Of a stretch of DNA of 64,000 nt, positions 1 to 64,000 are shown piece by piece. Origin of the DNA: Rubripirellula lacrimiformis. GTDB taxonomy: Bacteria > Planctomycetota > Planctomycetia > Pirellulales > Pirellulaceae. The position numbers and the translations under genes are program-made. Positions within the stretch are counted from its first letter, which is position 1, and every line of letters starts with the position of its first letter. The stretch lies in contig NZ_CP036525.1 of the NCBI RefSeq assembly GCF_007741535.1, positions 2,418,001-2,482,000 on the forward strand, written 5' to 3'. The notes under the pieces were generated by a model. The model was not told the DNA's origin. It did no database searches and saw only the letters and a list, made by a program, of their open reading frames with translations.

Positions 1-916
1 CGGTCGATGCAATCAAGTTGGCCGCCTCGATCCCGCTGGCCAAAGCCCAACTCATCCCCTCGCCCGTGAAGGGTTCGACATAACCAGCCGCGTCTCCAAT
101 CGCGATGATTCGACCATTGCCGGAAACGCGTGTTCGTCGCATCGGTGGCGTGGTAACGACGCTATGGACCTGGTCCCAGTTGGTCACATCAAACGCACTT
201 CGCTGAACCAGTTGTTGCATTCTTTGAACGGGATCGCCAAGCGTTTGTGATTGGTTGCCCGACCGCAGTGCGGCTGCGACGTCGACTCGTCGTTCATCAA
301 GACGAACCAGTCCGACGTATCCGTCGTCGCCACAAGCCATGTAGATCGCACCGCTTTCGATCGAGTCGGTCGCAATCGTGCAGGAGACACCGAAAGGGCC
401 ATGAGGGGCTTCGATCCACGGCAAAATATCATTGAATCCACCCGACGAAAGTCCGGACGCAATCACGGCAATGTCGAAACGTGATGATGTGATCGAACTC
501 TGATGTTTCAGCTGGACATCCACACCGCGATCATCTTGGCCAAGGATGCGGCCGCTCGTGTTCATGGATACTTCGACGCCCAGTTCAACCGCTCTTTCGA
601 TCAGCACCGGATCAAGACTTTCTCGCGAAATCGCGAGCCCCTGCGGGATTTTGGCTTCGACCAGATGCGAGTCAAACGAAGCGATCCAGCGATCGGTCGC
701 CAACCCGAGGTCGACGACCGTTTGTCGGATCGCCAACGTTTCCAGACTGTGCAAACCTTTCGCGTTGAGGCAGCATCCGCACGCTTTGGATCGCGGGAAT
801 TGTTTCCGTTCGGCAAGCGTGACGTGGCAACCAAGTCGTGCCAGCATGATCGCGTTGCTGGCGCCCGCTGGCCCACCGCCGATCACAAGAACCTTGCGAG
901 GTTGATCGGAAATCAT
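1..916 (-). CDS. FAD-dependent oxidoreductase, geranylgeranyl-reductase-like (3' end outside window)
   Basis: About 305 codons are visible; the C-terminus lies beyond base 1. The N-terminus carries a dinucleotide-binding motif VIGGGPAGASNA, followed by a Cys-rich CGCC segment near residue 45. A second FAD motif, GDAAGYVEPFTGEGM, sits near residue 290. This order is typical of the FixC/geranylgeranyl reductase group of flavoproteins, which reduce isoprenoid or polyketide-like substrates. The ATG at 916 overlaps the TGA of the upstream methyltransferase in an ATGA tetranucleotide, so the two are almost certainly translationally coupled. In other bacteria such a reductase beside a methyltransferase often belongs to a small secondary-metabolite (for example type III polyketide) cluster. 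No polyketide synthase is visible here, so the substrate is unknown. The family call is firm. Confidence 0.88.
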   Translation of the reverse strand, partial: MISDQPRKVLVIGGGPAGASNAIMLARLGCHVTLAERKQFPRSKACGCCLNAKGLHSLETLAIRQTVVDLGLATDRWIASFDSHLVEAKIPQGLAISRESLDPVLIERAVELGVEVSMNTSGRILGQDDRGVDVQLKHQSSITSSRFDIAVIASGLSSGGFNDILPWIEAPHGPFGVSCTIATDSIESGAIYMACGDDGYVGLVRLDERRVDVAAALRSGNQSQTLGDPVQRMQQLVQRSAFDVTNWDQVHSVVTTPPMRRTRVSGNGRIIAIGDAAGYVEPFTGEGMSWALASGIEAANLIAST

Positions 917-1620
917 GGTGACCTTCGGTGCTGGTTGTTGGTTGGGGCAAAATCGGGGGCCCACAGTTTGAAATAAAATCGCCCGGGAAAGATGCGCCGT
1001 GCCTGGATGGTTCCTCCCACCGCTTCTTCGGCCAGCGTCTTGGCTTCGGACAATGTGTAGGCACCTTCGACGCTCAGCCGAGCATCGTGGTGGACCACTT
1101 TGGATCGAGTCAGCACACGCGAAGCAGCCGAAATCAGCTCTCGGTTCAACTTGGACCTTTCCAGATCGCAAACCATCGACGCAACTCGCGCGGCGGAATG
1201 CATGGATTTCAGCAAATGGATCGTGTCGTGCGGATCCAGGTGATGCAGAAAGAGTGAGTTGGTGATGACATCGAAACCGGTGGGCAGTGGTTCGCGAATG
1301 CAGTCCTGTTGGATCGCCGAAATCTTGACACCCGCCAACGCTGCTCTTTGGAATTGTTTCTCGATTGCGAAATGACTGATTTCGACGGTGGTCACTTCGA
1401 TGTCGATCCCGCATCGATTTCCCATCTGGCTCCATGCAATGGGCAGGTCGGCGGAGCCCGATGCGACGTCCAGTACGCGCAGTTTGCCAGAGGTGTGCTG
1501 GGAGGCAATCTTTTTCAGATGACGAAACAGAATCGGTGCGATGAAAGAAACTTTGTTTAGCCTGGCCAGGCCCGAGAGCGCGTGCACATGCAGCTCCTCG
1601 GGCAGATCTTCCTGATCCAT
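913..1620 (-). CDS. class I SAM-dependent methyltransferase
   Basis: A 235-residue protein from the ATG at 1620. An in-frame TTG at 1647 with an AAAGG about 8 bases upstream is an alternative start that adds nine residues. Motif I is VLDVASGSADLPIAW and an acidic loop ends strand 2 (TTVEIS). NSLFLHHL is the usual post-motif segment, so this is a Rossmann-fold methyltransferase resembling the UbiE/Coq5-like group that acts on small molecules. It is the first gene of a two-gene unit with the FAD reductase, joined by an ATGA overlap at 913-916. The joint role is probably reduction and methylation of the same lipid or polyketide-type product. That role is inferred only from context. Confidence 0.85.
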   Translation of the reverse strand: MDQEDLPEELHVHALSGLARLNKVSFIAPILFRHLKKIASQHTSGKLRVLDVASGSADLPIAWSQMGNRCGIDIEVTTVEISHFAIEKQFQRAALAGVKISAIQQDCIREPLPTGFDVITNSLFLHHLDPHDTIHLLKSMHSAARVASMVCDLERSKLNRELISAASRVLTRSKVVHHDARLSVEGAYTLSEAKTLAEEAVGGTIQARRIFPGRFYFKLWAPDFAPTNNQHRRSP

Positions 1621-1647
1621 GATTTCCGGTTGCCGGTTACGTTCCAA

Positions 1648-1984
1648 GATGGGGCCTTTGTCGCTGGCTGGTGGGTAGGTGTGATCATTGGCGTCCTAAA
1701 GAGCGTCCCTAAACAGGGTCATCGTGCGGCAATGCCGATTCGATCGCCGAGCCAAGTTCATCGCAGCATAGCGTACTTGTCCAGGCTTTCGGCTTCGCAA
1801 CAGCCGCCGCGCCCGAAAGAGAGTGCCCCGTGACGACATGTTTTCATGCAGTCGGGCGGCGAATGCGGCCGCCGTCCCGACGCCGTCATCGGCTCACGCC
1901 CACCAGCGGAGCGTTGGCAAGAAAGATGGGGCCGCTGTGCCCAGGACGAAAGAGATCGGATGCCGGTGCGGATCGGTCGTCCGA
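1648..1984. other. intergenic gap, no gene seen
   Basis: This gap lies between the end of the DUF1501 gene and the start of the methyltransferase, both on the minus strand. It must hold the promoter of the methyltransferase-reductase pair. I see no convincing -35/-10 pair, terminator hairpin or coding frame. Confidence 0.5.
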
Positions 1985-3301
1985 TCAGGCCATGATCGAT
2001 TGGATCGGTTGACCTTCGCTGCGTTTGATCGGTCGGCCGATCGGTGTGTCCAGTTCTTCGTCGTAGGGTATGTCCAGTGCGGACAGGATCGTAGCGTGCA
2101 AATCGGCGACGGTGACCGCATCGGAAACATCCCCCAGCGGTTTCGCTGGATCCAGTTTGGGATCCGGCGATGTCGCGCCGTGCACGTGTCCGCGACGGAT
2201 TCCACAGCCGGCAAGCAGCGTCGAAAACCCGTGTGGCCAGTGGTCGCGTCCTTCGGCCGGATTGTGAGTCGGTGTGCGTCCAAATTCGCCGCCACAGACG
2301 ACCAGGGTGGAATCCAGCAGGTCGCGGTCCTTCAATCGTTGCAGCAACGATGCCAGGGCAGGATCCAGTTTTTGGCACGCAGCGGATTGCAGAGTGTGGT
2401 TGGTGATGTGCGAATCCCAACCGCTTAGAGTGACCTCGACACAGCGGGCGCCGACTTCGATCAACCGCGTGGCCGCCAAGCAACCGCGTCCAAACGGGGT
2501 GTCGCCAAACGCTTCGCGAACTTCGCGTGGTTCGTCGGAAACGTCAAAGGCACCCAGTTGATCGCTGGACATCATCCGCAGGGCTGAATCGGTGGCCGTT
2601 GTGTGCAAAGTCCGCGCGGATTCTAGTTTCGCCAATCGACCACGACGAAACTCATTTTCGACAACGTTGTACAGATCGTCGATGCGCCGATCAAAACGGT
2701 CCTGGTCGACACGCCGTGTGATGTCGGGAACGGGGCCGGCGGGGTCGTTGATTTTGAAAGCGTCGTAGGCGGCGCCCAGGTACCCGCCGCGTGACGGGGA
2801 TTGTCCCGGCAAGATCGAGATGTGTCGCGGAATGTCGGCGCCCGATTCGCTGGCGTGACACAGGACCGAACCGATTGCGGGGTGTCGCAGCGTCGGATCC
2901 AACCGGTACCCGGTCTTGATGTTATAGACGGCTCGCGCATGGTCTCCTTCTTTGCTAACCACGCTTCGGACCAACGACGTCAGGTGCATCTGCTGGGCTG
3001 TTTGGGGCAGCAGATCGGAAATCTGGATACCTGGGATGGTGGTGTCGATCGCCTTGACGTCCCCGCCGATCTTGGTGCCCACATGGGGATCGAAGGTTTC
3101 CAGTTGGCTGGGCGCGCCCTCGCACCAAATCAAGATCACGTTCCGCGGCTTGGCCGGATCGGTGACGCCCCGCTCGTCGGCCATCGCTAACGTTCGGGCG
3201 ATCGATGACATCATCAACGCCCCGCCACCGGCGCCCAATAGAGTTCGCCGCGACAGATGAGCCGATGCATCACAGAGTTCGATAGGCGATGGGCTGTGCA
3301 T
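1985..3301 (-). CDS. DUF1501 family secreted protein (Tat-type leader)
   Basis: A 438-residue protein. The ATG at 3301 is preferred over the upstream TTG at 3331 because the leader then begins just before the twin-arginine-like stretch SRRTLLGAGGGALM, which suggests Tat export. Core DUF1501 features are VILIWCEGAPSQLETFDPH near the N-terminus, GWDSH in the middle and GGEFGRTP towards the C-terminus. These resemble the metal-site segments of the sulfatase/alkaline phosphatase superfamily, to which DUF1501 is distantly related. The gene lies 58 bases downstream of the DUF1549/DUF1553 gene in the same orientation. In planctomycetes the two families nearly always occur as a pair. The family is certain and the biochemical role is unknown. 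Confidence 0.92.
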   Translation of the reverse strand: MHSPSPIELCDASAHLSRRTLLGAGGGALMMSSIARTLAMADERGVTDPAKPRNVILIWCEGAPSQLETFDPHVGTKIGGDVKAIDTTIPGIQISDLLPQTAQQMHLTSLVRSVVSKEGDHARAVYNIKTGYRLDPTLRHPAIGSVLCHASESGADIPRHISILPGQSPSRGGYLGAAYDAFKINDPAGPVPDITRRVDQDRFDRRIDDLYNVVENEFRRGRLAKLESARTLHTTATDSALRMMSSDQLGAFDVSDEPREVREAFGDTPFGRGCLAATRLIEVGARCVEVTLSGWDSHITNHTLQSAACQKLDPALASLLQRLKDRDLLDSTLVVCGGEFGRTPTHNPAEGRDHWPHGFSTLLAGCGIRRGHVHGATSPDPKLDPAKPLGDVSDAVTVADLHATILSALDIPYDEELDTPIGRPIKRSEGQPIQSIMA

Positions 3302-3359
3302 GGCAGGTGTCTCGTAGAGAAGATGGATCAAAATCGGTAGCGAAACTCGCCAAACGTCA

Positions 3360-5138
3360 CTAGTGATTCCAGGCTAATTCACTGCTGTTCAGAAGCACCC
3401 ACATCAGGTCTTCGATTGTTTTGCGACGAAACTTCGCGTCGGATATTTGGCCGACAAAATGGTCATGTTCAACCTTGGTCGGATAGCGGTTCAACGCACA
3501 AAGATAGATCGTGTCGACGATAGCGCTGTCGTCTTCGGCAAACATGCGTGCGTGCGACGACGCGTTCAGCACAGGGTTGTCCTCGGTCAGTTCACGCAAC
3601 ATCTTGCCGTTCATCATCAGCAGTCGCTGAGTGATGGTGACACTGTCGGTGGTAAATTCATCTTCGCCGATGTCACCGTATCGTTTGACGAAATCATTGT
3701 TCGTGGTCAACGTGATCAGTTGCAGCAACAACGCCGAATCACGGTCCGTGCGTTTGATCCGCGACGCTTGAATGATCGCTCCGGCGACCTGTTCGGGACG
3801 CAGGCGTACCAGCGGAAACACTGCGCCGGCACGTTCCATCGCTTCGCTGATTTCAATCCCGTCAATCCGGCTGTCGGCGCGAAACGCAGCCGACTTTGCG
3901 ATCAATCGAATCAACCGACGCAGATTGAATTGGTGGTCAATGAAATCGGTCGCCAACTGCTGGGCCAGCGGTGAACTGGCTTCATCGAGTGGCAGGTTGT
4001 CGACGGCTTCCCCAGCCGGACGACCATACATCAGCGCCCAGACGTGACTGACGGCGGCGCGAGCGGCTTGGTGGTTTTCGGGATGCGTGATCCAGGCTGC
4101 CAATCGGACGCGAGCGTCGCCGTCGGCGGGCAACAGTTCCGGCGAATAGGGAACGCTCGGTTCGACGTCGGTTTCGTCGTCATCGTGCAGATATTGATAC
4201 TGGTAATCCGGCTGGCCACTGCGAACGCCCTGCAGCCCGTTGCTCTTCGCACTGGTATAGAACGCCGCCAATTGATGGAAGTCGGTTTGAAGTCCTTCAC
4301 GCGGCGATTCGACGTCGCCCAAGTTGACGTTGCCAAGAAAGTCATCGTGGCACTGAAGACAGTCGATTCGCAGTCCCAAAAACGCACGCGACGTCCGAGC
4401 GGCTAACCGAATCGGATCGGGTGAATTGTCGTTGCTGTCGTAAGTCGAGGTCAGGAAATTGACTTCGGGTTTGTCGGTCCAGAGCCCTTCGGCCGTGATC
4501 AGTTGGCGGACAAGTTGGTCATAGCGAACGTTGCCGGCGAACTGTTCGCTAAGCCAGATTCGAAATCGACGACGTCGATAGACGACAAACTGACCCTCGT
4601 CCGTACCGACCAGGAACCTTGTCCAGCGTTCGGACCAATAGTGGTGGAATCGTGGATCGACTAGCAGCCGTTCCAGGTGAGCGTCGGCGCGTGCATGTTC
4701 GGGCAGTCGCTCGAGCTCTCGAATCTCTTCCAGCGACATCCCGCTGCCGACCATCGCCAGCGAAATCCGTCGACAGACCGTCATCCAGTTAGCAGGATCG
4801 GCCGGTTGATATCCTGATTCGGCCAGCGAGTCTCGCCACGTCGAATCCAGATTGGCGACAGTGTGGACCAGGTTTCCCGGCTTTTCCTCGTAGCCTGCCT
4901 TGTCCACGTCGCCCGCGGGATTTTGGTCCGGCGAGGCTATGGGCGATGGCGGCTGCAGGGCGTCGGTGGCAGGTTCGGCTGCCAACGAATCGTTGGTGAC
5001 CGCGACTGCGTGTGCCGCCGCTTGGGGTGTCCCCGGTTCCGATAGTCCAGCCGCCATGTAACCGAAAACTAGCAACATCAGCAGCCCGAACCAGCCCCAT
5101 CGAGCCGCCATCAGCAGAAAGGTTTTGGAGCGTGACAT
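3360..5138 (-). CDS. DUF1549/DUF1553 domain secreted protein
   Basis: A 592-residue protein from the ATG at 5138; a GTG lies two codons upstream. The N-terminus has one hydrophobic segment (about residues 15-35) that acts as a signal peptide or anchor. DUF1549 follows with the landmarks RFHHYWSERWTRFLVG and RTSRAFLGLRIDCLQCHDD; the CLQCH is a lone CxxCH that could bind haem c. DUF1553 occupies the C-terminal half, with SHVWALMYGRP and RLIRLIAKSAAFRADSR. This version lacks the separate N-terminal cytochrome domain found in many longer family members. It is the upstream partner of the DUF1501 gene and the two form an operon. The family role is undefined; an envelope redox or polymer-degrading complex has been suggested for such pairs. 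Family identification is secure. Confidence 0.92.
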   Translation of the reverse strand: MSRSKTFLLMAARWGWFGLLMLLVFGYMAAGLSEPGTPQAAAHAVAVTNDSLAAEPATDALQPPSPIASPDQNPAGDVDKAGYEEKPGNLVHTVANLDSTWRDSLAESGYQPADPANWMTVCRRISLAMVGSGMSLEEIRELERLPEHARADAHLERLLVDPRFHHYWSERWTRFLVGTDEGQFVVYRRRRFRIWLSEQFAGNVRYDQLVRQLITAEGLWTDKPEVNFLTSTYDSNDNSPDPIRLAARTSRAFLGLRIDCLQCHDDFLGNVNLGDVESPREGLQTDFHQLAAFYTSAKSNGLQGVRSGQPDYQYQYLHDDDETDVEPSVPYSPELLPADGDARVRLAAWITHPENHQAARAAVSHVWALMYGRPAGEAVDNLPLDEASSPLAQQLATDFIDHQFNLRRLIRLIAKSAAFRADSRIDGIEISEAMERAGAVFPLVRLRPEQVAGAIIQASRIKRTDRDSALLLQLITLTTNNDFVKRYGDIGEDEFTTDSVTITQRLLMMNGKMLRELTEDNPVLNASSHARMFAEDDSAIVDTIYLCALNRYPTKVEHDHFVGQISDAKFRRKTIEDLMWVLLNSSELAWNH

Positions 5139-5453
5139 CGACACGGCAATCGAAAGAGGAGATTCGGGGCGTATGGAATGATTCGCCCTGACTCTCTCTA
5201 TCTTGGCAGATGCGCCAAAGAAAAACGCGAAAATTCGCCGCCGAACCCGGCTGATCCAACAGAACGATACAAACGAAAAAACGCCAACCGATGGGACATC
5301 CGAATCCCAGGCTGGCGCGTATCAAAGATGTCTGAGGCATCGATCTCGTTGCGGACGTCCTAAACTTGGTCGGGCGTCCTTCACCGACGCAGGGAATTCT
5401 GGCAAATCCCACTGCGTCCCTCATGCGATCGAAGCTCCCCTACCCTGCGGCGA
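5139..5453. other. intergenic region with one dispersed-repeat copy
   Basis: This is the upstream region of the DUF1549 gene and lies past the 3' end of the parvulin gene. The only distinctive content is a copy of dispersed repeat B at 5391-5420. No coding frame or terminator stands out. Confidence 0.5.
5391..5420 (+). repeat. dispersed repeat B, copy 1
   Basis: It contains TCTGGCAAATCCCACTGCG preceded by GGGAAT. The same core, with one or two changes, recurs at 12105-12130, 12150-12177, 33565-33590 (reverse) and 46367-46387 (reverse), always in non-coding DNA or at its margin. Confidence 0.65.
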
Positions 5454-5735
5454 TCAGTCGGTTCGCTCGGTGACTTCTAGCAGGTGGTAACCGAAGTCGG
5501 TTTTGACGGGGCCTTGGACTTCGCCCACTTCACCGCCAAAGACGGCGGCGTCGAATTCAGGCACCATTTGGCCAGGGCCGAACGAACCCAGTGCGCCGCC
5601 TTGGGCACCCGATGGGCAGGATGAGTGGGAAGCCGCCAGAGCAGCAAAGTCGGCTCCTTCGGCAATCTGTTTCTTCAGGTCCAAACATTCTTGCTCGGAC
5701 GAAACCAGGATGTGACGGGCGCTTGCTTTGGGCAT
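5454..5735 (-). CDS. parvulin-type peptidylprolyl isomerase, single domain
   Basis: A 93-residue protein that consists only of a PpiC/parvulin domain. ARHILV opens the domain, a Cys-containing loop (SHSSCPSG) follows, [19 protein letters not shown] is the central signature, and FGYHLLEV closes it. The open frame continues upstream, but the ATG at 5735 gives exactly the length of small cytoplasmic parvulins such as E. coli PpiC. There is no signal peptide, so it probably acts in the cytoplasm, catalysing cis-trans isomerisation of peptidyl-prolyl bonds. It lies 127 bases downstream of aconitase on the same strand and may be cotranscribed. Confidence 0.92.
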
Positions 5736-5862
5736 CGAATAGTCCTCGGGTAGCCGGCTCCGAAACCAATCGACGGAGGCCAGGGAAACAAAACTAGAAT
5801 TCCGCGAGCAAGCCCGCGGATTGGGAAAGGAAACGTCCGCGACCGTAGCCGCAGATCGATGT

Positions 5863-8568
5863 TTACTTGGACAGGTTCCGCAGGACCGTCGGCAGGATCC
5901 CACCGTTTCGGTAGTACTGCATTTCGACGGGCGTATCGATTCGCACGACACATGGGAAGGTCTTGGCATTGCCATCGGCATCCGTAGCGGTGACGGTGAT
6001 CGTCGAACGCGGTTGCAGGTCGTTGGACAGTTCAGGAATGTCGATCGTTTCTTCGCCGGTCAGCCCCAGTGATTGCCAGGTTGCGCCGTCGGCGAATTCT
6101 AGCGGCAGCACGCCCATGCCCACCAAGTTGCTGCGGTGGATCCGTTCGTAGCTGGCGGTGATCACTGCTTTGACGCCCAACAGCATCGTGCCCTTGGCGG
6201 CCCAGTCGCGGCTGCTGCCGGTGCCGTATTCGGCACCCGCCAACACAACCAACGGTGTTCCCGCGGCTTGGTACTTCATCGACGCATCGTAAATGCTCAT
6301 CACGTCGTTGGTGGGCAGATAGCGAGTGACGCCGCCTTCGGTCCCGGGGGCCAGTTGGTTGCGGATACGAATGTTGGCGAAGGTTCCGCGTACCATGACG
6401 CGGTCGTTCCCGCGGCGGGAACCAAAACTGTTGAAGTCGCGGATGTCGACGGACTTGTCACGCAGGTAGGCCCCAGCAGGACCATCCGAAGCGATCGCTC
6501 CGGCCGGTGAAATGTGGTCGGTCGTGACCGAATCATTCAACAGAGCCAATACGCGAGCACCGTGGATCGGTGTGATGTCCGGAACGTCTTGTCCGGTCAC
6601 GGCATCCAAGAACGGTGGGTGCTGGATGTACGTGCTCTCGTCGCTCCACGGATAGATCGCCCCGGTCGCCACTTCGATGGCATTCCACAGGTCGTTGCCT
6701 TTGACGGCTTCCCCGTATTCTTTGGTGAACATTTCGGGCTGAATCGAACTGGCGATCGTTTCGCGAATTTCGTCCGCGCTGGGCCAGATGTCTTTCAGGA
6801 ACACGTCTTTCCCGTCATCCCCCTTGCCGATCGGTTCGGTCGCCAAGTCGATGTCGGTGGTGCCGGCGAGGGCGTAGGCGACGACCAGCGGTGGGCTGGC
6901 CAAGTAGTTGGCCTTGGTCAGCGGATTGACTCGGCCTTCGAAGTTGCGGTTGCCCGACAACACGGCCGACGCAACCAAATCGCTGGTCTTGATCGCGTTG
7001 GCGACCGGTGCCGGCAATGGTCCGCTGTTTCCGATGCAGGTCGTGCATCCGTAGCCGACGGTTTGGAAACCTAGTGTGTTCAACGATTCGGACAGACCGG
7101 CTTTGTTCAGATAGTCGGTGACGACGCGTGATCCCGGCGCCAGCGACGTCTTGACGTGCGATGGTACTTTTAGACCCTTTTCGACAGCCTTTTTGGCCAA
7201 CAGACCAGCCCCGATCATCACCGATGGGTTCGACGTGTTGGTGCAGGAAGTGATCGCGGCGATGACCACCGCACCGTGCGTGATTTGGCTGCTGTGTCCG
7301 TTGTCGATGACTTCGGCGACTTTGCCCAGTTCGTTTTTGTCGAGTCCGAATCCGACTTTGCCGATCGGAGCGGTCAACGAATCATTGAACGACTTCTTCA
7401 TTTCGGTCAGCGGGATGCGGTCCTGCGGTCGTTTGGGACCGGCCATGCACGGAACCACGGTACCCAAATCCATCGACAAGGTTTTGGTGTAATTCAGTTT
7501 GGGACCGTCGTCGGTCCGGAACAGGCCCTGTTCCTTGCAATAATTTTCCACCAATTGGACGTTGGCTTCAGTGCGTCCGGTTTGACGCAAGTAGTCCAAT
7601 GTCACGTTGTCGACCGGGAAGAAACCCATCGTCGCACCGTATTCCGGCGCCATGTTGGCGATCGTGGCTCGGTCGGCCACGCTCATCTTGTTCATGCCGG
7701 GGCCAAAGAACTCGACGAATTTGCCGACCACGCCCTCATCACGCAAAACTTGGACGACCTGCAGGACCATGTCGGTCGCGGTGGCGCCAGCGGGCAATGC
7801 ACCGGTCAGTTCGAAACCGATCACTTCGGGCATCAACATGTACAAGGGTTGACCCAGCATGTTGGCTTCCGCTTCGATGCCGCCGACGCCCCATCCCAGC
7901 ACGCCCAGACCATTGATCATCGTGGTGTGGCTGTCGGTTCCAACTAGCGTATCGGGAAGCGCGACAGGACCGTCTGCGGTTTCTTGGATGGCGACGACGC
8001 GAGCCAAGTATTCCAAGTTGACTTGGTGAACGATGCCGACGTTCGGCGGCACGACCGAAAAGTTATCGAACGCTTGTTGGCCCCAACGCAGGAATTCGTA
8101 ACGTTCGCGGTTGCGATCGAATTCGATCGCGACGTTTTCTGCCAATGACGAGGCGGTGCCGAAGTTGTCCACTTGGACGCTGTGGTCAATGACCAGGTCG
8201 ACGGGGATCAACGGGTTGATTTTCTCGGGATCGCCACCGATTCGCTCCATCGCGCTGCGCATCGCTGCCAAGTCGACGACGGCCGGTACGCCGGTAAAGT
8301 CCTGCAGAACGACGCGGTAGGGTTTGAACGGCACTTCCTGCTTCGCGGGGGCAGCGGCGTTCCAGGCGGCCAGATTTTTGACGTCGTCTTCGGTCACCGA
8401 AAACCCGTCGCAATTGCGAAGCACGGCTTCCAGCAGAACTCGGATCGAAAACGGCAGCTTGCTGATCTCGCCCAAACCGGCTTCTTCCAGTTTGCTGAGC
8501 CGATAGATCGTCGCAGTCCCGTTGCCTGTATCGAACGAATCGCGAACTCCAAATGGGTCAAACGTCAC
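5863..8568 (-). CDS. acnA: aconitate hydratase A
   Basis: A 901-residue TCA-cycle enzyme that interconverts citrate and isocitrate through cis-aconitate, in the cytoplasm. The length matches AcnA/IRP1-type aconitases. The three [4Fe-4S] ligands are visible as Cys442 in [11 protein letters not shown] and Cys508 and Cys511 in [13 protein letters not shown]. The substrate loop [19 protein letters not shown] is near residue 212 and the swivel-domain motif [16 protein letters not shown] is present. The start is a GTG at 8568; no ATG gives the full conserved N-terminus. The gene has a long divergent upstream region shared with the Cys-rich protein gene. The small parvulin gene follows. Confidence 0.98.
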
Positions 8569-8906
8569 GGTGTTATTCTCTTACGAATGAATGGATTCGA
8601 ATGGTCTGGCGCGGAAGGCGAGGCCAGTGGCGGGTGATCGCGAAAGAGCGGGAAATGCCGCATAAATCGCAGCGACAGTCTAACAATTCGTGACCGGGCT
8701 GTCTGCCGGCATGCCGCCACGATCGGACAAGGGCGGCAAGATTCGCTGTTCTGGCCAGCGGAAACGCACTAATCCGCCGATGTCAAGATGGCGAAACTTT
8801 GCCGGTCCTTTCGGTTCTTTTGGTCATTCGGATTCTGACGCGTCGATACGTCAATAGCGACCATGCGGATCGTAAGCGTTAGCCGACCAGAAAGCCGAGT
8901 TTATCC
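8569..8906. promoter_or_regulatory. divergent intergenic region between acnA and the Cys-rich protein gene
   Basis: This 338-base region separates two divergent starts and must carry both promoters. I could not pick a convincing promoter box on either strand. No coding frame is supported. Confidence 0.4.
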
Positions 8907-9869
8907 ATGTCAGTTCATTTTTCATCAAAGCGTTCATTCATCGCATCGGTCGTCGCCGGTGGCCTGCTGATGATGGCCCCCGCGATGGTGGCCAATGCGG
9001 GGTCCGGTTGCGGCTGCGAAGCCAGTTGTGGCTGTGGCGTGATGGCCGAGCCTTCCTGTGGCTGTGGCGAACCCGCCTGCGGTTTTGATGGGCCAACCTG
9101 CGGGTTTGAGGAACCTGTCTGTGGTTTCGAAGAACCAACCTGTGGATTCGACGGCGGCAGCGGTGGCTGTGGATGCGGGAAATGCGGCGGTGGACTGAAT
9201 CTGCCAAAAATCCCGCGGATCCATCTGCCCAAAATCAACATGAAGCGGACGCTGGTCTACAAGGCGCTCGACGGAGTCGCCGGGGGGATCGAAAAGGTCT
9301 TCGGATTGGATCAGTGCCATTCCGGCTGTGGCACGCCAACCTGTGACGATGGATGTGACGCCGCCATGCTGGGCGAATTGGTCGTCCCCATGCCGCCCCA
9401 AATGCACACCTACGCCGAACCGATGCACATGCACAGCGATTCGGTATACGAGGGATCGGTTCACCACAATTCGGGGCACCATGGATCGTCAAACGTCGTC
9501 CAGCCACATGCCAACACTCACGGGCACGCGGTCGAATCGCCACAGTGGCAGCAAACGCCGCCCGTGGTCGCACCGCAAACCAAGATGCAAATGAGTCAGC
9601 CCCGAATCACGCCTCAAGCGTCCCGTCCACAGGTGGCACCGATTCCTAAATCGAATGCCCCCATGAATCGTCGCGCCGTTCCGGCCCCGGCGATCCCAGA
9701 AGACAAGTCATTGTTCGACGCTTTGTCGGATCCCTTCAGCGACGATGAAGTCAGCGTTCGCCGGATCCAAACCGTGCGTCCAAGCAGCTACGAAGCCCCG
9801 GCTCCGTCGGTGCCCCGCCGCGCCCTGTCCAGCTCGGATGAAACATCCAGCCGCCGCACCCATCGCTAG
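8907..9869 (+). CDS. secreted Cys/Gly-rich and Met/His-rich protein of unknown function
   Basis: A 320-residue protein with a clear signal peptide (hydrophobic core ASVVAGGLLMMAPAMV, cleavage near residue 31). The mature N-terminus holds 13 Cys in about 62 residues, arranged as CGC clusters and three to four copies of a CGF-(D/E)-x-P-x unit such as CGFEEPVCGFEEPTCGF. Four more Cys follow in a CHSGCGTPTC stretch. Residues 165-200 are rich in Met and His (MPPQMHTYAEPMHMHS, then HHNSGHHG). The C-terminal third is Pro/Ser-rich and probably disordered. I do not recognise a named family. The composition suggests metal binding or a disulfide-rich cell-surface protein, typical of planctomycete walls. 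It is monocistronic as far as can be seen. Confidence 0.75.
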   Translation: MSVHFSSKRSFIASVVAGGLLMMAPAMVANAGSGCGCEASCGCGVMAEPSCGCGEPACGFDGPTCGFEEPVCGFEEPTCGFDGGSGGCGCGKCGGGLNLPKIPRIHLPKINMKRTLVYKALDGVAGGIEKVFGLDQCHSGCGTPTCDDGCDAAMLGELVVPMPPQMHTYAEPMHMHSDSVYEGSVHHNSGHHGSSNVVQPHANTHGHAVESPQWQQTPPVVAPQTKMQMSQPRITPQASRPQVAPIPKSNAPMNRRAVPAPAIPEDKSLFDALSDPFSDDEVSVRRIQTVRPSSYEAPAPSVPRRALSSSDETSSRRTHR

Positions 9870-9946
9870 TCGATTTGGCCGCTAGCCTGGGTTGGGTTCC
9901 CCCAGATACCCCGGCATCGCCCAAACGCCAGCGCGGTCAAGCAATT

Positions 9947-9979
9947 CGTAGCGGAAGTCGCCAAAACTTTCGGTGATTC
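9947..9979 (+). repeat. dispersed repeat A, copy 1
   Basis: The core is AAGTCGCCAAAACTTTCGGT, preceded by CGTAGCGG. Similarity with the copy at 11379 continues for about 30 more bases (ATCGGCCGAAACTC). The other copies are at 20164 and, reversed, 50710. Confidence 0.75.
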
Positions 9980-10121
9980 AACATCCATCGGCCGAAACTC
10001 TTGGCCAGTTGCGGTACCAGAAACCGCGCAAAACGTGGGCGGTGATGGTGAATCAGCCAAAGAGAGATGGGTCTGCGTCGATTACGATGCCGCAGAACTC
10101 CCTGCACCGGCAACTCCCTGC

Positions 10122-10166
10122 CGCAGAACTCAGCGGCGCAGAGCTCAGCGGCGCAGAACTCAGCGG
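10122..10166 (+). repeat. three tandem 15-mers over a stop codon
   Basis: CGCAGAACTCAGCGG occurs three times in a row; the middle copy has one A-to-G change. A degenerate related stretch precedes it from 10090. The third copy covers the TGA of the glycosyltransferase that ends at 10160. Confidence 0.8.
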
Positions 10167-11284
10167 CGGCCCGCCAGATCCCGATAGTGACTGCGGTAGG
10201 CATCGATCATCGTGGGGATCGAGAACTGGTTTCGCATTCGTTGGCGGTTGGCTTCCCCGACTCGGTCGGCAAGGCCCGCGTCGTTCAACAGCGGATCGGC
10301 TAAACGGGCCATGCTTGGGCCGTCGCCAACTTCGAAGGTTTGCTGGTCCCAGGTTTCGCCAAACAGTTCGGCGGATCCTTCGACCCGGCTGCAGACCGCC
10401 GGTCGCCCCGCCGCCATCGCCTCCATGACGACGTTGGGCATGCCCTCGTAACGGCTTGGCAGGATCAGCACACGGCAGCCACGCATCAACGGGGCCACAT
10501 CGGATTGCCAAGCAATGCGTTGGGCTCGATGAGGCCCGATCCGGTCAATCCAGCGGTCGATCACTGCGGATTCAGGCCCGTCGCCAACGATCAATAGTCG
10601 CCGCGACGTGCCCGACGGTGCGATCGTGTCGATCTGGTCGCGAAGCAGTTCGATGCCCTTTTGTGGATGCAGTCGGCCCACGAACAACGCGACCGATGCG
10701 TCGGCCGGCCAACCCAATGTTTGCCAGTCAAACGCGGGTGCGGATGCGAAACGCGATACGTTGACCGCGTTGGGGATCACCCGAGTTTGGTCGGCTGGGC
10801 AGTTCAGCCGAGTCTCCGCGAACTGACGAACCGCATCGCTGACACACACCACACTGGTCATCTGCTTGACCGCCGATCGTTCGATTCGGCATCGAATGGG
10901 CCTGGCTTCGGCGACGCGCAATCCCCCGACCCGGACCTCAACACCCGCCGATTTGGCGGCATGCGTACCAATCACATTGGCATGAAATAGAAACGTTTGG
11001 CAGACATCCGGACGCGACTGGGTTAGCCAATGCTGGACCTGGCGATAGGCCGATCGAAGCTGCCAGATGGAATCGGCGCCAGCGGACTCGACCGGTATGT
11101 CGGCGTCTTGCAGTCGACGCACCAGGGCCGCTTGTGGATCGTCGCCGTTGGGGCCACCTGGCAACCTGCCAATGGAAAACACTCGCACTCGGTCGCCCGT
11201 ATCCGCCAAGCCAAGGGCCAGTTCGGTCAGGCAACGTTCGGCACCGCCGACAAACAGTTCTGTGATGACAAAGTCGATTCGCAT
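10160..11284 (-). CDS. glycosyltransferase family 4 (GT-B fold)
   Basis: A 374-residue protein. The open frame extends upstream through repeat A, but homology begins at the ATG at 11284 (MRIDFVITELFVGGAERCL), which is the classic GT4 N-terminus with the glycine loop. The C-terminal donor domain shows VGRLHPQKG, IVGDGPE and the E-x7-E segment in PSRYEGMPNVVMEAMAAGRP. It should transfer a sugar from a nucleotide donor with retention of configuration, in the cytoplasm. It stands alone, outside the large polysaccharide locus. The stop codon lies in a tandem 15-mer repeat, so the C-terminus may vary among strains. Substrate unknown. Confidence 0.9.
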   Translation of the reverse strand: MRIDFVITELFVGGAERCLTELALGLADTGDRVRVFSIGRLPGGPNGDDPQAALVRRLQDADIPVESAGADSIWQLRSAYRQVQHWLTQSRPDVCQTFLFHANVIGTHAAKSAGVEVRVGGLRVAEARPIRCRIERSAVKQMTSVVCVSDAVRQFAETRLNCPADQTRVIPNAVNVSRFASAPAFDWQTLGWPADASVALFVGRLHPQKGIELLRDQIDTIAPSGTSRRLLIVGDGPESAVIDRWIDRIGPHRAQRIAWQSDVAPLMRGCRVLILPSRYEGMPNVVMEAMAAGRPAVCSRVEGSAELFGETWDQQTFEVGDGPSMARLADPLLNDAGLADRVGEANRQRMRNQFSIPTMIDAYRSHYRDLAGRR

Positions 11285-11875
11285 ACCAGCATCGTCATGG
11301 ATCGGGCCGCGTCGGGCAATCGCACAGCACGCGAGATTTTCCGACGCGGGGGCGGGGGGCGGGTGCGGCAAAGCTTTTCGTAGCGCAAGTCGCCAAGACT
11401 TTCGGTGATCCCACACCCATCGGCCGAAACTCGGGGCGACATCCGCTACGGAAAACCGCTCCAAACATGGGAATGGAAGCTTCACGGCGTTGGGCACGGG
11501 AGCAGATCCCGGGACGATTGCAAATTGCCCAAGTGATAAACCGGCGAAAGTTGACGTAGCCGCGATTTTCGATTCGACCGGAATCAGAGGACGCCTAATG
11601 TCGCTTCGTTGCGCTATGCGTGGCATCTAATGGCGGGTAATGTTGCGTTGCGGCCAGTCGCCGGATTCTGCGGCAATGGAAATGATCGTCACGATTGATT
11701 TAACCTGAACCAATTCCAAGTGGATTGAAGTCCGTCTTGCGATTTGACGTCTCGTGCTTCGTGGCGGTGACCGATGTTTCCAGTAGGACGGTTTCAACGC
11801 GGCTTGAAACGTCTTCGACTTCGTTTTTCACCGCCAGCCGCCGATCATTCCCGCAAGAACGACCGAGACAAGACG
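11285..11875. other. long intergenic region upstream of the GT4 gene
   Basis: It holds one copy of dispersed repeat A at 11379-11410, extended by ATCGGCCGAAACTC to about 11436. The rest is without recognisable genes. It should include the promoter of the glycosyltransferase and, at its right end, any promoter of the small open frame at 11876. Confidence 0.5.
11379..11410 (+). repeat. dispersed repeat A, copy 2
   Basis: It contains AAGTCGCCAAGACTTTCGGT after CGTAGCGC, the best match to the family consensus. It is intergenic, about 95 bases upstream of the GT4 start. Confidence 0.8.
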
Positions 11876-12076
11876 ATGAACTTTGCAACTTTCACGATCG
11901 AGTCAGTGCACGGTGTCAAGCAAACTCTGACGCTGGGAGATTTCACGGTCGGTCCGCAGCCTGCCTCGGCCGCGCCGCCGAAGGATTCAGGTCAGGCGGC
12001 CCGCAGCCTGGATAGCCGGGTTTCGGATGGTCGAACCCCAGCGGCCGCACGGATCGACAAACCGATCGCTCGCTAG
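11876..12076 (+). CDS. possible small hypothetical protein
   Basis: A 66-residue frame, MNFATFTIESVHGVKQTLTL at the start, then Ala/Pro-rich and Arg-rich. It fills an otherwise empty space between two minus-strand genes. The N-terminal 30 residues look like a compact beta-rich segment. No family was recognised and no strong ribosome site is visible. The in-frame extension upstream to 11774 looks non-coding. It could be spurious. Confidence 0.35.
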   Translation: MNFATFTIESVHGVKQTLTLGDFTVGPQPASAAPPKDSGQAARSLDSRVSDGRTPAAARIDKPIAR

Positions 12077-12104
12077 AGTCGATATCGGCGATGCCGGGGG
12101 ATGT

Positions 12105-12130
12105 CAGGAAATCTGGCGAATCCCACTGCG
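12105..12130 (+). repeat. dispersed repeat B, copy 2
   Basis: It contains TCTGGCGAATCCCACTGCG, the clearest copy of repeat B, in the gap between the small open frame and the folP stop. A second, more diverged copy follows only 25 bases later. Confidence 0.7.
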
Positions 12131-12149
12131 GCGCGAGCCAATTGGGATG

Positions 12150-12177
12150 TCTGGAATTTCGGCGAATCCGGCTACGT
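12150..12177 (+). repeat. dispersed repeat B, copy 3 (diverged)
   Basis: It reads TTTCGGCGAATCCGGCTACG. It overlaps the last two codons of folP (stop at 12172-12174), so the repeat supplies the C-terminus of that protein. Confidence 0.5.
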
Positions 12178-13044
12178 GCCGGTGGTAGGACCGTTCAGTC
12201 CACCCACGGCGGCGAATAATCGTAGCCCGGCTACCGTTTCGCGAACGTCGTGAACACGAACGATGTGCGCTCCCGCGGCGGCCACGGCCAGGCTGACCGC
12301 TAAGGTTCCAGCCATCGTTGCCGCGGGCGAATCGCCCACCAATTTGCGAATGAACCCCTTGCGTGAATGGCCGATCAGAATCGGGCATCCCAGGTCGGTG
12401 AACCGGCCGGTTGCCGCCAACAGATCCAGATTGTGTTCGTGCGTCTTTCCGAATCCGATCCCAGGGTCCAGGCAGATTCGATCGAGCGAGATTCCTGAGG
12501 CCAAACAGAACTCTTTTCGCTCGATCAGGTACGAACGAATTTCGTCCACCACGTCGGCGTACTGCGGGGCATCCTGCATCGTTTGCGGAGTCCCCCGCAT
12601 GTGCATCACGCAGACACCGACTTTTGTGCGAACCGCCACGTCGACCATGGCCGGGTCGCCTTCGAGTCCGGTGACATCGTTGATGATCTCGGCACCGCAA
12701 TCGATCGCGGCTTGCGCCACCGCGGATTTACTGGTGTCGATGCTGATTGGAATCGTTAGCTTTCCAAGCAGCGCATCGATGACCGGGATCACACGATCTA
12801 GTTCTTCTTGTGTGCCGACGGGATCGCTGTAGGGCCGAGTGCTTTCACCGCCGATGTCGATGATGTCCGCGCCGTCGGCCTGCATCTGCAAAGCGGCATC
12901 CACGGCGACCGATAGATTTTGATGTTTGCCACCATCGGAAAAACTATCCGGCGTGACGTTCAAGATGCCCATCACGCGAGGCCGTTGCTGGAACGTGATC
13001 GTCCGTCGGCCCAGGTTCCACCCCAGCGTTGGTTCAGGCGTCAT
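12172..13044 (-). CDS. folP: dihydropteroate synthase
   Basis: A 290-residue cytoplasmic enzyme that joins 6-hydroxymethyl-dihydropterin pyrophosphate to p-aminobenzoate in folate synthesis, the target of sulfonamides. The TIM-barrel signatures are all present: MGILNVTPDSFSDGG near residue 24, GADIIDIGGESTRP, SIDTSKSAVA, IINDVTG, DPGIGFGKTHEHNL and LIGHSRKG. RVHDV lies near the C-terminus. The ATG at 13044 is chosen because homology starts just after it; the longer frame back to 13236 overlaps lptE. It is the last gene of the recO-bamD-like-lptE-folP operon, 5 bases after lptE. Confidence 0.97.
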   Translation of the reverse strand: MTPEPTLGWNLGRRTITFQQRPRVMGILNVTPDSFSDGGKHQNLSVAVDAALQMQADGADIIDIGGESTRPYSDPVGTQEELDRVIPVIDALLGKLTIPISIDTSKSAVAQAAIDCGAEIINDVTGLEGDPAMVDVAVRTKVGVCVMHMRGTPQTMQDAPQYADVVDEIRSYLIERKEFCLASGISLDRICLDPGIGFGKTHEHNLDLLAATGRFTDLGCPILIGHSRKGFIRKLVGDSPAATMAGTLAVSLAVAAAGAHIVRVHDVRETVAGLRLFAAVGGLNGPTTGT

Positions 13045-13049
13045 CGCAG

Positions 13050-13613
13050 TTACCAACGCATTTCCATCTGAGACACGATGCGTTCGGCCAAGTTTTCGAT
13101 GGCCACTTGCATCGCCGAATCGACCGACTGGCCGGCTTCGGGAACGAAACGTGAATCTTGGCCGAACCCGATGGCGAATTCGCCGGTGGGTGTGATGGCG
13201 TTCTGCATCAACAGTTCGCCGCCGCGTCCTGTCCAAGATGCACGCACTGAAATCGCCGCGTCCAACGCACGCGGGTCATCGGTGTCGGTTTCCGTCAGAA
13301 CTCGTTTGGATTCGTTGATCACTCGACAAACCAAGGTGCTGTCGGCGTTCGGATCGTGAGTCACTTTGTACGGGGTGCGGTCTTCGATTTCCTTCTGCAA
13401 CGCCTCGGTCAGCCGAACACCCAGGTCATGGCGGAAGGTCTCGTTCCGAACGATCGGTACGTGGATGGTCCGAATGCCGGGGCGGAACAGCGATGCGGAC
13501 CCAAACCGATAGGTCGCGCAGCCGCCGCTAACCAATAGCCCACTGACCAGCAATGTGCCGGCCAACGCGACGATGGAAACGACGGCATCGGTACGAGGCA
13601 TCCGTTGGATCAT
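13050..13613 (-). CDS. LptE-like outer-membrane assembly lipoprotein
   Basis: A 187-residue lipoprotein. The ATG at 13613 overlaps the TGA of the upstream gene as ATGA, which decides the start over a longer frame. The leader ends in LVSGLLVSGGCA, a good lipobox. The body has the RTIHVPIVRNETFRHDLGVRLTEAL pattern of the LptE family, which helps LptD place lipopolysaccharide in the outer membrane. Its position directly after a BamD-like lipoprotein supports a role in outer-membrane assembly. LptE sequences are very diverged, so a generic LPS-assembly-like lipoprotein is the safe call. Confidence 0.82.
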   Translation of the reverse strand: MIQRMPRTDAVVSIVALAGTLLVSGLLVSGGCATYRFGSASLFRPGIRTIHVPIVRNETFRHDLGVRLTEALQKEIEDRTPYKVTHDPNADSTLVCRVINESKRVLTETDTDDPRALDAAISVRASWTGRGGELLMQNAITPTGEFAIGFGQDSRFVPEAGQSVDSAMQVAIENLAERIVSQMEMRW

Positions 13614-15118
13614 CTGCGAATCGTCTCCGTCGGTGCCGCCGAACTGTCGCCGCCTTGCAGCTTCAACGGGTTCTTCGGACGCGATTCGGGGAAGATGTTG
13701 GTTAGCCAACCCAGACGCTGGGTCGGAACCGCAGGCAGCTGTTGAATTTGTGGCAGTCGTTTGCGAGCGATTTCAGCCTGCGGGGTGTCACCGTAACCGT
13801 CCAGCAGTTTCTGATAGTAGATTGCCGCCGCGCGATACTCTTTGCGTTTCTCGCGGAAACTTGCTTTCGTGGCCAAACGTTCGGCCCGGTGGTAGGCAAT
13901 TTCAGCGGCAGCTCGGGCCACCATGTCGCCGTATTTCGGATCCGCCATCTTGTCGGGGAACCGTTGTCGCGTTTGACGCACTAGCGTTTCGGCTTCCTCG
14001 AGCACCAGTTCGCTGTAGTGCGGACCAGCATAGATTTCCAGTTTGCAGCGCAGGCCCAACAGGTGTGCCAGGAACAGGTGTTCGCTGTCGGGGAACGTTT
14101 CCCGCAGGTCCATCAGGAATTCATCCGCTTCTTCGAACTTGCTTTGGCGAATGTATTCTGCTGCCGCCGCCATCGTCGCGTCGTCCGCCAAACGTCCCGT
14201 CGGATCGTCGTAACGGATCTGGTCCAACACACGAATCGCATGCCCATCGGTATCCAAACGCGGTCGCGATGGGTCGGTCAGGTTCAACGTGAACCAGCTG
14301 TCTTCGTCTGCTTTAACCGTGTCGATCCAGTAGCGGCTGATCGAAAACAATCTTGCTGCGACCTGATCGTTGAACCGGTTGCGTGGGAAGTCTTTTTGCA
14401 ACCGTTCGTAGGCGTCGCGTGCCTGTGTCAGTTGGTCTGAAAAGAATAGGCTTTCGGCCTGCATGAACAACGCGTCCTGTTCCAGCGCCGATCCCGGCGC
14501 GGCCTCGGTCGACTTGCGGAACTGTTTAGCGGCCTGAGCGAATGTTTTCTTGCGTTCGGTTTTTTCTTGGTCTTTGGCGGTCCGGAACAATCGGTCGCCT
14601 TCCTTGTAGAACACCTTGGCGCGTTCGCGGTCTTCTTGTTCGCGGCCGGTGATCAGGTTGGTGACCGACTTGGCCGTTTGTTTGGTCTTCTGCGTCAGCG
14701 ACCCATCGGCGTTGGCCACGGGATTGCTGGCGTCGGCAATTTCTTCGCCGGATACTTGTGCGATCGGGTTGTCAGCCGATGGAGTCCCGTCGGCGACTGT
14801 TCCGTAGTTGTCGCCATAGGGGTCGGCGTCACCGGATCCAAACGGGCCGGCCATGGAACGGCATCCACCGACTAGCGTGATGCCACCGGCCAATAGCCCT
14901 AGGCCCAACAATCGGCGGCCGATTCCGAAATGACTGATGGCCACATTTCCCAATGTCACGTTCCCCAGCGCCAGTTTCCCGATCCGTCGTTGCCGGCGAT
15001 CGGCTGAAATCAATGAATGGGAGTGCGCCAAACCTGGGTCCGCCGAGTGATCGTTGGGCATTGTTTTGTTCTCGTTAGCCGACATCGTTTTCCTGTCCAT
15101 GGTTTGATCGTTTCGCAT
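13610..15118 (-). CDS. BamD-like TPR lipoprotein (outer-membrane assembly)
   Basis: A 502-residue protein with an unusually long N-terminus. The lipobox GGITLVGGCRS is near residue 86, so the effective leader may start at an internal Met (MSANENK or MPNDHS). After a low-complexity linker come TPR-like helices, including AKVFYKEGDRLF, AKQFRKSTEAAPGSALEQDA, ARDAYERLQKDFPRNRFND and AAIYYQKLLDGYGDTPQAEIA. That is the pattern of BamD, the lipoprotein that feeds beta-barrel proteins to BamA. It is about twice the usual BamD length because of the linker and extra repeats. It is coupled by ATGA to the LptE-like gene and lies 54 bases after recO. Confidence 0.78.
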   Translation of the reverse strand: MRNDQTMDRKTMSANENKTMPNDHSADPGLAHSHSLISADRRQRRIGKLALGNVTLGNVAISHFGIGRRLLGLGLLAGGITLVGGCRSMAGPFGSGDADPYGDNYGTVADGTPSADNPIAQVSGEEIADASNPVANADGSLTQKTKQTAKSVTNLITGREQEDRERAKVFYKEGDRLFRTAKDQEKTERKKTFAQAAKQFRKSTEAAPGSALEQDALFMQAESLFFSDQLTQARDAYERLQKDFPRNRFNDQVAARLFSISRYWIDTVKADEDSWFTLNLTDPSRPRLDTDGHAIRVLDQIRYDDPTGRLADDATMAAAAEYIRQSKFEEADEFLMDLRETFPDSEHLFLAHLLGLRCKLEIYAGPHYSELVLEEAETLVRQTRQRFPDKMADPKYGDMVARAAAEIAYHRAERLATKASFREKRKEYRAAAIYYQKLLDGYGDTPQAEIARKRLPQIQQLPAVPTQRLGWLTNIFPESRPKNPLKLQGGDSSAAPTETIRR

Positions 15119-15172
15119 CCTGCGATCGTCTCGACCGACCAGCTTTGCTAGTCGTTCATCAATTTCGACCGA

Positions 15173-15964
15173 TCAGCGATTCTGGGCTGGCGGCGTTCCC
15201 GGCGGGGAAGCTTCGGGGGTGATCTGTGTCGGCAAAAACGCCTGCATTCTTGGCACGTTCCCGATCACCGTTGGAATGTATCGGTTCATGATCGCACGCA
15301 GTTCGCCATAAATACTGCGGGCGACGTGCGTTGGCAGCGTTGTCGTGGCAGCCTGCAATTGGCGGATTTCTTCGACGATTGCCGCTCGCACCGAAATCGA
15401 TTGCTGTTGTTTGGATCGGCACCCGCCGCAAACCACGCCACCGGCTGACAACGAAAACGAGATCCGCGGAGTGGTTTCGACGGCTCCACCACAATCCGTG
15501 CACCGATCGGTTCCCGGCGCATGGCCGAGAAGTCGAAGGATTTGGCAATCGAAAAACAGCAGTGTCGATGCGACATCGCCGCTGCCGTCAATCTGTGCGA
15601 GGGTTTGGATGGCCAAGTCGTAGACTTCGGGATGAGGGTCGTGTTCGTCCGTCAACAGTCGCAGCATTTCCGCGACGTAGTAGCCTGCGTAGACCCGCTC
15701 GAGCGATTTCTCGCCGCCGCGGAACCGCCGGTGCAGTTTGGCTTCGGTCAACAAATCGAGCGTATCGGCAGACTTCTTTAGAACGACTACACGACAAACG
15801 GCCAGCAGGTCAAGCGCGCCTTCGAAAGGGCCCTTGGGCCGGCGGGCTCCTTTGGCGATCGCCGATATCCGGCCAAAGTCACGCGTCAGCAGCGAAACGA
15901 TCAAACTCGTTTCGCTGAACTCGATCGTTCGCAGCACGATTGCGGTGGTCTGTTCGGCCGCCAA
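15173..15964 (-). CDS. recO: DNA repair protein RecO
   Basis: A 263-residue protein of the RecFOR pathway that helps load RecA onto SSB-coated single strands. The N-terminal OB fold shows AIVLRTIEFSETSLIVSLLT and GRISAIAKGARRPKGPF. The middle helical domain has VYAGYYVAEMLRLL. A zinc site of the CxxC...CxxC type is present (CTDCGG and VCGGC). The start is a TTG at 15964 that gives the conserved N-terminus. It is the first gene of the operon with bamD-like, lptE-like and folP. Confidence 0.94.
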   Translation of the reverse strand: MAAEQTTAIVLRTIEFSETSLIVSLLTRDFGRISAIAKGARRPKGPFEGALDLLAVCRVVVLKKSADTLDLLTEAKLHRRFRGGEKSLERVYAGYYVAEMLRLLTDEHDPHPEVYDLAIQTLAQIDGSGDVASTLLFFDCQILRLLGHAPGTDRCTDCGGAVETTPRISFSLSAGGVVCGGCRSKQQQSISVRAAIVEEIRQLQAATTTLPTHVARSIYGELRAIMNRYIPTVIGNVPRMQAFLPTQITPEASPPGTPPAQNR

Positions 15965-16030
15965 GGGAGGCTTTCAACAAAGGAAATGTCGGGGGGGGAA
16001 GTGAGGTGTCGGGACGATCGGGAATGCGGG

Positions 16031-16354
16031 CTACAGTTCGCCCATTTCACCAAGCGTCGCCAGCAATTCGCTCATTTCGGCCGCCGCATGAGCATCACCC
16101 TGCTCTCTTGCCTGATCGATGCCGTCACGAAGGTGGGTGCGGGCGCGGTCGACTTCGTCGATGTCGACCAGCAATTGGGCGGACATGAAAAACGCCTGAA
16201 CGAAGGGCGGCGTGTCCTTCATCAGAGCTTCGAAAAGATCCAAGCTTTTTTGGTTCGCACCTTCGCTTCGAAGTTCCATGGCCAGCGAATATCGCAGGAA
16301 ATTGTCGGTGGGATCATCGGCGAGCATCGATTCAATTTTCTCGCGTCGACTCAT
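16031..16354 (-). CDS. small TPR protein
   Basis: A 107-residue cytoplasmic protein from the ATG at 16354 (MSRREKIESMLADDPTDNFL). It shows two to three helical repeats with TPR spacing (LRYSLAMELRSEGANQKSLDLFEALM, PFVQAFFMSAQLLVDIDEVDRARTHL). Similar small TPR proteins beginning with REKIE-x-ML-x-DDP are common in planctomycetes. The function is unknown; such domains usually mediate protein contacts. It lies 66 bases upstream of recO in the same direction and may be the operon's first member. Confidence 0.75.
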   Translation of the reverse strand: MSRREKIESMLADDPTDNFLRYSLAMELRSEGANQKSLDLFEALMKDTPPFVQAFFMSAQLLVDIDEVDRARTHLRDGIDQAREQGDAHAAAEMSELLATLGEMGEL

Positions 16355-16650
16355 GGCAGGGTTCCGGGTTTCGAATGAAGGTTCAGGGGGGGCGATCGGT
16401 TGCAGCAGTCTGCGATCATCATTGTCGGCCGAAAAGTGCAGACGGAAAGGCGACAACGGTGTCCGGTAGCAAGTTGCGACATGATTCTGCGCCAGTTTCA
16501 CGTGGTCCGCCATGCGGCGTTTCACGCTTTGACGACCCTCCGAAGCGTTCGAACAGGCACAATCGTCAAATTTAATTCAATGCGTACAGGTACAGCCGCC
16601 GATAACACGAATGATTGAAGACCTCTCCGCCAACGCTTTGAGATTGACGC

Positions 16651-19600
16651 ATGGACCGCGTGAAACGCCGATTTACTGTCGCTATGGCAGCGATCGCTAT
16701 CCCCGCCCTACTGTTGTTGATGATTTCGATGACTGATGCAGCACAGCCGGATGGTGCTGCAGTGGCTGTGGCCGTCGGAAATGGCGACAGCGTCGAAGGT
16801 GGCGAGATTCGACAGGTCGTCGGCAAACAGCTTGAACGCGGCGGGACTCGCCCGGGATTGCTGCAGTCGATCCTCAGCGGTTCGACCTCCAACCGTTCCA
16901 CCACTCACAACACCACGGCGCGAAGCGATCAATCGCGTGGATTGTTGGATGGTTTGTTTGGTGGTAATTCGTCACGCACCAGTTCGACGACCACTCGCCA
17001 TACAACCGCTCCACGCAGCGGAACCGCGAATTCAAACACAGCCAAATCGGGCAGCGTGAACTGGGAAGGCATCCCTTACCACGAAGCCGATGCCAGCAAC
17101 GCACGAACGGTTCCAGCGCCCATTCGCGATCCCAAGCAGGTTGCCGCCGACTCTTCGACGCGAATCATCCGCGGCGGATCGACCAATACCCGCACGGTTC
17201 CCAATCAATCATCAACCGCGTCGACCTCGACCCGAACGATGCAGGCGCCGACAATCGCTCGTCGTCCTTCGGCTCCCGTATTGCCGACGCCACCCGCCGA
17301 TAGTGTCCAGTACCGGATGTCGGCAACGACCGGCACCGCCAATGATTTGTCGACGACGTCCAGCAGTCGCCGCAGCAATCGCCGTGACGTCGACGCGTTT
17401 GCCGTCGCGAAAAACAGCACCTCGGATTTGAAGGTCACACAGGCGCCGGAAGCACCCGCCAGCGACGATGTTGTCGATCTGGTACCACGGGTCAGTCGTC
17501 GCACGATCCCTGCCACCGTGGCCAAGACCCAAGTGGCGAAGCCAGCCGAAACGAAAGCTGTGCCAGCGGCGACTGAAACCATCAAGGCCGATTCGACCAA
17601 GGTGGCTGCAAAACCGGCACCCGCCAAGACAAGCGTCCCAACGGCCGATGTGCCCAAGCGAGCGGTCGCCGCCGAAACCAAAGTCGCCGAAACCAAAGTC
17701 GCTGAAACGAAGGTCGCCGAAACGAAGGTTGCTGAAACCAATGTCGCCGCGCCCAACGCTACCGCATCGAATGTTGCTGCCACCACACCCAAGCCGACTG
17801 CCGCACCCGTGTCGGGAACGCCTGCACTGACCGCATCACCTGCACCCGCAGCAAACTCGGTCGCTACTGTTCCCAGCGCTTCCCTGGATGCCCCATCGGC
17901 CGCCAGCCCCGCATACGTGACACCTGTGGATCCCGCGACCACCCCGGTTCCCACAATGACGATGTCCGCCACACCACAGGCCGTTGCATCGGCGCCACCT
18001 GTTCCCGCACAACCATACGCCGCATCAATGCCTAGTAATTCAATGCCTAGTAATTCAATGCCTGCGTCCTCGGTATCGCACCGAGCCGGACCACCTGCTG
18101 CTGCGTTCGCACCTGCCCAAGCATTGCCAAACGGTACCCAGTACGGATCCCAAGCGACCAACTTTGGTCCGTCCGGCCAAATTGCGATCGGGTCGGGGTT
18201 GCCACAGGGTGGACCACGCGACATCAAGTTCGGCGGGACCAACATGAACGGTTCGGTTGCCACGCAAGACAATTTTCAGCCGACGCCATCGATCACTCGG
18301 CCCTACGTCAGCACGCCAAGTTCGTCGCTGCCAACGTACGAAACCGCCCGAGCGACACGCGATCCGTTTGACGATCCCTATGGTCGCCGCGACGACCGAC
18401 ACAGTTTTGGTGCTGGACCGACCAGCCCGAATTTGGCCGACCGTAGCATGGGACCTGCGACGACCGCAGCAACCAGCCGGAATCCCAACGCGGGTCAATC
18501 GTCGGCTGGCGACGCAACGTCGTCGGTACCGATGCACCCGATCGCCGGTTACACCGCGTCCGGTTCGCAGGCTACCACGGCCCAAGGCGACAACTTCAAA
18601 CGTACCAACGACGATTCGCGAAATCGAATGCGAACCGGTTCCGGCCAAGACCATACGGTCGCAGGAGCTGGGATGGCATCGTCGGAACTGCCTGGCATTC
18701 GAGTCGTCACCCGCGGCCCGAACGAGGTCATGATCCGTCAAACCAACGAATACGAGATCCGAGTGGAGAATCGTGGTTCGATCAACGCCGAAGGGTTGAT
18801 CGTGCGAGCGATGATTCCCGACTGGGCCGAAGTCCGCGGACAAAACGCCACCCGTGGCGAAGTCGAATCCCAAGGCGAAGGATCCATCGAACGATTGGTC
18901 TGGAAAATCGACCAACTGCCCGCCGGTGCTTCTGAGAAACTGTTCGTGCGGCTGATGGCTGCCCGCAGCGGTACTCACGACGTGGACGTCGACTGGACTC
19001 TGATGCCGCAGAAGACCGTGACCCAGATCAAAGTGCACGAACCGCAATTGGATCTGACCATCGAAGGTCCTGATGAAGTCGTCTATGGCCAGTCGCAAAC
19101 TTACAAGGTTCGTGTGCTGAACCCCGGTGACGGCGTCGCACCCAATGTGGTGTTCACGTTGTCGCCAAATTCGGCCACGCCGCAGACTCAGCGAATCGGA
19201 GACATCCCGGCCGGTAAAGAAGCTCAGTTCGACGTCGAACTGACCGCCCAAGATCTCGGGGATCTGAAAATCCACGGTCTAGCGGCCGGTGACTACGAGC
19301 TTCGCAGCGAAGCGACCAAGACGATTCGCGTCTCGGCTGCTCAGATCGAAGCCGTCCTGAACGGACCTGAACTGAAGTACCAAAACACCGAAGCGATGTA
19401 CAACCTGCAGGTTGAAAACGTCGGGTCGGCCACCACCGAACGTGTCGTCGCTTCGCTGCGATTGCCAGCCGGTGTGAAGTACCTGGGCGGAATCGAAGGA
19501 GCCCAGTTGCGTGCGAACACCCTGACCTGGGAAATCGCCAGCTTGGCCGATGGTGCCACACGGGACTATCAGTTCCGCTGCAACATGACAGCCACCGGCG

Positions 19601-20079
19601 AACACGTCTTCTCGTTCGAATGCAAAGGCACCGCCGCGGGACACGCGGATGTGGCTTTGACGACGCGAGTCGAGTCGATCTCGGACTTGGTGCTGACGAT
19701 CCATGACCCCATCGCCCCGGCACCCATCGGCAGCGAAGTGACCTACGAAATCGTTGTTCGCAACCGCGGCAGCCGAGAAGCCAAAGACGTCAAGACTCTG
19801 GCTCAGTTCAGCCACGGCATCGAACCACAACGCGTCGAAGGCCAAAGTGGCGAAGTCGTGACCGGGCAAGTGGTGTTCGATACGATCCCACGAATCGGTG
19901 CGGGCGAAGAAGTCCACATGAAGGTCGTCGCGATCGCTGACCGGGCCGGACACCACCGCTTCCGAACCGAAGTTCGATCGGGTGACACTGTCTTGGTCGC
20001 CGAAGAAGCGACTCACTACATGAGTCCTCAGGCCGACCGCGTCAGCCGACGCAGCAGCGACAGCAAGCAGATTCGCTAG
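16651..20079 (+). CDS. large secreted DUF11 repeat protein
   Basis: An 1142-residue protein with a signal peptide (IAIPALLLLMISMTDA) at the N-terminus. Residues about 35-680 are Ser/Thr/Ala/Pro-rich and low complexity, with short tandem repeats (AETKV five times near 341-365; SNSMP at about 461-470). Four DUF11/CARDB-like beta-sandwich domains follow, starting near residues 682, 804, 902 and 1016. Each begins with a GP-(N/D)-E-V or similar edge and an EYEIRVENRGS-like strand. These resemble bacterial cell-surface proteins with a stalk and adhesive domains. It is monocistronic and ends at a strong terminator. Function unknown; an envelope or matrix protein is likely. Confidence 0.85.
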   Translation: MDRVKRRFTVAMAAIAIPALLLLMISMTDAAQPDGAAVAVAVGNGDSVEGGEIRQVVGKQLERGGTRPGLLQSILSGSTSNRSTTHNTTARSDQSRGLLDGLFGGNSSRTSSTTTRHTTAPRSGTANSNTAKSGSVNWEGIPYHEADASNARTVPAPIRDPKQVAADSSTRIIRGGSTNTRTVPNQSSTASTSTRTMQAPTIARRPSAPVLPTPPADSVQYRMSATTGTANDLSTTSSSRRSNRRDVDAFAVAKNSTSDLKVTQAPEAPASDDVVDLVPRVSRRTIPATVAKTQVAKPAETKAVPAATETIKADSTKVAAKPAPAKTSVPTADVPKRAVAAETKVAETKVAETKVAETKVAETNVAAPNATASNVAATTPKPTAAPVSGTPALTASPAPAANSVATVPSASLDAPSAASPAYVTPVDPATTPVPTMTMSATPQAVASAPPVPAQPYAASMPSNSMPSNSMPASSVSHRAGPPAAAFAPAQALPNGTQYGSQATNFGPSGQIAIGSGLPQGGPRDIKFGGTNMNGSVATQDNFQPTPSITRPYVSTPSSSLPTYETARATRDPFDDPYGRRDDRHSFGAGPTSPNLADRSMGPATTAATSRNPNAGQSSAGDATSSVPMHPIAGYTASGSQATTAQGDNFKRTNDDSRNRMRTGSGQDHTVAGAGMASSELPGIRVVTRGPNEVMIRQTNEYEIRVENRGSINAEGLIVRAMIPDWAEVRGQNATRGEVESQGEGSIERLVWKIDQLPAGASEKLFVRLMAARSGTHDVDVDWTLMPQKTVTQIKVHEPQLDLTIEGPDEVVYGQSQTYKVRVLNPGDGVAPNVVFTLSPNSATPQTQRIGDIPAGKEAQFDVELTAQDLGDLKIHGLAAGDYELRSEATKTIRVSAAQIEAVLNGPELKYQNTEAMYNLQVENVGSATTERVVASLRLPAGVKYLGGIEGAQLRANTLTWEIASLADGATRDYQFRCNMTATGEHVFSFECKGTAAGHADVALTTRVESISDLVLTIHDPIAPAPIGSEVTYEIVVRNRGSREAKDVKTLAQFSHGIEPQRVEGQSGEVVTGQVVFDTIPRIGAGEEVHMKVVAIADRAGHHRFRTEVRSGDTVLVAEEATHYMSPQADRVSRRSSDSKQIR
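17671..17745 (+). repeat. in-frame 15-bp tandem repeat in the DUF11 gene
   Basis: Five copies of a GCCGAAACCAAAGTC-type unit encode AETKV repeats (the last is AETNV). Length changes here keep the frame and would alter the stalk. A second 15-bp repeat encoding NSMPS is at about 18030-18063. Confidence 0.85.
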
Positions 20080-20114
20080 TTCAGCGACCTGCGGTCGATC
20101 ACTGACAAACACGA

Positions 20115-20150
20115 AACGCCGAGCCGATTCCAATCGGGCTCGGCGTTTTT
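20115..20150 (+). terminator. rho-independent terminator after the DUF11 gene
   Basis: The stem AACGCCGAGCC pairs with GGCTCGGCGTT, extended by GATT/AATC, and is followed by a T run. It begins 36 bases after the stop codon. Confidence 0.9.
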
Positions 20151-20163
20151 CGTTGGATCACCA

Positions 20164-20195
20164 CGTAGCGCAAGTCGCCAAGACTTTCGGTGATC
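20164..20195 (+). repeat. dispersed repeat A, copy 3
   Basis: It contains CGTAGCGC followed by AAGTCGCCAAGACTTTCGGT. It lies between the DUF11 terminator and the convergent PVC-dehydrogenase gene. Confidence 0.8.
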
Positions 20196-20266
20196 GGCCG
20201 CATTCACCGAATCGGCGAACCGCGGCGCCGGCGAATTCCGTTGGCCTTCGAACCCCGCGCTCGGGA

Positions 20267-23200
20267 TCACGAACCTGCCTTTTTCAGCGACGACAGATAC
20301 TCGACCACGTCGATCAAACCTTGTTGATCCATCGTGTGATGCAGGTTGTCTGGCATGATCGACTTTTCGGACTTCTTTAGCACGTCGATATCGTCCCGAT
20401 CGATTTTGCGATCGATCGCATCGATGGTTCGGATCGTGACTTGATCGGGCGTCTCAGAGATTTTCAGCCCGTTGATCACCTGGCCGGACACGGTCAGTGC
20501 GATGAACATTTCGTAGTCGTGGCTGATCCCCGCGCTGGGCGCTAAAATCGCCGTCAACATCGCTTCCCGCGATAGCTTGCTGCCGATTTCTGAAAGGTCG
20601 GGACCGACCGACTTTCCGAACTGCTGGACGATGTGACAGTTGGCACAGGTTCCCACGGTCCGGAATAGTTCCTGGCCATGCGATACGTCTCCTTTCATCG
20701 TCGCCAACTGATCGATCGGTGGCAGCGGCTTTTGGTCCTTTTGGGTGATCTGTGGGAACAGTTTGGCGGCTCGTTTGCGAATGTCGGCGTCGTCGCTGCG
20801 AGCCAGCAGACCGCCAGCCAACAGTTCGGTATCGGCGGGCAGTTGATCTTTGGTCGCCAAGTCGATCAATCGCTGCTGACCACCCTTGGCTCGCGACAGG
20901 CCGACGACTGCGGCATGCCGGACATCAAAAGGACGATCCGGTTTGCCGGCGGTGTCGCCAAGCATGTTGATCGCACGTTGATTGCCCAGCAAACCTAAAA
21001 CTCGGGCCACCTCGCTTGCGCTCGGCACCGATTCGCTGGCGAGTGCTTTCCGCAGAATCTGCGGCCCGCCGTCCATTTCGCCCAGCATCGACGCAGCTTC
21101 GACTTTCGTCGAATCGTCGGCCGCGCTGGTGCACAATTCGATCAGACTGGTTTGGATGTCGACCGGGGTGAACTGTTTGATCAGACGCAGGTATTCGGCC
21201 GTACCGCGGCTTCGGTAGATTTGGCGGTCGACTGCGCCTTTCGCCTCGGGGTGCTGCGAAATGTCAAAGCCGTCGATCCGTTCGATCGCCCGAATGATGA
21301 TCGCATCATCGCGTGCTGATCCCGATTGCAACGACAACAGTTGCTGCATTGAACTCGATCGAACCGCCGGATCGTGGTATTCCAGCGACCGAAAATAGCG
21401 ATCGGTTGCGGCCAGTTCAACCGATGGATCCGCGATGATTTTGGCCATCATGTCTGCCGCCTTGGGGGCTCGAATACGCCAAACAATGTCGCGTCCCGCT
21501 GCGGTCGCTGCGGAGGTCGGGGCCAGATTCAAGTAAGCGTCGAAACACTCGGTCGCACGAAGCTCGCTGCCAATACCCAAGGCCTCCAAATACCAGCGGT
21601 CGCGTCCGTCATGCTGGGACGCAAGTTGGGCCCAGACGGCTGGCATGGTGGGCGATGTGTCGTAACGCAGCGCCGTTGCCAATTCGCGGCGCACCGCTGG
21701 GGATGGATCCGACGCCACCGATTCGCAAGCGACGGAGATCGGCATTTTTAACTGTTTGGCCAACCGGATGCCGGTGATTCGCAGATCGGCATTTTCGTGG
21801 GCCAGTGCCTTGGCGACGTAGGTTTCCCCTTTCGATTCGATGCGTCCCAGCAACCACAACGCGCGGGCGGCTAGTCTTGGATTGGGATCGGCAAACAGTG
21901 TGGCCAATTCAGATTCGGCGCTGGCGCCCATCGATTCAATCGCCTTCAACGCCTTGTATCGAACGGCCAAGTTCGGGTTGCGCAGTGCGGATACCGCACC
22001 GGCGGCTGTCGAGTAGTCGAACTTGGGTGAGCGATATTCCGACCCGGGCGGCGCGATGCGGAACAGTCGCCCGCGGTCGGTGTCGCCTTGGTGGTGACCG
22101 CCCACGCCGGGGTCGTACCAATCGGTGACAAACAGCGATCCATCGGGTGCGACGCAAACGTCCGCCGGGCGGAACCATTGATCGCGTTGGCCGGTCATCA
22201 TCGGTTCGATGGTCGCGGTGTACCCTGCCCCGTCAACCTTGGCTGGATAGGCGCGGACGACATTTGGGCCGGGATCACAGTGGATCACTTGGTCCCAAAA
22301 ACGCTGGGGCAACAAACGGCCTTCGTAGACGCAAATCCCCGATGGTGAACCCGCACCGGTTTGCAACATGTTGGGGACAACGCCAGGGTCGTTCAGGTGC
22401 CAGTGACGTAGCGGGATTTCGGCTTCCCAGTTCATCCGCTCGTCTCGCCATCCAGCACCGGTCAGTTCGTCTCGGTAACCATAGTTGCCTTGTTCCATCA
22501 CGAAGTTGATGCGAGTGCCTTGGTTACCGTCATCGTCGTTGTCGCTTTGCCAAAGCGTTCCAAACGAATCGATGGTGGTTTCCCAGTTGTTTCGGAAGTT
22601 GTGAGCCAGGACTTCGAAATTCGATCCGTCCACGTCGCATCGAAACGGCATTCCGCCGTACAGGGGTTGGCCGTTGTCGACGACTGGGCGACCGTGGATG
22701 TCGACGACGGTGTTCCCATCGGCGTCTTTGACCTGCCCGCCGGTGTTGCCAAAGTTCCAGTACAAGCGGCCGTCGGGGCCAGGCAAAAACGAGTGGGCCG
22801 AGTGGTCGTGTTGCGGTTGTCCGGTCTCGGTAAACATCGCTTCTTTGCGTTCCGGGATGTCGTCGCCGTCTTCGTCAATGAAACGCCAAATGGTCGGGGA
22901 CGCGCTGACAATCACCTCTTGCCCCTTGCCTGAACCCAGCACGCACAGTCCCATCGCTGAATCGATGTCACTGCCTTGATAGAACGTTTTGACCGAATCC
23001 ATCACACCGTCGCCGGTGGTGTCTTCCAGGATCAAAATGCGATCCCCTTCGGGGCGTGATCCCGCATTGCGGCGATAGTTCATCACGTCGCAAACCCACA
23101 CCCGGCCGCGATCATCGATGTCCAGATTGGTCAGGCTGCGCAGCATCGGTTCGCTGGCCGAAAGAGTCGCTTCGAGTCCGGACGCGATTGTCAGCCCGTC

Positions 23201-23707
23201 CAGCGCGACGGCGGGTTCATGTGAATCGGCTGCGGTTGTGCCAGTCGCTGAATCACCGATCGCCGGCGGTGCGTCGGCATAGATCGCAAACACGACACTG
23301 GAATGCGTGCCATCGTTTTGCGATGTCCCGCCATCGTCCAACGCGCCGGTGACGGTCAACTTGTTCATGCCACCCGCAATCCGGAAATGCAGGACGCTGT
23401 TGGCGTGAACGCCGATCGCTGACGAACCGATCGGTTGGCCATCGACCGACCATGGCTTGCCTTCGCAATTCGCATTGCGGTGGACTTTCCCGAAACCGGT
23501 TGATGCCGATTGCCATTTCATGTCGACCAACGATTGCTGGCCGTTTTTGCCGTGCAGCGTGGGATCGATCCAATCGGCCCAATCACAGCTGTACCCGTCG
23601 CCGCCATCGGTGGCGACCAGGTACAGGTCTCGGACTCCCTTGACGGATACTTCGATGTCGACTCGTTGGCCCGGCGTTTGGGACGTCACCACGGGCGACG
23701 CAAACAA
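20267..23707 (-). CDS. PVC-type haem-binding membrane-bound dehydrogenase (NPCBM, beta-propeller, HEAT, cytochrome c)
   Basis: An 1146-residue frame. Residues about 5-145 match an NPCBM carbohydrate-binding module (VDIEVSVKGVRDLYLVATDG). Residues about 165-560 form the membrane-bound dehydrogenase beta-propeller (DIDDRGRVWVCDVMNYRRN; DGSLFVTDWYDPGVGGH). A HEAT-repeat solenoid follows to about 1000. A C-terminal cytochrome c has CANCH near 1021-1025 and a Met ligand candidate in SIMPDNLH. The family is thought to oxidise sugars or sugar derivatives in the periplasm. It has no ATG, no ribosome site and no signal peptide: the nominal start is a TTG at 23707 and the frame stays open upstream into the ThuA gene. 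It is probably the C-terminal part of a ThuA fusion made by a -1 shift at an A10 tract (23757-23766). Confidence 0.9.
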   Translation of the reverse strand: MFASPVVTSQTPGQRVDIEVSVKGVRDLYLVATDGGDGYSCDWADWIDPTLHGKNGQQSLVDMKWQSASTGFGKVHRNANCEGKPWSVDGQPIGSSAIGVHANSVLHFRIAGGMNKLTVTGALDDGGTSQNDGTHSSVVFAIYADAPPAIGDSATGTTAADSHEPAVALDGLTIASGLEATLSASEPMLRSLTNLDIDDRGRVWVCDVMNYRRNAGSRPEGDRILILEDTTGDGVMDSVKTFYQGSDIDSAMGLCVLGSGKGQEVIVSASPTIWRFIDEDGDDIPERKEAMFTETGQPQHDHSAHSFLPGPDGRLYWNFGNTGGQVKDADGNTVVDIHGRPVVDNGQPLYGGMPFRCDVDGSNFEVLAHNFRNNWETTIDSFGTLWQSDNDDDGNQGTRINFVMEQGNYGYRDELTGAGWRDERMNWEAEIPLRHWHLNDPGVVPNMLQTGAGSPSGICVYEGRLLPQRFWDQVIHCDPGPNVVRAYPAKVDGAGYTATIEPMMTGQRDQWFRPADVCVAPDGSLFVTDWYDPGVGGHHQGDTDRGRLFRIAPPGSEYRSPKFDYSTAAGAVSALRNPNLAVRYKALKAIESMGASAESELATLFADPNPRLAARALWLLGRIESKGETYVAKALAHENADLRITGIRLAKQLKMPISVACESVASDPSPAVRRELATALRYDTSPTMPAVWAQLASQHDGRDRWYLEALGIGSELRATECFDAYLNLAPTSAATAAGRDIVWRIRAPKAADMMAKIIADPSVELAATDRYFRSLEYHDPAVRSSSMQQLLSLQSGSARDDAIIIRAIERIDGFDISQHPEAKGAVDRQIYRSRGTAEYLRLIKQFTPVDIQTSLIELCTSAADDSTKVEAASMLGEMDGGPQILRKALASESVPSASEVARVLGLLGNQRAINMLGDTAGKPDRPFDVRHAAVVGLSRAKGGQQRLIDLATKDQLPADTELLAGGLLARSDDADIRKRAAKLFPQITQKDQKPLPPIDQLATMKGDVSHGQELFRTVGTCANCHIVQQFGKSVGPDLSEIGSKLSREAMLTAILAPSAGISHDYEMFIALTVSGQVINGLKISETPDQVTIRTIDAIDRKIDRDDIDVLKKSEKSIMPDNLHHTMDQQGLIDVVEYLSSLKKAGS

Positions 23708-23751
23708 TTCTCTCGCTTTGGCGCCGCCGGTCTTGCGTGACTGGCTACGGT

Positions 23752-24714
23752 TTAGCTTTTTTTTTTGCCGCTGCTGCTCAACTTGAATTCGTCAGCAAGT
23801 TGCTTGGCGTCAAAATTCTTGGGCGGATCGTAGTCTTGGTTCTCCAGCAACACGTCGACCGTTACCGGTTGTCCCATCGATGAACCGGACTTCGCGATGT
23901 CCTGGCCCGCGGTCCAGCGAATCGCATTGATGATCAAACGCCGAACATCTTCGTGCCCCCAGTTCCAATGGTAGTGCCCACCGGTGAATCCAAAGGCTCG
24001 GCCGCCTTCGGGACGATCGTAGGTCCAGGCCACGGTTTGCTTTTCGCCAGCGGCAACACTTTTGCGAACCGATGGATTGCCGCTGTGCGGTCCGTCAGAG
24101 CGACGCATGGTTTCGGGGGGCGCTACGGCGGCCAAGATCGGCGTCACCGCGTCGTTGTCTTTGAACCGAATGTGAAAGTACCATTCGTCGTTGGTCGAGA
24201 AAGGTTTGACACCGCGAGTGACCGGATGTTCGGGAAGCGTCTTGAAGTCACCGACCCAGTGTGGGTTGACGCTGTAGTTGACCTCGAAATGGCCGCCCAA
24301 CAGATCCAAGAACGCGTCCCCGGTCGGTCCGGGTACCGTTTCGACAGCGTAGTGCAGGCACACCAAACCGCAGCCGTCGTTCATTCGTTTGGCGAGTGTT
24401 TCAAGATGCGGGATCGCCAGATGACGACCGCCACCGTCGCCGTAGATCACGATCGTGTCGGCGTTTTCGATCAACGTTTCGTCTTCCGGCCAACCGCGGA
24501 CCAGCGTGATGTTGGCGTCGTCCGTGCTGGCCCGAAGCGATTCTTCCAACACCTTCAGCCCCGCGTAGTGTTCGTGAGCACCGTAGCCGTGCGATGGGTT
24601 GCCGGCCAACAACAGAATCTGAGTCGGATCAGCGGCGTCGGAAACATTGGCAACCAAAGTCGCAACCGCACAGCAGAATGCGAGCGACAGGGGGCGAAAG
24701 GAGCTGGGGAGCAT
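23752..24714 (-). CDS. ThuA-like domain protein with signal peptide
   Basis: A 320-residue protein. The ATG at 24714 starts a clear signal peptide (FRPLSLAFCCAVATLVANVSDA); a longer frame begins at 24765. The ThuA/glutamine-amidotransferase-like fold shows ILLLAGNPSHGYGAHEHYAG, VIYGDGGGRHLAIPHL and FTGGHYHWNWGHEDVRR. ThuA-like domains are linked to sugar catabolism and are often fused to PVC-type or PQQ-type dehydrogenases. The frame ends SSSGKKKS-stop inside a run of ten A. A -1 shift there bypasses the stop and runs into the downstream dehydrogenase frame, giving a protein of about 1480 residues. As written it is either the N-terminal half of a frameshifted gene or a separate secreted protein. 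Confidence 0.88.
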   Translation of the reverse strand: MLPSSFRPLSLAFCCAVATLVANVSDAADPTQILLLAGNPSHGYGAHEHYAGLKVLEESLRASTDDANITLVRGWPEDETLIENADTIVIYGDGGGRHLAIPHLETLAKRMNDGCGLVCLHYAVETVPGPTGDAFLDLLGGHFEVNYSVNPHWVGDFKTLPEHPVTRGVKPFSTNDEWYFHIRFKDNDAVTPILAAVAPPETMRRSDGPHSGNPSVRKSVAAGEKQTVAWTYDRPEGGRAFGFTGGHYHWNWGHEDVRRLIINAIRWTAGQDIAKSGSSMGQPVTVDVLLENQDYDPPKNFDAKQLADEFKLSSSGKKKS

Positions 24715-24885
24715 GGTGGGGAGTTCTCGCGTCGGGTGGGATTTGACGGTAGTGGCGTCGAACATCCCCTTAGTTTAGCAAGAACCGGCCTCGAAGCGAC
24801 CATCGGGCCACAATTGATCCGGCAGGCATGGCGTGCCAGTCGCTCCAAAGGCGATTCCCCCCCGTTTCGATTGCATAGCCAGTTG

Positions 24886-27403
24886 TCGTTTCACCGCGAG
24901 ACCACCGGCCCACGCGTGTTCGGTCCGGTGCGCGCGGGGCGATGCCCACGCGGTTAAACGACTAGGCCGCGGGCATACCGGAACCTCGCGCAGTGCACCG
25001 TTCACCTTCGTTTAACCGCGTGCCCACCGGGCCGCGCGTTTTGGGTCGGGTGCGCGCGGGGCGTTGCCCACGCGGTTAAACGATTGGGCCGCTGTCATGT
25101 CGGGAACCTCGCGCCGTCCATCGTTCACATTCGTTTAACCGCGTGCCCATCGGGCCGCGCGTTTTAGTCTGGTGCGCGCGGGGCGATGCCCACGCGGTTA
25201 AACGATTGGGCCGCTGGCATGACGGGAACTCGCGCCGTCCATCGTTCACATTCGTTTCACCGCGTGCCCACCGGGCCGCGCGTTTCACGTCTGGTGCGCG
25301 CGGGGCGTTGCCCACGCGGTTAAACGACTAGGCCGCTGGCATACCGGAACCTCGCGCCATCCATCGTTCACCATCGTTTAACCGCGTGCCCATCGGGCCG
25401 CGCGTTTCAGGTCGGGTGCGCGCGGGGCGTTGCCCACGCGGTTAAACGACGGGGTGGCTGGCGTGGCGGGGACTTGTGCAGCGTATGGTTCACGTTCGTT
25501 TCGCGGCGTGGACGTCGGGCCGCGCGTTTTCGGTCGGGTGCGCGCGGGGCGTTGCCCACGCGGTTAAACGACTGGGCCGCTGTCATAACGGAACCTCGCG
25601 CCGTCCATCGTTCACCTTCGTTTAACCGCGTGCCCACCGGGCCGCGCGTTTCAGGTCGGGTGCGCGCGGGGCGTTGCCCACGCGGTTAAACGACTGGGCC
25701 GCTGGCATGCCGGAATCTCGCGCCATCCATCGTTCACCTTCGTTTCACCGCGAGACCACCGGGCCGCGCGTTTCAGGTCGGGTGCGCGCGGGGCGTTGCC
25801 CACGCGGTTAAACGATTGGGCCGCTGGCATACCGGAACCTCGCGCCGTCCATCGTTCACATTCGTTTAACCGCGTGCCCATCGGGCCGCGCGTTTTGGGG
25901 CCGATGCGCGCGGGGCGATGCCCACGCGGTTAAACGATTGGGCCGCTGGCATAACGGCGCGCCGTCCATCGTTCACCTTCGTTTCACCGCGAGACCACCG
26001 GGCCGCGCGTTTCACGTCTGGTGCGCGCGGGGCGTTGCCCACGCGGTTAAACGATTGGGCCGCTGGCATGACGGGAACTCGCGCAGTGCATCGTTCACAT
26101 TCGTTTCACCGCGAGACCACCGGGCCGCGCGTTTTACGTCTGGTGCGCGCGGGGCGATGCCCACGCGGTTAAACGATTGGGCCGCGGGCATGACGGAACC
26201 TCGCGCCGTCCATCGTTCACATTCGTTTAACCGCGTGCCCATCGGGCCGCGCGTTTTCGGTCGGGTGCGCGCGGGGCGTTGCCCACGCGGTTAAACGACT
26301 GGGCCGCTGGCATACCGGGAACTCGCGCCGTCCATCGTTCACCTTCGTTTCACCGCGAGACGACCGGCCCGCGCGTGTTAGGTCGGGTGCGCGCGGGGCG
26401 ATGCCCACGCGGTTAAACGATTGGGCCGCGGGCATACCGGGAACTCGCGCCATCCATCGTTCACCTTCGTTTCACCGCGAGACGACCGGCCCGCGCGTTT
26501 CACGTCCGATGCGCGCGGGGCGTTGCCCACGCGGTTAAACGACTGGGCCGCTGGCATGACGGGAACTCGCGCCGTCCATCGTTCACATTCGTTTAACCGC
26601 GTGCCCACCGGGCCGCGCGTTTTCGGTCCGATGCGCGCGGGGCGTTGCCCACGCGGTTAAACGATTGGGCGGCTGGCATGACGGGAGCTTGTGCAGCGTA
26701 TGGTTCACGTTCGTTTCGCGGCGTGGACGTCGGGCCGCGCGTTTGGTCTGGTGCGCGCGGGGCGTTGCCCACGCGGTTAAACGACTGGGCCGCTGGCATA
26801 ACGGAACCTCGCGCAATGCATCGTTCACATTCGTTTAACCGCGTGCCCATCGGGCCGCGCGTTCGGTCCGGTGCGCGCGGGGCGTTGCCCACGCGGTTAA
26901 ACGACGGGGTGGCTGGCGTGGCGGGGACTTGTGCAGCGTATGGTTCACGTTCGTTTCGCGGCGTGGACGTCGGGCCGCGCGTTTTCGGTCGGGTGCGCGC
27001 GGGGCGATGCCCACGCGGTTAAACGACTGGGCCGCTGGTATGACGGGAACTCGCGCAGTGCACCGTTCACCTTCGTTTAACCGCGTGCCCATCGGGCCGC
27101 GCGTTTCACGTCTGGTGCGCGCGGGGCGTTGCCCACGCGGTTAAACGATTGGGCCGCTGGCGTGGCGGGGACTTGTGCAGCGTATGGTTCACGTTCGTTT
27201 AACCGCGTGGGCATCGCGCCGCGCGTGTCAGTACCGATGCGCGCGGGGCGTTGCCCACGCGGTTAAACGATTGGGCTGCTGGTATGACGGGAACTCACGC
27301 AGTCCATCGTTCACCTTCGTTTCACCGCGAGACGACCGGCCCGCGCGTTTCACGTCCGATGCGCGCGGGGCGTTGCCCACGCGGTTAAACGATTGGGCGG
27401 CGG
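24886..27403. repeat. array 1: about 21 tandem units of a 122-bp dyad repeat
   Basis: The anchor CGGTTAAACG recurs at 24951, 25073, 25195, 25317, 25439, 25561, 25683, 25805, 25927, 26044, 26166 and onward to 27382. Spacing is 122 bp except for one step of 117 and two of 120. Each unit reads arm CGCGGTTAAACGA, about 46 variable bases, the reverse arm TCGTTTAACCGCG, then TGCCCATCGGGCCGCGCG, about 14 variable bases, and CGCGCGGGGCGTTGCCCA. The second pair forms nested GCCC-N3-GGGC and GGGC-N3-GCCC hairpins. 122 is not a multiple of three, so the open frames that cross it are artefacts. It fills the space between the ThuA gene start and the GT4 gene at 27458. Confidence 0.97.
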
Positions 27404-27457
27404 ATTGTACGGCGTGGCTGATGCCGACGCCTTCACTCGGTGAGTCGCCGCGGTGAG

Positions 27458-28753
27458 TTACCGCAGCAGGTTGTGGTAGACATCCGCTGTTCCTGACGCC
27501 ATTGCCAGGTCGGAGAATCGTTCGGCGTGACTTTGAAACGCGTTTTCAGACATCGTCGTCCAGTCGAATTTGCCGGTTACTAGGTCGGCAATCGAGTCGG
27601 CCAAACTGGACGCGTCGCGTGGTTTAGCCAAAAAGCCTTCGACGCCATGGGTGACGGCTTCCGGTGTCCCCTCGACGCGCGTTGCGATCACCGGGACAGC
27701 GGCCGCCATCGCCTCCAGGACCACCATCGGCAATCCTTCGCCGAATAGGCTAGGCAGGATCATCGCATCGAGTTCGACGAGCGCTTCGGGGACATTCGAC
27801 GTGAAGCCAACTTGTTCGACTCGATCGCGAATCTCCAGTGCAGCGATTTGTTTTTGGATGCCGGCTTCGTAGTCCGCCGTTTCAAAGGGGCCAATGACGC
27901 GAAGCACAACGTCGTGTCCGGCATCGCGAAGTTTTGCCAAAGCGTCCAACGCGATTTCCAGTCCTTTGCGAGGACGCATCAGGGCCACCATTCCGATCGT
28001 CCATCGTCCACCAACCACGGGGTACCGTGTGCGCGGTGGTCGAATCGCGGGGACCCCGTTGTGCACGACGGTCACTTTCGAAGGGGCGGCGCCGCGTTCG
28101 ATGCAGTCCTTTCGCAGGCTTTCCGAAACCGTGATCAGGTGCGAACAGCTGCGTAGAGATTGTTTTTCGATCCACGCGTTGACATGGTTGGTGATCATTC
28201 GTGACGAGTCGCGAGCCGCCGGGCTGTGGACGTGGTAGATCCACGGCACGCCAGCCATTCGTGACGCCAACGCCGTGATCATGGCGGTCCGCGGCGTGTG
28301 GGCGTGAAGCAGGTCGTATCGATATTCGCGGATCAAGTCGCGGATGCGGCCGACGGCTCGTAAGTCAAACCGATGAGCCATCGACGCGTCGTGTCCGATG
28401 CCCCAATCAGGCGATTCCTCGTTCAACATCTCGGCAAACTTGCCCGGTTTGACACAAGCGAAGTCGGCGGCGACACCAAATTTTGGCAGGCAGCGTCCCA
28501 GGTGGGACTGGACCCGTTCGGCTCCGGAAAAGTGTTCTCCGTTGACGACATGCAGAACTTTGACGTCGATGACCGGATTACTGGTCGGATTCTGGCTGAG
28601 GGAATTGGCTCGGCTAAATTGCGAACTCTCAGCGGCCGATTGGTCTGCGGTCGGGGCCACGCCCAGCCCAGGGTTCGACGCCAGCGGCATGGTGGCCGCG
28701 GTGCCCGACGCCGATTCGTTGGCTGTGTGTTCAAAATTGGCAGGGGACAGCAT
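27458..28753 (-). CDS. glycosyltransferase family 4
   Basis: A 431-residue protein if translation starts at the ATG at 28753 (MLSPANFEHT); the true start may be further in, just before VIDVKVLHVVNGEHFSGAER, where homology begins. Landmarks are DLLHAHTPRTA, VSESLRKDCIERG, VHNGVP, ALMRPRKGLEIALDAL and the donor-site segment PSLFGEGLPMVVLEAMAAAVP with E-x7-E. It is a GT-B retaining transferase of unknown substrate. It is divergent from leuB and lies directly beside array 1, whose last unit is about 55 bases past its stop codon. It is not linked to the polysaccharide locus at 40-64 kb. Confidence 0.88.
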   Translation of the reverse strand: MLSPANFEHTANESASGTAATMPLASNPGLGVAPTADQSAAESSQFSRANSLSQNPTSNPVIDVKVLHVVNGEHFSGAERVQSHLGRCLPKFGVAADFACVKPGKFAEMLNEESPDWGIGHDASMAHRFDLRAVGRIRDLIREYRYDLLHAHTPRTAMITALASRMAGVPWIYHVHSPAARDSSRMITNHVNAWIEKQSLRSCSHLITVSESLRKDCIERGAAPSKVTVVHNGVPAIRPPRTRYPVVGGRWTIGMVALMRPRKGLEIALDALAKLRDAGHDVVLRVIGPFETADYEAGIQKQIAALEIRDRVEQVGFTSNVPEALVELDAMILPSLFGEGLPMVVLEAMAAAVPVIATRVEGTPEAVTHGVEGFLAKPRDASSLADSIADLVTGKFDWTTMSENAFQSHAERFSDLAMASGTADVYHNLLR

Positions 28754-29091
28754 GGAAAGCAGACCTAAGAGCAAAAGTGGACGATCGATAAAAAATCTAA
28801 ATCGATGAAACCCGAAAATGCGGATTCGCCAAATGTTGGGTATCCGTCGAAAGTGTGGGATGCGTCCGTCGGACCCGCCGCTGCCAACCGGAGTCGAAGT
28901 TGCCGGATCAGCGAAAACGTCCCGGTTGTTCCGGTCATGCTGATCAGGAGACTTTCGGGTCGTGCCTACTGCTTCGGACATCGCTGGGCTAGATTGGTGG
29001 CCGGCGCCGCTCTGTGATCCGAGATCGTTCGGTGGTGCCGAACCCCCCACTCCTGAATCCAACGTCGCCCCTCTAACCCTGAACGAATCCG
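28754..29091. promoter_or_regulatory. divergent region between the GT4 gene and leuB
   Basis: It separates the minus-strand glycosyltransferase from leuB and should hold both promoters. A T-rich/A-rich patch lies at 28770-28800. No leader peptide or T-box-like structure for leuB is evident. Confidence 0.35.
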
Positions 29092-30165
29092 TTGAAAGCC
29101 AACCTCGTATTGCTGCCCGGTGACGGCATCGGTCCTGAAATCGTTGCCCAAGCCCGTCTGGTTCTCGAATCCGTGGCCACCCAATTCGGGCACGAATTCT
29201 CGTTTGCTTCTCACCAGATCGGCGGAATTGCCATCGACAATGGTGGCGATCCGTTGCCGCAAGAAACGATCGATGCCTGCCGTGCCTCGGACGCGATTTT
29301 GTTGGGTGCGGTCGGTGGCCCCAAGTGGGACGACCCATCGGCGAAGACTCGCCCGGAAGCCGGGTTGCTGAAGATTCGCAAGGAATTGGGGCTGTTCGCG
29401 AACCTGCGCCCGATCAAGTTGTTCAAGGAATTGGTGGATGCATCGCCGCTGAAACGCGAGATCATCGAAGGCACCGATATCCTGTTTCTGCGTGAACTGA
29501 CCGGCGGAATCTACTTTGGCCCCTCCGGGCGCGAAGGCAGCGGGGCGACCGAATCGGCTTTTCAGTCGATGGTCTACAGCGTCCCCGAAGTCGAGCGGAT
29601 CGTTCGCTTGGCTGCCAAAGCCGCCCAAGGCCGCGACGGTCGGTTGACCAGCGTCGACAAGGCAAACGTCCTAGAACCCAGTCGGTTGTGGCGTCAGGTT
29701 GCCGCTCGCGTGATGGCCGAAGAATTCCCGGATGTCAAATACGACGTCGTTCTGGTCGACGCGATGGCGATGCACCTGATCAACCGGCCCAAGGACTTTG
29801 ACGTCGTGGTCACCGGCAATATGTTCGGCGACATCCTGACCGACGAAGCGTCGATGTTGCCCGGTTCATTGGGAATGTTGCCCAGTGCATCGTTGGGCGA
29901 CGGTGGCCCCGGATTGTACGAACCGATCCACGGGTCGGCCCCCGATATCGCTGGCAAGGGGATCGCGAACCCGTTGGCCACGATCCTGGCCGCGGCGATG
30001 CTGCTGCGTCATTCGCTGAACTTGACCGCCGAAGCCGACGCGATCGAAGCCGCCGTTGGGCGAGTTCTGGCTGACGGACTGCGGACCGCCGATATCGCTC
30101 GTGGCAGCGATTCGATCGGTACCGAAGCGATGGGAGCCGCCGTCATCCAACGGCTGAGCGTTTAA
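29092..30165 (+). CDS. leuB: 3-isopropylmalate dehydrogenase
   Basis: A 357-residue enzyme of leucine synthesis that oxidatively decarboxylates 3-isopropylmalate with NAD+. It is full length for LeuB. Motifs are [12 protein letters not shown] at the N-terminus, [11 protein letters not shown], the substrate Arg region [19 protein letters not shown]-like DAMAMHLI and the metal-binding signature [32 protein letters not shown] is also present. Translation starts at a TTG (29092); no ATG fits the conserved N-terminus. It is followed after three bases by cdsA. Confidence 0.97.
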
Positions 30166-30168
30166 TCC

Positions 30169-31254
30169 ATGGAATGGCTGTTGGCACAATCCGATGCGGC
30201 AGCTTTGCCAACCAAGGCGGCTGCGAAAGCCGTCACGGCGGCGTCGGCGACCCAGTGGAGCGATCCGCGGATCTACATCCTGCTGGCTGTGATTCTGGGC
30301 ACGCTTGGGATCGCCAGCATCGTTGGCGTGATCCTGGCAAGACGCGAAAAAATCGGCATCGAAACGGCGCTCGTTCGCCGCTTCAACCATAAGCTGCGCG
30401 TGTGGTGGATGATGGTCGTCATCTTCACCTTTGGATTGCTGCTAGGCCGTATCGGTGTCGTCGTCCTGTTCGGGTTGGTGTCGTTTTGGGCGCTGCGAGA
30501 ATTCATCACGATGACGCCGACCCGTCGCGGTGATCACCGCACCCTGTTTTGGGTGTTCTTTATCTTTACGCCGCTGCAGTACGTGCTGATCGCGCTGGGC
30601 AGCACGCCGCCGGTTTCGCTGGGCGGGCACAAAGGGATCGACTATTACGATTTCTACAGCATCATGATCCCGGTCTATGCCAGTTTGTTCATCCCCGCCC
30701 GTGCCGCGATTGCCGGTGATTACAAACGGTTCCTCGAACGCAGTGCCAAGATCCAATCGGGGTTGCTGATTTGCGTCTATTCGCTCAGCTATGCACCGGC
30801 GCTACTGGATCTGAAACTGATCCAGACCAATGGCACGCCATGGCAGGGCAGCACCGTTAGCGTGTTGATCTTTTTCGTGCTGATCGCGCAGTTGGCGTCG
30901 GTGTTCGAACGCGCCTGGGGGAAACTCGCTGGCCGCCATGTGATCGCCGAAAAAATCAATGCTTCGCGAACTTGGGAAGGGTTCGTGGGGTCCATGGTTA
31001 CGACGGGGCTGGTCGCGGCGACCCTGTATTGGGCAACGCCGTTCTATCCCTGGGAAGCCGGCGTTTTGGGAGCCGTTGTCACCGTCATGGCCAGTGCTGG
31101 AACGATGACGATGAGTGCGATCAAGCGGGACCGCGGCGTGACCGATACAGGCACGTTGGTCCAGGGGCACGCCGGTGTGTTGGACCAGATCGACAATATC
31201 TGTTTCGCCGCCCCGGTTTTCTATCACCTGACTCGCTTCTTTTGGTCGGCATGA
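30169..31254 (+). CDS. cdsA: CDP-diglyceride synthetase (phosphatidate cytidylyltransferase)
   Basis: A 361-residue polytopic membrane protein with eight or so hydrophobic segments. It should convert phosphatidate and CTP to CDP-diacylglycerol at the inner membrane. The C-terminal family signature is recognisable as SAIKRDRGVTDTG, then GHAGVLDQID, but it differs from consensus: the K-D pair reads T-D, GHGG reads GHAG and DRxD reads DQID. This matches a divergent CdsA branch rather than the E. coli CdsA type. The N-terminal 35 residues are Ala/Lys-rich and extra. The TGA overlaps the tatD start as ATGA. Confidence 0.9.
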   Translation: MEWLLAQSDAAALPTKAAAKAVTAASATQWSDPRIYILLAVILGTLGIASIVGVILARREKIGIETALVRRFNHKLRVWWMMVVIFTFGLLLGRIGVVVLFGLVSFWALREFITMTPTRRGDHRTLFWVFFIFTPLQYVLIALGSTPPVSLGGHKGIDYYDFYSIMIPVYASLFIPARAAIAGDYKRFLERSAKIQSGLLICVYSLSYAPALLDLKLIQTNGTPWQGSTVSVLIFFVLIAQLASVFERAWGKLAGRHVIAEKINASRTWEGFVGSMVTTGLVAATLYWATPFYPWEAGVLGAVVTVMASAGTMTMSAIKRDRGVTDTGTLVQGHAGVLDQIDNICFAAPVFYHLTRFFWSA

Positions 31255-32030
31255 CACTGACGCTTTTTGATACGCACGCGCATCTGAATTCGGACACCTT
31301 TGCCGATTCGGTCGACGAAGTGGTCGATCGGTCGCGTGCCGCTGGGGTCACCGGCGTGATGGTCATCGGTATCGATGCGGCCACCAGTCGGCGAGCGTGC
31401 GATTTGGCCGCCCAGTATCCCGGTTACCTGTACGCCGTCGTCGGCATTCAGCCCAATTCCGTTGCCGAGGCTGCCGAAGACGATTTTGCCGTGATCGAAG
31501 AACTGGCCGGGTATCCCGGCGTACGCGGGATCGGCGAAACGGGCCTGGACTGCTATTGGGACGATACGCCCATCGCCGACCAACAGGTCTATTTTGATCG
31601 GCACCTGCAACTTTGCCGTGACACGCAGTTGCCGATGGTGATCCACATGCGTGAAAGCGGCGACCTGATCCGCGAACAATTGGCCCGTCAAACCACGGTG
31701 CCGCCCGGCATCATGCACTCGTTCACCGGGTCGATGGAACTGGCACAGCAGTTCTTGGCGATGGATTTGCACATCAGTTTTGCCGGAATGGTGACGTTCA
31801 AGAAAAGCGACGATCTGCGCGATGTGGCCCGCCAAGTCCCCGAGGACCGTCTGCTGGTCGAAACCGATTCGCCCTACCTAAGCCCCGAGCCGCTGCGAGG
31901 CAAACGGCCCAACGAACCGGCCCGCGTCGAGCATACGCTGCGTTGCCTCGCCGAAGTGCGTGGCGTCACCCCCGAATATCTAGCGGCCCTGACCACCGAA
32001 AACGCCAAAAGATTATTCCAGCTTCCTTAA
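31251..32030 (+). CDS. tatD: TatD-family metal-dependent hydrolase/DNase
   Basis: A 259-residue TIM-barrel protein of the TatD/YcfH family. The ATG at 31251 overlaps the cdsA stop, which settles the start against a longer frame. Metal ligands are visible: DTHAHL at the N-terminus, GETGLDCYWD (Glu), IHMRE (His), HSFTG (His) and ETDSPYLSP (Asp). Family members are 3'-5' deoxyribonucleases or D-aminoacyl-tRNA deacylase-like enzymes acting in the cytoplasm. It is probably cotranscribed with leuB-cdsA. Confidence 0.95.
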   Translation: MTLTLFDTHAHLNSDTFADSVDEVVDRSRAAGVTGVMVIGIDAATSRRACDLAAQYPGYLYAVVGIQPNSVAEAAEDDFAVIEELAGYPGVRGIGETGLDCYWDDTPIADQQVYFDRHLQLCRDTQLPMVIHMRESGDLIREQLARQTTVPPGIMHSFTGSMELAQQFLAMDLHISFAGMVTFKKSDDLRDVARQVPEDRLLVETDSPYLSPEPLRGKRPNEPARVEHTLRCLAEVRGVTPEYLAALTTENAKRLFQLP

Positions 32031-32066
32031 CGAACTCGAACTCGAACTCGAACTCGAACTCGAACT
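32031..32066 (+). repeat. simple repeat (CGAACT)6
   Basis: Six perfect copies begin one base after the tatD stop codon. It is the only perfect short-unit repeat in the window, 90 bases upstream of trpS. Confidence 0.95.
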
Positions 32067-32154
32067 TTTCGGCCCACACTCCCCCCGTATCTTGGCTCGC
32101 TCTCGCGAACTCCACCGTCAACTCCTCAGTCTCCCATCACCCTGCGTTTTCCTC

Positions 32155-33132
32155 ATGCGTGTACTTTCCGGAATCCAGCCTACTGGCCGACCCCACTGGG
32201 GCAACTTCTTTGGCGCCATTCGTCAATACATCGATTTGCAAGAAGACAACGACGGCTTCTATTTCATTGCCGACTTGCACGCTCTGACGACCGTTCGTGA
32301 ACCGGATCGGTTGCGTGGCTATGTGATCGACGCCGCCCTGGATCTGTTGGCTCTGGGGTTGGATCCTGCCAAAGCGACGATGTTTGTCCAGTCGCATGTG
32401 CCCGAGGTTAGCGAGTTGAATTGGCTGCTGCTTTCGGGGGCACCAATGGGGGTGCTGGAACGCTGTCACGCCTACAAAGAAAAGAAGGCCAAGGGGCTGC
32501 CCGCCGATGCGGGATTGTTCACCTACCCGGTGCTGATGGCGGCCGACATCCTGGCCTACGACTCCGAGGTCGTTCCGGTCGGCGAAGACCAAGTGCAGCA
32601 CATCGAAGTTTGCCGTGACCTGGCCGGCAGCTTCAACCATTCCTTTGGCGAAACCTTTGTGTTGCCCAAAGCTAAGACATTGGTCGATGGTGCGAAGGTT
32701 CCTGGCACCGACGGCCAAAAGATGAGCAAGAGCTACAGCAACACGCTGCCGTTGTTTTGTGACGACAACTTGGACACGGTCAAAAAGATCAACAAGCAGA
32801 TCATGCGGATCACCACCGACAGCCGGCCGATGGAAGACCCCAAGGAACCCGAGGGCGACCATCTGTTCCAGCTGTACCGCCTATTTGCCGATCCGGCCGA
32901 TACCGAAGCGATGGCCGCCAAGTACCGTCGCGGTGGATTCGGATATGGCGAAGTCAAAAAGGCGATCGCCGAAGCCAGCGAGGAGTATTTTGGCCCGGCG
33001 CGTGCAAAACGCGCTGATCTGGAACAGAACCTCGACTATGTCCATCAGACGCTCCGCGAAGGTGCCCAGAAGGCTCGCGTTGTTGCCGCCGATGTGCTTT
33101 CCCGGGCCCAGAAAGCGTGCGGGCTGAGGTAG
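32155..33132 (+). CDS. trpS: tryptophanyl-tRNA synthetase
   Basis: A 325-residue class I aminoacyl-tRNA synthetase. MRVLSGIQPTGRPHWGNFFG at the N-terminus contains the HIGH-type motif (PHWGN), and GQKMSKSYSN is the KMSKS loop. YPVLMAADILAY and GEDQVQHIE are TrpRS-specific. The ATG at 32155 is chosen because homology begins there. It is followed after 20 bases by acpS. Confidence 0.97.
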   Translation: MRVLSGIQPTGRPHWGNFFGAIRQYIDLQEDNDGFYFIADLHALTTVREPDRLRGYVIDAALDLLALGLDPAKATMFVQSHVPEVSELNWLLLSGAPMGVLERCHAYKEKKAKGLPADAGLFTYPVLMAADILAYDSEVVPVGEDQVQHIEVCRDLAGSFNHSFGETFVLPKAKTLVDGAKVPGTDGQKMSKSYSNTLPLFCDDNLDTVKKINKQIMRITTDSRPMEDPKEPEGDHLFQLYRLFADPADTEAMAAKYRRGGFGYGEVKKAIAEASEEYFGPARAKRADLEQNLDYVHQTLREGAQKARVVAADVLSRAQKACGLR

Positions 33133-33152
33133 CGGTCGGTTAGAATACCGCC

Positions 33153-33539
33153 ATGGCAATCTTGGGGACCGGAACGGAAATCATCGAATGCGTCCGCATC
33201 AGTCGGATGATCGAGACGCATGGCGAACAGTTTCTGGAACGGGTCTACACCTCGGATGAAATCGCGTACTGCCTGGCTGGCGGGAGTTCGACCCAGCATT
33301 TCGCCAAGCGATGGGCGGCGAAAGAGGCGACGGTGAAAGCCATGCGATGCCGCAATCAGGGCGTCCGCTGGACCGATATCGAAATCTCGTCCCCCGCCGG
33401 GGAAGGCCCCACGATCCTGTTGCACGGCGCGGCCGCCGAATGGGCACAGCAGGTCGGGATCGAAAAGCTGCACGTCGCGTTGGGGGCCTGCCGAACGCAC
33501 GCCACCGCCTACATCCTGGCAACGGACGAATTGGAATAG
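33153..33539 (+). CDS. acpS: holo-[acyl-carrier-protein] synthase
   Basis: A 128-residue phosphopantetheinyl transferase that activates acyl carrier protein using CoA. The first motif is GTGTEIIECVRI, where the usual Asp is Glu, a conservative change still able to bind Mg2+. The second is FAKRWAAKEATVKA, which contains the catalytic Glu and Lys. Length and order match AcpS. Confidence 0.94.
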   Translation: MAILGTGTEIIECVRISRMIETHGEQFLERVYTSDEIAYCLAGGSSTQHFAKRWAAKEATVKAMRCRNQGVRWTDIEISSPAGEGPTILLHGAAAEWAQQVGIEKLHVALGACRTHATAYILATDELE

Positions 33540-33564
33540 GCCCCCCAAAAAAAATCCCCAACCC

Positions 33565-33590
33565 GTCGTGGGATTCGCCTGAATTCCCTC
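33565..33590 (-). repeat. dispersed repeat B, copy 4 (reverse)
   Basis: The plus strand reads GTGGGATTCGCCTGAATTCC, the reverse complement of the repeat-B core. It is intergenic, after acpS. Confidence 0.55.
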
Positions 33591-33772
33591 CCCCCCGGCT
33601 GCACGATTTCCCAAGCCGCCAGGACTTCCGACAAAGCACCCGAACAAGCACTCGTCCATCGCGTTGCCTGGCAAAAACCGGCTCAACCGCCTTCGCCCGA
33701 GCCGATCGTCGCTGGCGGTCATTAGCCAGATGGGATCACACGCGGGGAGAGCGGGCACCTGACGTGCACCGA

Positions 33773-33788
33773 TTGGCACTCCTGCCAA
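33773..33788. promoter_or_regulatory. palindrome 1 upstream of groES
   Basis: TTGGCACTCCTGCCAA is a 6-bp inverted repeat around CTCC. It lies 100 bases before the candidate sigma-54 -24 box and closely matches a second site at 33906, so it is a candidate operator or activator site. Confidence 0.5.
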
Positions 33789-33872
33789 ATTGGATCGGCC
33801 GAGACACCGTAGCCCAGCACCATATCACGTAAGTTGTTTCCCGCGAACAGTTTGCGGATGCTTTGGTGCGAC

Positions 33873-33887
33873 TGGCACACCGATTGC
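33873..33887 (+). promoter_or_regulatory. candidate sigma-54 promoter for groES-groEL
   Basis: TGGCAC, five bases, then TTGC matches the -24/-12 consensus, with GG (33874) and GC (33886) exactly 12 bases apart. The predicted start near 33899 leaves a leader of about 160 bases before the groES ATG. It was picked by eye; chance occurrence is possible. Confidence 0.5.
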
Positions 33888-33905
33888 TCTCTGAGGCAGG
33901 TACGT

Positions 33906-33921
33906 TGGTATTCCTGCCAAA
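33906..33921. promoter_or_regulatory. palindrome 2 upstream of groES
   Basis: TTGGTATTCCTGCCAA matches palindrome 1 at 14 of 16 positions. It lies just after the predicted sigma-54 start site, a position where a bound repressor would block transcription. Confidence 0.5.
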
Positions 33922-34061
33922 CGTGCGCTAGTGATCTAGCCCGACCCTGCTGCCAACGGCTGCCCACCTGCGTGGATCCGATGTCGGCGACCACGGCTTC
34001 GGGCGATTCATATTCAGTCACTCACATCCGTTTAGTCATCCAAGAAAAAGGTACCACGGAG

Positions 34062-34379
34062 ATGGCAACAGCCACGAAAAACAAGTCAAAGGTCCGCCTG
34101 CAACCGATGGGCGAGCGAATCGTTGTTCAACGAGTCGAGAGCGAAGAAACCACCGCTGGCGGCATCGTGCTTCCCGATTCGGCTCGTGAAAAGCCAGCCC
34201 GTGGCACCGTGGTGGCCATCGGCAGCGGCAAACTGTTGGACGACGGAACCCGCGCCAAGAGCCAGTTGAAGGCCGGCGAAGTGGTTTTGTTCAGCAGCTA
34301 CGCTGGCGAAACTGTCGAAATCGATGACGTCGAATATCTGTTGATGCGCGAAGAAGACGTCCTGGCCGTCGTCGAGTAA
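34062..34379 (+). CDS. groES: co-chaperonin GroES
   Basis: A 105-residue 10-kDa chaperonin that caps GroEL. The ATG at 34062 lies directly after GGAG; the open frame continues upstream but homology starts here. Signature segments are RLQPMGERIVVQRVE, the mobile loop TTAGGIVLPDSAREKPARG, VVLFSSYAG and EYLLMREEDVLAVVE. It is followed after 84 bases by groEL. Regulation looks unlike the HrcA/CIRCE type. Confidence 0.97.
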   Translation: MATATKNKSKVRLQPMGERIVVQRVESEETTAGGIVLPDSAREKPARGTVVAIGSGKLLDDGTRAKSQLKAGEVVLFSSYAGETVEIDDVEYLLMREEDVLAVVE

Positions 34380-34448
34380 TCCTCGACCGGTTCATCAGTC
34401 GAGTCCTCCTCGCTCTGTCATCCGATATCCCATCAACCTAACATTTAA

Positions 34449-36080
<1,632 letters not shown>

Positions 36081-36122
36081 GCCACCCCGCTTAGTCATCG
36101 ATCGATCAACCATGATCAACGA

Positions 36123-36152
36123 AAAACGGCCGACGCAAGTCGGCCGTTTTTT
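36123..36152 (+). terminator. rho-independent terminator after groEL
   Basis: A perfect 12-bp stem, AAAACGGCCGAC with GTCGGCCGTTTT around a GCAA loop, runs into a T tract. It lies 43 bases past the groEL stop. Confidence 0.95.
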
Positions 36153-36261
36153 ATTTGCCCATCATGAACAAGCAAGGCGGAAATCGGTTCACAAGAACAT
36201 CGCACGAGGCAAGTCGTTGGCAAAGTCGAATGCCCAACAACATTCACCAACCGCCCTAGAT

Positions 36262-37887
36262 CTCGCGCAGGTCATCATTCCCATTCGTTTAACCGCGTGC
36301 CCACCGGGCCGCGCGTCCCATGCCAGATCCGCGCGGGGCGATGCCCAAGCGGCGAAACGACAGGGCCGCTTTCGTAACGGAACCTCGCGCAGTTCATCGT
36401 TCCCATTCGTTTAGCCGCGTGCCCACCGGGCCGCGCGTCCCATGCCAGATCCGCGCGGCGCGTTGCCCACGCGGCGAAGCGACAGGGCCGCTTTCATAAC
36501 GGAGCCTCGCGCAGTTCATCGTTCCCCTTCGTTTAACCGCGTGCCCACCGGGCCGCGCGTCCCATGCCAGATCCGCGCGGCGCGTCGCCCACGCGGCGAA
36601 GCGATAAGGCCGCTGGCATACCGGAACCTCGCGCCGTCCATCGTTCCCCTTCGTTTAACCGCGTGCCCATCGGGCCGCGCGTTTTGGGTCCGATGCGCGC
36701 GGCGCGATGCCCACGCGGCGAAGCGACACGGCCGCTGGCATGACGAGAACCTCGCGCCGTCCATCGTTCACCTTCGTTTCACCGCGTGCCCATCGGGCCG
36801 CGCGTTTTGGGTCTGGTGCGCGCGGGGCGATGCCCACGCGGTTAAACGATTGGGCCGCGGGAATGACGGGAACCTCGCGCAGTTCATCGTTCCCGTTCGT
36901 TTAACCGCGTGCCCATCGGGCCGCGCGTTTTCGGTCTGGTGCGCGCGGGGCGATGCCCACGCGGTTAAACGATTGGGTGGCGGGAATGACGGGAACTCGT
37001 GCAGTTCATCGTTCCCGTTCGTTTAACCGTGTGCCCACCGGGCCGCGCGTTTCATGCCAGGTCCGCGCGGGGCGATGCCCACGCGGCGAAGCGACACGGC
37101 CGCTTTCATACCGGAACCTCGCGCAGTTCCTCGTTCCCATTCGTTTAACCGCGTGCCCACCGGGCCGCGCGTCCCATGCCAGATCCGCGCGGCGCGATGC
37201 CCACGCGGCGAAGCGACACGGCCGCTTTCATACCGGAACCTCGCGCCGTCCATCGTTCACCTTCGTTTAACCGCGTGCCCACCGGGCCGCGCGTTTTGGG
37301 TCTGGTGCGCGCGGGGCGATGCCCACGCGGTTAAACGATAGGGCCGCTTTCATAGCGGAACCTCGCGCAGTTCATCGTTCCCGTTCGTTTAACCGCGTGC
37401 CCATCGGGCCGCGCGTTTCATGCCAGGTGCGCGCGGGGCGTTGCCCGCGCGGTTAAACGACTAGGCGGCTGGTATGACGGAACCTCGCGCCATCCATCGT
37501 TCCCGTTCGTTTAACCGCGTGCCCACCGGGCCGCGCGTCCCATGCCAGATCCGCGCGGGGCGATGCCCACGCGGTTAAACGATAAGGCCGCTGGCATGAC
37601 GGAACCTCGCGCAGTTCCTCGTTCCCGTTCGTTTAACCGTGTGCCCATCGGGCCGCGCGTTTCACGTCGGGTGCGCGCGGGGCGATGCCCACGCGGTTAA
37701 ACGATAGGGCCGCTTTCATAGCGGAACCTCACGCAATGCATCGTTCCCGTTCGTTTAACCGCGTGCCCATCGGGCCGCGCGTTTCATGCCAGGTGCGCGC
37801 GGGGCGATGCCCACGCGGTTAAACGATAGGGCCGCGGGCATGACTGGAACCTCGCGTAATGCATCGATCCCATTCGTTTAACCGCGC
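36262..37887. repeat. array 2: about 13 tandem units of the 122-bp dyad repeat
   Basis: This is the same family and orientation as array 1. Anchors at 36350, 36472, 36594, 36716, 36839, 36962, 37084, 37206, 37328, 37450, 37572, 37694 and 37816 are spaced 122-123 bp. Seven units carry GCGGCGAAGCGA or a close form in place of GCGGTTAAACGA, which breaks pairing with the reverse arm TCGTTTAACCGCG. The 14-base spacer is mostly a CCATGCCAGATC or TCATGCCAGGTG type, seen rarely or never in array 1. It starts about 110 bases after the groEL terminator. Confidence 0.97.
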
Positions 37888-38278
37888 GTATCTGCAGCAG
37901 CGTAGGCCGGACCAAGCGAAGCGCCGCTCCGGCTTGCGTCGCGGCACCTAGTAATCGTGATTGCCGGATCTGCGTCGCTCCGCTCCTTGATCCTGCCTAC
38001 TTCATCGGAATGATTCGACCTTTTGAAATGCCCGTCCGCTAACGCGACCACGGCTCACCGAATCGGCATGTCGCTACGCATTCAGGCTTCCCCCGTTTGG
38101 TCGTGTGTCGGAGCCCGCCGCCATCGCAGTGTTGGATTGCTGTAATGACCGCTGTCGCCACTCTTTGGGTCACCTGCATGCCCATTTATCCGAAGCCGCT
38201 CAAGGATCGCCTGTTTAATAACCAGAGTGCCGCAGACCGCTCGCGAAAATCCTACTTGCGAGTTCTCGCATGGCCCTC
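37888..38278. other. intergenic region between array 2 and the IS element
   Basis: It contains a short inverted repeat, GCCGGA and TCCGGC, at about 37908-37935 within a GTAGGCCGGACCAAGCGAAG stretch that resembles known planctomycete intergenic repeats. The rest shows no gene. Any gene fragment interrupted by the IS is not recognisable. Confidence 0.45.
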
Positions 38279-38339
38279 TGTGCCAACATGCGTGAGACAA
38301 CTTTGAATTTCATCAGAGTTGAGGGCATGGAGCATTCGC

Positions 38340-38723
38340 ATGACCGATACCGCCAACAAAAAAATTGAAAAAGATCCCGAGGTGACACAGAAAGCGGCCC
38401 GTCGCCGCTTCACCGCCGACTACAAACGCCGTATCGCCCTGGAGGCCGAAAGCTGTAGCGAGCCCGGAGAAATCGGGGCGTTGCTCAGACGCGAGGGAAT
38501 TTACTCCTCGGTCCTGGCAAAATGGCGTCGTCAATTGCGGGAGGAATCATTGTCATCATCGAAAAAGTCTAACGGCAAAACTTCACCAGCCGATCAACTC
38601 AAACGTCTTGAACGTGAGAACGAGCGGCTCAAGGAGAAGCTCCGCCACGCCGAGCTGATCATTGACGTCCAAAAAAAAGTCTCGGAGATGATGCAGATAC
38701 GATCACACGAGAAGGACGACTGA
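38340..38723 (+). CDS. IS3-family transposase OrfA
   Basis: A 127-residue protein with an N-terminal helix-turn-helix (RRRFTADYKRRIALEAESC, then SSVLAKWRRQLRE) and a C-terminal leucine-zipper-like helix (LKRLERENERLKEKLRHAEL). This is the DNA-binding part of the transposase. A run of eight A at 38671-38678 near the end is a slippery site. A -1 shift there enters the orfB frame without meeting a stop. The ATG at 38340 is preferred over 38319. Confidence 0.93.
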   Translation: MTDTANKKIEKDPEVTQKAARRRFTADYKRRIALEAESCSEPGEIGALLRREGIYSSVLAKWRRQLREESLSSSKKSNGKTSPADQLKRLERENERLKEKLRHAELIIDVQKKVSEMMQIRSHEKDD

Positions 38724-38776
38724 CAGCCGCCAAACAACTGAGTGAAACAGTCGGCGTCGCGGCTGCTTGCCGTGCG

Positions 38777-39934
38777 ATGAATGTGTCGCGTGCGACGTTC
38801 TATCGTCGCCGCGACCCCGATCGACAAGCCGCGCCGAGGCCGGCGCCCGCTCGAGCTCTATCACCGCAAGAACGCCAAGAAGTACTTGATCAACTCAACA
38901 GCGAGCGTTTCGCTGATCATGCACCACGACAGGTCTACGCCAAGTTGCTCGACGAGGGCGACTACCTGTGTAGCGTGCGAACGATGTATCGCATCTTGGC
39001 CGACAATCAAAGCACACGCGAACGACGAAACCAGCTGAAGCATCCCGAGTATCGCAAACCAGAACTGCTCGCCACCGCGCCCAACGAAGTCTGGTCTTGG
39101 GACATCACCAAACTCAAGGGCCCCGAAACATGGACGTACTACTACCTCTACGTGATTCTGGACATCTACAGCCGCTGCGTCGTTGGCTGGATGCTGGCCG
39201 ATAGCGAGAGCGCCGACTTGGCCAAGCAGCTGATTGAAACCACGATCGACAAGCAGAACATTCCACCCGAACAACTGATCATTCACAGCGACCGGGGACC
39301 TTCGATGACATCTCACAGCGTAGCGCAGCTACTCAGTTCGCTGGGCGTCACCAAATCACACAGCCGACCGCACGTCTCCAACGACAATCCGTTCTCGGAA
39401 AGCCAATTCAAAACGATGAAGTATCGACCTGAGTTCCCCAAACGCTTTGGCTGTTACGAAGACGGCTTGCAGTTCTGTCGCACGTTTTTCACCTGGTACA
39501 ACAACGAGCACTATCACAGCGGCATCGGGTTGCTAACTCCATCATCGTTGCACTTCGGCCGCGCCGAGGAAGTAACTGCCGCTCGCACGCAGACTCTTCA
39601 TGGTGCGTGGAAAAAAACACCCGAGCGTTTCGTTCACGGAATTCCCAAGCCAGCAAGTGTTCCCCAAGCCGTCTGGATCAACCCTCCCAAACCAATCGAT
39701 GAACGCAAAAGGGAAGCCCCCGAGCCAACCTGCCCGGGAGCTTCCGAAGAAACGTCTTTGACGCACCCTCGATCCGATTATCCCTTGGACGGTTGCGTCC
39801 CCGCAGAGCCGCCTTCCGTTTCACCGGACGAATCAACCTTACCACCGAAAACACCTTTGAACACCCGAGCGATGCCTGAAAAAATCCCGGGGGTTTGGGG
39901 GCTGGCCCCCAAGTGCGCTGGCATCAATCACTGA
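38777..39934 (+). CDS. IS3-family transposase OrfB (DDE integrase core)
   Basis: A 385-residue frame from the first ATG. The reading frame is open further back (RLTAAKQLSETVGVAAACRA), as expected if it is made as an OrfAB fusion by -1 frameshift. The rve-type core has the catalytic triad: Asp in VWSWDITKL, Asp in IIHSDRG and Glu in NPFSESQFKTMKY. It lacks obvious damage, so the element may be active. The C-terminal 70 residues are a Pro-rich tail typical of this subgroup. Confidence 0.93.
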   Translation: MNVSRATFYRRRDPDRQAAPRPAPARALSPQERQEVLDQLNSERFADHAPRQVYAKLLDEGDYLCSVRTMYRILADNQSTRERRNQLKHPEYRKPELLATAPNEVWSWDITKLKGPETWTYYYLYVILDIYSRCVVGWMLADSESADLAKQLIETTIDKQNIPPEQLIIHSDRGPSMTSHSVAQLLSSLGVTKSHSRPHVSNDNPFSESQFKTMKYRPEFPKRFGCYEDGLQFCRTFFTWYNNEHYHSGIGLLTPSSLHFGRAEEVTAARTQTLHGAWKKTPERFVHGIPKPASVPQAVWINPPKPIDERKREAPEPTCPGASEETSLTHPRSDYPLDGCVPAEPPSVSPDESTLPPKTPLNTRAMPEKIPGVWGLAPKCAGINH

Positions 39935-40061
39935 ACCGTTTAGAAAGTTGTCTCAATGTCGTTGACACATTCCGTGGCGTCCAACTCCCCCAAAGCCGTA
40001 TTGCTTACGGCCTCGTTTGCACATCGCTGATGAGCTTCTTTCCGAATGAATTTGACGGAGA

Positions 40062-41129
40062 TTAGGCCTCGCTGACGCGGTAAGGGTAATGCCTTTTAAG
40101 CGAATTGATTGGTTTCTCAAACAGAATCCATGACAGGGAGGACAGGAGGATCGTTAGGAGGGTCAGCAGCAGGGTTCGCAGGATCGCATGCCACGGTGAA
40201 GGTACCCACGCGTTCAGGTCAATGTTCAGGGAATAAAAGCCCCCAAGCACTGGAAGGTGCCATACGTAGATTCCGTAGCTGATTCTGCCCAGGTAAGTAA
40301 CCGCTGGTAGACGCAAAAGTTTTAGACTCGGCGATCCTGAATTGATGGCAACTAGGAATATCATTGGCGCAAACAGCATCGCGTACGCGATTGGTGCTAG
40401 CACTCCCAGGACGGTCCAGCTAGCACCAGCAAAAAGCGCTGCCGACATGGCTAGGCCCAGCCACAGGCAGCCTCTGGCGTTGCGTTTTAATCGGTCGATG
40501 TTCTGCGTGTCCGACTTCCAAATGGCGAACAATGCGCCCAACGCTAGCGGTTCGAAACAGCATGGTGTCAGCTGTTGAATTGCCGTTAGTGAACCGCCTG
40601 CAAAGTAAATGGCGAGTCGGGTGATGATGCCCAATAGAATCAAAACATATGAAACTCGCTTAATAACCGTGATCGAACAAAGGAGGACAATCCATGGCCA
40701 AGCGATGTAGAACTGCTCTTCAACTGCAAGTGTCCAGAAATGGTTCAGGGGAGCCCAGTTCTCGGATCCAAATGCTTTACCAATGTTGACGGTGTAGGTA
40801 AGGAACCAAACAAGGTTCGATCGTAGGTTCGGTGTCAGGAATCCAGCGAAAACGATGATTCCCAAATAGTAGAGCGGGAATATCCTCAGTGCTCGTCTTA
40901 TGTAAAAGCGTCCAAGAGTTGCCAGGTTCGATTGCGATTTGGAGAGTCTTTTGCAGTCAAGTAAAATTCCTGTAATCAGGAATCCGCTTAGCGCAAAGAA
41001 GAGTTGAACACCTGGAAGGCCAAGCCTTGAAACCAGGAAGCTTGCGCCTCCCGCAAAGTGCGCGGCCATGACTGCGAACGCCGCGGCAGCGCGAAGGGTG
41101 TCGAATTCTGATATGTACTTTGGTTTCAA
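40062..41129 (-). CDS. acyltransferase 3 family (OafA/YrhL-like) membrane protein
   Basis: A 355-residue protein with about ten membrane segments. Family signatures are DTLRAAAAFAVMAAHF with the catalytic His, FFALSGFLITGILL, FYIRRALRIFPLYY and NHFWTLAVEEQFYIAWP; GRISYGIYVWHLPV lies near the end. Members O-acetylate or otherwise acylate cell-surface polysaccharides at the inner membrane. The start is a TTG at 41129. It is the last gene of the polysaccharide locus, 90 bases from the IS element, and probably decorates its product. Confidence 0.92.
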   Translation of the reverse strand: MKPKYISEFDTLRAAAAFAVMAAHFAGGASFLVSRLGLPGVQLFFALSGFLITGILLDCKRLSKSQSNLATLGRFYIRRALRIFPLYYLGIIVFAGFLTPNLRSNLVWFLTYTVNIGKAFGSENWAPLNHFWTLAVEEQFYIAWPWIVLLCSITVIKRVSYVLILLGIITRLAIYFAGGSLTAIQQLTPCCFEPLALGALFAIWKSDTQNIDRLKRNARGCLWLGLAMSAALFAGASWTVLGVLAPIAYAMLFAPMIFLVAINSGSPSLKLLRLPAVTYLGRISYGIYVWHLPVLGGFYSLNIDLNAWVPSPWHAILRTLLLTLLTILLSSLSWILFEKPINSLKRHYPYRVSEA

Positions 41130-41359
41130 CGGTTGGCAATCAAGATCCAGGGAACGGCAATTGTCTTCAGTGAACGCCAGTTCGATCGCTCTCCTGCGAA
41201 AGCGTTTCGGCGAAGGAAGCGGCTAGGATGCCTGGCTGTTGAAGACGATTCGTTTTGTCAGGCTGTCCTTTTCGCGAGAATCAGGCTCGCTTTCCACTTC
41301 AACGAAGCATTGGATCGCTACCTAGAAGGAGCGTGTCCAGTGACTCTCTATCGCGTGGG

Positions 41360-42706
41360 CTACGCTTTGTGGATTTTATCGCGACCTTGGGTCACGAACT
41401 CGGTCGCGTTTCTGGTATCGATCACCAGCGGCGAATGCTTGACGATGAAGTCGTAGTCGTAGTCGCTGTGATCGGTCGCGATCAAGACACAGTCCATTGC
41501 CCGCAGATACTCCGGCGTTAGGTCAACCGACTTCAGCGATGGTAGATCTTCGTAAGCACGCTTGCTGGGAAGTTCGGGGATATGTGGGTCGTTGTAGCTG
41601 ACGTCGCCGCCGCGCTCCAGCAGCATGTCCATCAGTTCAAATGAGGGACTTTCTCGTGAATCGTCGACGTCTTTTTTGTAGGCCATGCCCAGGATCAAGA
41701 TCCGGCTACGGCGAATCGGTTTGCCGGCGTCATTCAACGCCTCGGCCAATCGCGAGATCACGTACTCGGGCATGCGAGTGTTGACCTCACCGGCCAATTC
41801 GATGAACCGTGTTTGCATCTTCTCGCGCCGTGCCAGCCACGACAGATAGAATGGATCGATCGGAATGCAGTGACCGCCAAGTCCAGGTCCAGGGTAGAAG
41901 GCTTGGAAACCAAACGGCTTGGTCTTGGCTGCGTTGATCACTTCCCAGACATCGATTCCCATCTTGTCGAACAGGACCTTCAGTTCGTTCACCAGGGCGA
42001 TGTTGACGCTGCGATAAGTGTTTTCCAGGATCTTGCAGGCTTCGGCGACCTCGGCCGAACTGACAGGGACGATCTGTACGATTGCCTGCTCGTACACTTT
42101 GCAGGCCAAATGAGTGGCTGTCGCATCGCAGCCGCCCACCACTTTCGGGATCCCGGCAGCGGTGTAATCGGGGTTGCCCGGGTCTTCGCGTTCGGGGCTG
42201 TAGGCGACGAAGTAGTCTTCGCCCGCTTTCAATCCAGCAGGGTTGGCTTCTAGGATCGGCAGCATCACGTCGCGAGTGGTGGTCGGATAGGTGGTGCTTT
42301 CCAAGATGATGATCTGGCCGGGACGCAGCACCTTGGCGATCGCGTCGGTGGTGCCTGTCACGTAAGCCAAGTCTGGATCGCGGGTTTCCGACAGCGGCGT
42401 CGGAACACAGATCAGGATCACATCCGCCTCGGCCAGACGCGACATGTCGGAAGTTGGTTCTAGTTGGCTATCACCGATCCATTTGGCAACGGTTTCCGAC
42501 GCAATGTGCCGGATGTAGCTTTTGCCCGCCAGCAGCGAGTCCACTTTTTTCTGGTCGACATCAAGACCGAGGCACGAAAAACCAGCATTGGTGAACGCTG
42601 AAATCAGCGGCAGCCCGACGTATCCCAGACCAACGATCCCAATCTTCGCATCTTTGGATTCAATGCGGGCTGCAAGCTGGGAGGCGACGGGAGATAGGTC
42701 AGGCAT
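41360..42706 (-). CDS. nucleotide-sugar dehydrogenase, UDP-GlcNAc 6-dehydrogenase (WbpA)-like
   Basis: A 448-residue NAD+-dependent enzyme. The N-terminal Rossmann motif is IGIVGLGYVGLPL and the catalytic Cys lies in GPGLGGHCIPIDPFY. SSAEVAEACKILENTYRSVN is the central helix, and the C-terminal domain shows ILGMAYKKDVDDSRESPS. Sequence style is closer to WbpA/TviB, which oxidise UDP-GlcNAc(-like) sugars to uronic acids, than to UDP-glucose dehydrogenase. It supplies an acidic sugar donor for the exopolysaccharide. Confidence 0.92.
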   Translation of the reverse strand: MPDLSPVASQLAARIESKDAKIGIVGLGYVGLPLISAFTNAGFSCLGLDVDQKKVDSLLAGKSYIRHIASETVAKWIGDSQLEPTSDMSRLAEADVILICVPTPLSETRDPDLAYVTGTTDAIAKVLRPGQIIILESTTYPTTTRDVMLPILEANPAGLKAGEDYFVAYSPEREDPGNPDYTAAGIPKVVGGCDATATHLACKVYEQAIVQIVPVSSAEVAEACKILENTYRSVNIALVNELKVLFDKMGIDVWEVINAAKTKPFGFQAFYPGPGLGGHCIPIDPFYLSWLARREKMQTRFIELAGEVNTRMPEYVISRLAEALNDAGKPIRRSRILILGMAYKKDVDDSRESPSFELMDMLLERGGDVSYNDPHIPELPSKRAYEDLPSLKSVDLTPEYLRAMDCVLIATDHSDYDYDFIVKHSPLVIDTRNATEFVTQGRDKIHKA

Positions 42707-42853
42707 CGTATAGAAATTTAGATAGAGGGAGGATGAGTATCAATTGTGCGGACGAAGATTCTGGCGGTCAAAATGTGCCGAACACCTTCTGGCTGTACGG
42801 TCCGAAGTCCGCCGTTCTCCTTCAGTTGGGGAGCGGCACGCTATCGGCGTCTG

Positions 42854-44437
42854 CTACTCTTTCGACGTGTCGGTGTCGGTGTCAGCAGGGTTTGCCGTTT
42901 TAGAATCGTTTTTTTCGGGCTCTGCAGGCTCTGCCGGAGATCCAACTGCGTTGTCTCCTTCATCTGCCTGAGCCGCCTCGGTATGCAGTTTGGCGATCTC
43001 GTCGTCACCGATCGCCTCGTAGCATTTCGCCAGGGAAAGGTGCGCATTCTTGGCTAAGCTTGGGACGGATACCGCACGTTCTAGGTCCGGAATCGCGTCC
43101 TTGGGACGTCCCAGTCGCAGCAGAATCTGGCCTCGCGTCTCATAGAAATGCGGAGTTGCGTTCGGCGTTTGGCGGATCGCTTGCTCTGAAATTTGCAGTG
43201 CACGTTCCAGATTGCCTTCGTCTTTCGTTGATATCGCGACGGCCAGGTTGTTCAGGATTGCACCGCTGTTGGGAAGTTCCTTGGCAGCCAGTTCCAGCGA
43301 CGTTTGTGCACGGTCCACATCGCCCTTCATCAGTGCCGCGGTGCCGCGAATGAAGTGAGCGATTCCTGGTGAACTTCCAGATACCAATGCATTTCGCACC
43401 GCGACTAGTTGTTCGTCATCGTCGTTCAGGGTGGCCAGCACCAGATCGGCAACCACCGTCAATACACGAGGATTGTTGGGGGCATTTCGCAGCGCGACCT
43501 GCAGCATCTGCAGCGCTAGCAGTCTTTCCTGCTTGCTGTTCGTCGATGTGCTTTCCATGTGCTTGATCCAGGCGACAATTCCGTCGCCCAATGCCATCGC
43601 CAATGTCCGTTTGTCTTCGTCCGTTTTTGCGCGGCGAATGGCTGCTTCTAGCGTGCGGATGGCTTCTGCGTGTCGCATCAAAAAAAGTTGATTCTGTGCA
43701 ACGGCAAGCGCCAAAATTGAATTGGTGGGGTCTTCTTCGATCAGTTGGTTGACGGAATCTAGCGTTCGGGTTGCCAAACGATCAGCTAGGGCGTCGTTCC
43801 CTTGGCTGCGAGCCAAAGCTGCGGCCTGCAAACCTCGCATCGGTTGGATTCGCGACAAATCATCAAGCAACGGAATCGCTTTGTTGAAATCGCCATTTGC
43901 GATCAGATAGTCCGCATACATTGTTTTGATCGCAAGATCATTTGGGGCCTCGCTGTACAGTAGTTTTAGTAGCTCCCCGAACTCGTCTTTTTCGGGGACC
44001 GACAGCGTCGACCAGTCTTTCCCTACAAACTCGTTTTGCAGCAACCATCGCGCCGCGGGATCATGACGTTTGGTGGAGACAAGCGTCCGCATCATTTCTG
44101 TGGCCGTCTCGCGTTCGTCCAACGCATCCTTCGTCAATCCGAGACGATATAGCAGTTGAGTATCGTCAGGCGTTAAGCGGATCTTTCGATCAAGGACCAA
44201 TTCGGCCGTACCGTAGTCATCGCGTTCAATTGCAGTCTGGAGTTGGCGATCCAACAGGCGTTCACGCCACCCAGATTTCTCAGACCAGGCTGCGATCGAG
44301 CTGACAACCAAGGTTCCGATCACCAGGATCGCAATCATCGACTTGGGCACGTCTCGTACTGGGAACGATAGGAACCATCCAGCAACAAATTGCCTGCTCC
44401 ATCGCATCCAGCTGAGTGGGTTGAAGTATTGGATCAT
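42854..44437 (-). CDS. membrane-anchored TPR protein, partner of the exosortase-like gene
   Basis: A 527-residue protein with one N-terminal membrane segment (SMIAILVIGTLVVSSIAAW, about residues 33-51) and about ten TPR-like repeats to residue 480, for example AIPLLDDLSRIQPMRGL and AIPDLERAVSVPSLAKNAHLSLAKCYEAIGD. The acidic tail ends in DTDTDTSKE. The start overlaps the upstream exosortase-like gene as ATGA (44434-44437). The same arrangement, exosortase then anchored helical protein with ATGA, is repeated at 50812-54362. It probably scaffolds polysaccharide export or sorting in the periplasm. Confidence 0.82.
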   Translation of the reverse strand: MIQYFNPLSWMRWSRQFVAGWFLSFPVRDVPKSMIAILVIGTLVVSSIAAWSEKSGWRERLLDRQLQTAIERDDYGTAELVLDRKIRLTPDDTQLLYRLGLTKDALDERETATEMMRTLVSTKRHDPAARWLLQNEFVGKDWSTLSVPEKDEFGELLKLLYSEAPNDLAIKTMYADYLIANGDFNKAIPLLDDLSRIQPMRGLQAAALARSQGNDALADRLATRTLDSVNQLIEEDPTNSILALAVAQNQLFLMRHAEAIRTLEAAIRRAKTDEDKRTLAMALGDGIVAWIKHMESTSTNSKQERLLALQMLQVALRNAPNNPRVLTVVADLVLATLNDDDEQLVAVRNALVSGSSPGIAHFIRGTAALMKGDVDRAQTSLELAAKELPNSGAILNNLAVAISTKDEGNLERALQISEQAIRQTPNATPHFYETRGQILLRLGRPKDAIPDLERAVSVPSLAKNAHLSLAKCYEAIGDDEIAKLHTEAAQADEGDNAVGSPAEPAEPEKNDSKTANPADTDTDTSKE

Positions 44438-46218
44438 GACGTCGGTTGGGATGCAGGGAAAGGTTGGGGGTTCGCTTCGCTGGCCAATGTCTCGGCAAGC
44501 GATTCACGAACCTTGACGAATACGCCGCGTAGTTCCCGAAGGTCGGAAGGGCTAAGTTTTTCGGCGGAAGCTACCCACAGTTGAATCATCGCGACGGGGA
44601 CGGCGTCTTGGTCCACGAGCCCCATCCGTCGCTTCAATCGCATCCCTAGGGATTGCATTGCCGTGGGACTCTCTTCGATGCGTCCGTTTTGCGAAACGGA
44701 TGAAAAGAATAGGTAGCTCTCTAGTCGTTCTGGCTGCGTCTTTCGAAGTCGGACAAAAATGAATGGTGACGGTCCCATGTCTTCATCTTCGCCGGTTGTC
44801 ACATTTTGGGACGCGCCGTCGTCGTTTTCACCCACCAGGATGTCGCGATCGAGGACCTTCCAGCCGATTTGCGCGTAGCCGTTGGTCGGTTCCCACCAAC
44901 CCAGCAGCGGTTGTGTGATCTGGATCTGCAGTCTCGCATTTCGGAAACTGCCCTCCCAAACATCGTTTCGCAATCCAGCACCGTTGGATTGTGGGGTCAC
45001 CCCGGATTCGTAATTTTCCAATTTAACCGAATTGGATTCAATCGAGTCAAAGAAGGAATCGTCCGTTTGCAGCAGTATATCACGGGCGGCAATCGATTCT
45101 TCCTCGTCCGTCGTTGTGCGCAAAGCTTGGACGGTGGATAGCGCTGTTAGAATCGCAACGATTCCCAGCATCCCGGTCCATAGTACGCGCGGGACGGGTT
45201 CGCTGTCAGCCTGGGTAAGGTCGCCGCGGCGCAGGAATTGAGACTGTTCTTCGAAAGCACGATTTTCGTCCATGACAGACACGCGGTTCCATAGACTGAC
45301 CAACGGGTTCCTGTCGGTTTCGTGATTCGGTTCGATGAAGTGGAACGCGATGGAAATCAGGAAATGGAACGAATACAGGACGCCTACGGTGATGACCGTC
45401 GCAATCGCCGTCATCGCAAATGGGTACCAGCCGATTGTCAGGTCTGCATCCAACACCTCGATCGCAATGACGTGCGAGACTACTCTTGCCGTGTTGATCG
45501 TGATCGTCGTCAGGAATGCTGCAATCGCATACAGGGGCAACAGCCAAAGGCTGACCCTTTTGATGGCCATCAACGCCAACGCGATGAACAGAATGCAGTA
45601 GAACGATAGGAATCCTGCGCTGGCCGTGCTGGTCAGCACCTCCGCTTCGAAAAGTTGGACCACGCTGCCGCTAAGCGAATGCGGGATTTCGAATCGGTCC
45701 AGAAAGATGCTAGAAAACCAGGCGGTCAAGCGATCAAATCGTTGCAGCAGCGACCCGCTCAGCTGAAATGGCGGTTGCAGAATGCAAAGCAGCGGAGCGG
45801 TCAGTGCCGCTAGGCTGGTGCGAATTTTTCCACCCGCATAATTGAAATGGGATCCCAGCACGAGCACGAATGCCAGTGCCGAAAACCAAGCGTACGAAAG
45901 CAGAATGGCCAGGACCAATGACACGGTGGCTAAGAGGATGGGGAGCCAACCGACCCAAGTCGAAGGACGCCGAATGCTGTGGTCTGTTCTTTTCCAGTAC
46001 AGGAATCCGACGAATGCGAAGGCGATGGGGACATAAGCAAAGGTTAGGCTGCCCATCAAACCGGCCAGATACACCAACAACAACGGCGCCGTTGGAATCA
46101 TCAATGCCAGCCAGAACCTAGCGTTCGCCCCCGCTTTGCCTAGTAGGCCGTCTGTGCCGGGGGCGGCAAGTTCATCTAGCTGTTGTGACGCGCCGGCAAG
46201 CGTTTCGTCCGATGTCAT
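44434..46218 (-). CDS. exosortase-like membrane protein lacking catalytic Cys and His
   Basis: A 594-residue protein. The N-terminal 290 residues contain eight or so membrane helices arranged like an exosortase. Aligned by eye with the exosortase at 52653, the catalytic Cys195 (EACSG) is replaced by Ser200 (TASAG). The Arg is kept (Arg245 in NTARVV) and His261 is replaced by Pro266 in DLTIGWYPFAM. The C-terminal periplasmic domain is EpsI-like, with DVWEGSFRNARLQIQITQP, GWWEPTNGY and WKVLDRD shared with the other copy. It is therefore a paralogue that should not process substrates; it may bind them or act in polysaccharide export. The alignment was made without tools. Confidence 0.8.
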   Translation of the reverse strand: MTSDETLAGASQQLDELAAPGTDGLLGKAGANARFWLALMIPTAPLLLVYLAGLMGSLTFAYVPIAFAFVGFLYWKRTDHSIRRPSTWVGWLPILLATVSLVLAILLSYAWFSALAFVLVLGSHFNYAGGKIRTSLAALTAPLLCILQPPFQLSGSLLQRFDRLTAWFSSIFLDRFEIPHSLSGSVVQLFEAEVLTSTASAGFLSFYCILFIALALMAIKRVSLWLLPLYAIAAFLTTITINTARVVSHVIAIEVLDADLTIGWYPFAMTAIATVITVGVLYSFHFLISIAFHFIEPNHETDRNPLVSLWNRVSVMDENRAFEEQSQFLRRGDLTQADSEPVPRVLWTGMLGIVAILTALSTVQALRTTTDEEESIAARDILLQTDDSFFDSIESNSVKLENYESGVTPQSNGAGLRNDVWEGSFRNARLQIQITQPLLGWWEPTNGYAQIGWKVLDRDILVGENDDGASQNVTTGEDEDMGPSPFIFVRLRKTQPERLESYLFFSSVSQNGRIEESPTAMQSLGMRLKRRMGLVDQDAVPVAMIQLWVASAEKLSPSDLRELRGVFVKVRESLAETLASEANPQPFPASQPTS

Positions 46219-46898
46219 TCATTTAAGCAAGGTTAGAGGAAATCCAGGATGGGGGCGATGGATGGGAATCACTTTAATCGGCAGTGCCCCGGTGAGCCCA
46301 GTATCCAACAAAAGAATCAAATTATAAACAACATCCAAGTTCAATTTTGATGATTCATAGGGCGTATTGGGATTCGCCCGAATTTCAATATGGTTCAGAT
46401 TCATCGGCGCGTCCAACGACACCTAAAACCTCTGCATTCTATTGAGGCCAAGCCATCCCTCGCTTACGCTTCGGGTTATGAAGCGATCCGGTCGGGCCAT
46501 TCCATTTGTAGCGCAACGGCGCGAGCCGTCCGGTGTTTTGGCATGTGTCGCGGCGTTTGGTCAGCCGCCGTGCGCTACAGAACGTCCGGCTTAAAAACAG
46601 CCTCGGAGAAGCGGAAGCATCCTGCCGGTAGCCTCGGCCACCGGATTTGGCATCTCCCCATGATCTTCTCGGCCCGTCCGAGAAGATCATGATTTCATCA
46701 GTCATCGCAAACCGTGGGGCCCGCCCCACGGCAAAGAGCTGCCGCCGCTACGCGGCTAAGCCGGACGTTCTCTAGCGCTAGGCGGCTGGCCGATGAAATG
46801 ATTCAACCCCTTTCAGGCTAACGCGTCCAGAGTCTGCAGCACTTCGGCTACGAGATTTCGGTTACGGGGGAGTTGTCCCATCAAATTTGTTTGAACCC
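46219..46898. repeat. 680-base intergenic region packed with inverted repeats
   Basis: A reversed copy of repeat B lies at 46367-46387. A perfect 15-bp inverted pair, AGAACGTCCGGCTTA (46579) and its complement (46757), encloses two hairpins: CATGATCTTCTCGG with its complement (46660-46692) and CCGTGGGGC with its complement (46713-46732). The stretch GTAGCGCAACGGCG near 46508 pairs with CGCCGTGCGCTAC near 46566. No coding frame is convincing. It resembles a small non-autonomous element or a nest of them. Confidence 0.7.
46367..46387 (-). repeat. dispersed repeat B, copy 5 (reverse)
   Basis: The plus strand reads TTGGGATTCGCCCGAATTTC, the reverse complement of the repeat-B core. Confidence 0.5.
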
Positions 46899-49361
46899 CT
46901 AACGGTCCAGCAACTCTTCTTGGGCGGGCTGTTCCATTACCTTGGCGATCGCAGCACCCCGGCCGGAAATGATTCGAGGTTCCGAGCGTCGTCGCGAAGA
47001 CTTGTCGCCTTTTCCGGATCGGTAGTAACGTGAAGTGTGGCGCCCGTATCGGTAGTAGCCATAACCGCGATATCCATCGCTGGCACCAGCTTCGTCCGAG
47101 TTATTGATGACAACACCTAGGATCTTGGCACCCACGGACCGCAGGATACTGATCGATTCCTTGGCGTTGTGGCGACTCTTGCGACGAATCCGAAGTGCGA
47201 CGATGACACCATCGACAAGGCTGGCGGTGATGCTGGGGTCGGTCACAACCAATAGCGGCGGTGTGTCCAGCATGACGTAGTCAAACTTCTCACGCAGCAT
47301 CTCGATCATGTTCTGCATGTCGGGCAGCGTCAGTGCCTCGGCCGGGTTGGCCGGGATCGCACCGCTTGGCATCACGAAAAGATTTCGCAGTGGCGTTTGT
47401 CGGCACGCATCCATGGCTTCGCATTCGCCATTCAAGACCTCAGACAGCCCGGACAAATCGGCCATGTCAAAGTTGTCGGTCAACTGCGGACGCCGAAGGT
47501 CACAGTCGATGACCAGAGTTCGTTTACCGCTTTGAGCGATCGAACAGGCCAGGTTCCCTGCGATCGTACTTTTCCCGTCACCGGGCAGCGGGCTCGTGAC
47601 TTGGATGACTTTGCCACGTTGTCCGGTCAATTCAAAGAAAACCGAAGTCCGGCAAGACCGAATCGCTTCGGCCGGGATCGATGCCGGCATATGCACGACC
47701 GCCAAAGACGGGTCGAACTTCTCGTAAGGATTCGTCTCGCCCTTGGCTACCTTTTTCAGTTTGCCCTTGAAGAACGGGATGTGTGTCAGCACAGGAACGC
47801 CCAGAATGTCGGCGATCTCGTCTGGATCGCGGAACGTGTTCGCGTTCTTTTCCAATAGCAGTGCCAGACCACAACCGAGCAAAATTCCTAGGATGCTTCC
47901 GCCACCGACTGTCTTTAGCAAGCTGGGGCCGACCTTGTAGGCCAGGGAAGGCGCGGTCAGTTCGATGACGCGAGTGCCACGTTCGTCTTCGGATATTGTG
48001 ACCCGCGCCATCTGTTCTTCTAGCTGGTTCAGCAGGTCACGTGTGCGTTCGATTTCGCGTAGTTGAGCTTGGTTTTCTTGTTCGAATTGAGCCAGTTTGG
48101 CTGCGTCTTGTCGTTCAACAGTGATCTGCCCATCAAGTTCCTTGATTTGAGCTTTCAGCAAATCAATTTGTGCTTTCGATGCCAGCACGACTGCATTGAC
48201 TGCTTCGACAGCTCGTTCTCGTGGATCCGCCAGGGTTTCGCTCATCAATTCCATCACACGACTGGTTTTTTCTTGAACCAGTTTCTGCAGCTCTCTTCGC
48301 ATGGTCGACAATTGAGCGTCAAGGACTTTGACCGATGGGTGGCTAGGGCCAAACTCAGCTTCGAACTTGTCGCGTTCGATCATTAGTGGAACAAGTTCTT
48401 GGGCAAGGTTGTTCGACGCAAGCTGCGAGTCACCTTGTTGCAAGTCAGACAGGCGGCCTTGTGAATTGGGTAGCGAGAACTTCTTGTCCAGCAACTCGCC
48501 GATGATACTAAGCCCTAGGAGGGGATCGTCACCTGATTCTCGAATGATCGATTCGATGGCAGCCACTTCCACTGATTTTTGTCGTAGCTTTTCGACTACC
48601 TCACTACGGCTGCCGACCAAGAACAGTTGTCGTTCGCGGTGCGGGTTGATTGCCTTGCCCTCCGAATCCCAGGCCAGCGGTGCGTCACGACGGAACTCGC
48701 GATACCGGCTTTCTAGCTCCAGCATTTTGGGGTGCAGCTGTTCCATTCCGGTCGAGATCAGCTTGATCAGGTCTCCTCGCGAGCTTTTGTAATTTTCGTT
48801 GTAGAAGGCTTGCAGTGATTCGCTGAAGGCTTGGACGACAGGTTGGCACAGTTCTCTATTTTCACTTTCGAAATGCAGCAGCGCCACCACCGATTGTGCC
48901 GTCCGCACATCGTCCACTTCCGGTTCTAATTCCATTGAACGTAAAGCTTGCGACGTAAAGGCCTTCGATTCGTTCTCGAATTGTTTATGGAACGGATGCA
49001 ATTTCGGGTTTTCAAACGCCGCTTCCATCACTCGGTCGCTGAAGAGTTGAGACTCGACAATGTCCAGGCCCGGGACGCCTCCGACAATTTCCCCTGTCAT
49101 CGAGTCCAACATGGTGGACTTGTCGGATTCGATCATCAGCCGGGTAGTGCTGCGGTAGGTTTCCGGCAACTGCAGGTAGATCATCAATCCGCAGACTGCC
49201 CCAATTAGAACCGGGATCGCAACTGCCCAGCGATAACGCCAAACAGCCGCGGCCACGTTGATGGCTTGTTGTTCGGGCTGCGCAGATGACCCAAAGGCAG
49301 TGCTGGGATCGGAAAGGCGCGAGTCGGAAAAACGAGGCTCGGGCAATGGGGTGGCTTTCAT
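46899..49361 (-). CDS. polysaccharide co-polymerase and tyrosine autokinase (Wzc-like)
   Basis: An 820-residue inner-membrane protein that controls chain length and export of polysaccharide. The N-terminal Wzz domain has membrane helix 1 near residues 45-65 and a long periplasmic coiled-coil to about 480. Helix 2 is GGGSILGILLGCGLALLL. The cytoplasmic BY-kinase has Walker A SPLPGDGKST near 590-600, Walker A' TLVIDCDLRRPQ near 625 and Walker B YVMLDTPP near 694. A tyrosine-rich cluster (YRGYGYYRYGRHTSRYY) near 762-775 is the autophosphorylation site. All kinase motifs are intact. It lies between two repeat-rich gaps. Confidence 0.95.
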   Translation of the reverse strand: MKATPLPEPRFSDSRLSDPSTAFGSSAQPEQQAINVAAAVWRYRWAVAIPVLIGAVCGLMIYLQLPETYRSTTRLMIESDKSTMLDSMTGEIVGGVPGLDIVESQLFSDRVMEAAFENPKLHPFHKQFENESKAFTSQALRSMELEPEVDDVRTAQSVVALLHFESENRELCQPVVQAFSESLQAFYNENYKSSRGDLIKLISTGMEQLHPKMLELESRYREFRRDAPLAWDSEGKAINPHRERQLFLVGSRSEVVEKLRQKSVEVAAIESIIRESGDDPLLGLSIIGELLDKKFSLPNSQGRLSDLQQGDSQLASNNLAQELVPLMIERDKFEAEFGPSHPSVKVLDAQLSTMRRELQKLVQEKTSRVMELMSETLADPRERAVEAVNAVVLASKAQIDLLKAQIKELDGQITVERQDAAKLAQFEQENQAQLREIERTRDLLNQLEEQMARVTISEDERGTRVIELTAPSLAYKVGPSLLKTVGGGSILGILLGCGLALLLEKNANTFRDPDEIADILGVPVLTHIPFFKGKLKKVAKGETNPYEKFDPSLAVVHMPASIPAEAIRSCRTSVFFELTGQRGKVIQVTSPLPGDGKSTIAGNLACSIAQSGKRTLVIDCDLRRPQLTDNFDMADLSGLSEVLNGECEAMDACRQTPLRNLFVMPSGAIPANPAEALTLPDMQNMIEMLREKFDYVMLDTPPLLVVTDPSITASLVDGVIVALRIRRKSRHNAKESISILRSVGAKILGVVINNSDEAGASDGYRGYGYYRYGRHTSRYYRSGKGDKSSRRRSEPRIISGRGAAIAKVMEQPAQEELLDR

Positions 49362-49852
49362 CCGGAAGGTTCTACTGAAGGTTCAGGGCGAAGAATTGCA
49401 GAGAAGATGAGGCCTCTAGTCTATCGTGAACAGACAGAAAACAAGAGCAAAAGATATCTCAGAAAAGTCCAGAAAGTGCCGCCATGTTGTCTGATTGTCA
49501 TAACCGTTACGAAGTGCGGGTAGCGAAGAACATCGTGACGAGGTGGGACGCGCCCAATCGAGTTGGATGCGCCGATCACGTGTGGAATTTTCCGAATCTG
49601 ATGGTTTTTTCAGTTCTTCACAATTTGCACGCCCGCCCTTCATGGAGTTCTGTCCCGCTGATCCATTGGATGGCGCAAGCTAGCTGCCCGCTGCTGAACG
49701 GAGGTCGTGATCTCGAAGATCTGACGACCGTTTTCAAAACCGGCGTTAGCCGGAATGTATCAGCTTGCTGGACAGCGCCATTTGAATTGGCCGAACCACG
49801 CTAGACGCGGCAATGTGCCAGGAGTGGCCGTGGCTATCGGCCCGCTGATCGA
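49362..49852. other. upstream region of the Wzc-like gene
   Basis: About 490 bases that should hold the Wzc promoter. An open frame at 49484-49804 (plus) has no recognisable homology and is treated as chance. A tandem 203-bp repeat begins at the right end. Confidence 0.45.
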
Positions 49853-50465
49853 GTGAGCCGTGATCGCGTAAGCGGCCGGGCATCTTCCCCATTGCCCGCG
49901 GCCCGTGGCCTCACGGCCAGCGGCTCACTATGGTGTCGACAGTTTAACCAAATCAGCGGTCCTCCAGCGCCTCACCGCGGACCCTGCAAGGCACTCACCC
50001 CCCCCTTTTTAGGCCGTTTTCGCGTGCCGGAACGCACCAAGAGTTTGTCGACTGAATGAGCCGTGATCGCGTAAGCGGCCGGGCATCCTCCCCATTTCCC
50101 GCGGCCCGTGGCCTCACGGCCAGCGGCTCACTAAGGTGTCGACAGTTTAACCAAATCAGCGGTCCTCCAACGCCTCACCGCAGTCGCTGCGAGACACTCC
50201 TTCCGCCAGTTTTGGGCCGTTTTCGCGTGCCAAAACGCACCAAGAGGTTGTTGATTGAGTGAGCCGTGATCGCGTAAGCGGCCGGGCATCCTCCCCATTT
50301 CCCGCGGCCCGTGGCCTCACGGCCAGCGGCTCACTAAGGTGTCGACAGTTTAACCAAATCAGCGGTCCTCCAGCGCCTCACCGCAGTCGCTGCGAGACAC
50401 TCCTTCCCCCCCTTTTTAAGCCGTTTTCGCGTGCCGGAACTCCCCAAGAGTTTGTTGACTGAATG
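49853..50465. repeat. three tandem 203-bp repeats plus a truncated fourth
   Basis: Units start at 49853, 50056 and 50259 (spacing 203) with GTGAGCCGTGATCGCG or ATGAGCCGTGATCGCG; a partial fourth starts at 50463. Each has GTGAGCCG at the left and CGGCTCAC about 80 bases later as an outer inverted pair, with GGCCCGTGGCCTCACGGCC between. The right half is CAATTTAACC-type unique sequence ending in a C-run and a GCCGTTTTCGCGTGCC block. Units are about 90-95% identical by eye. 67-68 residue open frames within them overlap end to start as ATGA or GTGA; I regard them as by-products. Confidence 0.9.
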
Positions 50466-50811
50466 AGCCGTTAGGCGATAGCCTCGGTTGCGTTCCCCAG
50501 GAACCGGTGCGGTCGGCCTGCTGATTTCGCAACCGGACACGTAAGCGAGGGATTCATTCCGCCACTCGATTCCGCTTCGGGTTGTGATTCCAATCCTACT
50601 TTCTCGACAACGACCAAATCAGCATTCCGCTATCGCCCAAACGGCTCGCATTCAGATTAGAAACTGGATTCGACTGACAAACCGCCAAGAGTTTCGGCCT
50701 CGTCTGCGGGATCATCGAAAGTCTTGGCGACTTGCGCTACGTCTTGGCGACTGCCGTATGCGAAATGCCTCCCCGGTCTGTCGGATGGCTCCGATCAAGT
50801 CGACTGTCCAG
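50466..50811. other. intergenic tail with repeat fragments
   Basis: This region holds TTAGGCGATAGCCTCGGTTG (about 50471), a CGTAAGCGAGGGATTCATTC stretch near 50540 that echoes the area at 46460, and a reversed repeat-A copy at 50710. No gene is supported. Confidence 0.5.
50710..50741 (-). repeat. dispersed repeat A, copy 4 (reverse)
   Basis: The plus strand reads CGAAAGTCTTGGCGACTTGC, the complement of the core used at 11379. A further partial copy, GTCTTGGCGACTGCC, follows at 50741. Confidence 0.75.
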
Positions 50812-52656
50812 CTACGGGGCGGTCGGCGATTCATCTTTTTTTTTCGCCGCTGCAGCAAGGACACTTTCGATCTGTTGGACGATTTGCAGAACATTGGGGC
50901 TTGGTCCAAATGCCTCTTTCGCCAAATGCAAATTCGCCCTGCTGGATTCGATATCACCCGCACAGGCCTGCCAGGCGGCCAGCGAAAGTTCCGGATACCC
51001 ACCGAGTGGCGATGCAGGGTCCAATCCGGTTTCCGCTTCCGCCGTCGGTACACTGTGTTCCAGGATCCGGCACCAAATGCTGGCTTCCTGTGCGGTTAGT
51101 GATTCCGGATCGGATGCCAGGAGCGAGTCTCCGTTCATATGCCCCAGCCCGGTGGCTTGAAAACGCCAGATCGCCACGAACGCAAGTCGAATAGGGAGTT
51201 GAGCCTGTAGCATCCGCCCGGTCTGGTGGGATTCTTCCAGCCCCGAATCGTTCCCATCGATTCCCGCAGCGATCGCCGAGGTTACTAGAAAGGCGGGCTG
51301 ACTGGGGTTGGCCAAGGTGGACTCCTTGGCGGATTCGAGTCGGTTCATCGTATCGGCGTCGACCCAAGCCAGACCACGCTGAGACGTGAGCAAGGAAAGA
51401 TCCCAGATCAGCGAACTGACTTCGGAGGAACCGCTGTCGAAATCGACCGCAAGATCCAATCCACCCGAGAGTGCCGCACCGGCGCCATCCGGAAGCACAT
51501 CCGCTTGTCGGGCTGCGGCCAACCGACAGATCGTCCGGGATACCAAACGACGCAGTACGGCGGTTTCCTGTGGTCCCAATGGGGACGTTGGCTGATCGAC
51601 AGACGCAAGCGTTTCGCGAATCTCGATCCAGTTGGACGTTAGGCAGTTGCTCAATAGGTTCGGCAGGAAATCGGCGATGCTATCCCGTCTAGCTGATGAA
51701 AAGCCTTGGATTTCCGCTTGCTGGTATCCCTGTTGGATATCCCGGCGTGCCTGGTCATTGGGCGACGATGCTGAATTCAGTTGAATCAGCAAACGCGATA
51801 ACGCGATCGCTGCACGAGTTTCTCGCTCCGATGCATCGTCGAGTGTTAATTCAGAAATGGTCCGCTGCAGTTTGGCTAATTCGTCTAAGCCTGTGTCGAT
51901 GGCTTGCTGTGTGGGGGCCAGCGGGCTGGTGATCGATGCCGATTGCCACGTTTTTTCGATCCACAGCCAAGCCATCAAGGTCGCGGCACGTCGCACCGTT
52001 TGATCTTTGCTATAGGTCCCCGCGTCGTCGGACGGGGAGTGGTTCGTCGCTGAGTCAGCGGCAGATTGCTGAATGATTTTGGCTAAATCTTGTTGCCGTT
52101 CGTCCAACTGAGCCAAATTCAGTTGCCCCGAAACGATCGGTGATTCAATCAGACGTAGAGCCGCGTCGTGGCGGCGAGGCGAAGTGGATGCTTGGATGGA
52201 TCGAGCAAGCGTTTGTGTGCTTTCACGATACTTTTTGATTTTCAGCCGGACATCTTCGACGCCCTGTGCATCGACACCTTGATTGGATCTCTGGATTAAA
52301 CGGTCAAGTCGATCGGCGTGCCGTTGTGAAAATTCCAAACGTTGCCACGGAGACGCAGTGTCCGGTGCATTGGGTTGTCGTCCGATCCGTCGCATCCGCA
52401 GATCTATTTCAGATCCCAGTTGAAACAGTTCGATCGCGGGGGTGTCGGCATCGGCAAACGCTTGCTGGTATCGCTGTTGTGCACGCCCGAGTTCGGTTTT
52501 GTAGTCTGCCGCCAGTTGCGATTTGCGGTACCACGATCCGTATAGCAACACGCAACCGACCGTGATTCCAAACAGCAACGTCATCGATGCGTAGACGATG
52601 TCCCGGTTCGCGGTAGAGAGCGACTGCGGTACGTCCGCGTCTTCCGGATGGTTCAT
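50812..52656 (-). CDS. membrane-anchored helical repeat protein, partner of the exosortase
   Basis: A 614-residue protein with one N-terminal membrane helix (IVYASMTLLFGITVGCVLLYG, about residues 20-40) and a long, mainly helical periplasmic part with weak TPR character. The tail is AAAAKKKDES. It has no enzyme motif. The start overlaps the exosortase stop by ATGA (52653-52656). It occupies the same position as the TPR protein after the exosortase-like gene at 44434, so the two are probably equivalent partners, though sequence similarity is not obvious by eye. Confidence 0.72.
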   Translation of the reverse strand: MNHPEDADVPQSLSTANRDIVYASMTLLFGITVGCVLLYGSWYRKSQLAADYKTELGRAQQRYQQAFADADTPAIELFQLGSEIDLRMRRIGRQPNAPDTASPWQRLEFSQRHADRLDRLIQRSNQGVDAQGVEDVRLKIKKYRESTQTLARSIQASTSPRRHDAALRLIESPIVSGQLNLAQLDERQQDLAKIIQQSAADSATNHSPSDDAGTYSKDQTVRRAATLMAWLWIEKTWQSASITSPLAPTQQAIDTGLDELAKLQRTISELTLDDASERETRAAIALSRLLIQLNSASSPNDQARRDIQQGYQQAEIQGFSSARRDSIADFLPNLLSNCLTSNWIEIRETLASVDQPTSPLGPQETAVLRRLVSRTICRLAAARQADVLPDGAGAALSGGLDLAVDFDSGSSEVSSLIWDLSLLTSQRGLAWVDADTMNRLESAKESTLANPSQPAFLVTSAIAAGIDGNDSGLEESHQTGRMLQAQLPIRLAFVAIWRFQATGLGHMNGDSLLASDPESLTAQEASIWCRILEHSVPTAEAETGLDPASPLGGYPELSLAAWQACAGDIESSRANLHLAKEAFGPSPNVLQIVQQIESVLAAAAKKKDESPTAP

Positions 52657-54362
52657 GGCGATGGTGGTGGTGAAGATGTGCCTGTTTCGCCAAGCGTGGC
52701 CTGGTAGTCTTGGCGGAGCTTGGTTTGGGTGTATTGACGAATTTTCGTCATCGTGTCGACAACCGCTTGTTTCGCCTCTGGCGTGATCGGTTGGGCGTCG
52801 GTCATCCAGTACTGCAGCATCAGAGTTTGTGCCGTACCTGATGTTTCCGCAAAGTCATCCAGGATCAGCGGATAGAACGGCGCCATGGCTCGCGAATAAG
52901 GCGAATGGCCGGGCGTGCGTGGGATTTCCCCGTTGGAATCGACCCCTGTAAAAACCAGGCAACCGAAGGTTCCGTCGGTGGCGGCGAAGTCCGCTACCAC
53001 GATCGGGTCGGCGATCCCGGGCACCACGACGGTCCGCCGCGATTGCATTTTCCAATTCTGTGCCTTGTAGCAAAACGTCAGTTCGTGCCATCCCATGTAC
53101 GGCTGGCTGAGCACGAATTGCCCCGGGTTGCCATCAATTCCGCACTGCCAGACGTCCGAGTTCATGCCGTGACGAGCGTTGCGATCACCATGGGGATCAC
53201 GGCTGGCCTGATGGGCGACGACACTGATTGGCAAATTGGCATCGCTCAGGAAAGCCGGTGATGGTTCGTACAGGACTTGGTCAGTGGCCACCACAGGCCG
53301 CACGTCAGGCGTTGTCATCCAGTAACTCGTTAGCATCGCTACGCCACACAGAATCGCGACGCCGATGGTTCCTTGACGAACCATGCCGAGGGATCGCAGC
53401 GATTTGGCCCAGTCGAGTGAATCAACGCCCGTAGAGGCCGCCGCACGCTCACGGACTGTGCCGGTGTGTGTGCCGTCTGCCACGCTTTTCGCAGTCGCCC
53501 ACGGGATCAGTCCGATCAGATGGTCGAACGAAACTAGCATGCCGGCCGCGATTGCCAATGCGAAATAGCCCACCAGTTCATGCCGGATTCCCGTCGAAAG
53601 ATCGATGCCGAACCAGTCTTCGCCCAACGCGATGGCTGTCACGCGGACAACATTCCCCACGATGGCAAAGAAGAACGCTAGCAGCAGGTACAACGGTGTC
53701 AGCCAGACTCGTCTGCGTTGATACACCAGCACCAAAAATGCCAGGAAGCAGATCGTGAACAACGACTGGACTCCGCTGCAAGCTTCTGCCACGAACAGAA
53801 ATTTCGAAGTCAGTTCGATCGTGTTCCCCCTCTGGACGTGCAGCACACCAAACACATCCAGCAAGATGCTAGACATGTCGGTGGTGGTCCGCTGCAGCCT
53901 AGCCATGATGGTGTACGTGCCCAGTTGTGGCGCCCGGATGAACATCACCATCGGGATCGCTAGGTACGCCAATGATCGCCCATCGGGAGCTCGCTGGGCT
54001 GCCAGAAAAGATGTCGTCAACAGGATGAAGCTGATCGCGCCCAGCCAACTGGACGACAAGATCGCAGCAGCGATCAGAAAGGCTAGGGCCAAGGCCAGCG
54101 GCAATCGCGACCAGAGGTTTTGTGGCAAACGGATTCGGTGGTCAAAACGCAGGTACGCAAGCCCACCCACCGCAGCCAACAGGAACGGGAAGTATTGGTA
54201 CAGATCCTGGTTCCACATCGCCACGCAGTACTTGGCCAAAAATGGCAAGCTACCCAATAGCAACAGTCCCCAAAACAGAGCCGCAGCATGGTCGCGCGGA
54301 TCCAGTTGGAACCCTCGGGAGAGCTCGTAAGAGGTGTCGCTAGGGTTGGTAGAAACGCTCAT
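52653..54362 (-). CDS. exosortase (planctomycete type) with C-terminal EpsI-like domain
   Basis: A 569-residue polytopic membrane protein. It has the full catalytic set of exosortases, which are thought to cleave and anchor C-terminally tagged surface proteins in exopolysaccharide producers. Cys195 is in VAEACSGVQSLF, Arg240 in GNVVRVTAIAL and His261 in STGIRHELVGYF. After eight membrane helices, residues about 350-560 form a periplasmic EpsI-like domain (DVWQCGIDGNPGQFVLSQP; GWHELTFCYKAQNWKM). The ATG at 54362 is preferred to the GTG one codon earlier. No protein in the window ends in a clear PEP-CTERM-like tail, so its substrates must lie elsewhere. Confidence 0.92.
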   Translation of the reverse strand: MSVSTNPSDTSYELSRGFQLDPRDHAAALFWGLLLLGSLPFLAKYCVAMWNQDLYQYFPFLLAAVGGLAYLRFDHRIRLPQNLWSRLPLALALAFLIAAAILSSSWLGAISFILLTTSFLAAQRAPDGRSLAYLAIPMVMFIRAPQLGTYTIMARLQRTTTDMSSILLDVFGVLHVQRGNTIELTSKFLFVAEACSGVQSLFTICFLAFLVLVYQRRRVWLTPLYLLLAFFFAIVGNVVRVTAIALGEDWFGIDLSTGIRHELVGYFALAIAAGMLVSFDHLIGLIPWATAKSVADGTHTGTVRERAAASTGVDSLDWAKSLRSLGMVRQGTIGVAILCGVAMLTSYWMTTPDVRPVVATDQVLYEPSPAFLSDANLPISVVAHQASRDPHGDRNARHGMNSDVWQCGIDGNPGQFVLSQPYMGWHELTFCYKAQNWKMQSRRTVVVPGIADPIVVADFAATDGTFGCLVFTGVDSNGEIPRTPGHSPYSRAMAPFYPLILDDFAETSGTAQTLMLQYWMTDAQPITPEAKQAVVDTMTKIRQYTQTKLRQDYQATLGETGTSSPPPSP

Positions 54363-54633
54363 CACCGAATCTTAGTCAGGCCACCGTGAATTGTCGTGTC
54401 GTAGCTATCGCAGGATGGATTTTTAGCGATCAAGAATCGCCTGATTAGCGGCCTCTTTGCGATTCCATGGTCCCGCTGCGTTGATTGAAGTTTGCTACGG
54501 AGTCTTCGGTCGTTGTCATGGTCAAAAAGACTTGCCGAGCCGTCTAAACGATGCAATTTCCATGTTGAACTGAATTGTGTCCTTGGAACAACAGTTGGTC
54601 TTGCATGCGATTTGGCAAGTCGAGGTGCAATCA

Positions 54634-55800
54634 TCACGCGTGGTTTTGAATGGTCGCAGAAACTGCCGATTGGAACTCCGAAACGAAACGGTCTTCTCGG
54701 TCCTTCGATGCGGACTGAAGTGTGTCGACGGTAGGGCGAGTCGCAGACGCCGTTGTCGCGATTGCGATTAGTTTTTCAGCGAAGTCGTCCGCGGAATACC
54801 GATTGAAGAAAGTTGCATTCTTGGGGGCTTGTTCAATGTGCACATCAAGGTCCGAGAGCAACAGAGGGGTGCCGATTGCTTTCGCTTCTTCGATTGTGGT
54901 GCTCCAGCCCTCAAAAAGAGAAGGATTGATCAAAGCCACGCAGTTGGATCGCAGCCCCTTTAAGTCATCAAATGGTATTCGCCCCAGGATTCGGAAGTTG
55001 TTCTGTAAGCCAAGTTTCGATACACGCCGCTGGATCGATTCAAATATGGAAACGCATGATGGATGAGATGCTCCGCCGGTAACCGCGATCACGGGGCAAT
55101 TCTTGTCAGAATTTAGTCGTTCCAATGCATCGACTACGAGTGAGTGATTTTTGTGATTCCAGAATTGATTCGGAAGTAAGAAGAATCTTTCTGGTAAAGA
55201 ATATTTGCTTCGCGTCTGTTCTGATGCCTCTGTCGTAGGCGGTAGTTCAAACGGTGTTGAAAAACGAACCACCGAGATTCTTTCTTCCGGGACACCGTAA
55301 AATCTCCTGCAATCGTTCGCTGCATCTTGGCTGCTGACGACAACCTGCCGGCGAGTTGAAAATTGCATTCGAAAGCCGATTTCCCGTCTCCAGTACTGCT
55401 TTCGCGGAAACATTTTGGGGAAGTGTCTGTGTTGGAAATCAGGTGCCCAAGCAAGTGTGGGAATTGGGAAATTGCGTCCGTAGAAGTCAGCGTTCTCGAA
55501 GACGACATTGGTGTCTTCTGACTCGAACGCCGCTTGCGCAACTTTGTCGCAGCCAGTTATGACGGATTTCCATCGTCTGCGAGCGATCGCGTCTGGTGTA
55601 AAATCGCCGCATTCAATCAGTCGTGTTCCTAACGTCTTTTTTAACGGTTCATGGTCTTCGTCGGAGATTCCCGGCCCGTGGAACATGATGGGATTTAGGT
55701 CGTGGCCGTTTTGCTTTTGCAGTACTCGGCATAGATTCAACAGATAATTGGCACCACCCTGCCATGCCTGGCTACCAATATGGCGAAAGGCAATGTTCAC
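54634..55800 (-). CDS. glycosyltransferase family 4
   Basis: A 388-residue GT-B protein. The N-terminus RHIGSQAWQGGANYLLNLCR has the Gly-rich acceptor loop. The donor domain shows FLLPNQFWNHKNH, RILGRIPFDDLKGL and NPSLFEGWSTTIEEAKAIGTP with E-x7-E. Translation starts at a GTG (55800) that shares one base with the TAG of the upstream epimerase (TAGTG), implying coupling. It adds one sugar of the repeat unit on the cytoplasmic side. Confidence 0.92.
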   Translation of the reverse strand: MNIAFRHIGSQAWQGGANYLLNLCRVLQKQNGHDLNPIMFHGPGISDEDHEPLKKTLGTRLIECGDFTPDAIARRRWKSVITGCDKVAQAAFESEDTNVVFENADFYGRNFPIPTLAWAPDFQHRHFPKMFPRKQYWRREIGFRMQFSTRRQVVVSSQDAANDCRRFYGVPEERISVVRFSTPFELPPTTEASEQTRSKYSLPERFFLLPNQFWNHKNHSLVVDALERLNSDKNCPVIAVTGGASHPSCVSIFESIQRRVSKLGLQNNFRILGRIPFDDLKGLRSNCVALINPSLFEGWSTTIEEAKAIGTPLLLSDLDVHIEQAPKNATFFNRYSADDFAEKLIAIATTASATRPTVDTLQSASKDREDRFVSEFQSAVSATIQNHA

Positions 55801-56750
55801 TAGCAGGACTCCGCGTTCTTTGATCGGAAGGACTCAATGACTCGCCCAATGCCCGACGCTAGATCGATCTTGGGCGCAAAACCTATCTCCTTTAATCGAT
55901 GCGTAGAGGCGACTAGCGATTTGGGGTCTCCCGATCGTTGCTGCTGGTTAAAGCTGGCTTTCAGCTCTCCTCCCCAGGATTTTGTGAATACCGACGCGAC
56001 ATCGGAAACGGAGACGCCGGTACCACTGCCACCATTGAAGATCGGGCATGCCTCGGAACATGCGGGATGGATTTGTTGCAGCAATTCGGCGACATCTTGA
56101 ACGTGGATCCAATCACGAAGCTCGTTGCCTGTTCCGCCAAGTGCGAGAGTGTCGAGGTTGTTCTTCTGGACTGTCTCAGCCTTGCAGCAAAGGTCGTAGA
56201 TCAGTTGTTTTTCCAGCCCTTCGCCGTAAACCGAAAATAGCCTGCATATTGCAATTCTTAAGCCAAAGTTGTCGCAGTATGATTTGGCTAAAGACTCTAG
56301 CATTGCCTTGTGCGTGCCATAGGGTGAAAATGGATTCAGGCGGGCGTCCTCGGCGATGGGGCCGATGTGTCCAGCGCCGTAAACTGCAGCACTGGACACG
56401 ATGACGATGGGAACATGTGGGCAGGTCAATCGAACCCATTCAAGTAGCTGGCCTGCCGCTACTACGGTTCGCAAGAAGTCTTCTGCTGGGTTTTCAAAAG
56501 ATCGACCGACATGCGATCCGCCGGCTAAATGAAAAATGGAATCGATCTGGCCGCAGCGACGTTGGATCAGTTGCAGATTGGCATGGTCAATTTCACCGTT
56601 GATCCATTCGGTAAGCCCGAAGGAATGGTAGCGTGGTTGGCTGATGGATCCATGCCCAATTCCTACCACGGCATTGTCCGATCGGCTTAGCTGCACGGCG
56701 AGGGTTCGTCCGATGAATCCACGCGCTCCGGTGACTAGAATTGTGCTCAT
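55800..56750 (-). CDS. NAD-dependent sugar epimerase/dehydratase (extended SDR)
   Basis: A 316-residue nucleotide-sugar modifier. The NAD motif is VTGARGFIG, HLAGGSHVG follows beta-4, Ser is in IVSSAAVYG and the catalytic YxxxK is YGTHK. RDWIHVQDVAELL is the typical GDP/UDP-sugar epimerase segment. It could be a UDP-glucose 4-epimerase-like enzyme; the exact sugar cannot be told. It overlaps the methyltransferase gene by ATGA at 56747-56750 and the next glycosyltransferase by TAGTG. Confidence 0.92.
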   Translation of the reverse strand: MSTILVTGARGFIGRTLAVQLSRSDNAVVGIGHGSISQPRYHSFGLTEWINGEIDHANLQLIQRRCGQIDSIFHLAGGSHVGRSFENPAEDFLRTVVAAGQLLEWVRLTCPHVPIVIVSSAAVYGAGHIGPIAEDARLNPFSPYGTHKAMLESLAKSYCDNFGLRIAICRLFSVYGEGLEKQLIYDLCCKAETVQKNNLDTLALGGTGNELRDWIHVQDVAELLQQIHPACSEACPIFNGGSGTGVSVSDVASVFTKSWGGELKASFNQQQRSGDPKSLVASTHRLKEIGFAPKIDLASGIGRVIESFRSKNAESC

Positions 56751-57646
56751 GTTGATTTCTTTCGGCAGATGAAGCTGACCAATCGGCCGGGTTTACGGTA
56801 ACACTTCGATGCGAGGGTGGACGCTGTTTTGAAAATCATTGGACGTGAAAGTACCCAGTGCACTGCTCGGCCGGCAAGCTTCGGTTTCACGCGACTTGAA
56901 ACGCTTGTGCACAGCTCGTCTTTGGTTTTGGGGGCGTAGTTGATGATCGAATCAAACTGATGCAGTTCATGGTCGATCTCAAGTCCGGCGTCGTGGTAGG
57001 CATCGCGATACTGGTTGATCTGAAACGCATTTTCACCCCCATACAGATTGTGTAGGGGGTGCGATTTCTGAAACTCCTTCAGCGAATCATCGTCGTCGAT
57101 CAGGTGGTCTCGAAATGCAATGAGTGTGCCGCCGGGTTTCAAGACGCGGCTCATTTCCGCTGCCATTTGGCCCAGGTCCGCAGCGTGATGGACCACTTGC
57201 CGAGCAATGACCAGGTCAAACTCGTCGGTCTCAAATGGCATGGATTCGCCGAATTGCTCAATCACGTCAATCGGAAGGTTTTCGGGGGCGGCAACCGAGC
57301 GGATCGCTGCTGCACCGACGAATGGACTAGAGTCTGGTTCCAAAGCGACGACTTGCCATCCTTGTTTTGCTAATGCGTAGCTGACGATTCCATTCCCCGC
57401 TCCTACATCCAAGGCACGCCCCGCTGGTTGGGGTATGTGTTCTTGCAGAGCATTCCATTCTTCACTGCCTGCGTATCTGCGGACCGCATCGATTACAGGG
57501 CGGTCGAAATAGCACTGACGTACCAGGTCTTTTTGGTCAGGTTGCGTCAGAAGCCAAGAGACGGCGTCCTCCCAGGACACGAATCTTGACGTCTGATCCG
57601 GCTTCGTTGACACTCTGACTTCTCCATGTGGTTGGTTCATTTGCAT
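56747..57646 (-). CDS. class I SAM-dependent methyltransferase
   Basis: A 299-residue Methyltransf_11-type protein. Motif I is [19 protein letters not shown], followed by [23 protein letters not shown] and [16 protein letters not shown]. Residues 1-60 form an extra N-terminal segment ([20 protein letters not shown]). In this locus it probably methylates a sugar or chain end. Starts at 57646 and 57640 are both possible. Its first 19 bases overlap the divergent acetyltransferase frame. Confidence 0.88.
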
Positions 57647-58272
57647 TCAGTTCTATCCATCTTTTCAAACGCTGCCCGAGGTTACCCTTGCTTGCTACCC
57701 TGAAAAACATCATCTCCGCACCACGGATTTGGCAACTGCAGCGGCGTGGTCTTATCGTCGATTGCGCAGACAATCAGTCAATTCGACCGTTTCGGATTCG
57801 GGGAAAGCTAAGCGGTTCAAGTCTTTGCGTTGGTAGCGGGTCGATTGTCCATGCGAATATCAATTTCGACCGCGACGGAGCGTCCGTAGTCGTTGGGAAT
57901 CGCGTATTCATTGGTCGGTCAAATTTGGTGACGGCCAAAGGTATCACTATCGAAGACGATGTGATGGTTTCCTGGAATGTCACGGTTGTTGACCATGATT
58001 CGCATAGCATCAACTACAGGCAGCGTCACAACGATGTCGCCCAATGGATTCATGGTGTTAAAGACTGGACTTCCGTTCCTGTTGCTGAGGTGCGTTTGAA
58101 GTCGAAATGTTGGATAGGAATGAACGCTACGATCTTGAAGGGAATTGTTGTCGGCGAGGGTGCTGTTGTGGGGGCGGGTGCTGTTGTGACGCGAGACGTT
58201 CCGGATTGGACCGTTGTGGCCGGCAATCCCGCTCGAGTGATCAAGGAAATTCCGGCAATTGAAAGATGTTAG
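57628..58272 (+). CDS. hexapeptide-repeat (LbH) acyltransferase, inverted in the locus
   Basis: A 214-residue left-handed beta-helix O-acetyltransferase of the WcaF/maltose acetyltransferase type. Hexapeptide strands run from [12 protein letters not shown] to the end; [13 protein letters not shown] contains the catalytic His region, and [30 protein letters not shown] is the usual closing coil with VAGNPARVI. It is the only plus-strand gene in the polysaccharide locus. The start is uncertain: GTG at 57628 overlaps the methyltransferase, while TTG at 57688 avoids this and removes 20 residues. It ends tail to tail over four bases with the gene at 58269. Confidence 0.9.
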
Positions 58273-59288
58273 CCATTCACTGCCTCGTCTGTCGAACCGG
58301 ATGGAGGGGATTGCTCGCGATGCGACCGATTTTTTAGACGATGCTTGATCAGCCGATATTGCATCCCTAGACGACGGCGCAAATAGGTGCTGCCAAACAG
58401 TCCTTTCAGTGACTTTTGGATCGACTTCTCACGGCCATCGTCAACGCAAACATTGCCGGGCGGAAGGAATGGTGATGCGGATGCTTGGGCCGCATTTTGA
58501 CGGCTCGCACGGCAGTGTTCCCCCGAACCATCAAATCCAATGTTCTGCACGAGGCTTGCCGGGGGGAAGAGTGTGCACATCCGACGGTTAAAGGCATGGT
58601 AGTGAAAGTGGATCGCCCAGCTATTAACCAGTCCTCGTTGCTGGAGTTTAAGTAGTACGTCGTATGGATATGAGTTATTGAAGTTAAATTCCTTGCCGCG
58701 ATCTCTCGCGACGGGAATCTTGAAGTCACCCTTCTCACGCGCGGCTATGAATTCAGTCCAGCGGTCTGACCAAGTTGCCCAGCCCCAACTGGTCGTTAAT
58801 CTCGCGAATGACGCGAATCCCTGGGTCGTGTCGTGTGCGTGCCCGGAAATTTGCAGAACCTTCGGGCAATCGCGATATTTGATCAGATATTCTTTCATGT
58901 AGGTGAGGAAGTTCGATGAAACAAGTAGGTCGTCTTCTAAGACAACGGCGTGGCCGTGCTTTTCGCAAAGTTGTGTGACAGCTGACACTATGGATTCCGA
59001 TAGTCCATGATTGGTTTTTGACACGGAAACGGACACCGAAATTCCGACTTTGGAGTTTTTCTGCTCGAACGTTTTGGCCACTTCGATGGTTTCTAGAACC
59101 AACGATCGATCGATCGCACTTTTCGGTCCGTCCACAAAGATACAAATCGTGGCGTCTTCGAAGCCCTCGGCAAGAGACAGGCGATCGAGGGTCAATCGAA
59201 GGTGTTGGGGGCGTCGAAAGGCAAAAACAGCGACTGCGAGCCTGAGGTCTGTGACTTCCGAAAAAGACAGGCTTGTTCGAGTTGTCAT
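58269..59288 (-). CDS. glycosyltransferase, GT-A fold (GT2-like)
   Basis: A 339-residue protein. [21 protein letters not shown] opens the nucleotide-binding domain and IFVDGPK follows. [17 protein letters not shown] holds the DxD-like acidic motif (EDD) and [11 protein letters not shown] the acceptor segment. These features occur in sugar transferases that act on lipid-linked saccharides. The ATG at 59288 is better than the TTG at 59312. No membrane segment. Substrate unknown. Confidence 0.87.
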
Positions 59289-59346
59289 TGTTTGCTTGTT
59301 GTCTAAGTTCAAAATTTAGCCATCCGTAAAGCCGTTTTGCTTTTCT

Positions 59347-60693
59347 TTATCTGCCTTGGTGAGCTGGTTCGATGTGCATCGAATGGCGAGGGTGCGTTCG
59401 CGAGTTTCTTGGCGACAAAGAGGCGGATGCGGTGCGTCGCTGAATATCCATGTAAACCCATCCGACACAAGCTGATATGCAGAAGAACGGTGAGGATCCG
59501 AGGAATGTGCCTTGTTTGAGCATCAGGATTCCATTGAATGTCAGTAATGCAGCAAGCAAGCACATTTGGGATCGCACTCGTGGCGGAAGTGTTGGTAAGC
59601 GAAGGATTCGGCGAAACTGAATCAGTGGCAAAATGGCCACTGCTGCGAAGATTGCTAGGCCGATAATCCCCTCTTCTAGGAGTATCTCCACAGGCACGTT
59701 GTGTGGATAGATTCCGAAAATGAGCCAAGAACTACTGGTGCCGATTCCCGCAAGTAACTCGAAGATATTTCCGTCAGTGTAGATTTGCAGTGCATCACCA
59801 GCCATGTTCATGCGTTCGCGTTGTGCCACTTGCATCCCGCGGACGTGCCATCGGCTCATGAAAGCAGAGTTGTGGACTAGGAAGTAGGACGCGAGTCCGA
59901 TCGCAGCAATGAAGGTCAAGGCTCCCGTTCCGGCCTTTCCACTGGCCTTTCTGGCAGCGATCGGAAGGAAGATTGCTGCGGTGGTGAAGACGGCGATGAG
60001 CTGTCCACGTGATCCGCTGCGGAAAATGACAACGGCAGACAATACCGCAATTGCACCGTGAAGAAGCAGCAGTTTTCGATCGTCGCTCTTGGAGTACATC
60101 GAGAACAGGCAGCACAGCGCGACAGTGCCGGCATAGTTTGCAATGGCCAGCGGGTTGGTCTCCGCAGTACGCCCATTCGATTGGCTGATTAAGAGCCCGC
60201 GTGCTCCAAACTGCCCCAAGATAGTTCCAAGTAAGATCAGTCCGCCTAAAAGCACTGTCGTCTTCACCGCGATATCGAGCTGTTCAGTATCAGCGGAGCA
60301 GATCGGAGCAATGAAGGCGAACGTCAGGATGTAGGGAAGAGTCTTTTGGAACTGGATAATAGAAAATGACGAGTCAGTGGTCCACATCAACGACGCAAAT
60401 GTGAAAGCGAGAAGCGTTGCATAGTAAAGTAGCTGAGGGGGGTACAGTTTCAGCGATAATACGGGCATCCTGGTTTTGCGGATATAGGTGTAGCTTGCCG
60501 TCGTTGCGATCAAGGCTACCAGTATGTTGACCAAAGCGGTTCGAGAGGTGAAGAAGCTCTGTGACTGTTGTAGAACACCTTCCATCGCGAGCATTCCCCA
60601 AGCAGCAGCTAAGCCCACGCCAGGGTGCTTGAATGCAAGAGCGAACAGGATTGCGAGGCATAGCACCAGCAAGATTGAAATCGCGATTAGCAC
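59347..60693 (-). CDS. O-antigen ligase/polymerase (Wzy/WaaL family)
   Basis: A 448-residue protein with about twelve membrane helices. The large periplasmic loop carries the family segment SGSRGQLIAVF and the HNVPVEILLEEGIIGL motif with the conserved His. Together with the Wzx-like flippase and Wzc-like kinase, it makes this a Wzy-dependent pathway: it should polymerise the repeat unit on the periplasmic face. The GTG start at 60693 shares one base with the upstream stop (TAGTG). Confidence 0.9.
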   Translation of the reverse strand: MLIAISILLVLCLAILFALAFKHPGVGLAAAWGMLAMEGVLQQSQSFFTSRTALVNILVALIATTASYTYIRKTRMPVLSLKLYPPQLLYYATLLAFTFASLMWTTDSSFSIIQFQKTLPYILTFAFIAPICSADTEQLDIAVKTTVLLGGLILLGTILGQFGARGLLISQSNGRTAETNPLAIANYAGTVALCCLFSMYSKSDDRKLLLLHGAIAVLSAVVIFRSGSRGQLIAVFTTAAIFLPIAARKASGKAGTGALTFIAAIGLASYFLVHNSAFMSRWHVRGMQVAQRERMNMAGDALQIYTDGNIFELLAGIGTSSSWLIFGIYPHNVPVEILLEEGIIGLAIFAAVAILPLIQFRRILRLPTLPPRVRSQMCLLAALLTFNGILMLKQGTFLGSSPFFCISACVGWVYMDIQRRTASASLSPRNSRTHPRHSMHIEPAHQGR

Positions 60694-62018
60694 TAGTTCG
60701 GTCCGATCTGCTTTTGGGCGTTGTTAGTTGGCAGGAGCGAGTTTTTGGCGCGTTTCAAACGCACGATCGTGTTGAACACCGTCCAGCTCTCGAGTGCTGC
60801 GAGTGTCGCGGAGACTCTGGCGTTGCCGGCGAAAGTGCCGCCATGGAGTTTCTTCATTCTCGCGTGGTAGTCGTTCGTGAACTCGTCGACAGTTGCTTCT
60901 AATGGACGCGAATCTTCTGTCGAGCAACCACGCCAATTGCTGTAGAGTCTGATTAGTTTTTTTGCAGCAACATCTTGATGCCACTGTTGGTGCGTGTGCA
61001 AGCGAGTGCTGGCTTTCAGTGTTTTGAGACGATGGCGATTCGATTCCAGCAAAATTAGTTTGCTGATTGCCTGCGTCTGGTTTCCGACCAGGTACCCCGT
61101 CACTCCGTCCAGAATCTGTTCTGATTGCCCGTTGTCACCTATCAAATTACTCAATGCGATGGTTGGGATACCAAGACCAGCTGGTTCGCAGATCGAACTT
61201 GCAAAGCACTCTCCCGACGGACTGGCGAACAGTTGTACGTCCCAGCGGCTGACCCACTTCAGTAGCGTTTCGTAGTTTGTCGTTTCGTCATGGTTGACGA
61301 ATCGGGTGCCCCATCGCTTGGTTAGACGGTTGACTTGGTCCTTGTACGGCAGTCCTACAGAAACCCATTTCGAATTTGGGACTTGTTCCAGTATCGAGTT
61401 GATCGTGGATTCCGTGTCTCTTCGCCACTTCGATGGGTGAGCCCTGCCAAGTCTTCCAATCACGAAGTCGCTATTCTCGCGACTTCCGGGGGCGTTCTCT
61501 GAGTCGTGGTCGGGCGTCTCGCGATCGGGTGACGAAGGAGAAAACGGAGTCATGCAGACATAGTCTAGATTGCTTCCCAGGTTGGTTTGGGAAGCAGGAT
61601 TGCCTAGCCATTTTGAGATTCGGTAAAGGCTGTAGATTCCAACACAGCAGGTTTTTACCGTCTTGAGAATTTCTCTGTTTTCTGGAGGTCTGCCGAACAC
61701 GGGAGTCGAAACTAGTAGCGTTTCGGACAGTCTCGCTTCGCTCATGAGTTTCAGGAGCAAGGGTTCGTTGTAGGTCGGGCCGTGTATGTGAATCACGTCC
61801 GGTTGCAAATTCGAAAGGAATTCCTGTTGCCCTGCCTCGTCGGGAATGACATGGCATTCGACTTCACTGTCAGCCTGGATCATTGATCGGCGTGGACCGT
61901 CGGCTGCACCGATCACCACAACCTGATGTCCCATTTTCGACAATCTAGTTGCTAAGACTTGGCCAGCCTTTTGGATTCCTCCCAAGCTGTAGTTTGGGAT
62001 AATCTTTACGATGATCAT
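60693..62018 (-). CDS. glycosyltransferase family 4
   Basis: A 441-residue protein. IVKIIPNYSLGGIQKAGQVL is the N-terminal acceptor loop, DVIHIHGPTYNEPLL the core, FVIGRLGRAHPSKW the start of the donor domain and FASPSGECFASSICEPAGLG the E-x7-E-type donor loop. A C-terminal extension of about 90 residues is helical. The ATG at 62018 overlaps the upstream TGA as ATGA, which fixes the start against a longer frame. Confidence 0.9.
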   Translation of the reverse strand: MIIVKIIPNYSLGGIQKAGQVLATRLSKMGHQVVVIGAADGPRRSMIQADSEVECHVIPDEAGQQEFLSNLQPDVIHIHGPTYNEPLLLKLMSEARLSETLLVSTPVFGRPPENREILKTVKTCCVGIYSLYRISKWLGNPASQTNLGSNLDYVCMTPFSPSSPDRETPDHDSENAPGSRENSDFVIGRLGRAHPSKWRRDTESTINSILEQVPNSKWVSVGLPYKDQVNRLTKRWGTRFVNHDETTNYETLLKWVSRWDVQLFASPSGECFASSICEPAGLGIPTIALSNLIGDNGQSEQILDGVTGYLVGNQTQAISKLILLESNRHRLKTLKASTRLHTHQQWHQDVAAKKLIRLYSNWRGCSTEDSRPLEATVDEFTNDYHARMKKLHGGTFAGNARVSATLAALESWTVFNTIVRLKRAKNSLLPTNNAQKQIGPN

Positions 62019-62935
62019 GGGGTCGGCCTGGTGTTTTTTAGCATTCCCGCAATCACGTACAGCGGATATCCAACAAAAAACTTTAGTCGCATCCGTCGCA
62101 GGTTCATCCAAAGCGATCGACGAAAAATGTCCATCGAGCTTCGTGTGAATCCTGATTTTGCCAGTTTTAGGGACATTGCCCTTACCCGCATCCCAATGTG
62201 CTGGTCCCGGTGGCGTTTGTAGTCCTTCCCGCCCGGGTATCGGCCGGACTTCTCTGCGTCGATCAGCATCCGTGCTCCTCCGTGAACTTTGTGCATCGAT
62301 TTGAGGATGTTTTGATCGTGATTGCGATAGCCCAACATGAGTGGGGAGTGGATCTTCACAAATCCGTCGCAGGTTCCTAACCGGAACAGCATGTCGCTAT
62401 CGGTTGCAGCAATGTCTTTTTCTAGAAAGCCGCCACTGTCACGAAATGCAGAAGATTTGATCATGCAGACCCCCGTCCCAAAATAGAACCCGCATTGCAG
62501 TGATCCTTCAAAGTAGTTTTTGTAATTGGACATGTGAAGCGGTTGGATGTGTACCTCATTTAGTTCCGATTCGTCACTGAAATAACGGAGATCCCCCGCA
62601 ATGATTGTTGGTTCGTAGCGTTGCGCCGCTTGCATGAAGGTGTCGAGCGACCATGGGAATAGAATGTCGTCACTGTCTAAGAAAAACAGGTACTGTCCCG
62701 TCGCAATTTGTGTTCCTGCATTTCGTGCTGCCGCGCACCCTAAGTGATTCCTTTCAAGAACTGTCACCGCATCCCCATATGAACGAGCGCAATCAATCGT
62801 TCCATCGGATGATCCGTCATCGACAATGATGACTTCAAAATCGCGAAATTCTTGATTGAACACGCTGTCTAACGTACGCGCAAGAAGCTTTTCTCGGTTG
62901 TATGTTGGAGTGACGATAGAGATTGCTGGATTCAC
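62015..62935 (-). CDS. glycosyltransferase family 2
   Basis: A 306-residue GT-A enzyme. The N-terminus is SIVTPTYNREKLLARTLDSV, followed by IIVDDGSSDGT and the DxD motif in FLDSDDILFP; GGFLEKDIAATDSDMLFRLG is the acceptor/catalytic segment. The start is a GTG at 62935. It lies 10 bases after the flippase and overlaps the next gene by ATGA. Inverting sugar transfer to the growing lipid-linked unit is expected. Confidence 0.94.
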   Translation of the reverse strand: MNPAISIVTPTYNREKLLARTLDSVFNQEFRDFEVIIVDDGSSDGTIDCARSYGDAVTVLERNHLGCAAARNAGTQIATGQYLFFLDSDDILFPWSLDTFMQAAQRYEPTIIAGDLRYFSDESELNEVHIQPLHMSNYKNYFEGSLQCGFYFGTGVCMIKSSAFRDSGGFLEKDIAATDSDMLFRLGTCDGFVKIHSPLMLGYRNHDQNILKSMHKVHGGARMLIDAEKSGRYPGGKDYKRHRDQHIGMRVRAMSLKLAKSGFTRSSMDIFRRSLWMNLRRMRLKFFVGYPLYVIAGMLKNTRPTP

Positions 62936-62945
62936 GGTGCGGTTC

Positions 62946-64000
62946 CTAGGCTGACTTAAGTTTTGTCGTGATGCGGTGTTTTAAGTCGATCCATGGTTCG
63001 GTCCATTGAGATAGAAATCCATAAATCCCGAAGAACAGTGCAGCTTGGATCATTAGCGATGTCAGCGGAGACCATGTCGTGCCGCGATAGGCCAACCATC
63101 CGAGTGGCAGAGATGCGAAAGCGGACAGCAATATGGGCATTTTCATACCGTCGATGATGTCCCGGATTTGTACTGGGGTTGGTTTGATCGCGAATAAAAT
63201 CGTGGGAATTCGAAGCAGGCATGCGAGAACTGAAAATGTCCAGGCCATTGCCACGACGCCGCTGCTGACGGATAGGGCGAACCCCGTCACCATGACAACC
63301 GAGTTGGCAAAAACGATCTTAAAGTATCGTCCGGTTTGCCCCATCGGCAATACCGTCCAGGAAGTCGCAGGAGCAGTGGCGGAAGCCAACAGGCACGGCG
63401 CAAGTGCGTTGAAGATGGGGATGCTTTCTGTCCATTGGCTTCCCAGCATACAAAGCACGATCTCTTCACCTGTGAATACGATGAACACGCACAGTGGGAT
63501 TTGCAGGAGCATGGCAATTGCATAGCCCTTGCGGAAGAAGCTGCGGAATTGAGCAGGAGAATCCTGGAGCTTGCTAAGGACAGGGATGACGACTTGGGTG
63601 AGCGGTCCGTTGATCTTGGTCAACGGCAGCAACAGTAGCGAATAGCTCTTGGCGTAGTAGCCGAGCACTTCTTCGCCCCACACTCGAGCGATTAAAATAT
63701 TGTCGGCGTTGCGCGCCGCGTAGTTGACCGTGTTGGATGCCGTGAAACTTCCACTCATCTTCAAGTTTGGAACCGATTCGCGAATTTCGAGTGTAAGTGT
63801 CGGTACAAATTTGCTGTAAACGCTCAAAATGAAAGCCTTTGCGATGACGGTAACCGTAAGCTGCAAAAGCAATGCCTCGAATTGGAAACCGGCTGAGGCA
63901 AACGCGATTGCCGCCAATCCGCCGATCACCAGTGCACCAACATTTGCAATGCCGATCTGGCCGAAAGCAAGCCTTCGTGTGAGGATTGCGTTGTGCTGCA
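62946..64000 (-). CDS. polysaccharide flippase (Wzx/PST family), 5' end outside window
   Basis: At least 351 residues are visible. The frame continues to the right edge, where it reads HNAILTRRLAFGQIGIAN, the conserved loop of PST exporters. Eight to nine hydrophobic helices follow, with YAARNADNILIARVWGEEVLGYYAKSY marking the middle of the transporter. The family flips undecaprenyl-linked repeat units across the inner membrane. It is the most upstream gene seen in the locus. Confidence 0.9.
   Translation of the reverse strand, partial: QHNAILTRRLAFGQIGIANVGALVIGGLAAIAFASAGFQFEALLLQLTVTVIAKAFILSVYSKFVPTLTLEIRESVPNLKMSGSFTASNTVNYAARNADNILIARVWGEEVLGYYAKSYSLLLLPLTKINGPLTQVVIPVLSKLQDSPAQFRSFFRKGYAIAMLLQIPLCVFIVFTGEEIVLCMLGSQWTESIPIFNALAPCLLASATAPATSWTVLPMGQTGRYFKIVFANSVVMVTGFALSVSSGVVAMAWTFSVLACLLRIPTILFAIKPTPVQIRDIIDGMKMPILLSAFASLPLGWLAYRGTTWSPLTSLMIQAALFFGIYGFLSQWTEPWIDLKHRITTKLKSA

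Follow-up and report, generated by a model that had tools for sequence, protein, structure and literature searches.

The window, a stretch of 64,000 nucleotides of the Rubripirellula lacrimiformis genome located at G000:C1:2418001-2482000, contains two arrays of palindromic units repeated in tandem between genes. The locus raises the question of what these units are and by which process they were multiplied.

Palindromic units of the two arrays

TRF places array 1 at positions 24886-27398 of the window, with a period of 122, 20.7 copies and 85% matches, and array 2 at 36262-37886, with 13.3 copies. The palindromes of array 1 are 74-76 bp long and mostly spaced at 122 bp. The steps between right arms measure 122 in 17 of 20 cases, one is 117, and two are 120. 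An element-by-element count gives 21 palindromes in array 1 and 13 in array 2. The tandem array of about 21 units of ~122 bp described in the original prediction is thus real, and its total of 34 units over both arrays agrees with the count. It had also stated that every unit pairs its arms. The right arm, CGCGGTTAAACGA, is exact in all 21 units of array 1, but the left arm is TCGTTTAACCGCG in only 10 of them, TCGTTTCACCGCG in eight, and TCGTTTCGCGGCG in three, which makes the wording slightly too strong. The proposed contrast between conserved arms and variable spacers is borne out by the mean majority share, which is 0.93-0.97 in the foot-and-stem and hairpin segments but falls to 0.85 in the linker and to 0.80 in the inner loop (computed over 49 units from the two arrays of the window and a third located just upstream). 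The array units are mosaic, with a slight nearest-neighbour gradient.

The palindrome had been recognized correctly but framed around the 46-bp spacer. The conserved module is TCGTTTAACCGCG-(about 50 nt)-CGCGGTTAAACGA, because its length holds while the linker changes in both length and sequence. The statements that the arrays are neither coding nor CRISPR stand, the latter judged on the linkers: CRISPR arrays have unique spacers between identical repeats, whereas here the linkers recur along an array. The genome is a single 8.54-Mb contig, and arrays of the same arms are present in a second genome (G239, 7.48-Mb contig), which makes an assembly artefact unlikely for array 1. The features of the window are listed in Table 1. 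A hairpin followed by a T run, resembling an intrinsic terminator, was noticed by eye at ~36122-36156, between the gene at 34464-36080 and array 2; array 2 may therefore fall outside the transcript of this gene.

Table 1 Repeat features of the window, in window coordinates.
Feature	Position	Strand	Basis
Array 1, 21 REPIN elements (74-76 bp), linkers mostly 46 bp	24886..27392	+	TRF and element-by-element reading
Typical single 76-bp REPIN (REP, inner loop, inverted REP)	25618..25693	+	Element reading, alignment, folding
Left REP: foot TCGTTTAAC, then hairpin CGCG-T-GCCC-ACC-GGGC-CGCG	25618..25648	+	Folding, covariation
Right REP, inverted: foot TCGTTTAAC, then hairpin CGCG-T-GGGC-AAC-GCCC-CGCG	25663..25693	-	Folding, covariation
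Typical 46-bp linker of array 1	25694..25739	+	Linker comparison between arrays
Array 2, 13 REPIN elements, linker family as in array 1	36285..37826	+	TRF, element reading
Partial linker, left end of array 2	36262..36284	+	TRF, sequence
Left REP cut short, right end of array 2	37874..37886	+	Sequence

Each element is composed of two inverted REPs, and each REP is a hairpin positioned behind the foot GTTTAAC. The REP begins with the foot, (T)CGTTTAAC, and continues as an imperfect, G+C-rich hairpin. In the left REP, TCGTTTAAC is followed by CGCG-T-GCCC-ANC-GGGC-CGCG, and the right REP carries the sister hairpin GGGC-AAC-GCCC. Like known REPs, both halves are imperfect palindromes of 20-50 nt able to form a hairpin, with a conserved tag, GTTTARC, on the 5' side of the hairpin. 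The layout of the element is that of a REP doublet (REPIN/BIME).

The hairpins were evaluated in an alignment of 35 elements (alignment A2; one element per array for 31 of 34 candidates, and four extra elements of the window). The two local hairpins have standard pairs in 95.4% of the cells, and both sides have changed at 5 of 16 pairs, with none of 500 shuffles as high. A single long hairpin pairs in 95.5% of the cells and contains four covarying pairs, a number reached by 13 of 500 shuffles; it therefore covaries less than the local hairpins. One pair of the right hairpin (columns 58-75) is broken in 15 of the 35 elements, so a mismatch at this position of the right stem is tolerated. When whole elements are folded as DNA, they score better than their own shuffles (z of -3.80, -6.86, and -2.97). 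Folded alone, the left REP reaches z of -1.76, and the right REP, at -0.45, is not special. The covariation of the hairpins fits folded single-stranded DNA and RNA equally well.

Copies of the element in the genome and at congeneric sites

A 15-base pattern of foot and stem, with up to two mismatches, has 1,088 half-sites genome-wide, compared to 16 for a reversed control. In 864 kb read, which comprise the window and 40 stretches of 20 kb (27 of them picked for having hits), we counted 318 paired elements. Pairs of inverted REPs are therefore present in many copies and in arrays between genes, as is typical of REPs. The length of the element stays near 76 bp: it is 74-77 bp in most arrays, 78-80 bp in one and 85-86 bp in another, and some elements are shorter. 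The usual period varies from ~95 to 130 between arrays, and most arrays differ in the length and sequence of the linker. The conserved unit is the 76-bp palindrome, not the linker or the period.

Some linkers are shared. One linker family is common to both window arrays and a third array of 18 elements located just upstream of the window (G000:C1:2415585-2417735, L077), and most other arrays have other linker sequences. A linker is shared by the arrays at about 0.88, 0.91, 1.10, and 6.09 Mb, another by those at 2.67 and 5.78 Mb, and, more weakly, one by those at 0.49 and 5.97 Mb. The orientation of the shared linker relative to the palindrome is the same in every listed case. The sharing suggests that arrays did not only grow locally in tandem: multi-unit pieces of REPIN and linker were probably also copied between sites far apart.

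Other repeats were observed in the same DNA. A GTAG-type REP, GTAGGCCGGA, is found near the ends of a number of GTTTARC arrays, usually no more than about 200 bp away (window position 37902, L071, L075, L084, L085, and L086), and has 15 sites in the 864 kb read. Two REP families thus occupy common intergenic sites. A 203-bp tandem repeat of three copies spans positions 49854-50471 of the window; its first ~75 bp form the palindrome GTGAGCCG...CGGCTCAC, which has 95 matches genome-wide, in arrays of other periods (for example near 2.176, 2.810, and 7.459 Mb), and seems to represent another REP-like family that has a tag of its own. Three regions of the contig (G000:C1, about 186678-195701, 1921020-1937660, and 4313612-4338575) resemble each other in their tyrosine-recombinase hits, whose scores are the same or almost the same, which suggests a repeated mobile element with integron-integrase-like genes.

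Among the 30 arrays of at least three elements, 28 have both neighbouring genes called by simple ORF calls. The neighbours are codirectional in 14 cases, convergent in 13, and divergent in one, and 27 of the 28 arrays lie downstream of at least one gene. 

The right-hand neighbour gene of array 1 has a close relative (67-76%) in six congeners (L218-L223), and in five of the six the left-hand neighbour is located beside it in the stretch read. The gap that holds array 1 measures 2,692 bp here, ~75-120 bp in G011 and G001, and at most about 480 bp in G013 and G016; array 1 is present in none of these four gaps. In the fifth congener, G021 (L220, 2736-3332), the gap is occupied by another array, made of six 100-bp units that contain GTAGGCCGGAACAAG and are GTAG-tagged. 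One gap has thus been colonised by two unrelated REP systems in two species.

The transposase gene and its tagged flanks

The genome contains five Y1-type hits, one of which, G000:C1:5222195-5222806, is positioned directly between copies of the element. It matches NF047646, "REP-associated tyrosine transposase" (RAYT), with E of 8.7e-12 and 45 bits, below the model cut-off of 80. Scanned alone against Pfam it reaches 21.6 bits, just under the cut-off of 23, and a single-sequence search of the PDB gave nothing useful. GTTTARC is absent near the gene at three other Y1 loci of the genome. This gene is the sole putative cognate RAYT of the genome. Its closest relative among the 241 genomes of the family, 72% identical and from another genus, lies between arrays of the same arms with a 132-bp period. 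The neighbours of the RAYT locus are less than 60 bp apart in the congeners G011 and G018, where the site is empty; the right-hand neighbour was not found at the seven other congener loci read.

Residues H102, H104, and Y172 are invariant in all 26 aligned relatives, each of which NF047646 matches at E <= 0.01 (alignment A1, 26 of the 30 loci L107-L136; L128, L133, and L134 were left out for stops and L135 as partial). The motif set of the relatives is mostly [EQ]H[VT]H, WA, and YVxxNP. The consensus of the Y motif is YVxENP in alignment A1 and YVExNP in alignment A3, which holds 73 of 80 loci after removal of seven with a stop codon. A model of a relative from a Fuerstiella MAG has a mean pLDDT of 82.7, and its Foldseek matches include the ISDra2 and IS608 transposases of the IS200/IS605 family (best E 1.2e-5). 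The similarity to 2xma_B is modest, with TM-scores of 0.44 by query and 0.64 by target length. The model also matches 4er8, a RAYT bound to a REP hairpin (E 1.7e-4; TM-scores of 0.43 by query and 0.52 by target length). The relatives are thus predicted to share an HUH-like, IS200-like fold with the HxH motif and the catalytic Tyr.

We searched a collection of genomes from 84,980 species with two conserved peptides and kept the best 80 of 255 relatives. By their titles, 79 of the 80 carry planctomycete names, and one is labelled Vicinamibacteraceae. These loci partly overlap L107-L136, and some genomes give two loci, so not all are independent. Comparison of 7-mers in the 500 bp beside the gene with windows at least 1.5 kb away, with no motif preset, shows enrichment of TCGTTTA (36 of 75 gene-side windows and 2 of 73 far windows), GTTTAAC (35 of 75 and 3 of 73), and GTTTAGC (35 of 75 and 3 of 73). 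As in the R. lacrimiformis genome, where REPs flank the RAYT gene on both sides, GTTTARC is found on both sides of the gene at 57 of 71 loci, compared to 0 of 53 far windows; on either side, the counts are 59 of 71 and 5 of 53 (71 of the 80 loci, and 53 for the far control, were selected by flank length).

The foot is frequently followed by a hairpin. We examined 240 distinct foot sites near RAYTs: in 136, a GCC-n3-5-GGC hairpin starts after a gap of exactly five bases, and 88 lack a matching hairpin. The 26 nt behind the foot fold at -4.24 kcal/mol, compared to -1.79 kcal/mol on the other side; their advantage over shuffled versions of themselves is modest (mean z -0.75; z is below -1 for one third). 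At L109 and L122, single REPs rather than doublets are repeated in tandem beside the RAYT, in one orientation and with spacings of 44 and 46 bp. The stems vary by species, and REP distances correlate with RAYT distances in a Mantel test that ignores shared species ancestry (r 0.446, 0 of 2000 permutations, 56 of 73 loci). The REP stems appear to follow the divergence of the transposase.

In 241 genomes of the family, 47 have some RAYT match and 30 a strong one (at least 109 bits). At least 20 sites of the pattern GTTTARC-N5-GCC-N3-5-GGC occur in 21 of the 30 RAYT genomes and in 19 of the 211 others (Fisher p about 1e-12; genomes without a recorded count were taken as < 8). The 21 congeners searched have no RAYT match and at most 14 pattern sites each. 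RAYT presence therefore goes with REP abundance, with exceptions both ways. Nine of the 30 RAYT genomes fall below 20 sites. Conversely, a strong RAYT is missing from 16 genomes that contain 40 sites or more, among them G027, a single contig with 124 sites, and G184 with 336. A deeper profile search of 17 exception genomes found weak Y1 homologues in eight (12 loci), of which none has the foot near the gene and one has it far away. It is possible that the exceptions reflect loss of the RAYT after the spread of the repeats, or repeat-flanked genes missing from draft assemblies.

Origin and significance of the arrays

In one alternative reading, the palindromes are attC-like sites that belong to an integron or to a cassette array lacking an integrase (CALIN), and an integron integrase moves tiny cassettes devoid of genes. 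The ends of attC sites have the consensus RYYYAAC...GTTRRRY, which GTTTAAC...GTTAAAC fits; the palindromes are arrayed in one orientation, as in CALINs; and the genome has integron-integrase genes that score 393.7 and 309.3 bits on TIGR02249 (cut-off 265). However, neither integrase has a paired element in the 20 kb around it (L094, L095); attC sites are expected in a cassette array beside an integrase or between gene cassettes. The linkers repeat and are mostly 20-54 bp, too short for genes. Half-elements occur alone and in one-orientation rows (the flanks of the R. lacrimiformis RAYT; L122), as attC sites should not, and the same foot flanks most RAYT genes. The attC reading was dropped, since it failed on location relative to the integrases and on RAYT linkage, and we regard it as extremely improbable. 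The elements might also be a structured RNA, or act mainly as RNA at gene ends, in transcript stability or termination. The covarying hairpins and the position of 27 of 28 arrays downstream of a gene speak for such a role, and Di Nocera 2013 (PMC3733652) argues that many REPs are transcribed. Against it, Rfam gives no hit that reaches the gathering score, and its two weak hits score far lower, positions 24700-27500 contain no promoter-like site and four terminator-like sites, which is at the chance level (mean 5.9), and array 1 is missing from the same gap in congeners. An RNA role is therefore unlikely.

Selection could instead have kept the arrays because proteins bind them to organise the chromosome, a role proposed for BIME-2 of E. 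coli, which binds DNA gyrase (Nunvar 2010, PMC2817692). The better conservation of foot, stem, and hairpins than of linker and loop agrees with binding, but would be expected equally from recent copying and recognition by a transposase, and the congeners without RAYT have few pattern sites; we find this role very unlikely. It is similarly improbable, if not slightly more so, that general recombination amplified an ordinary satellite or MITE into the arrays and that the RAYT only happened to insert nearby. The mosaic units with their slight gradient, and the genomes that retain REPs without a strong RAYT, would suit a satellite. However, GTTTARC hairpins recur around RAYTs across the phylum with species-specific stems, and both the 12 remoter Y1 homologues and the three other Y1 loci of the genome are without such flanks near the gene.

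We conclude that the arrays are very probably tandemly amplified REPINs with a cognate RAYT: BIME-like, non-autonomous, and probably selfish. The original prediction had denied a match to REP/BIME, a view that finds no support in the two inverted tagged hairpins of each element, the RAYT that they flank, and the recurrence of this association across planctomycetes. Of the three roles that it had offered, the selfish repeat comes closest, whereas the structured RNA found no positive support in the Rfam and promoter searches.

The arrays resemble the REPIN/BIME-2 and RAYT (TnpA-REP) systems of Pseudomonas, Stenotrophomonas, and E. coli in having inverted doublets of tagged hairpins that lie between genes and number in the hundreds, a RAYT with REPs on either side, and doublets that are often in tandem, with flanking DNA taken into the reiteration. 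The preference for codirectional and convergent gaps is likewise that reported for REPs (Di Nocera 2013, PMC3733652). They differ in the tag, which is GTAG there and GTTTARC here, and in the size of the arrays, with up to 21 REPINs here, compared with four in the largest ordered cluster of REPINs reported from P. fluorescens SBW25 (PMC3116915). With the GTAG and CGTC superfamilies of REPs (Di Nocera 2013) the elements share stem-loops that bear a conserved, unpaired tag on one of their ends, but the tag GTTTARC is neither GTAG (GTRG) nor CGTC. The same source records GTAG repeats for the PVC superphylum and, for R. baltica, REP families that coexist; its main text, as distinct from its figures and supplements, is without the strings GTTTAA and TTTAAC (PMC3733652). 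The tag is undescribed in the titles and abstract openings among the full-text matches listed, a set that lies outside subscription journals, figures, and supplements.

TnpA-Y1 class 3, found mainly in Planctomycetes, Acidobacteria, and Proteobacteria (PMC6006769), is the nearest to the RAYT described here. Both have an HUH-Y1 protein in planctomycetes, atypical repeated flanking hairpins, a W[TA] motif, and a Y motif starting with YV. Class 3 has a CnGA foot and YV[VI][AENY]EQ, unlike GTTTARC and YVxxNP here, and the tag and motif set match no subclass in the printed table of that paper. Because its motifs are absent from the published subclass table, the RAYT of the GTTTARC repeats is a probable new branch, an assignment based on motifs. 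GTAG REPs and many tyrosine transposases are already known in Planctomycetes, so REPs in the phylum are not new. The REP-RAYT kind itself is known, and the apparently new features are the GTTTARC tag, the RAYT motif set, and arrays of up to 21 units.

Biochemistry of TnpA-REP from E. coli and two other species shows binding of the single-stranded foot and hairpin, cleavage beside it, and rejoining elsewhere (PMC8266576). By analogy, the RAYT most likely binds the folded single-stranded REP through the foot and hairpin, and its HxH/tyrosine site would nick and join DNA beside the REP, copying REPINs between intergenic sites. The REPIN and part of its flank would then be reiterated in tandem by recombination, slippage, or the transposase itself, and multi-unit pieces of REPIN and linker may also spread between sites. 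We infer the cleavage of these REPs by the RAYT, its driving of their copying, and the mode of tandem growth. The mosaic units with a slight gradient are equally compatible with recombination, with gene conversion, and with a process driven by the transposase. The repeats probably depend on the single RAYT gene.

It is also conceivable, if rather doubtful, that GTTTARC marks a third superfamily of tagged REPs, planctomycete-wide and served by a RAYT subclass of its own. Complete multi-unit arrays would then be mobile and amplified by the transposase, through successive rounds of strand transfer, for instance, or by the copying of single-stranded circles. In that case the transposase, and not general recombination, would determine array length.

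Since the palindromes fit the attC end consensus, integron finders could call false cassette arrays, and annotation may be affected. In the RAYT/REP system a bacterial transposase, usually one gene per repeat type, seems to sustain a population of short sequences. The functional work described in PMC8266576 uses GTAG tags in gammaproteobacteria. With another tag, matched turnover of the hairpins, and arrays of ~20 units, the planctomycete repeats offer a natural test of tag recognition and array growth.
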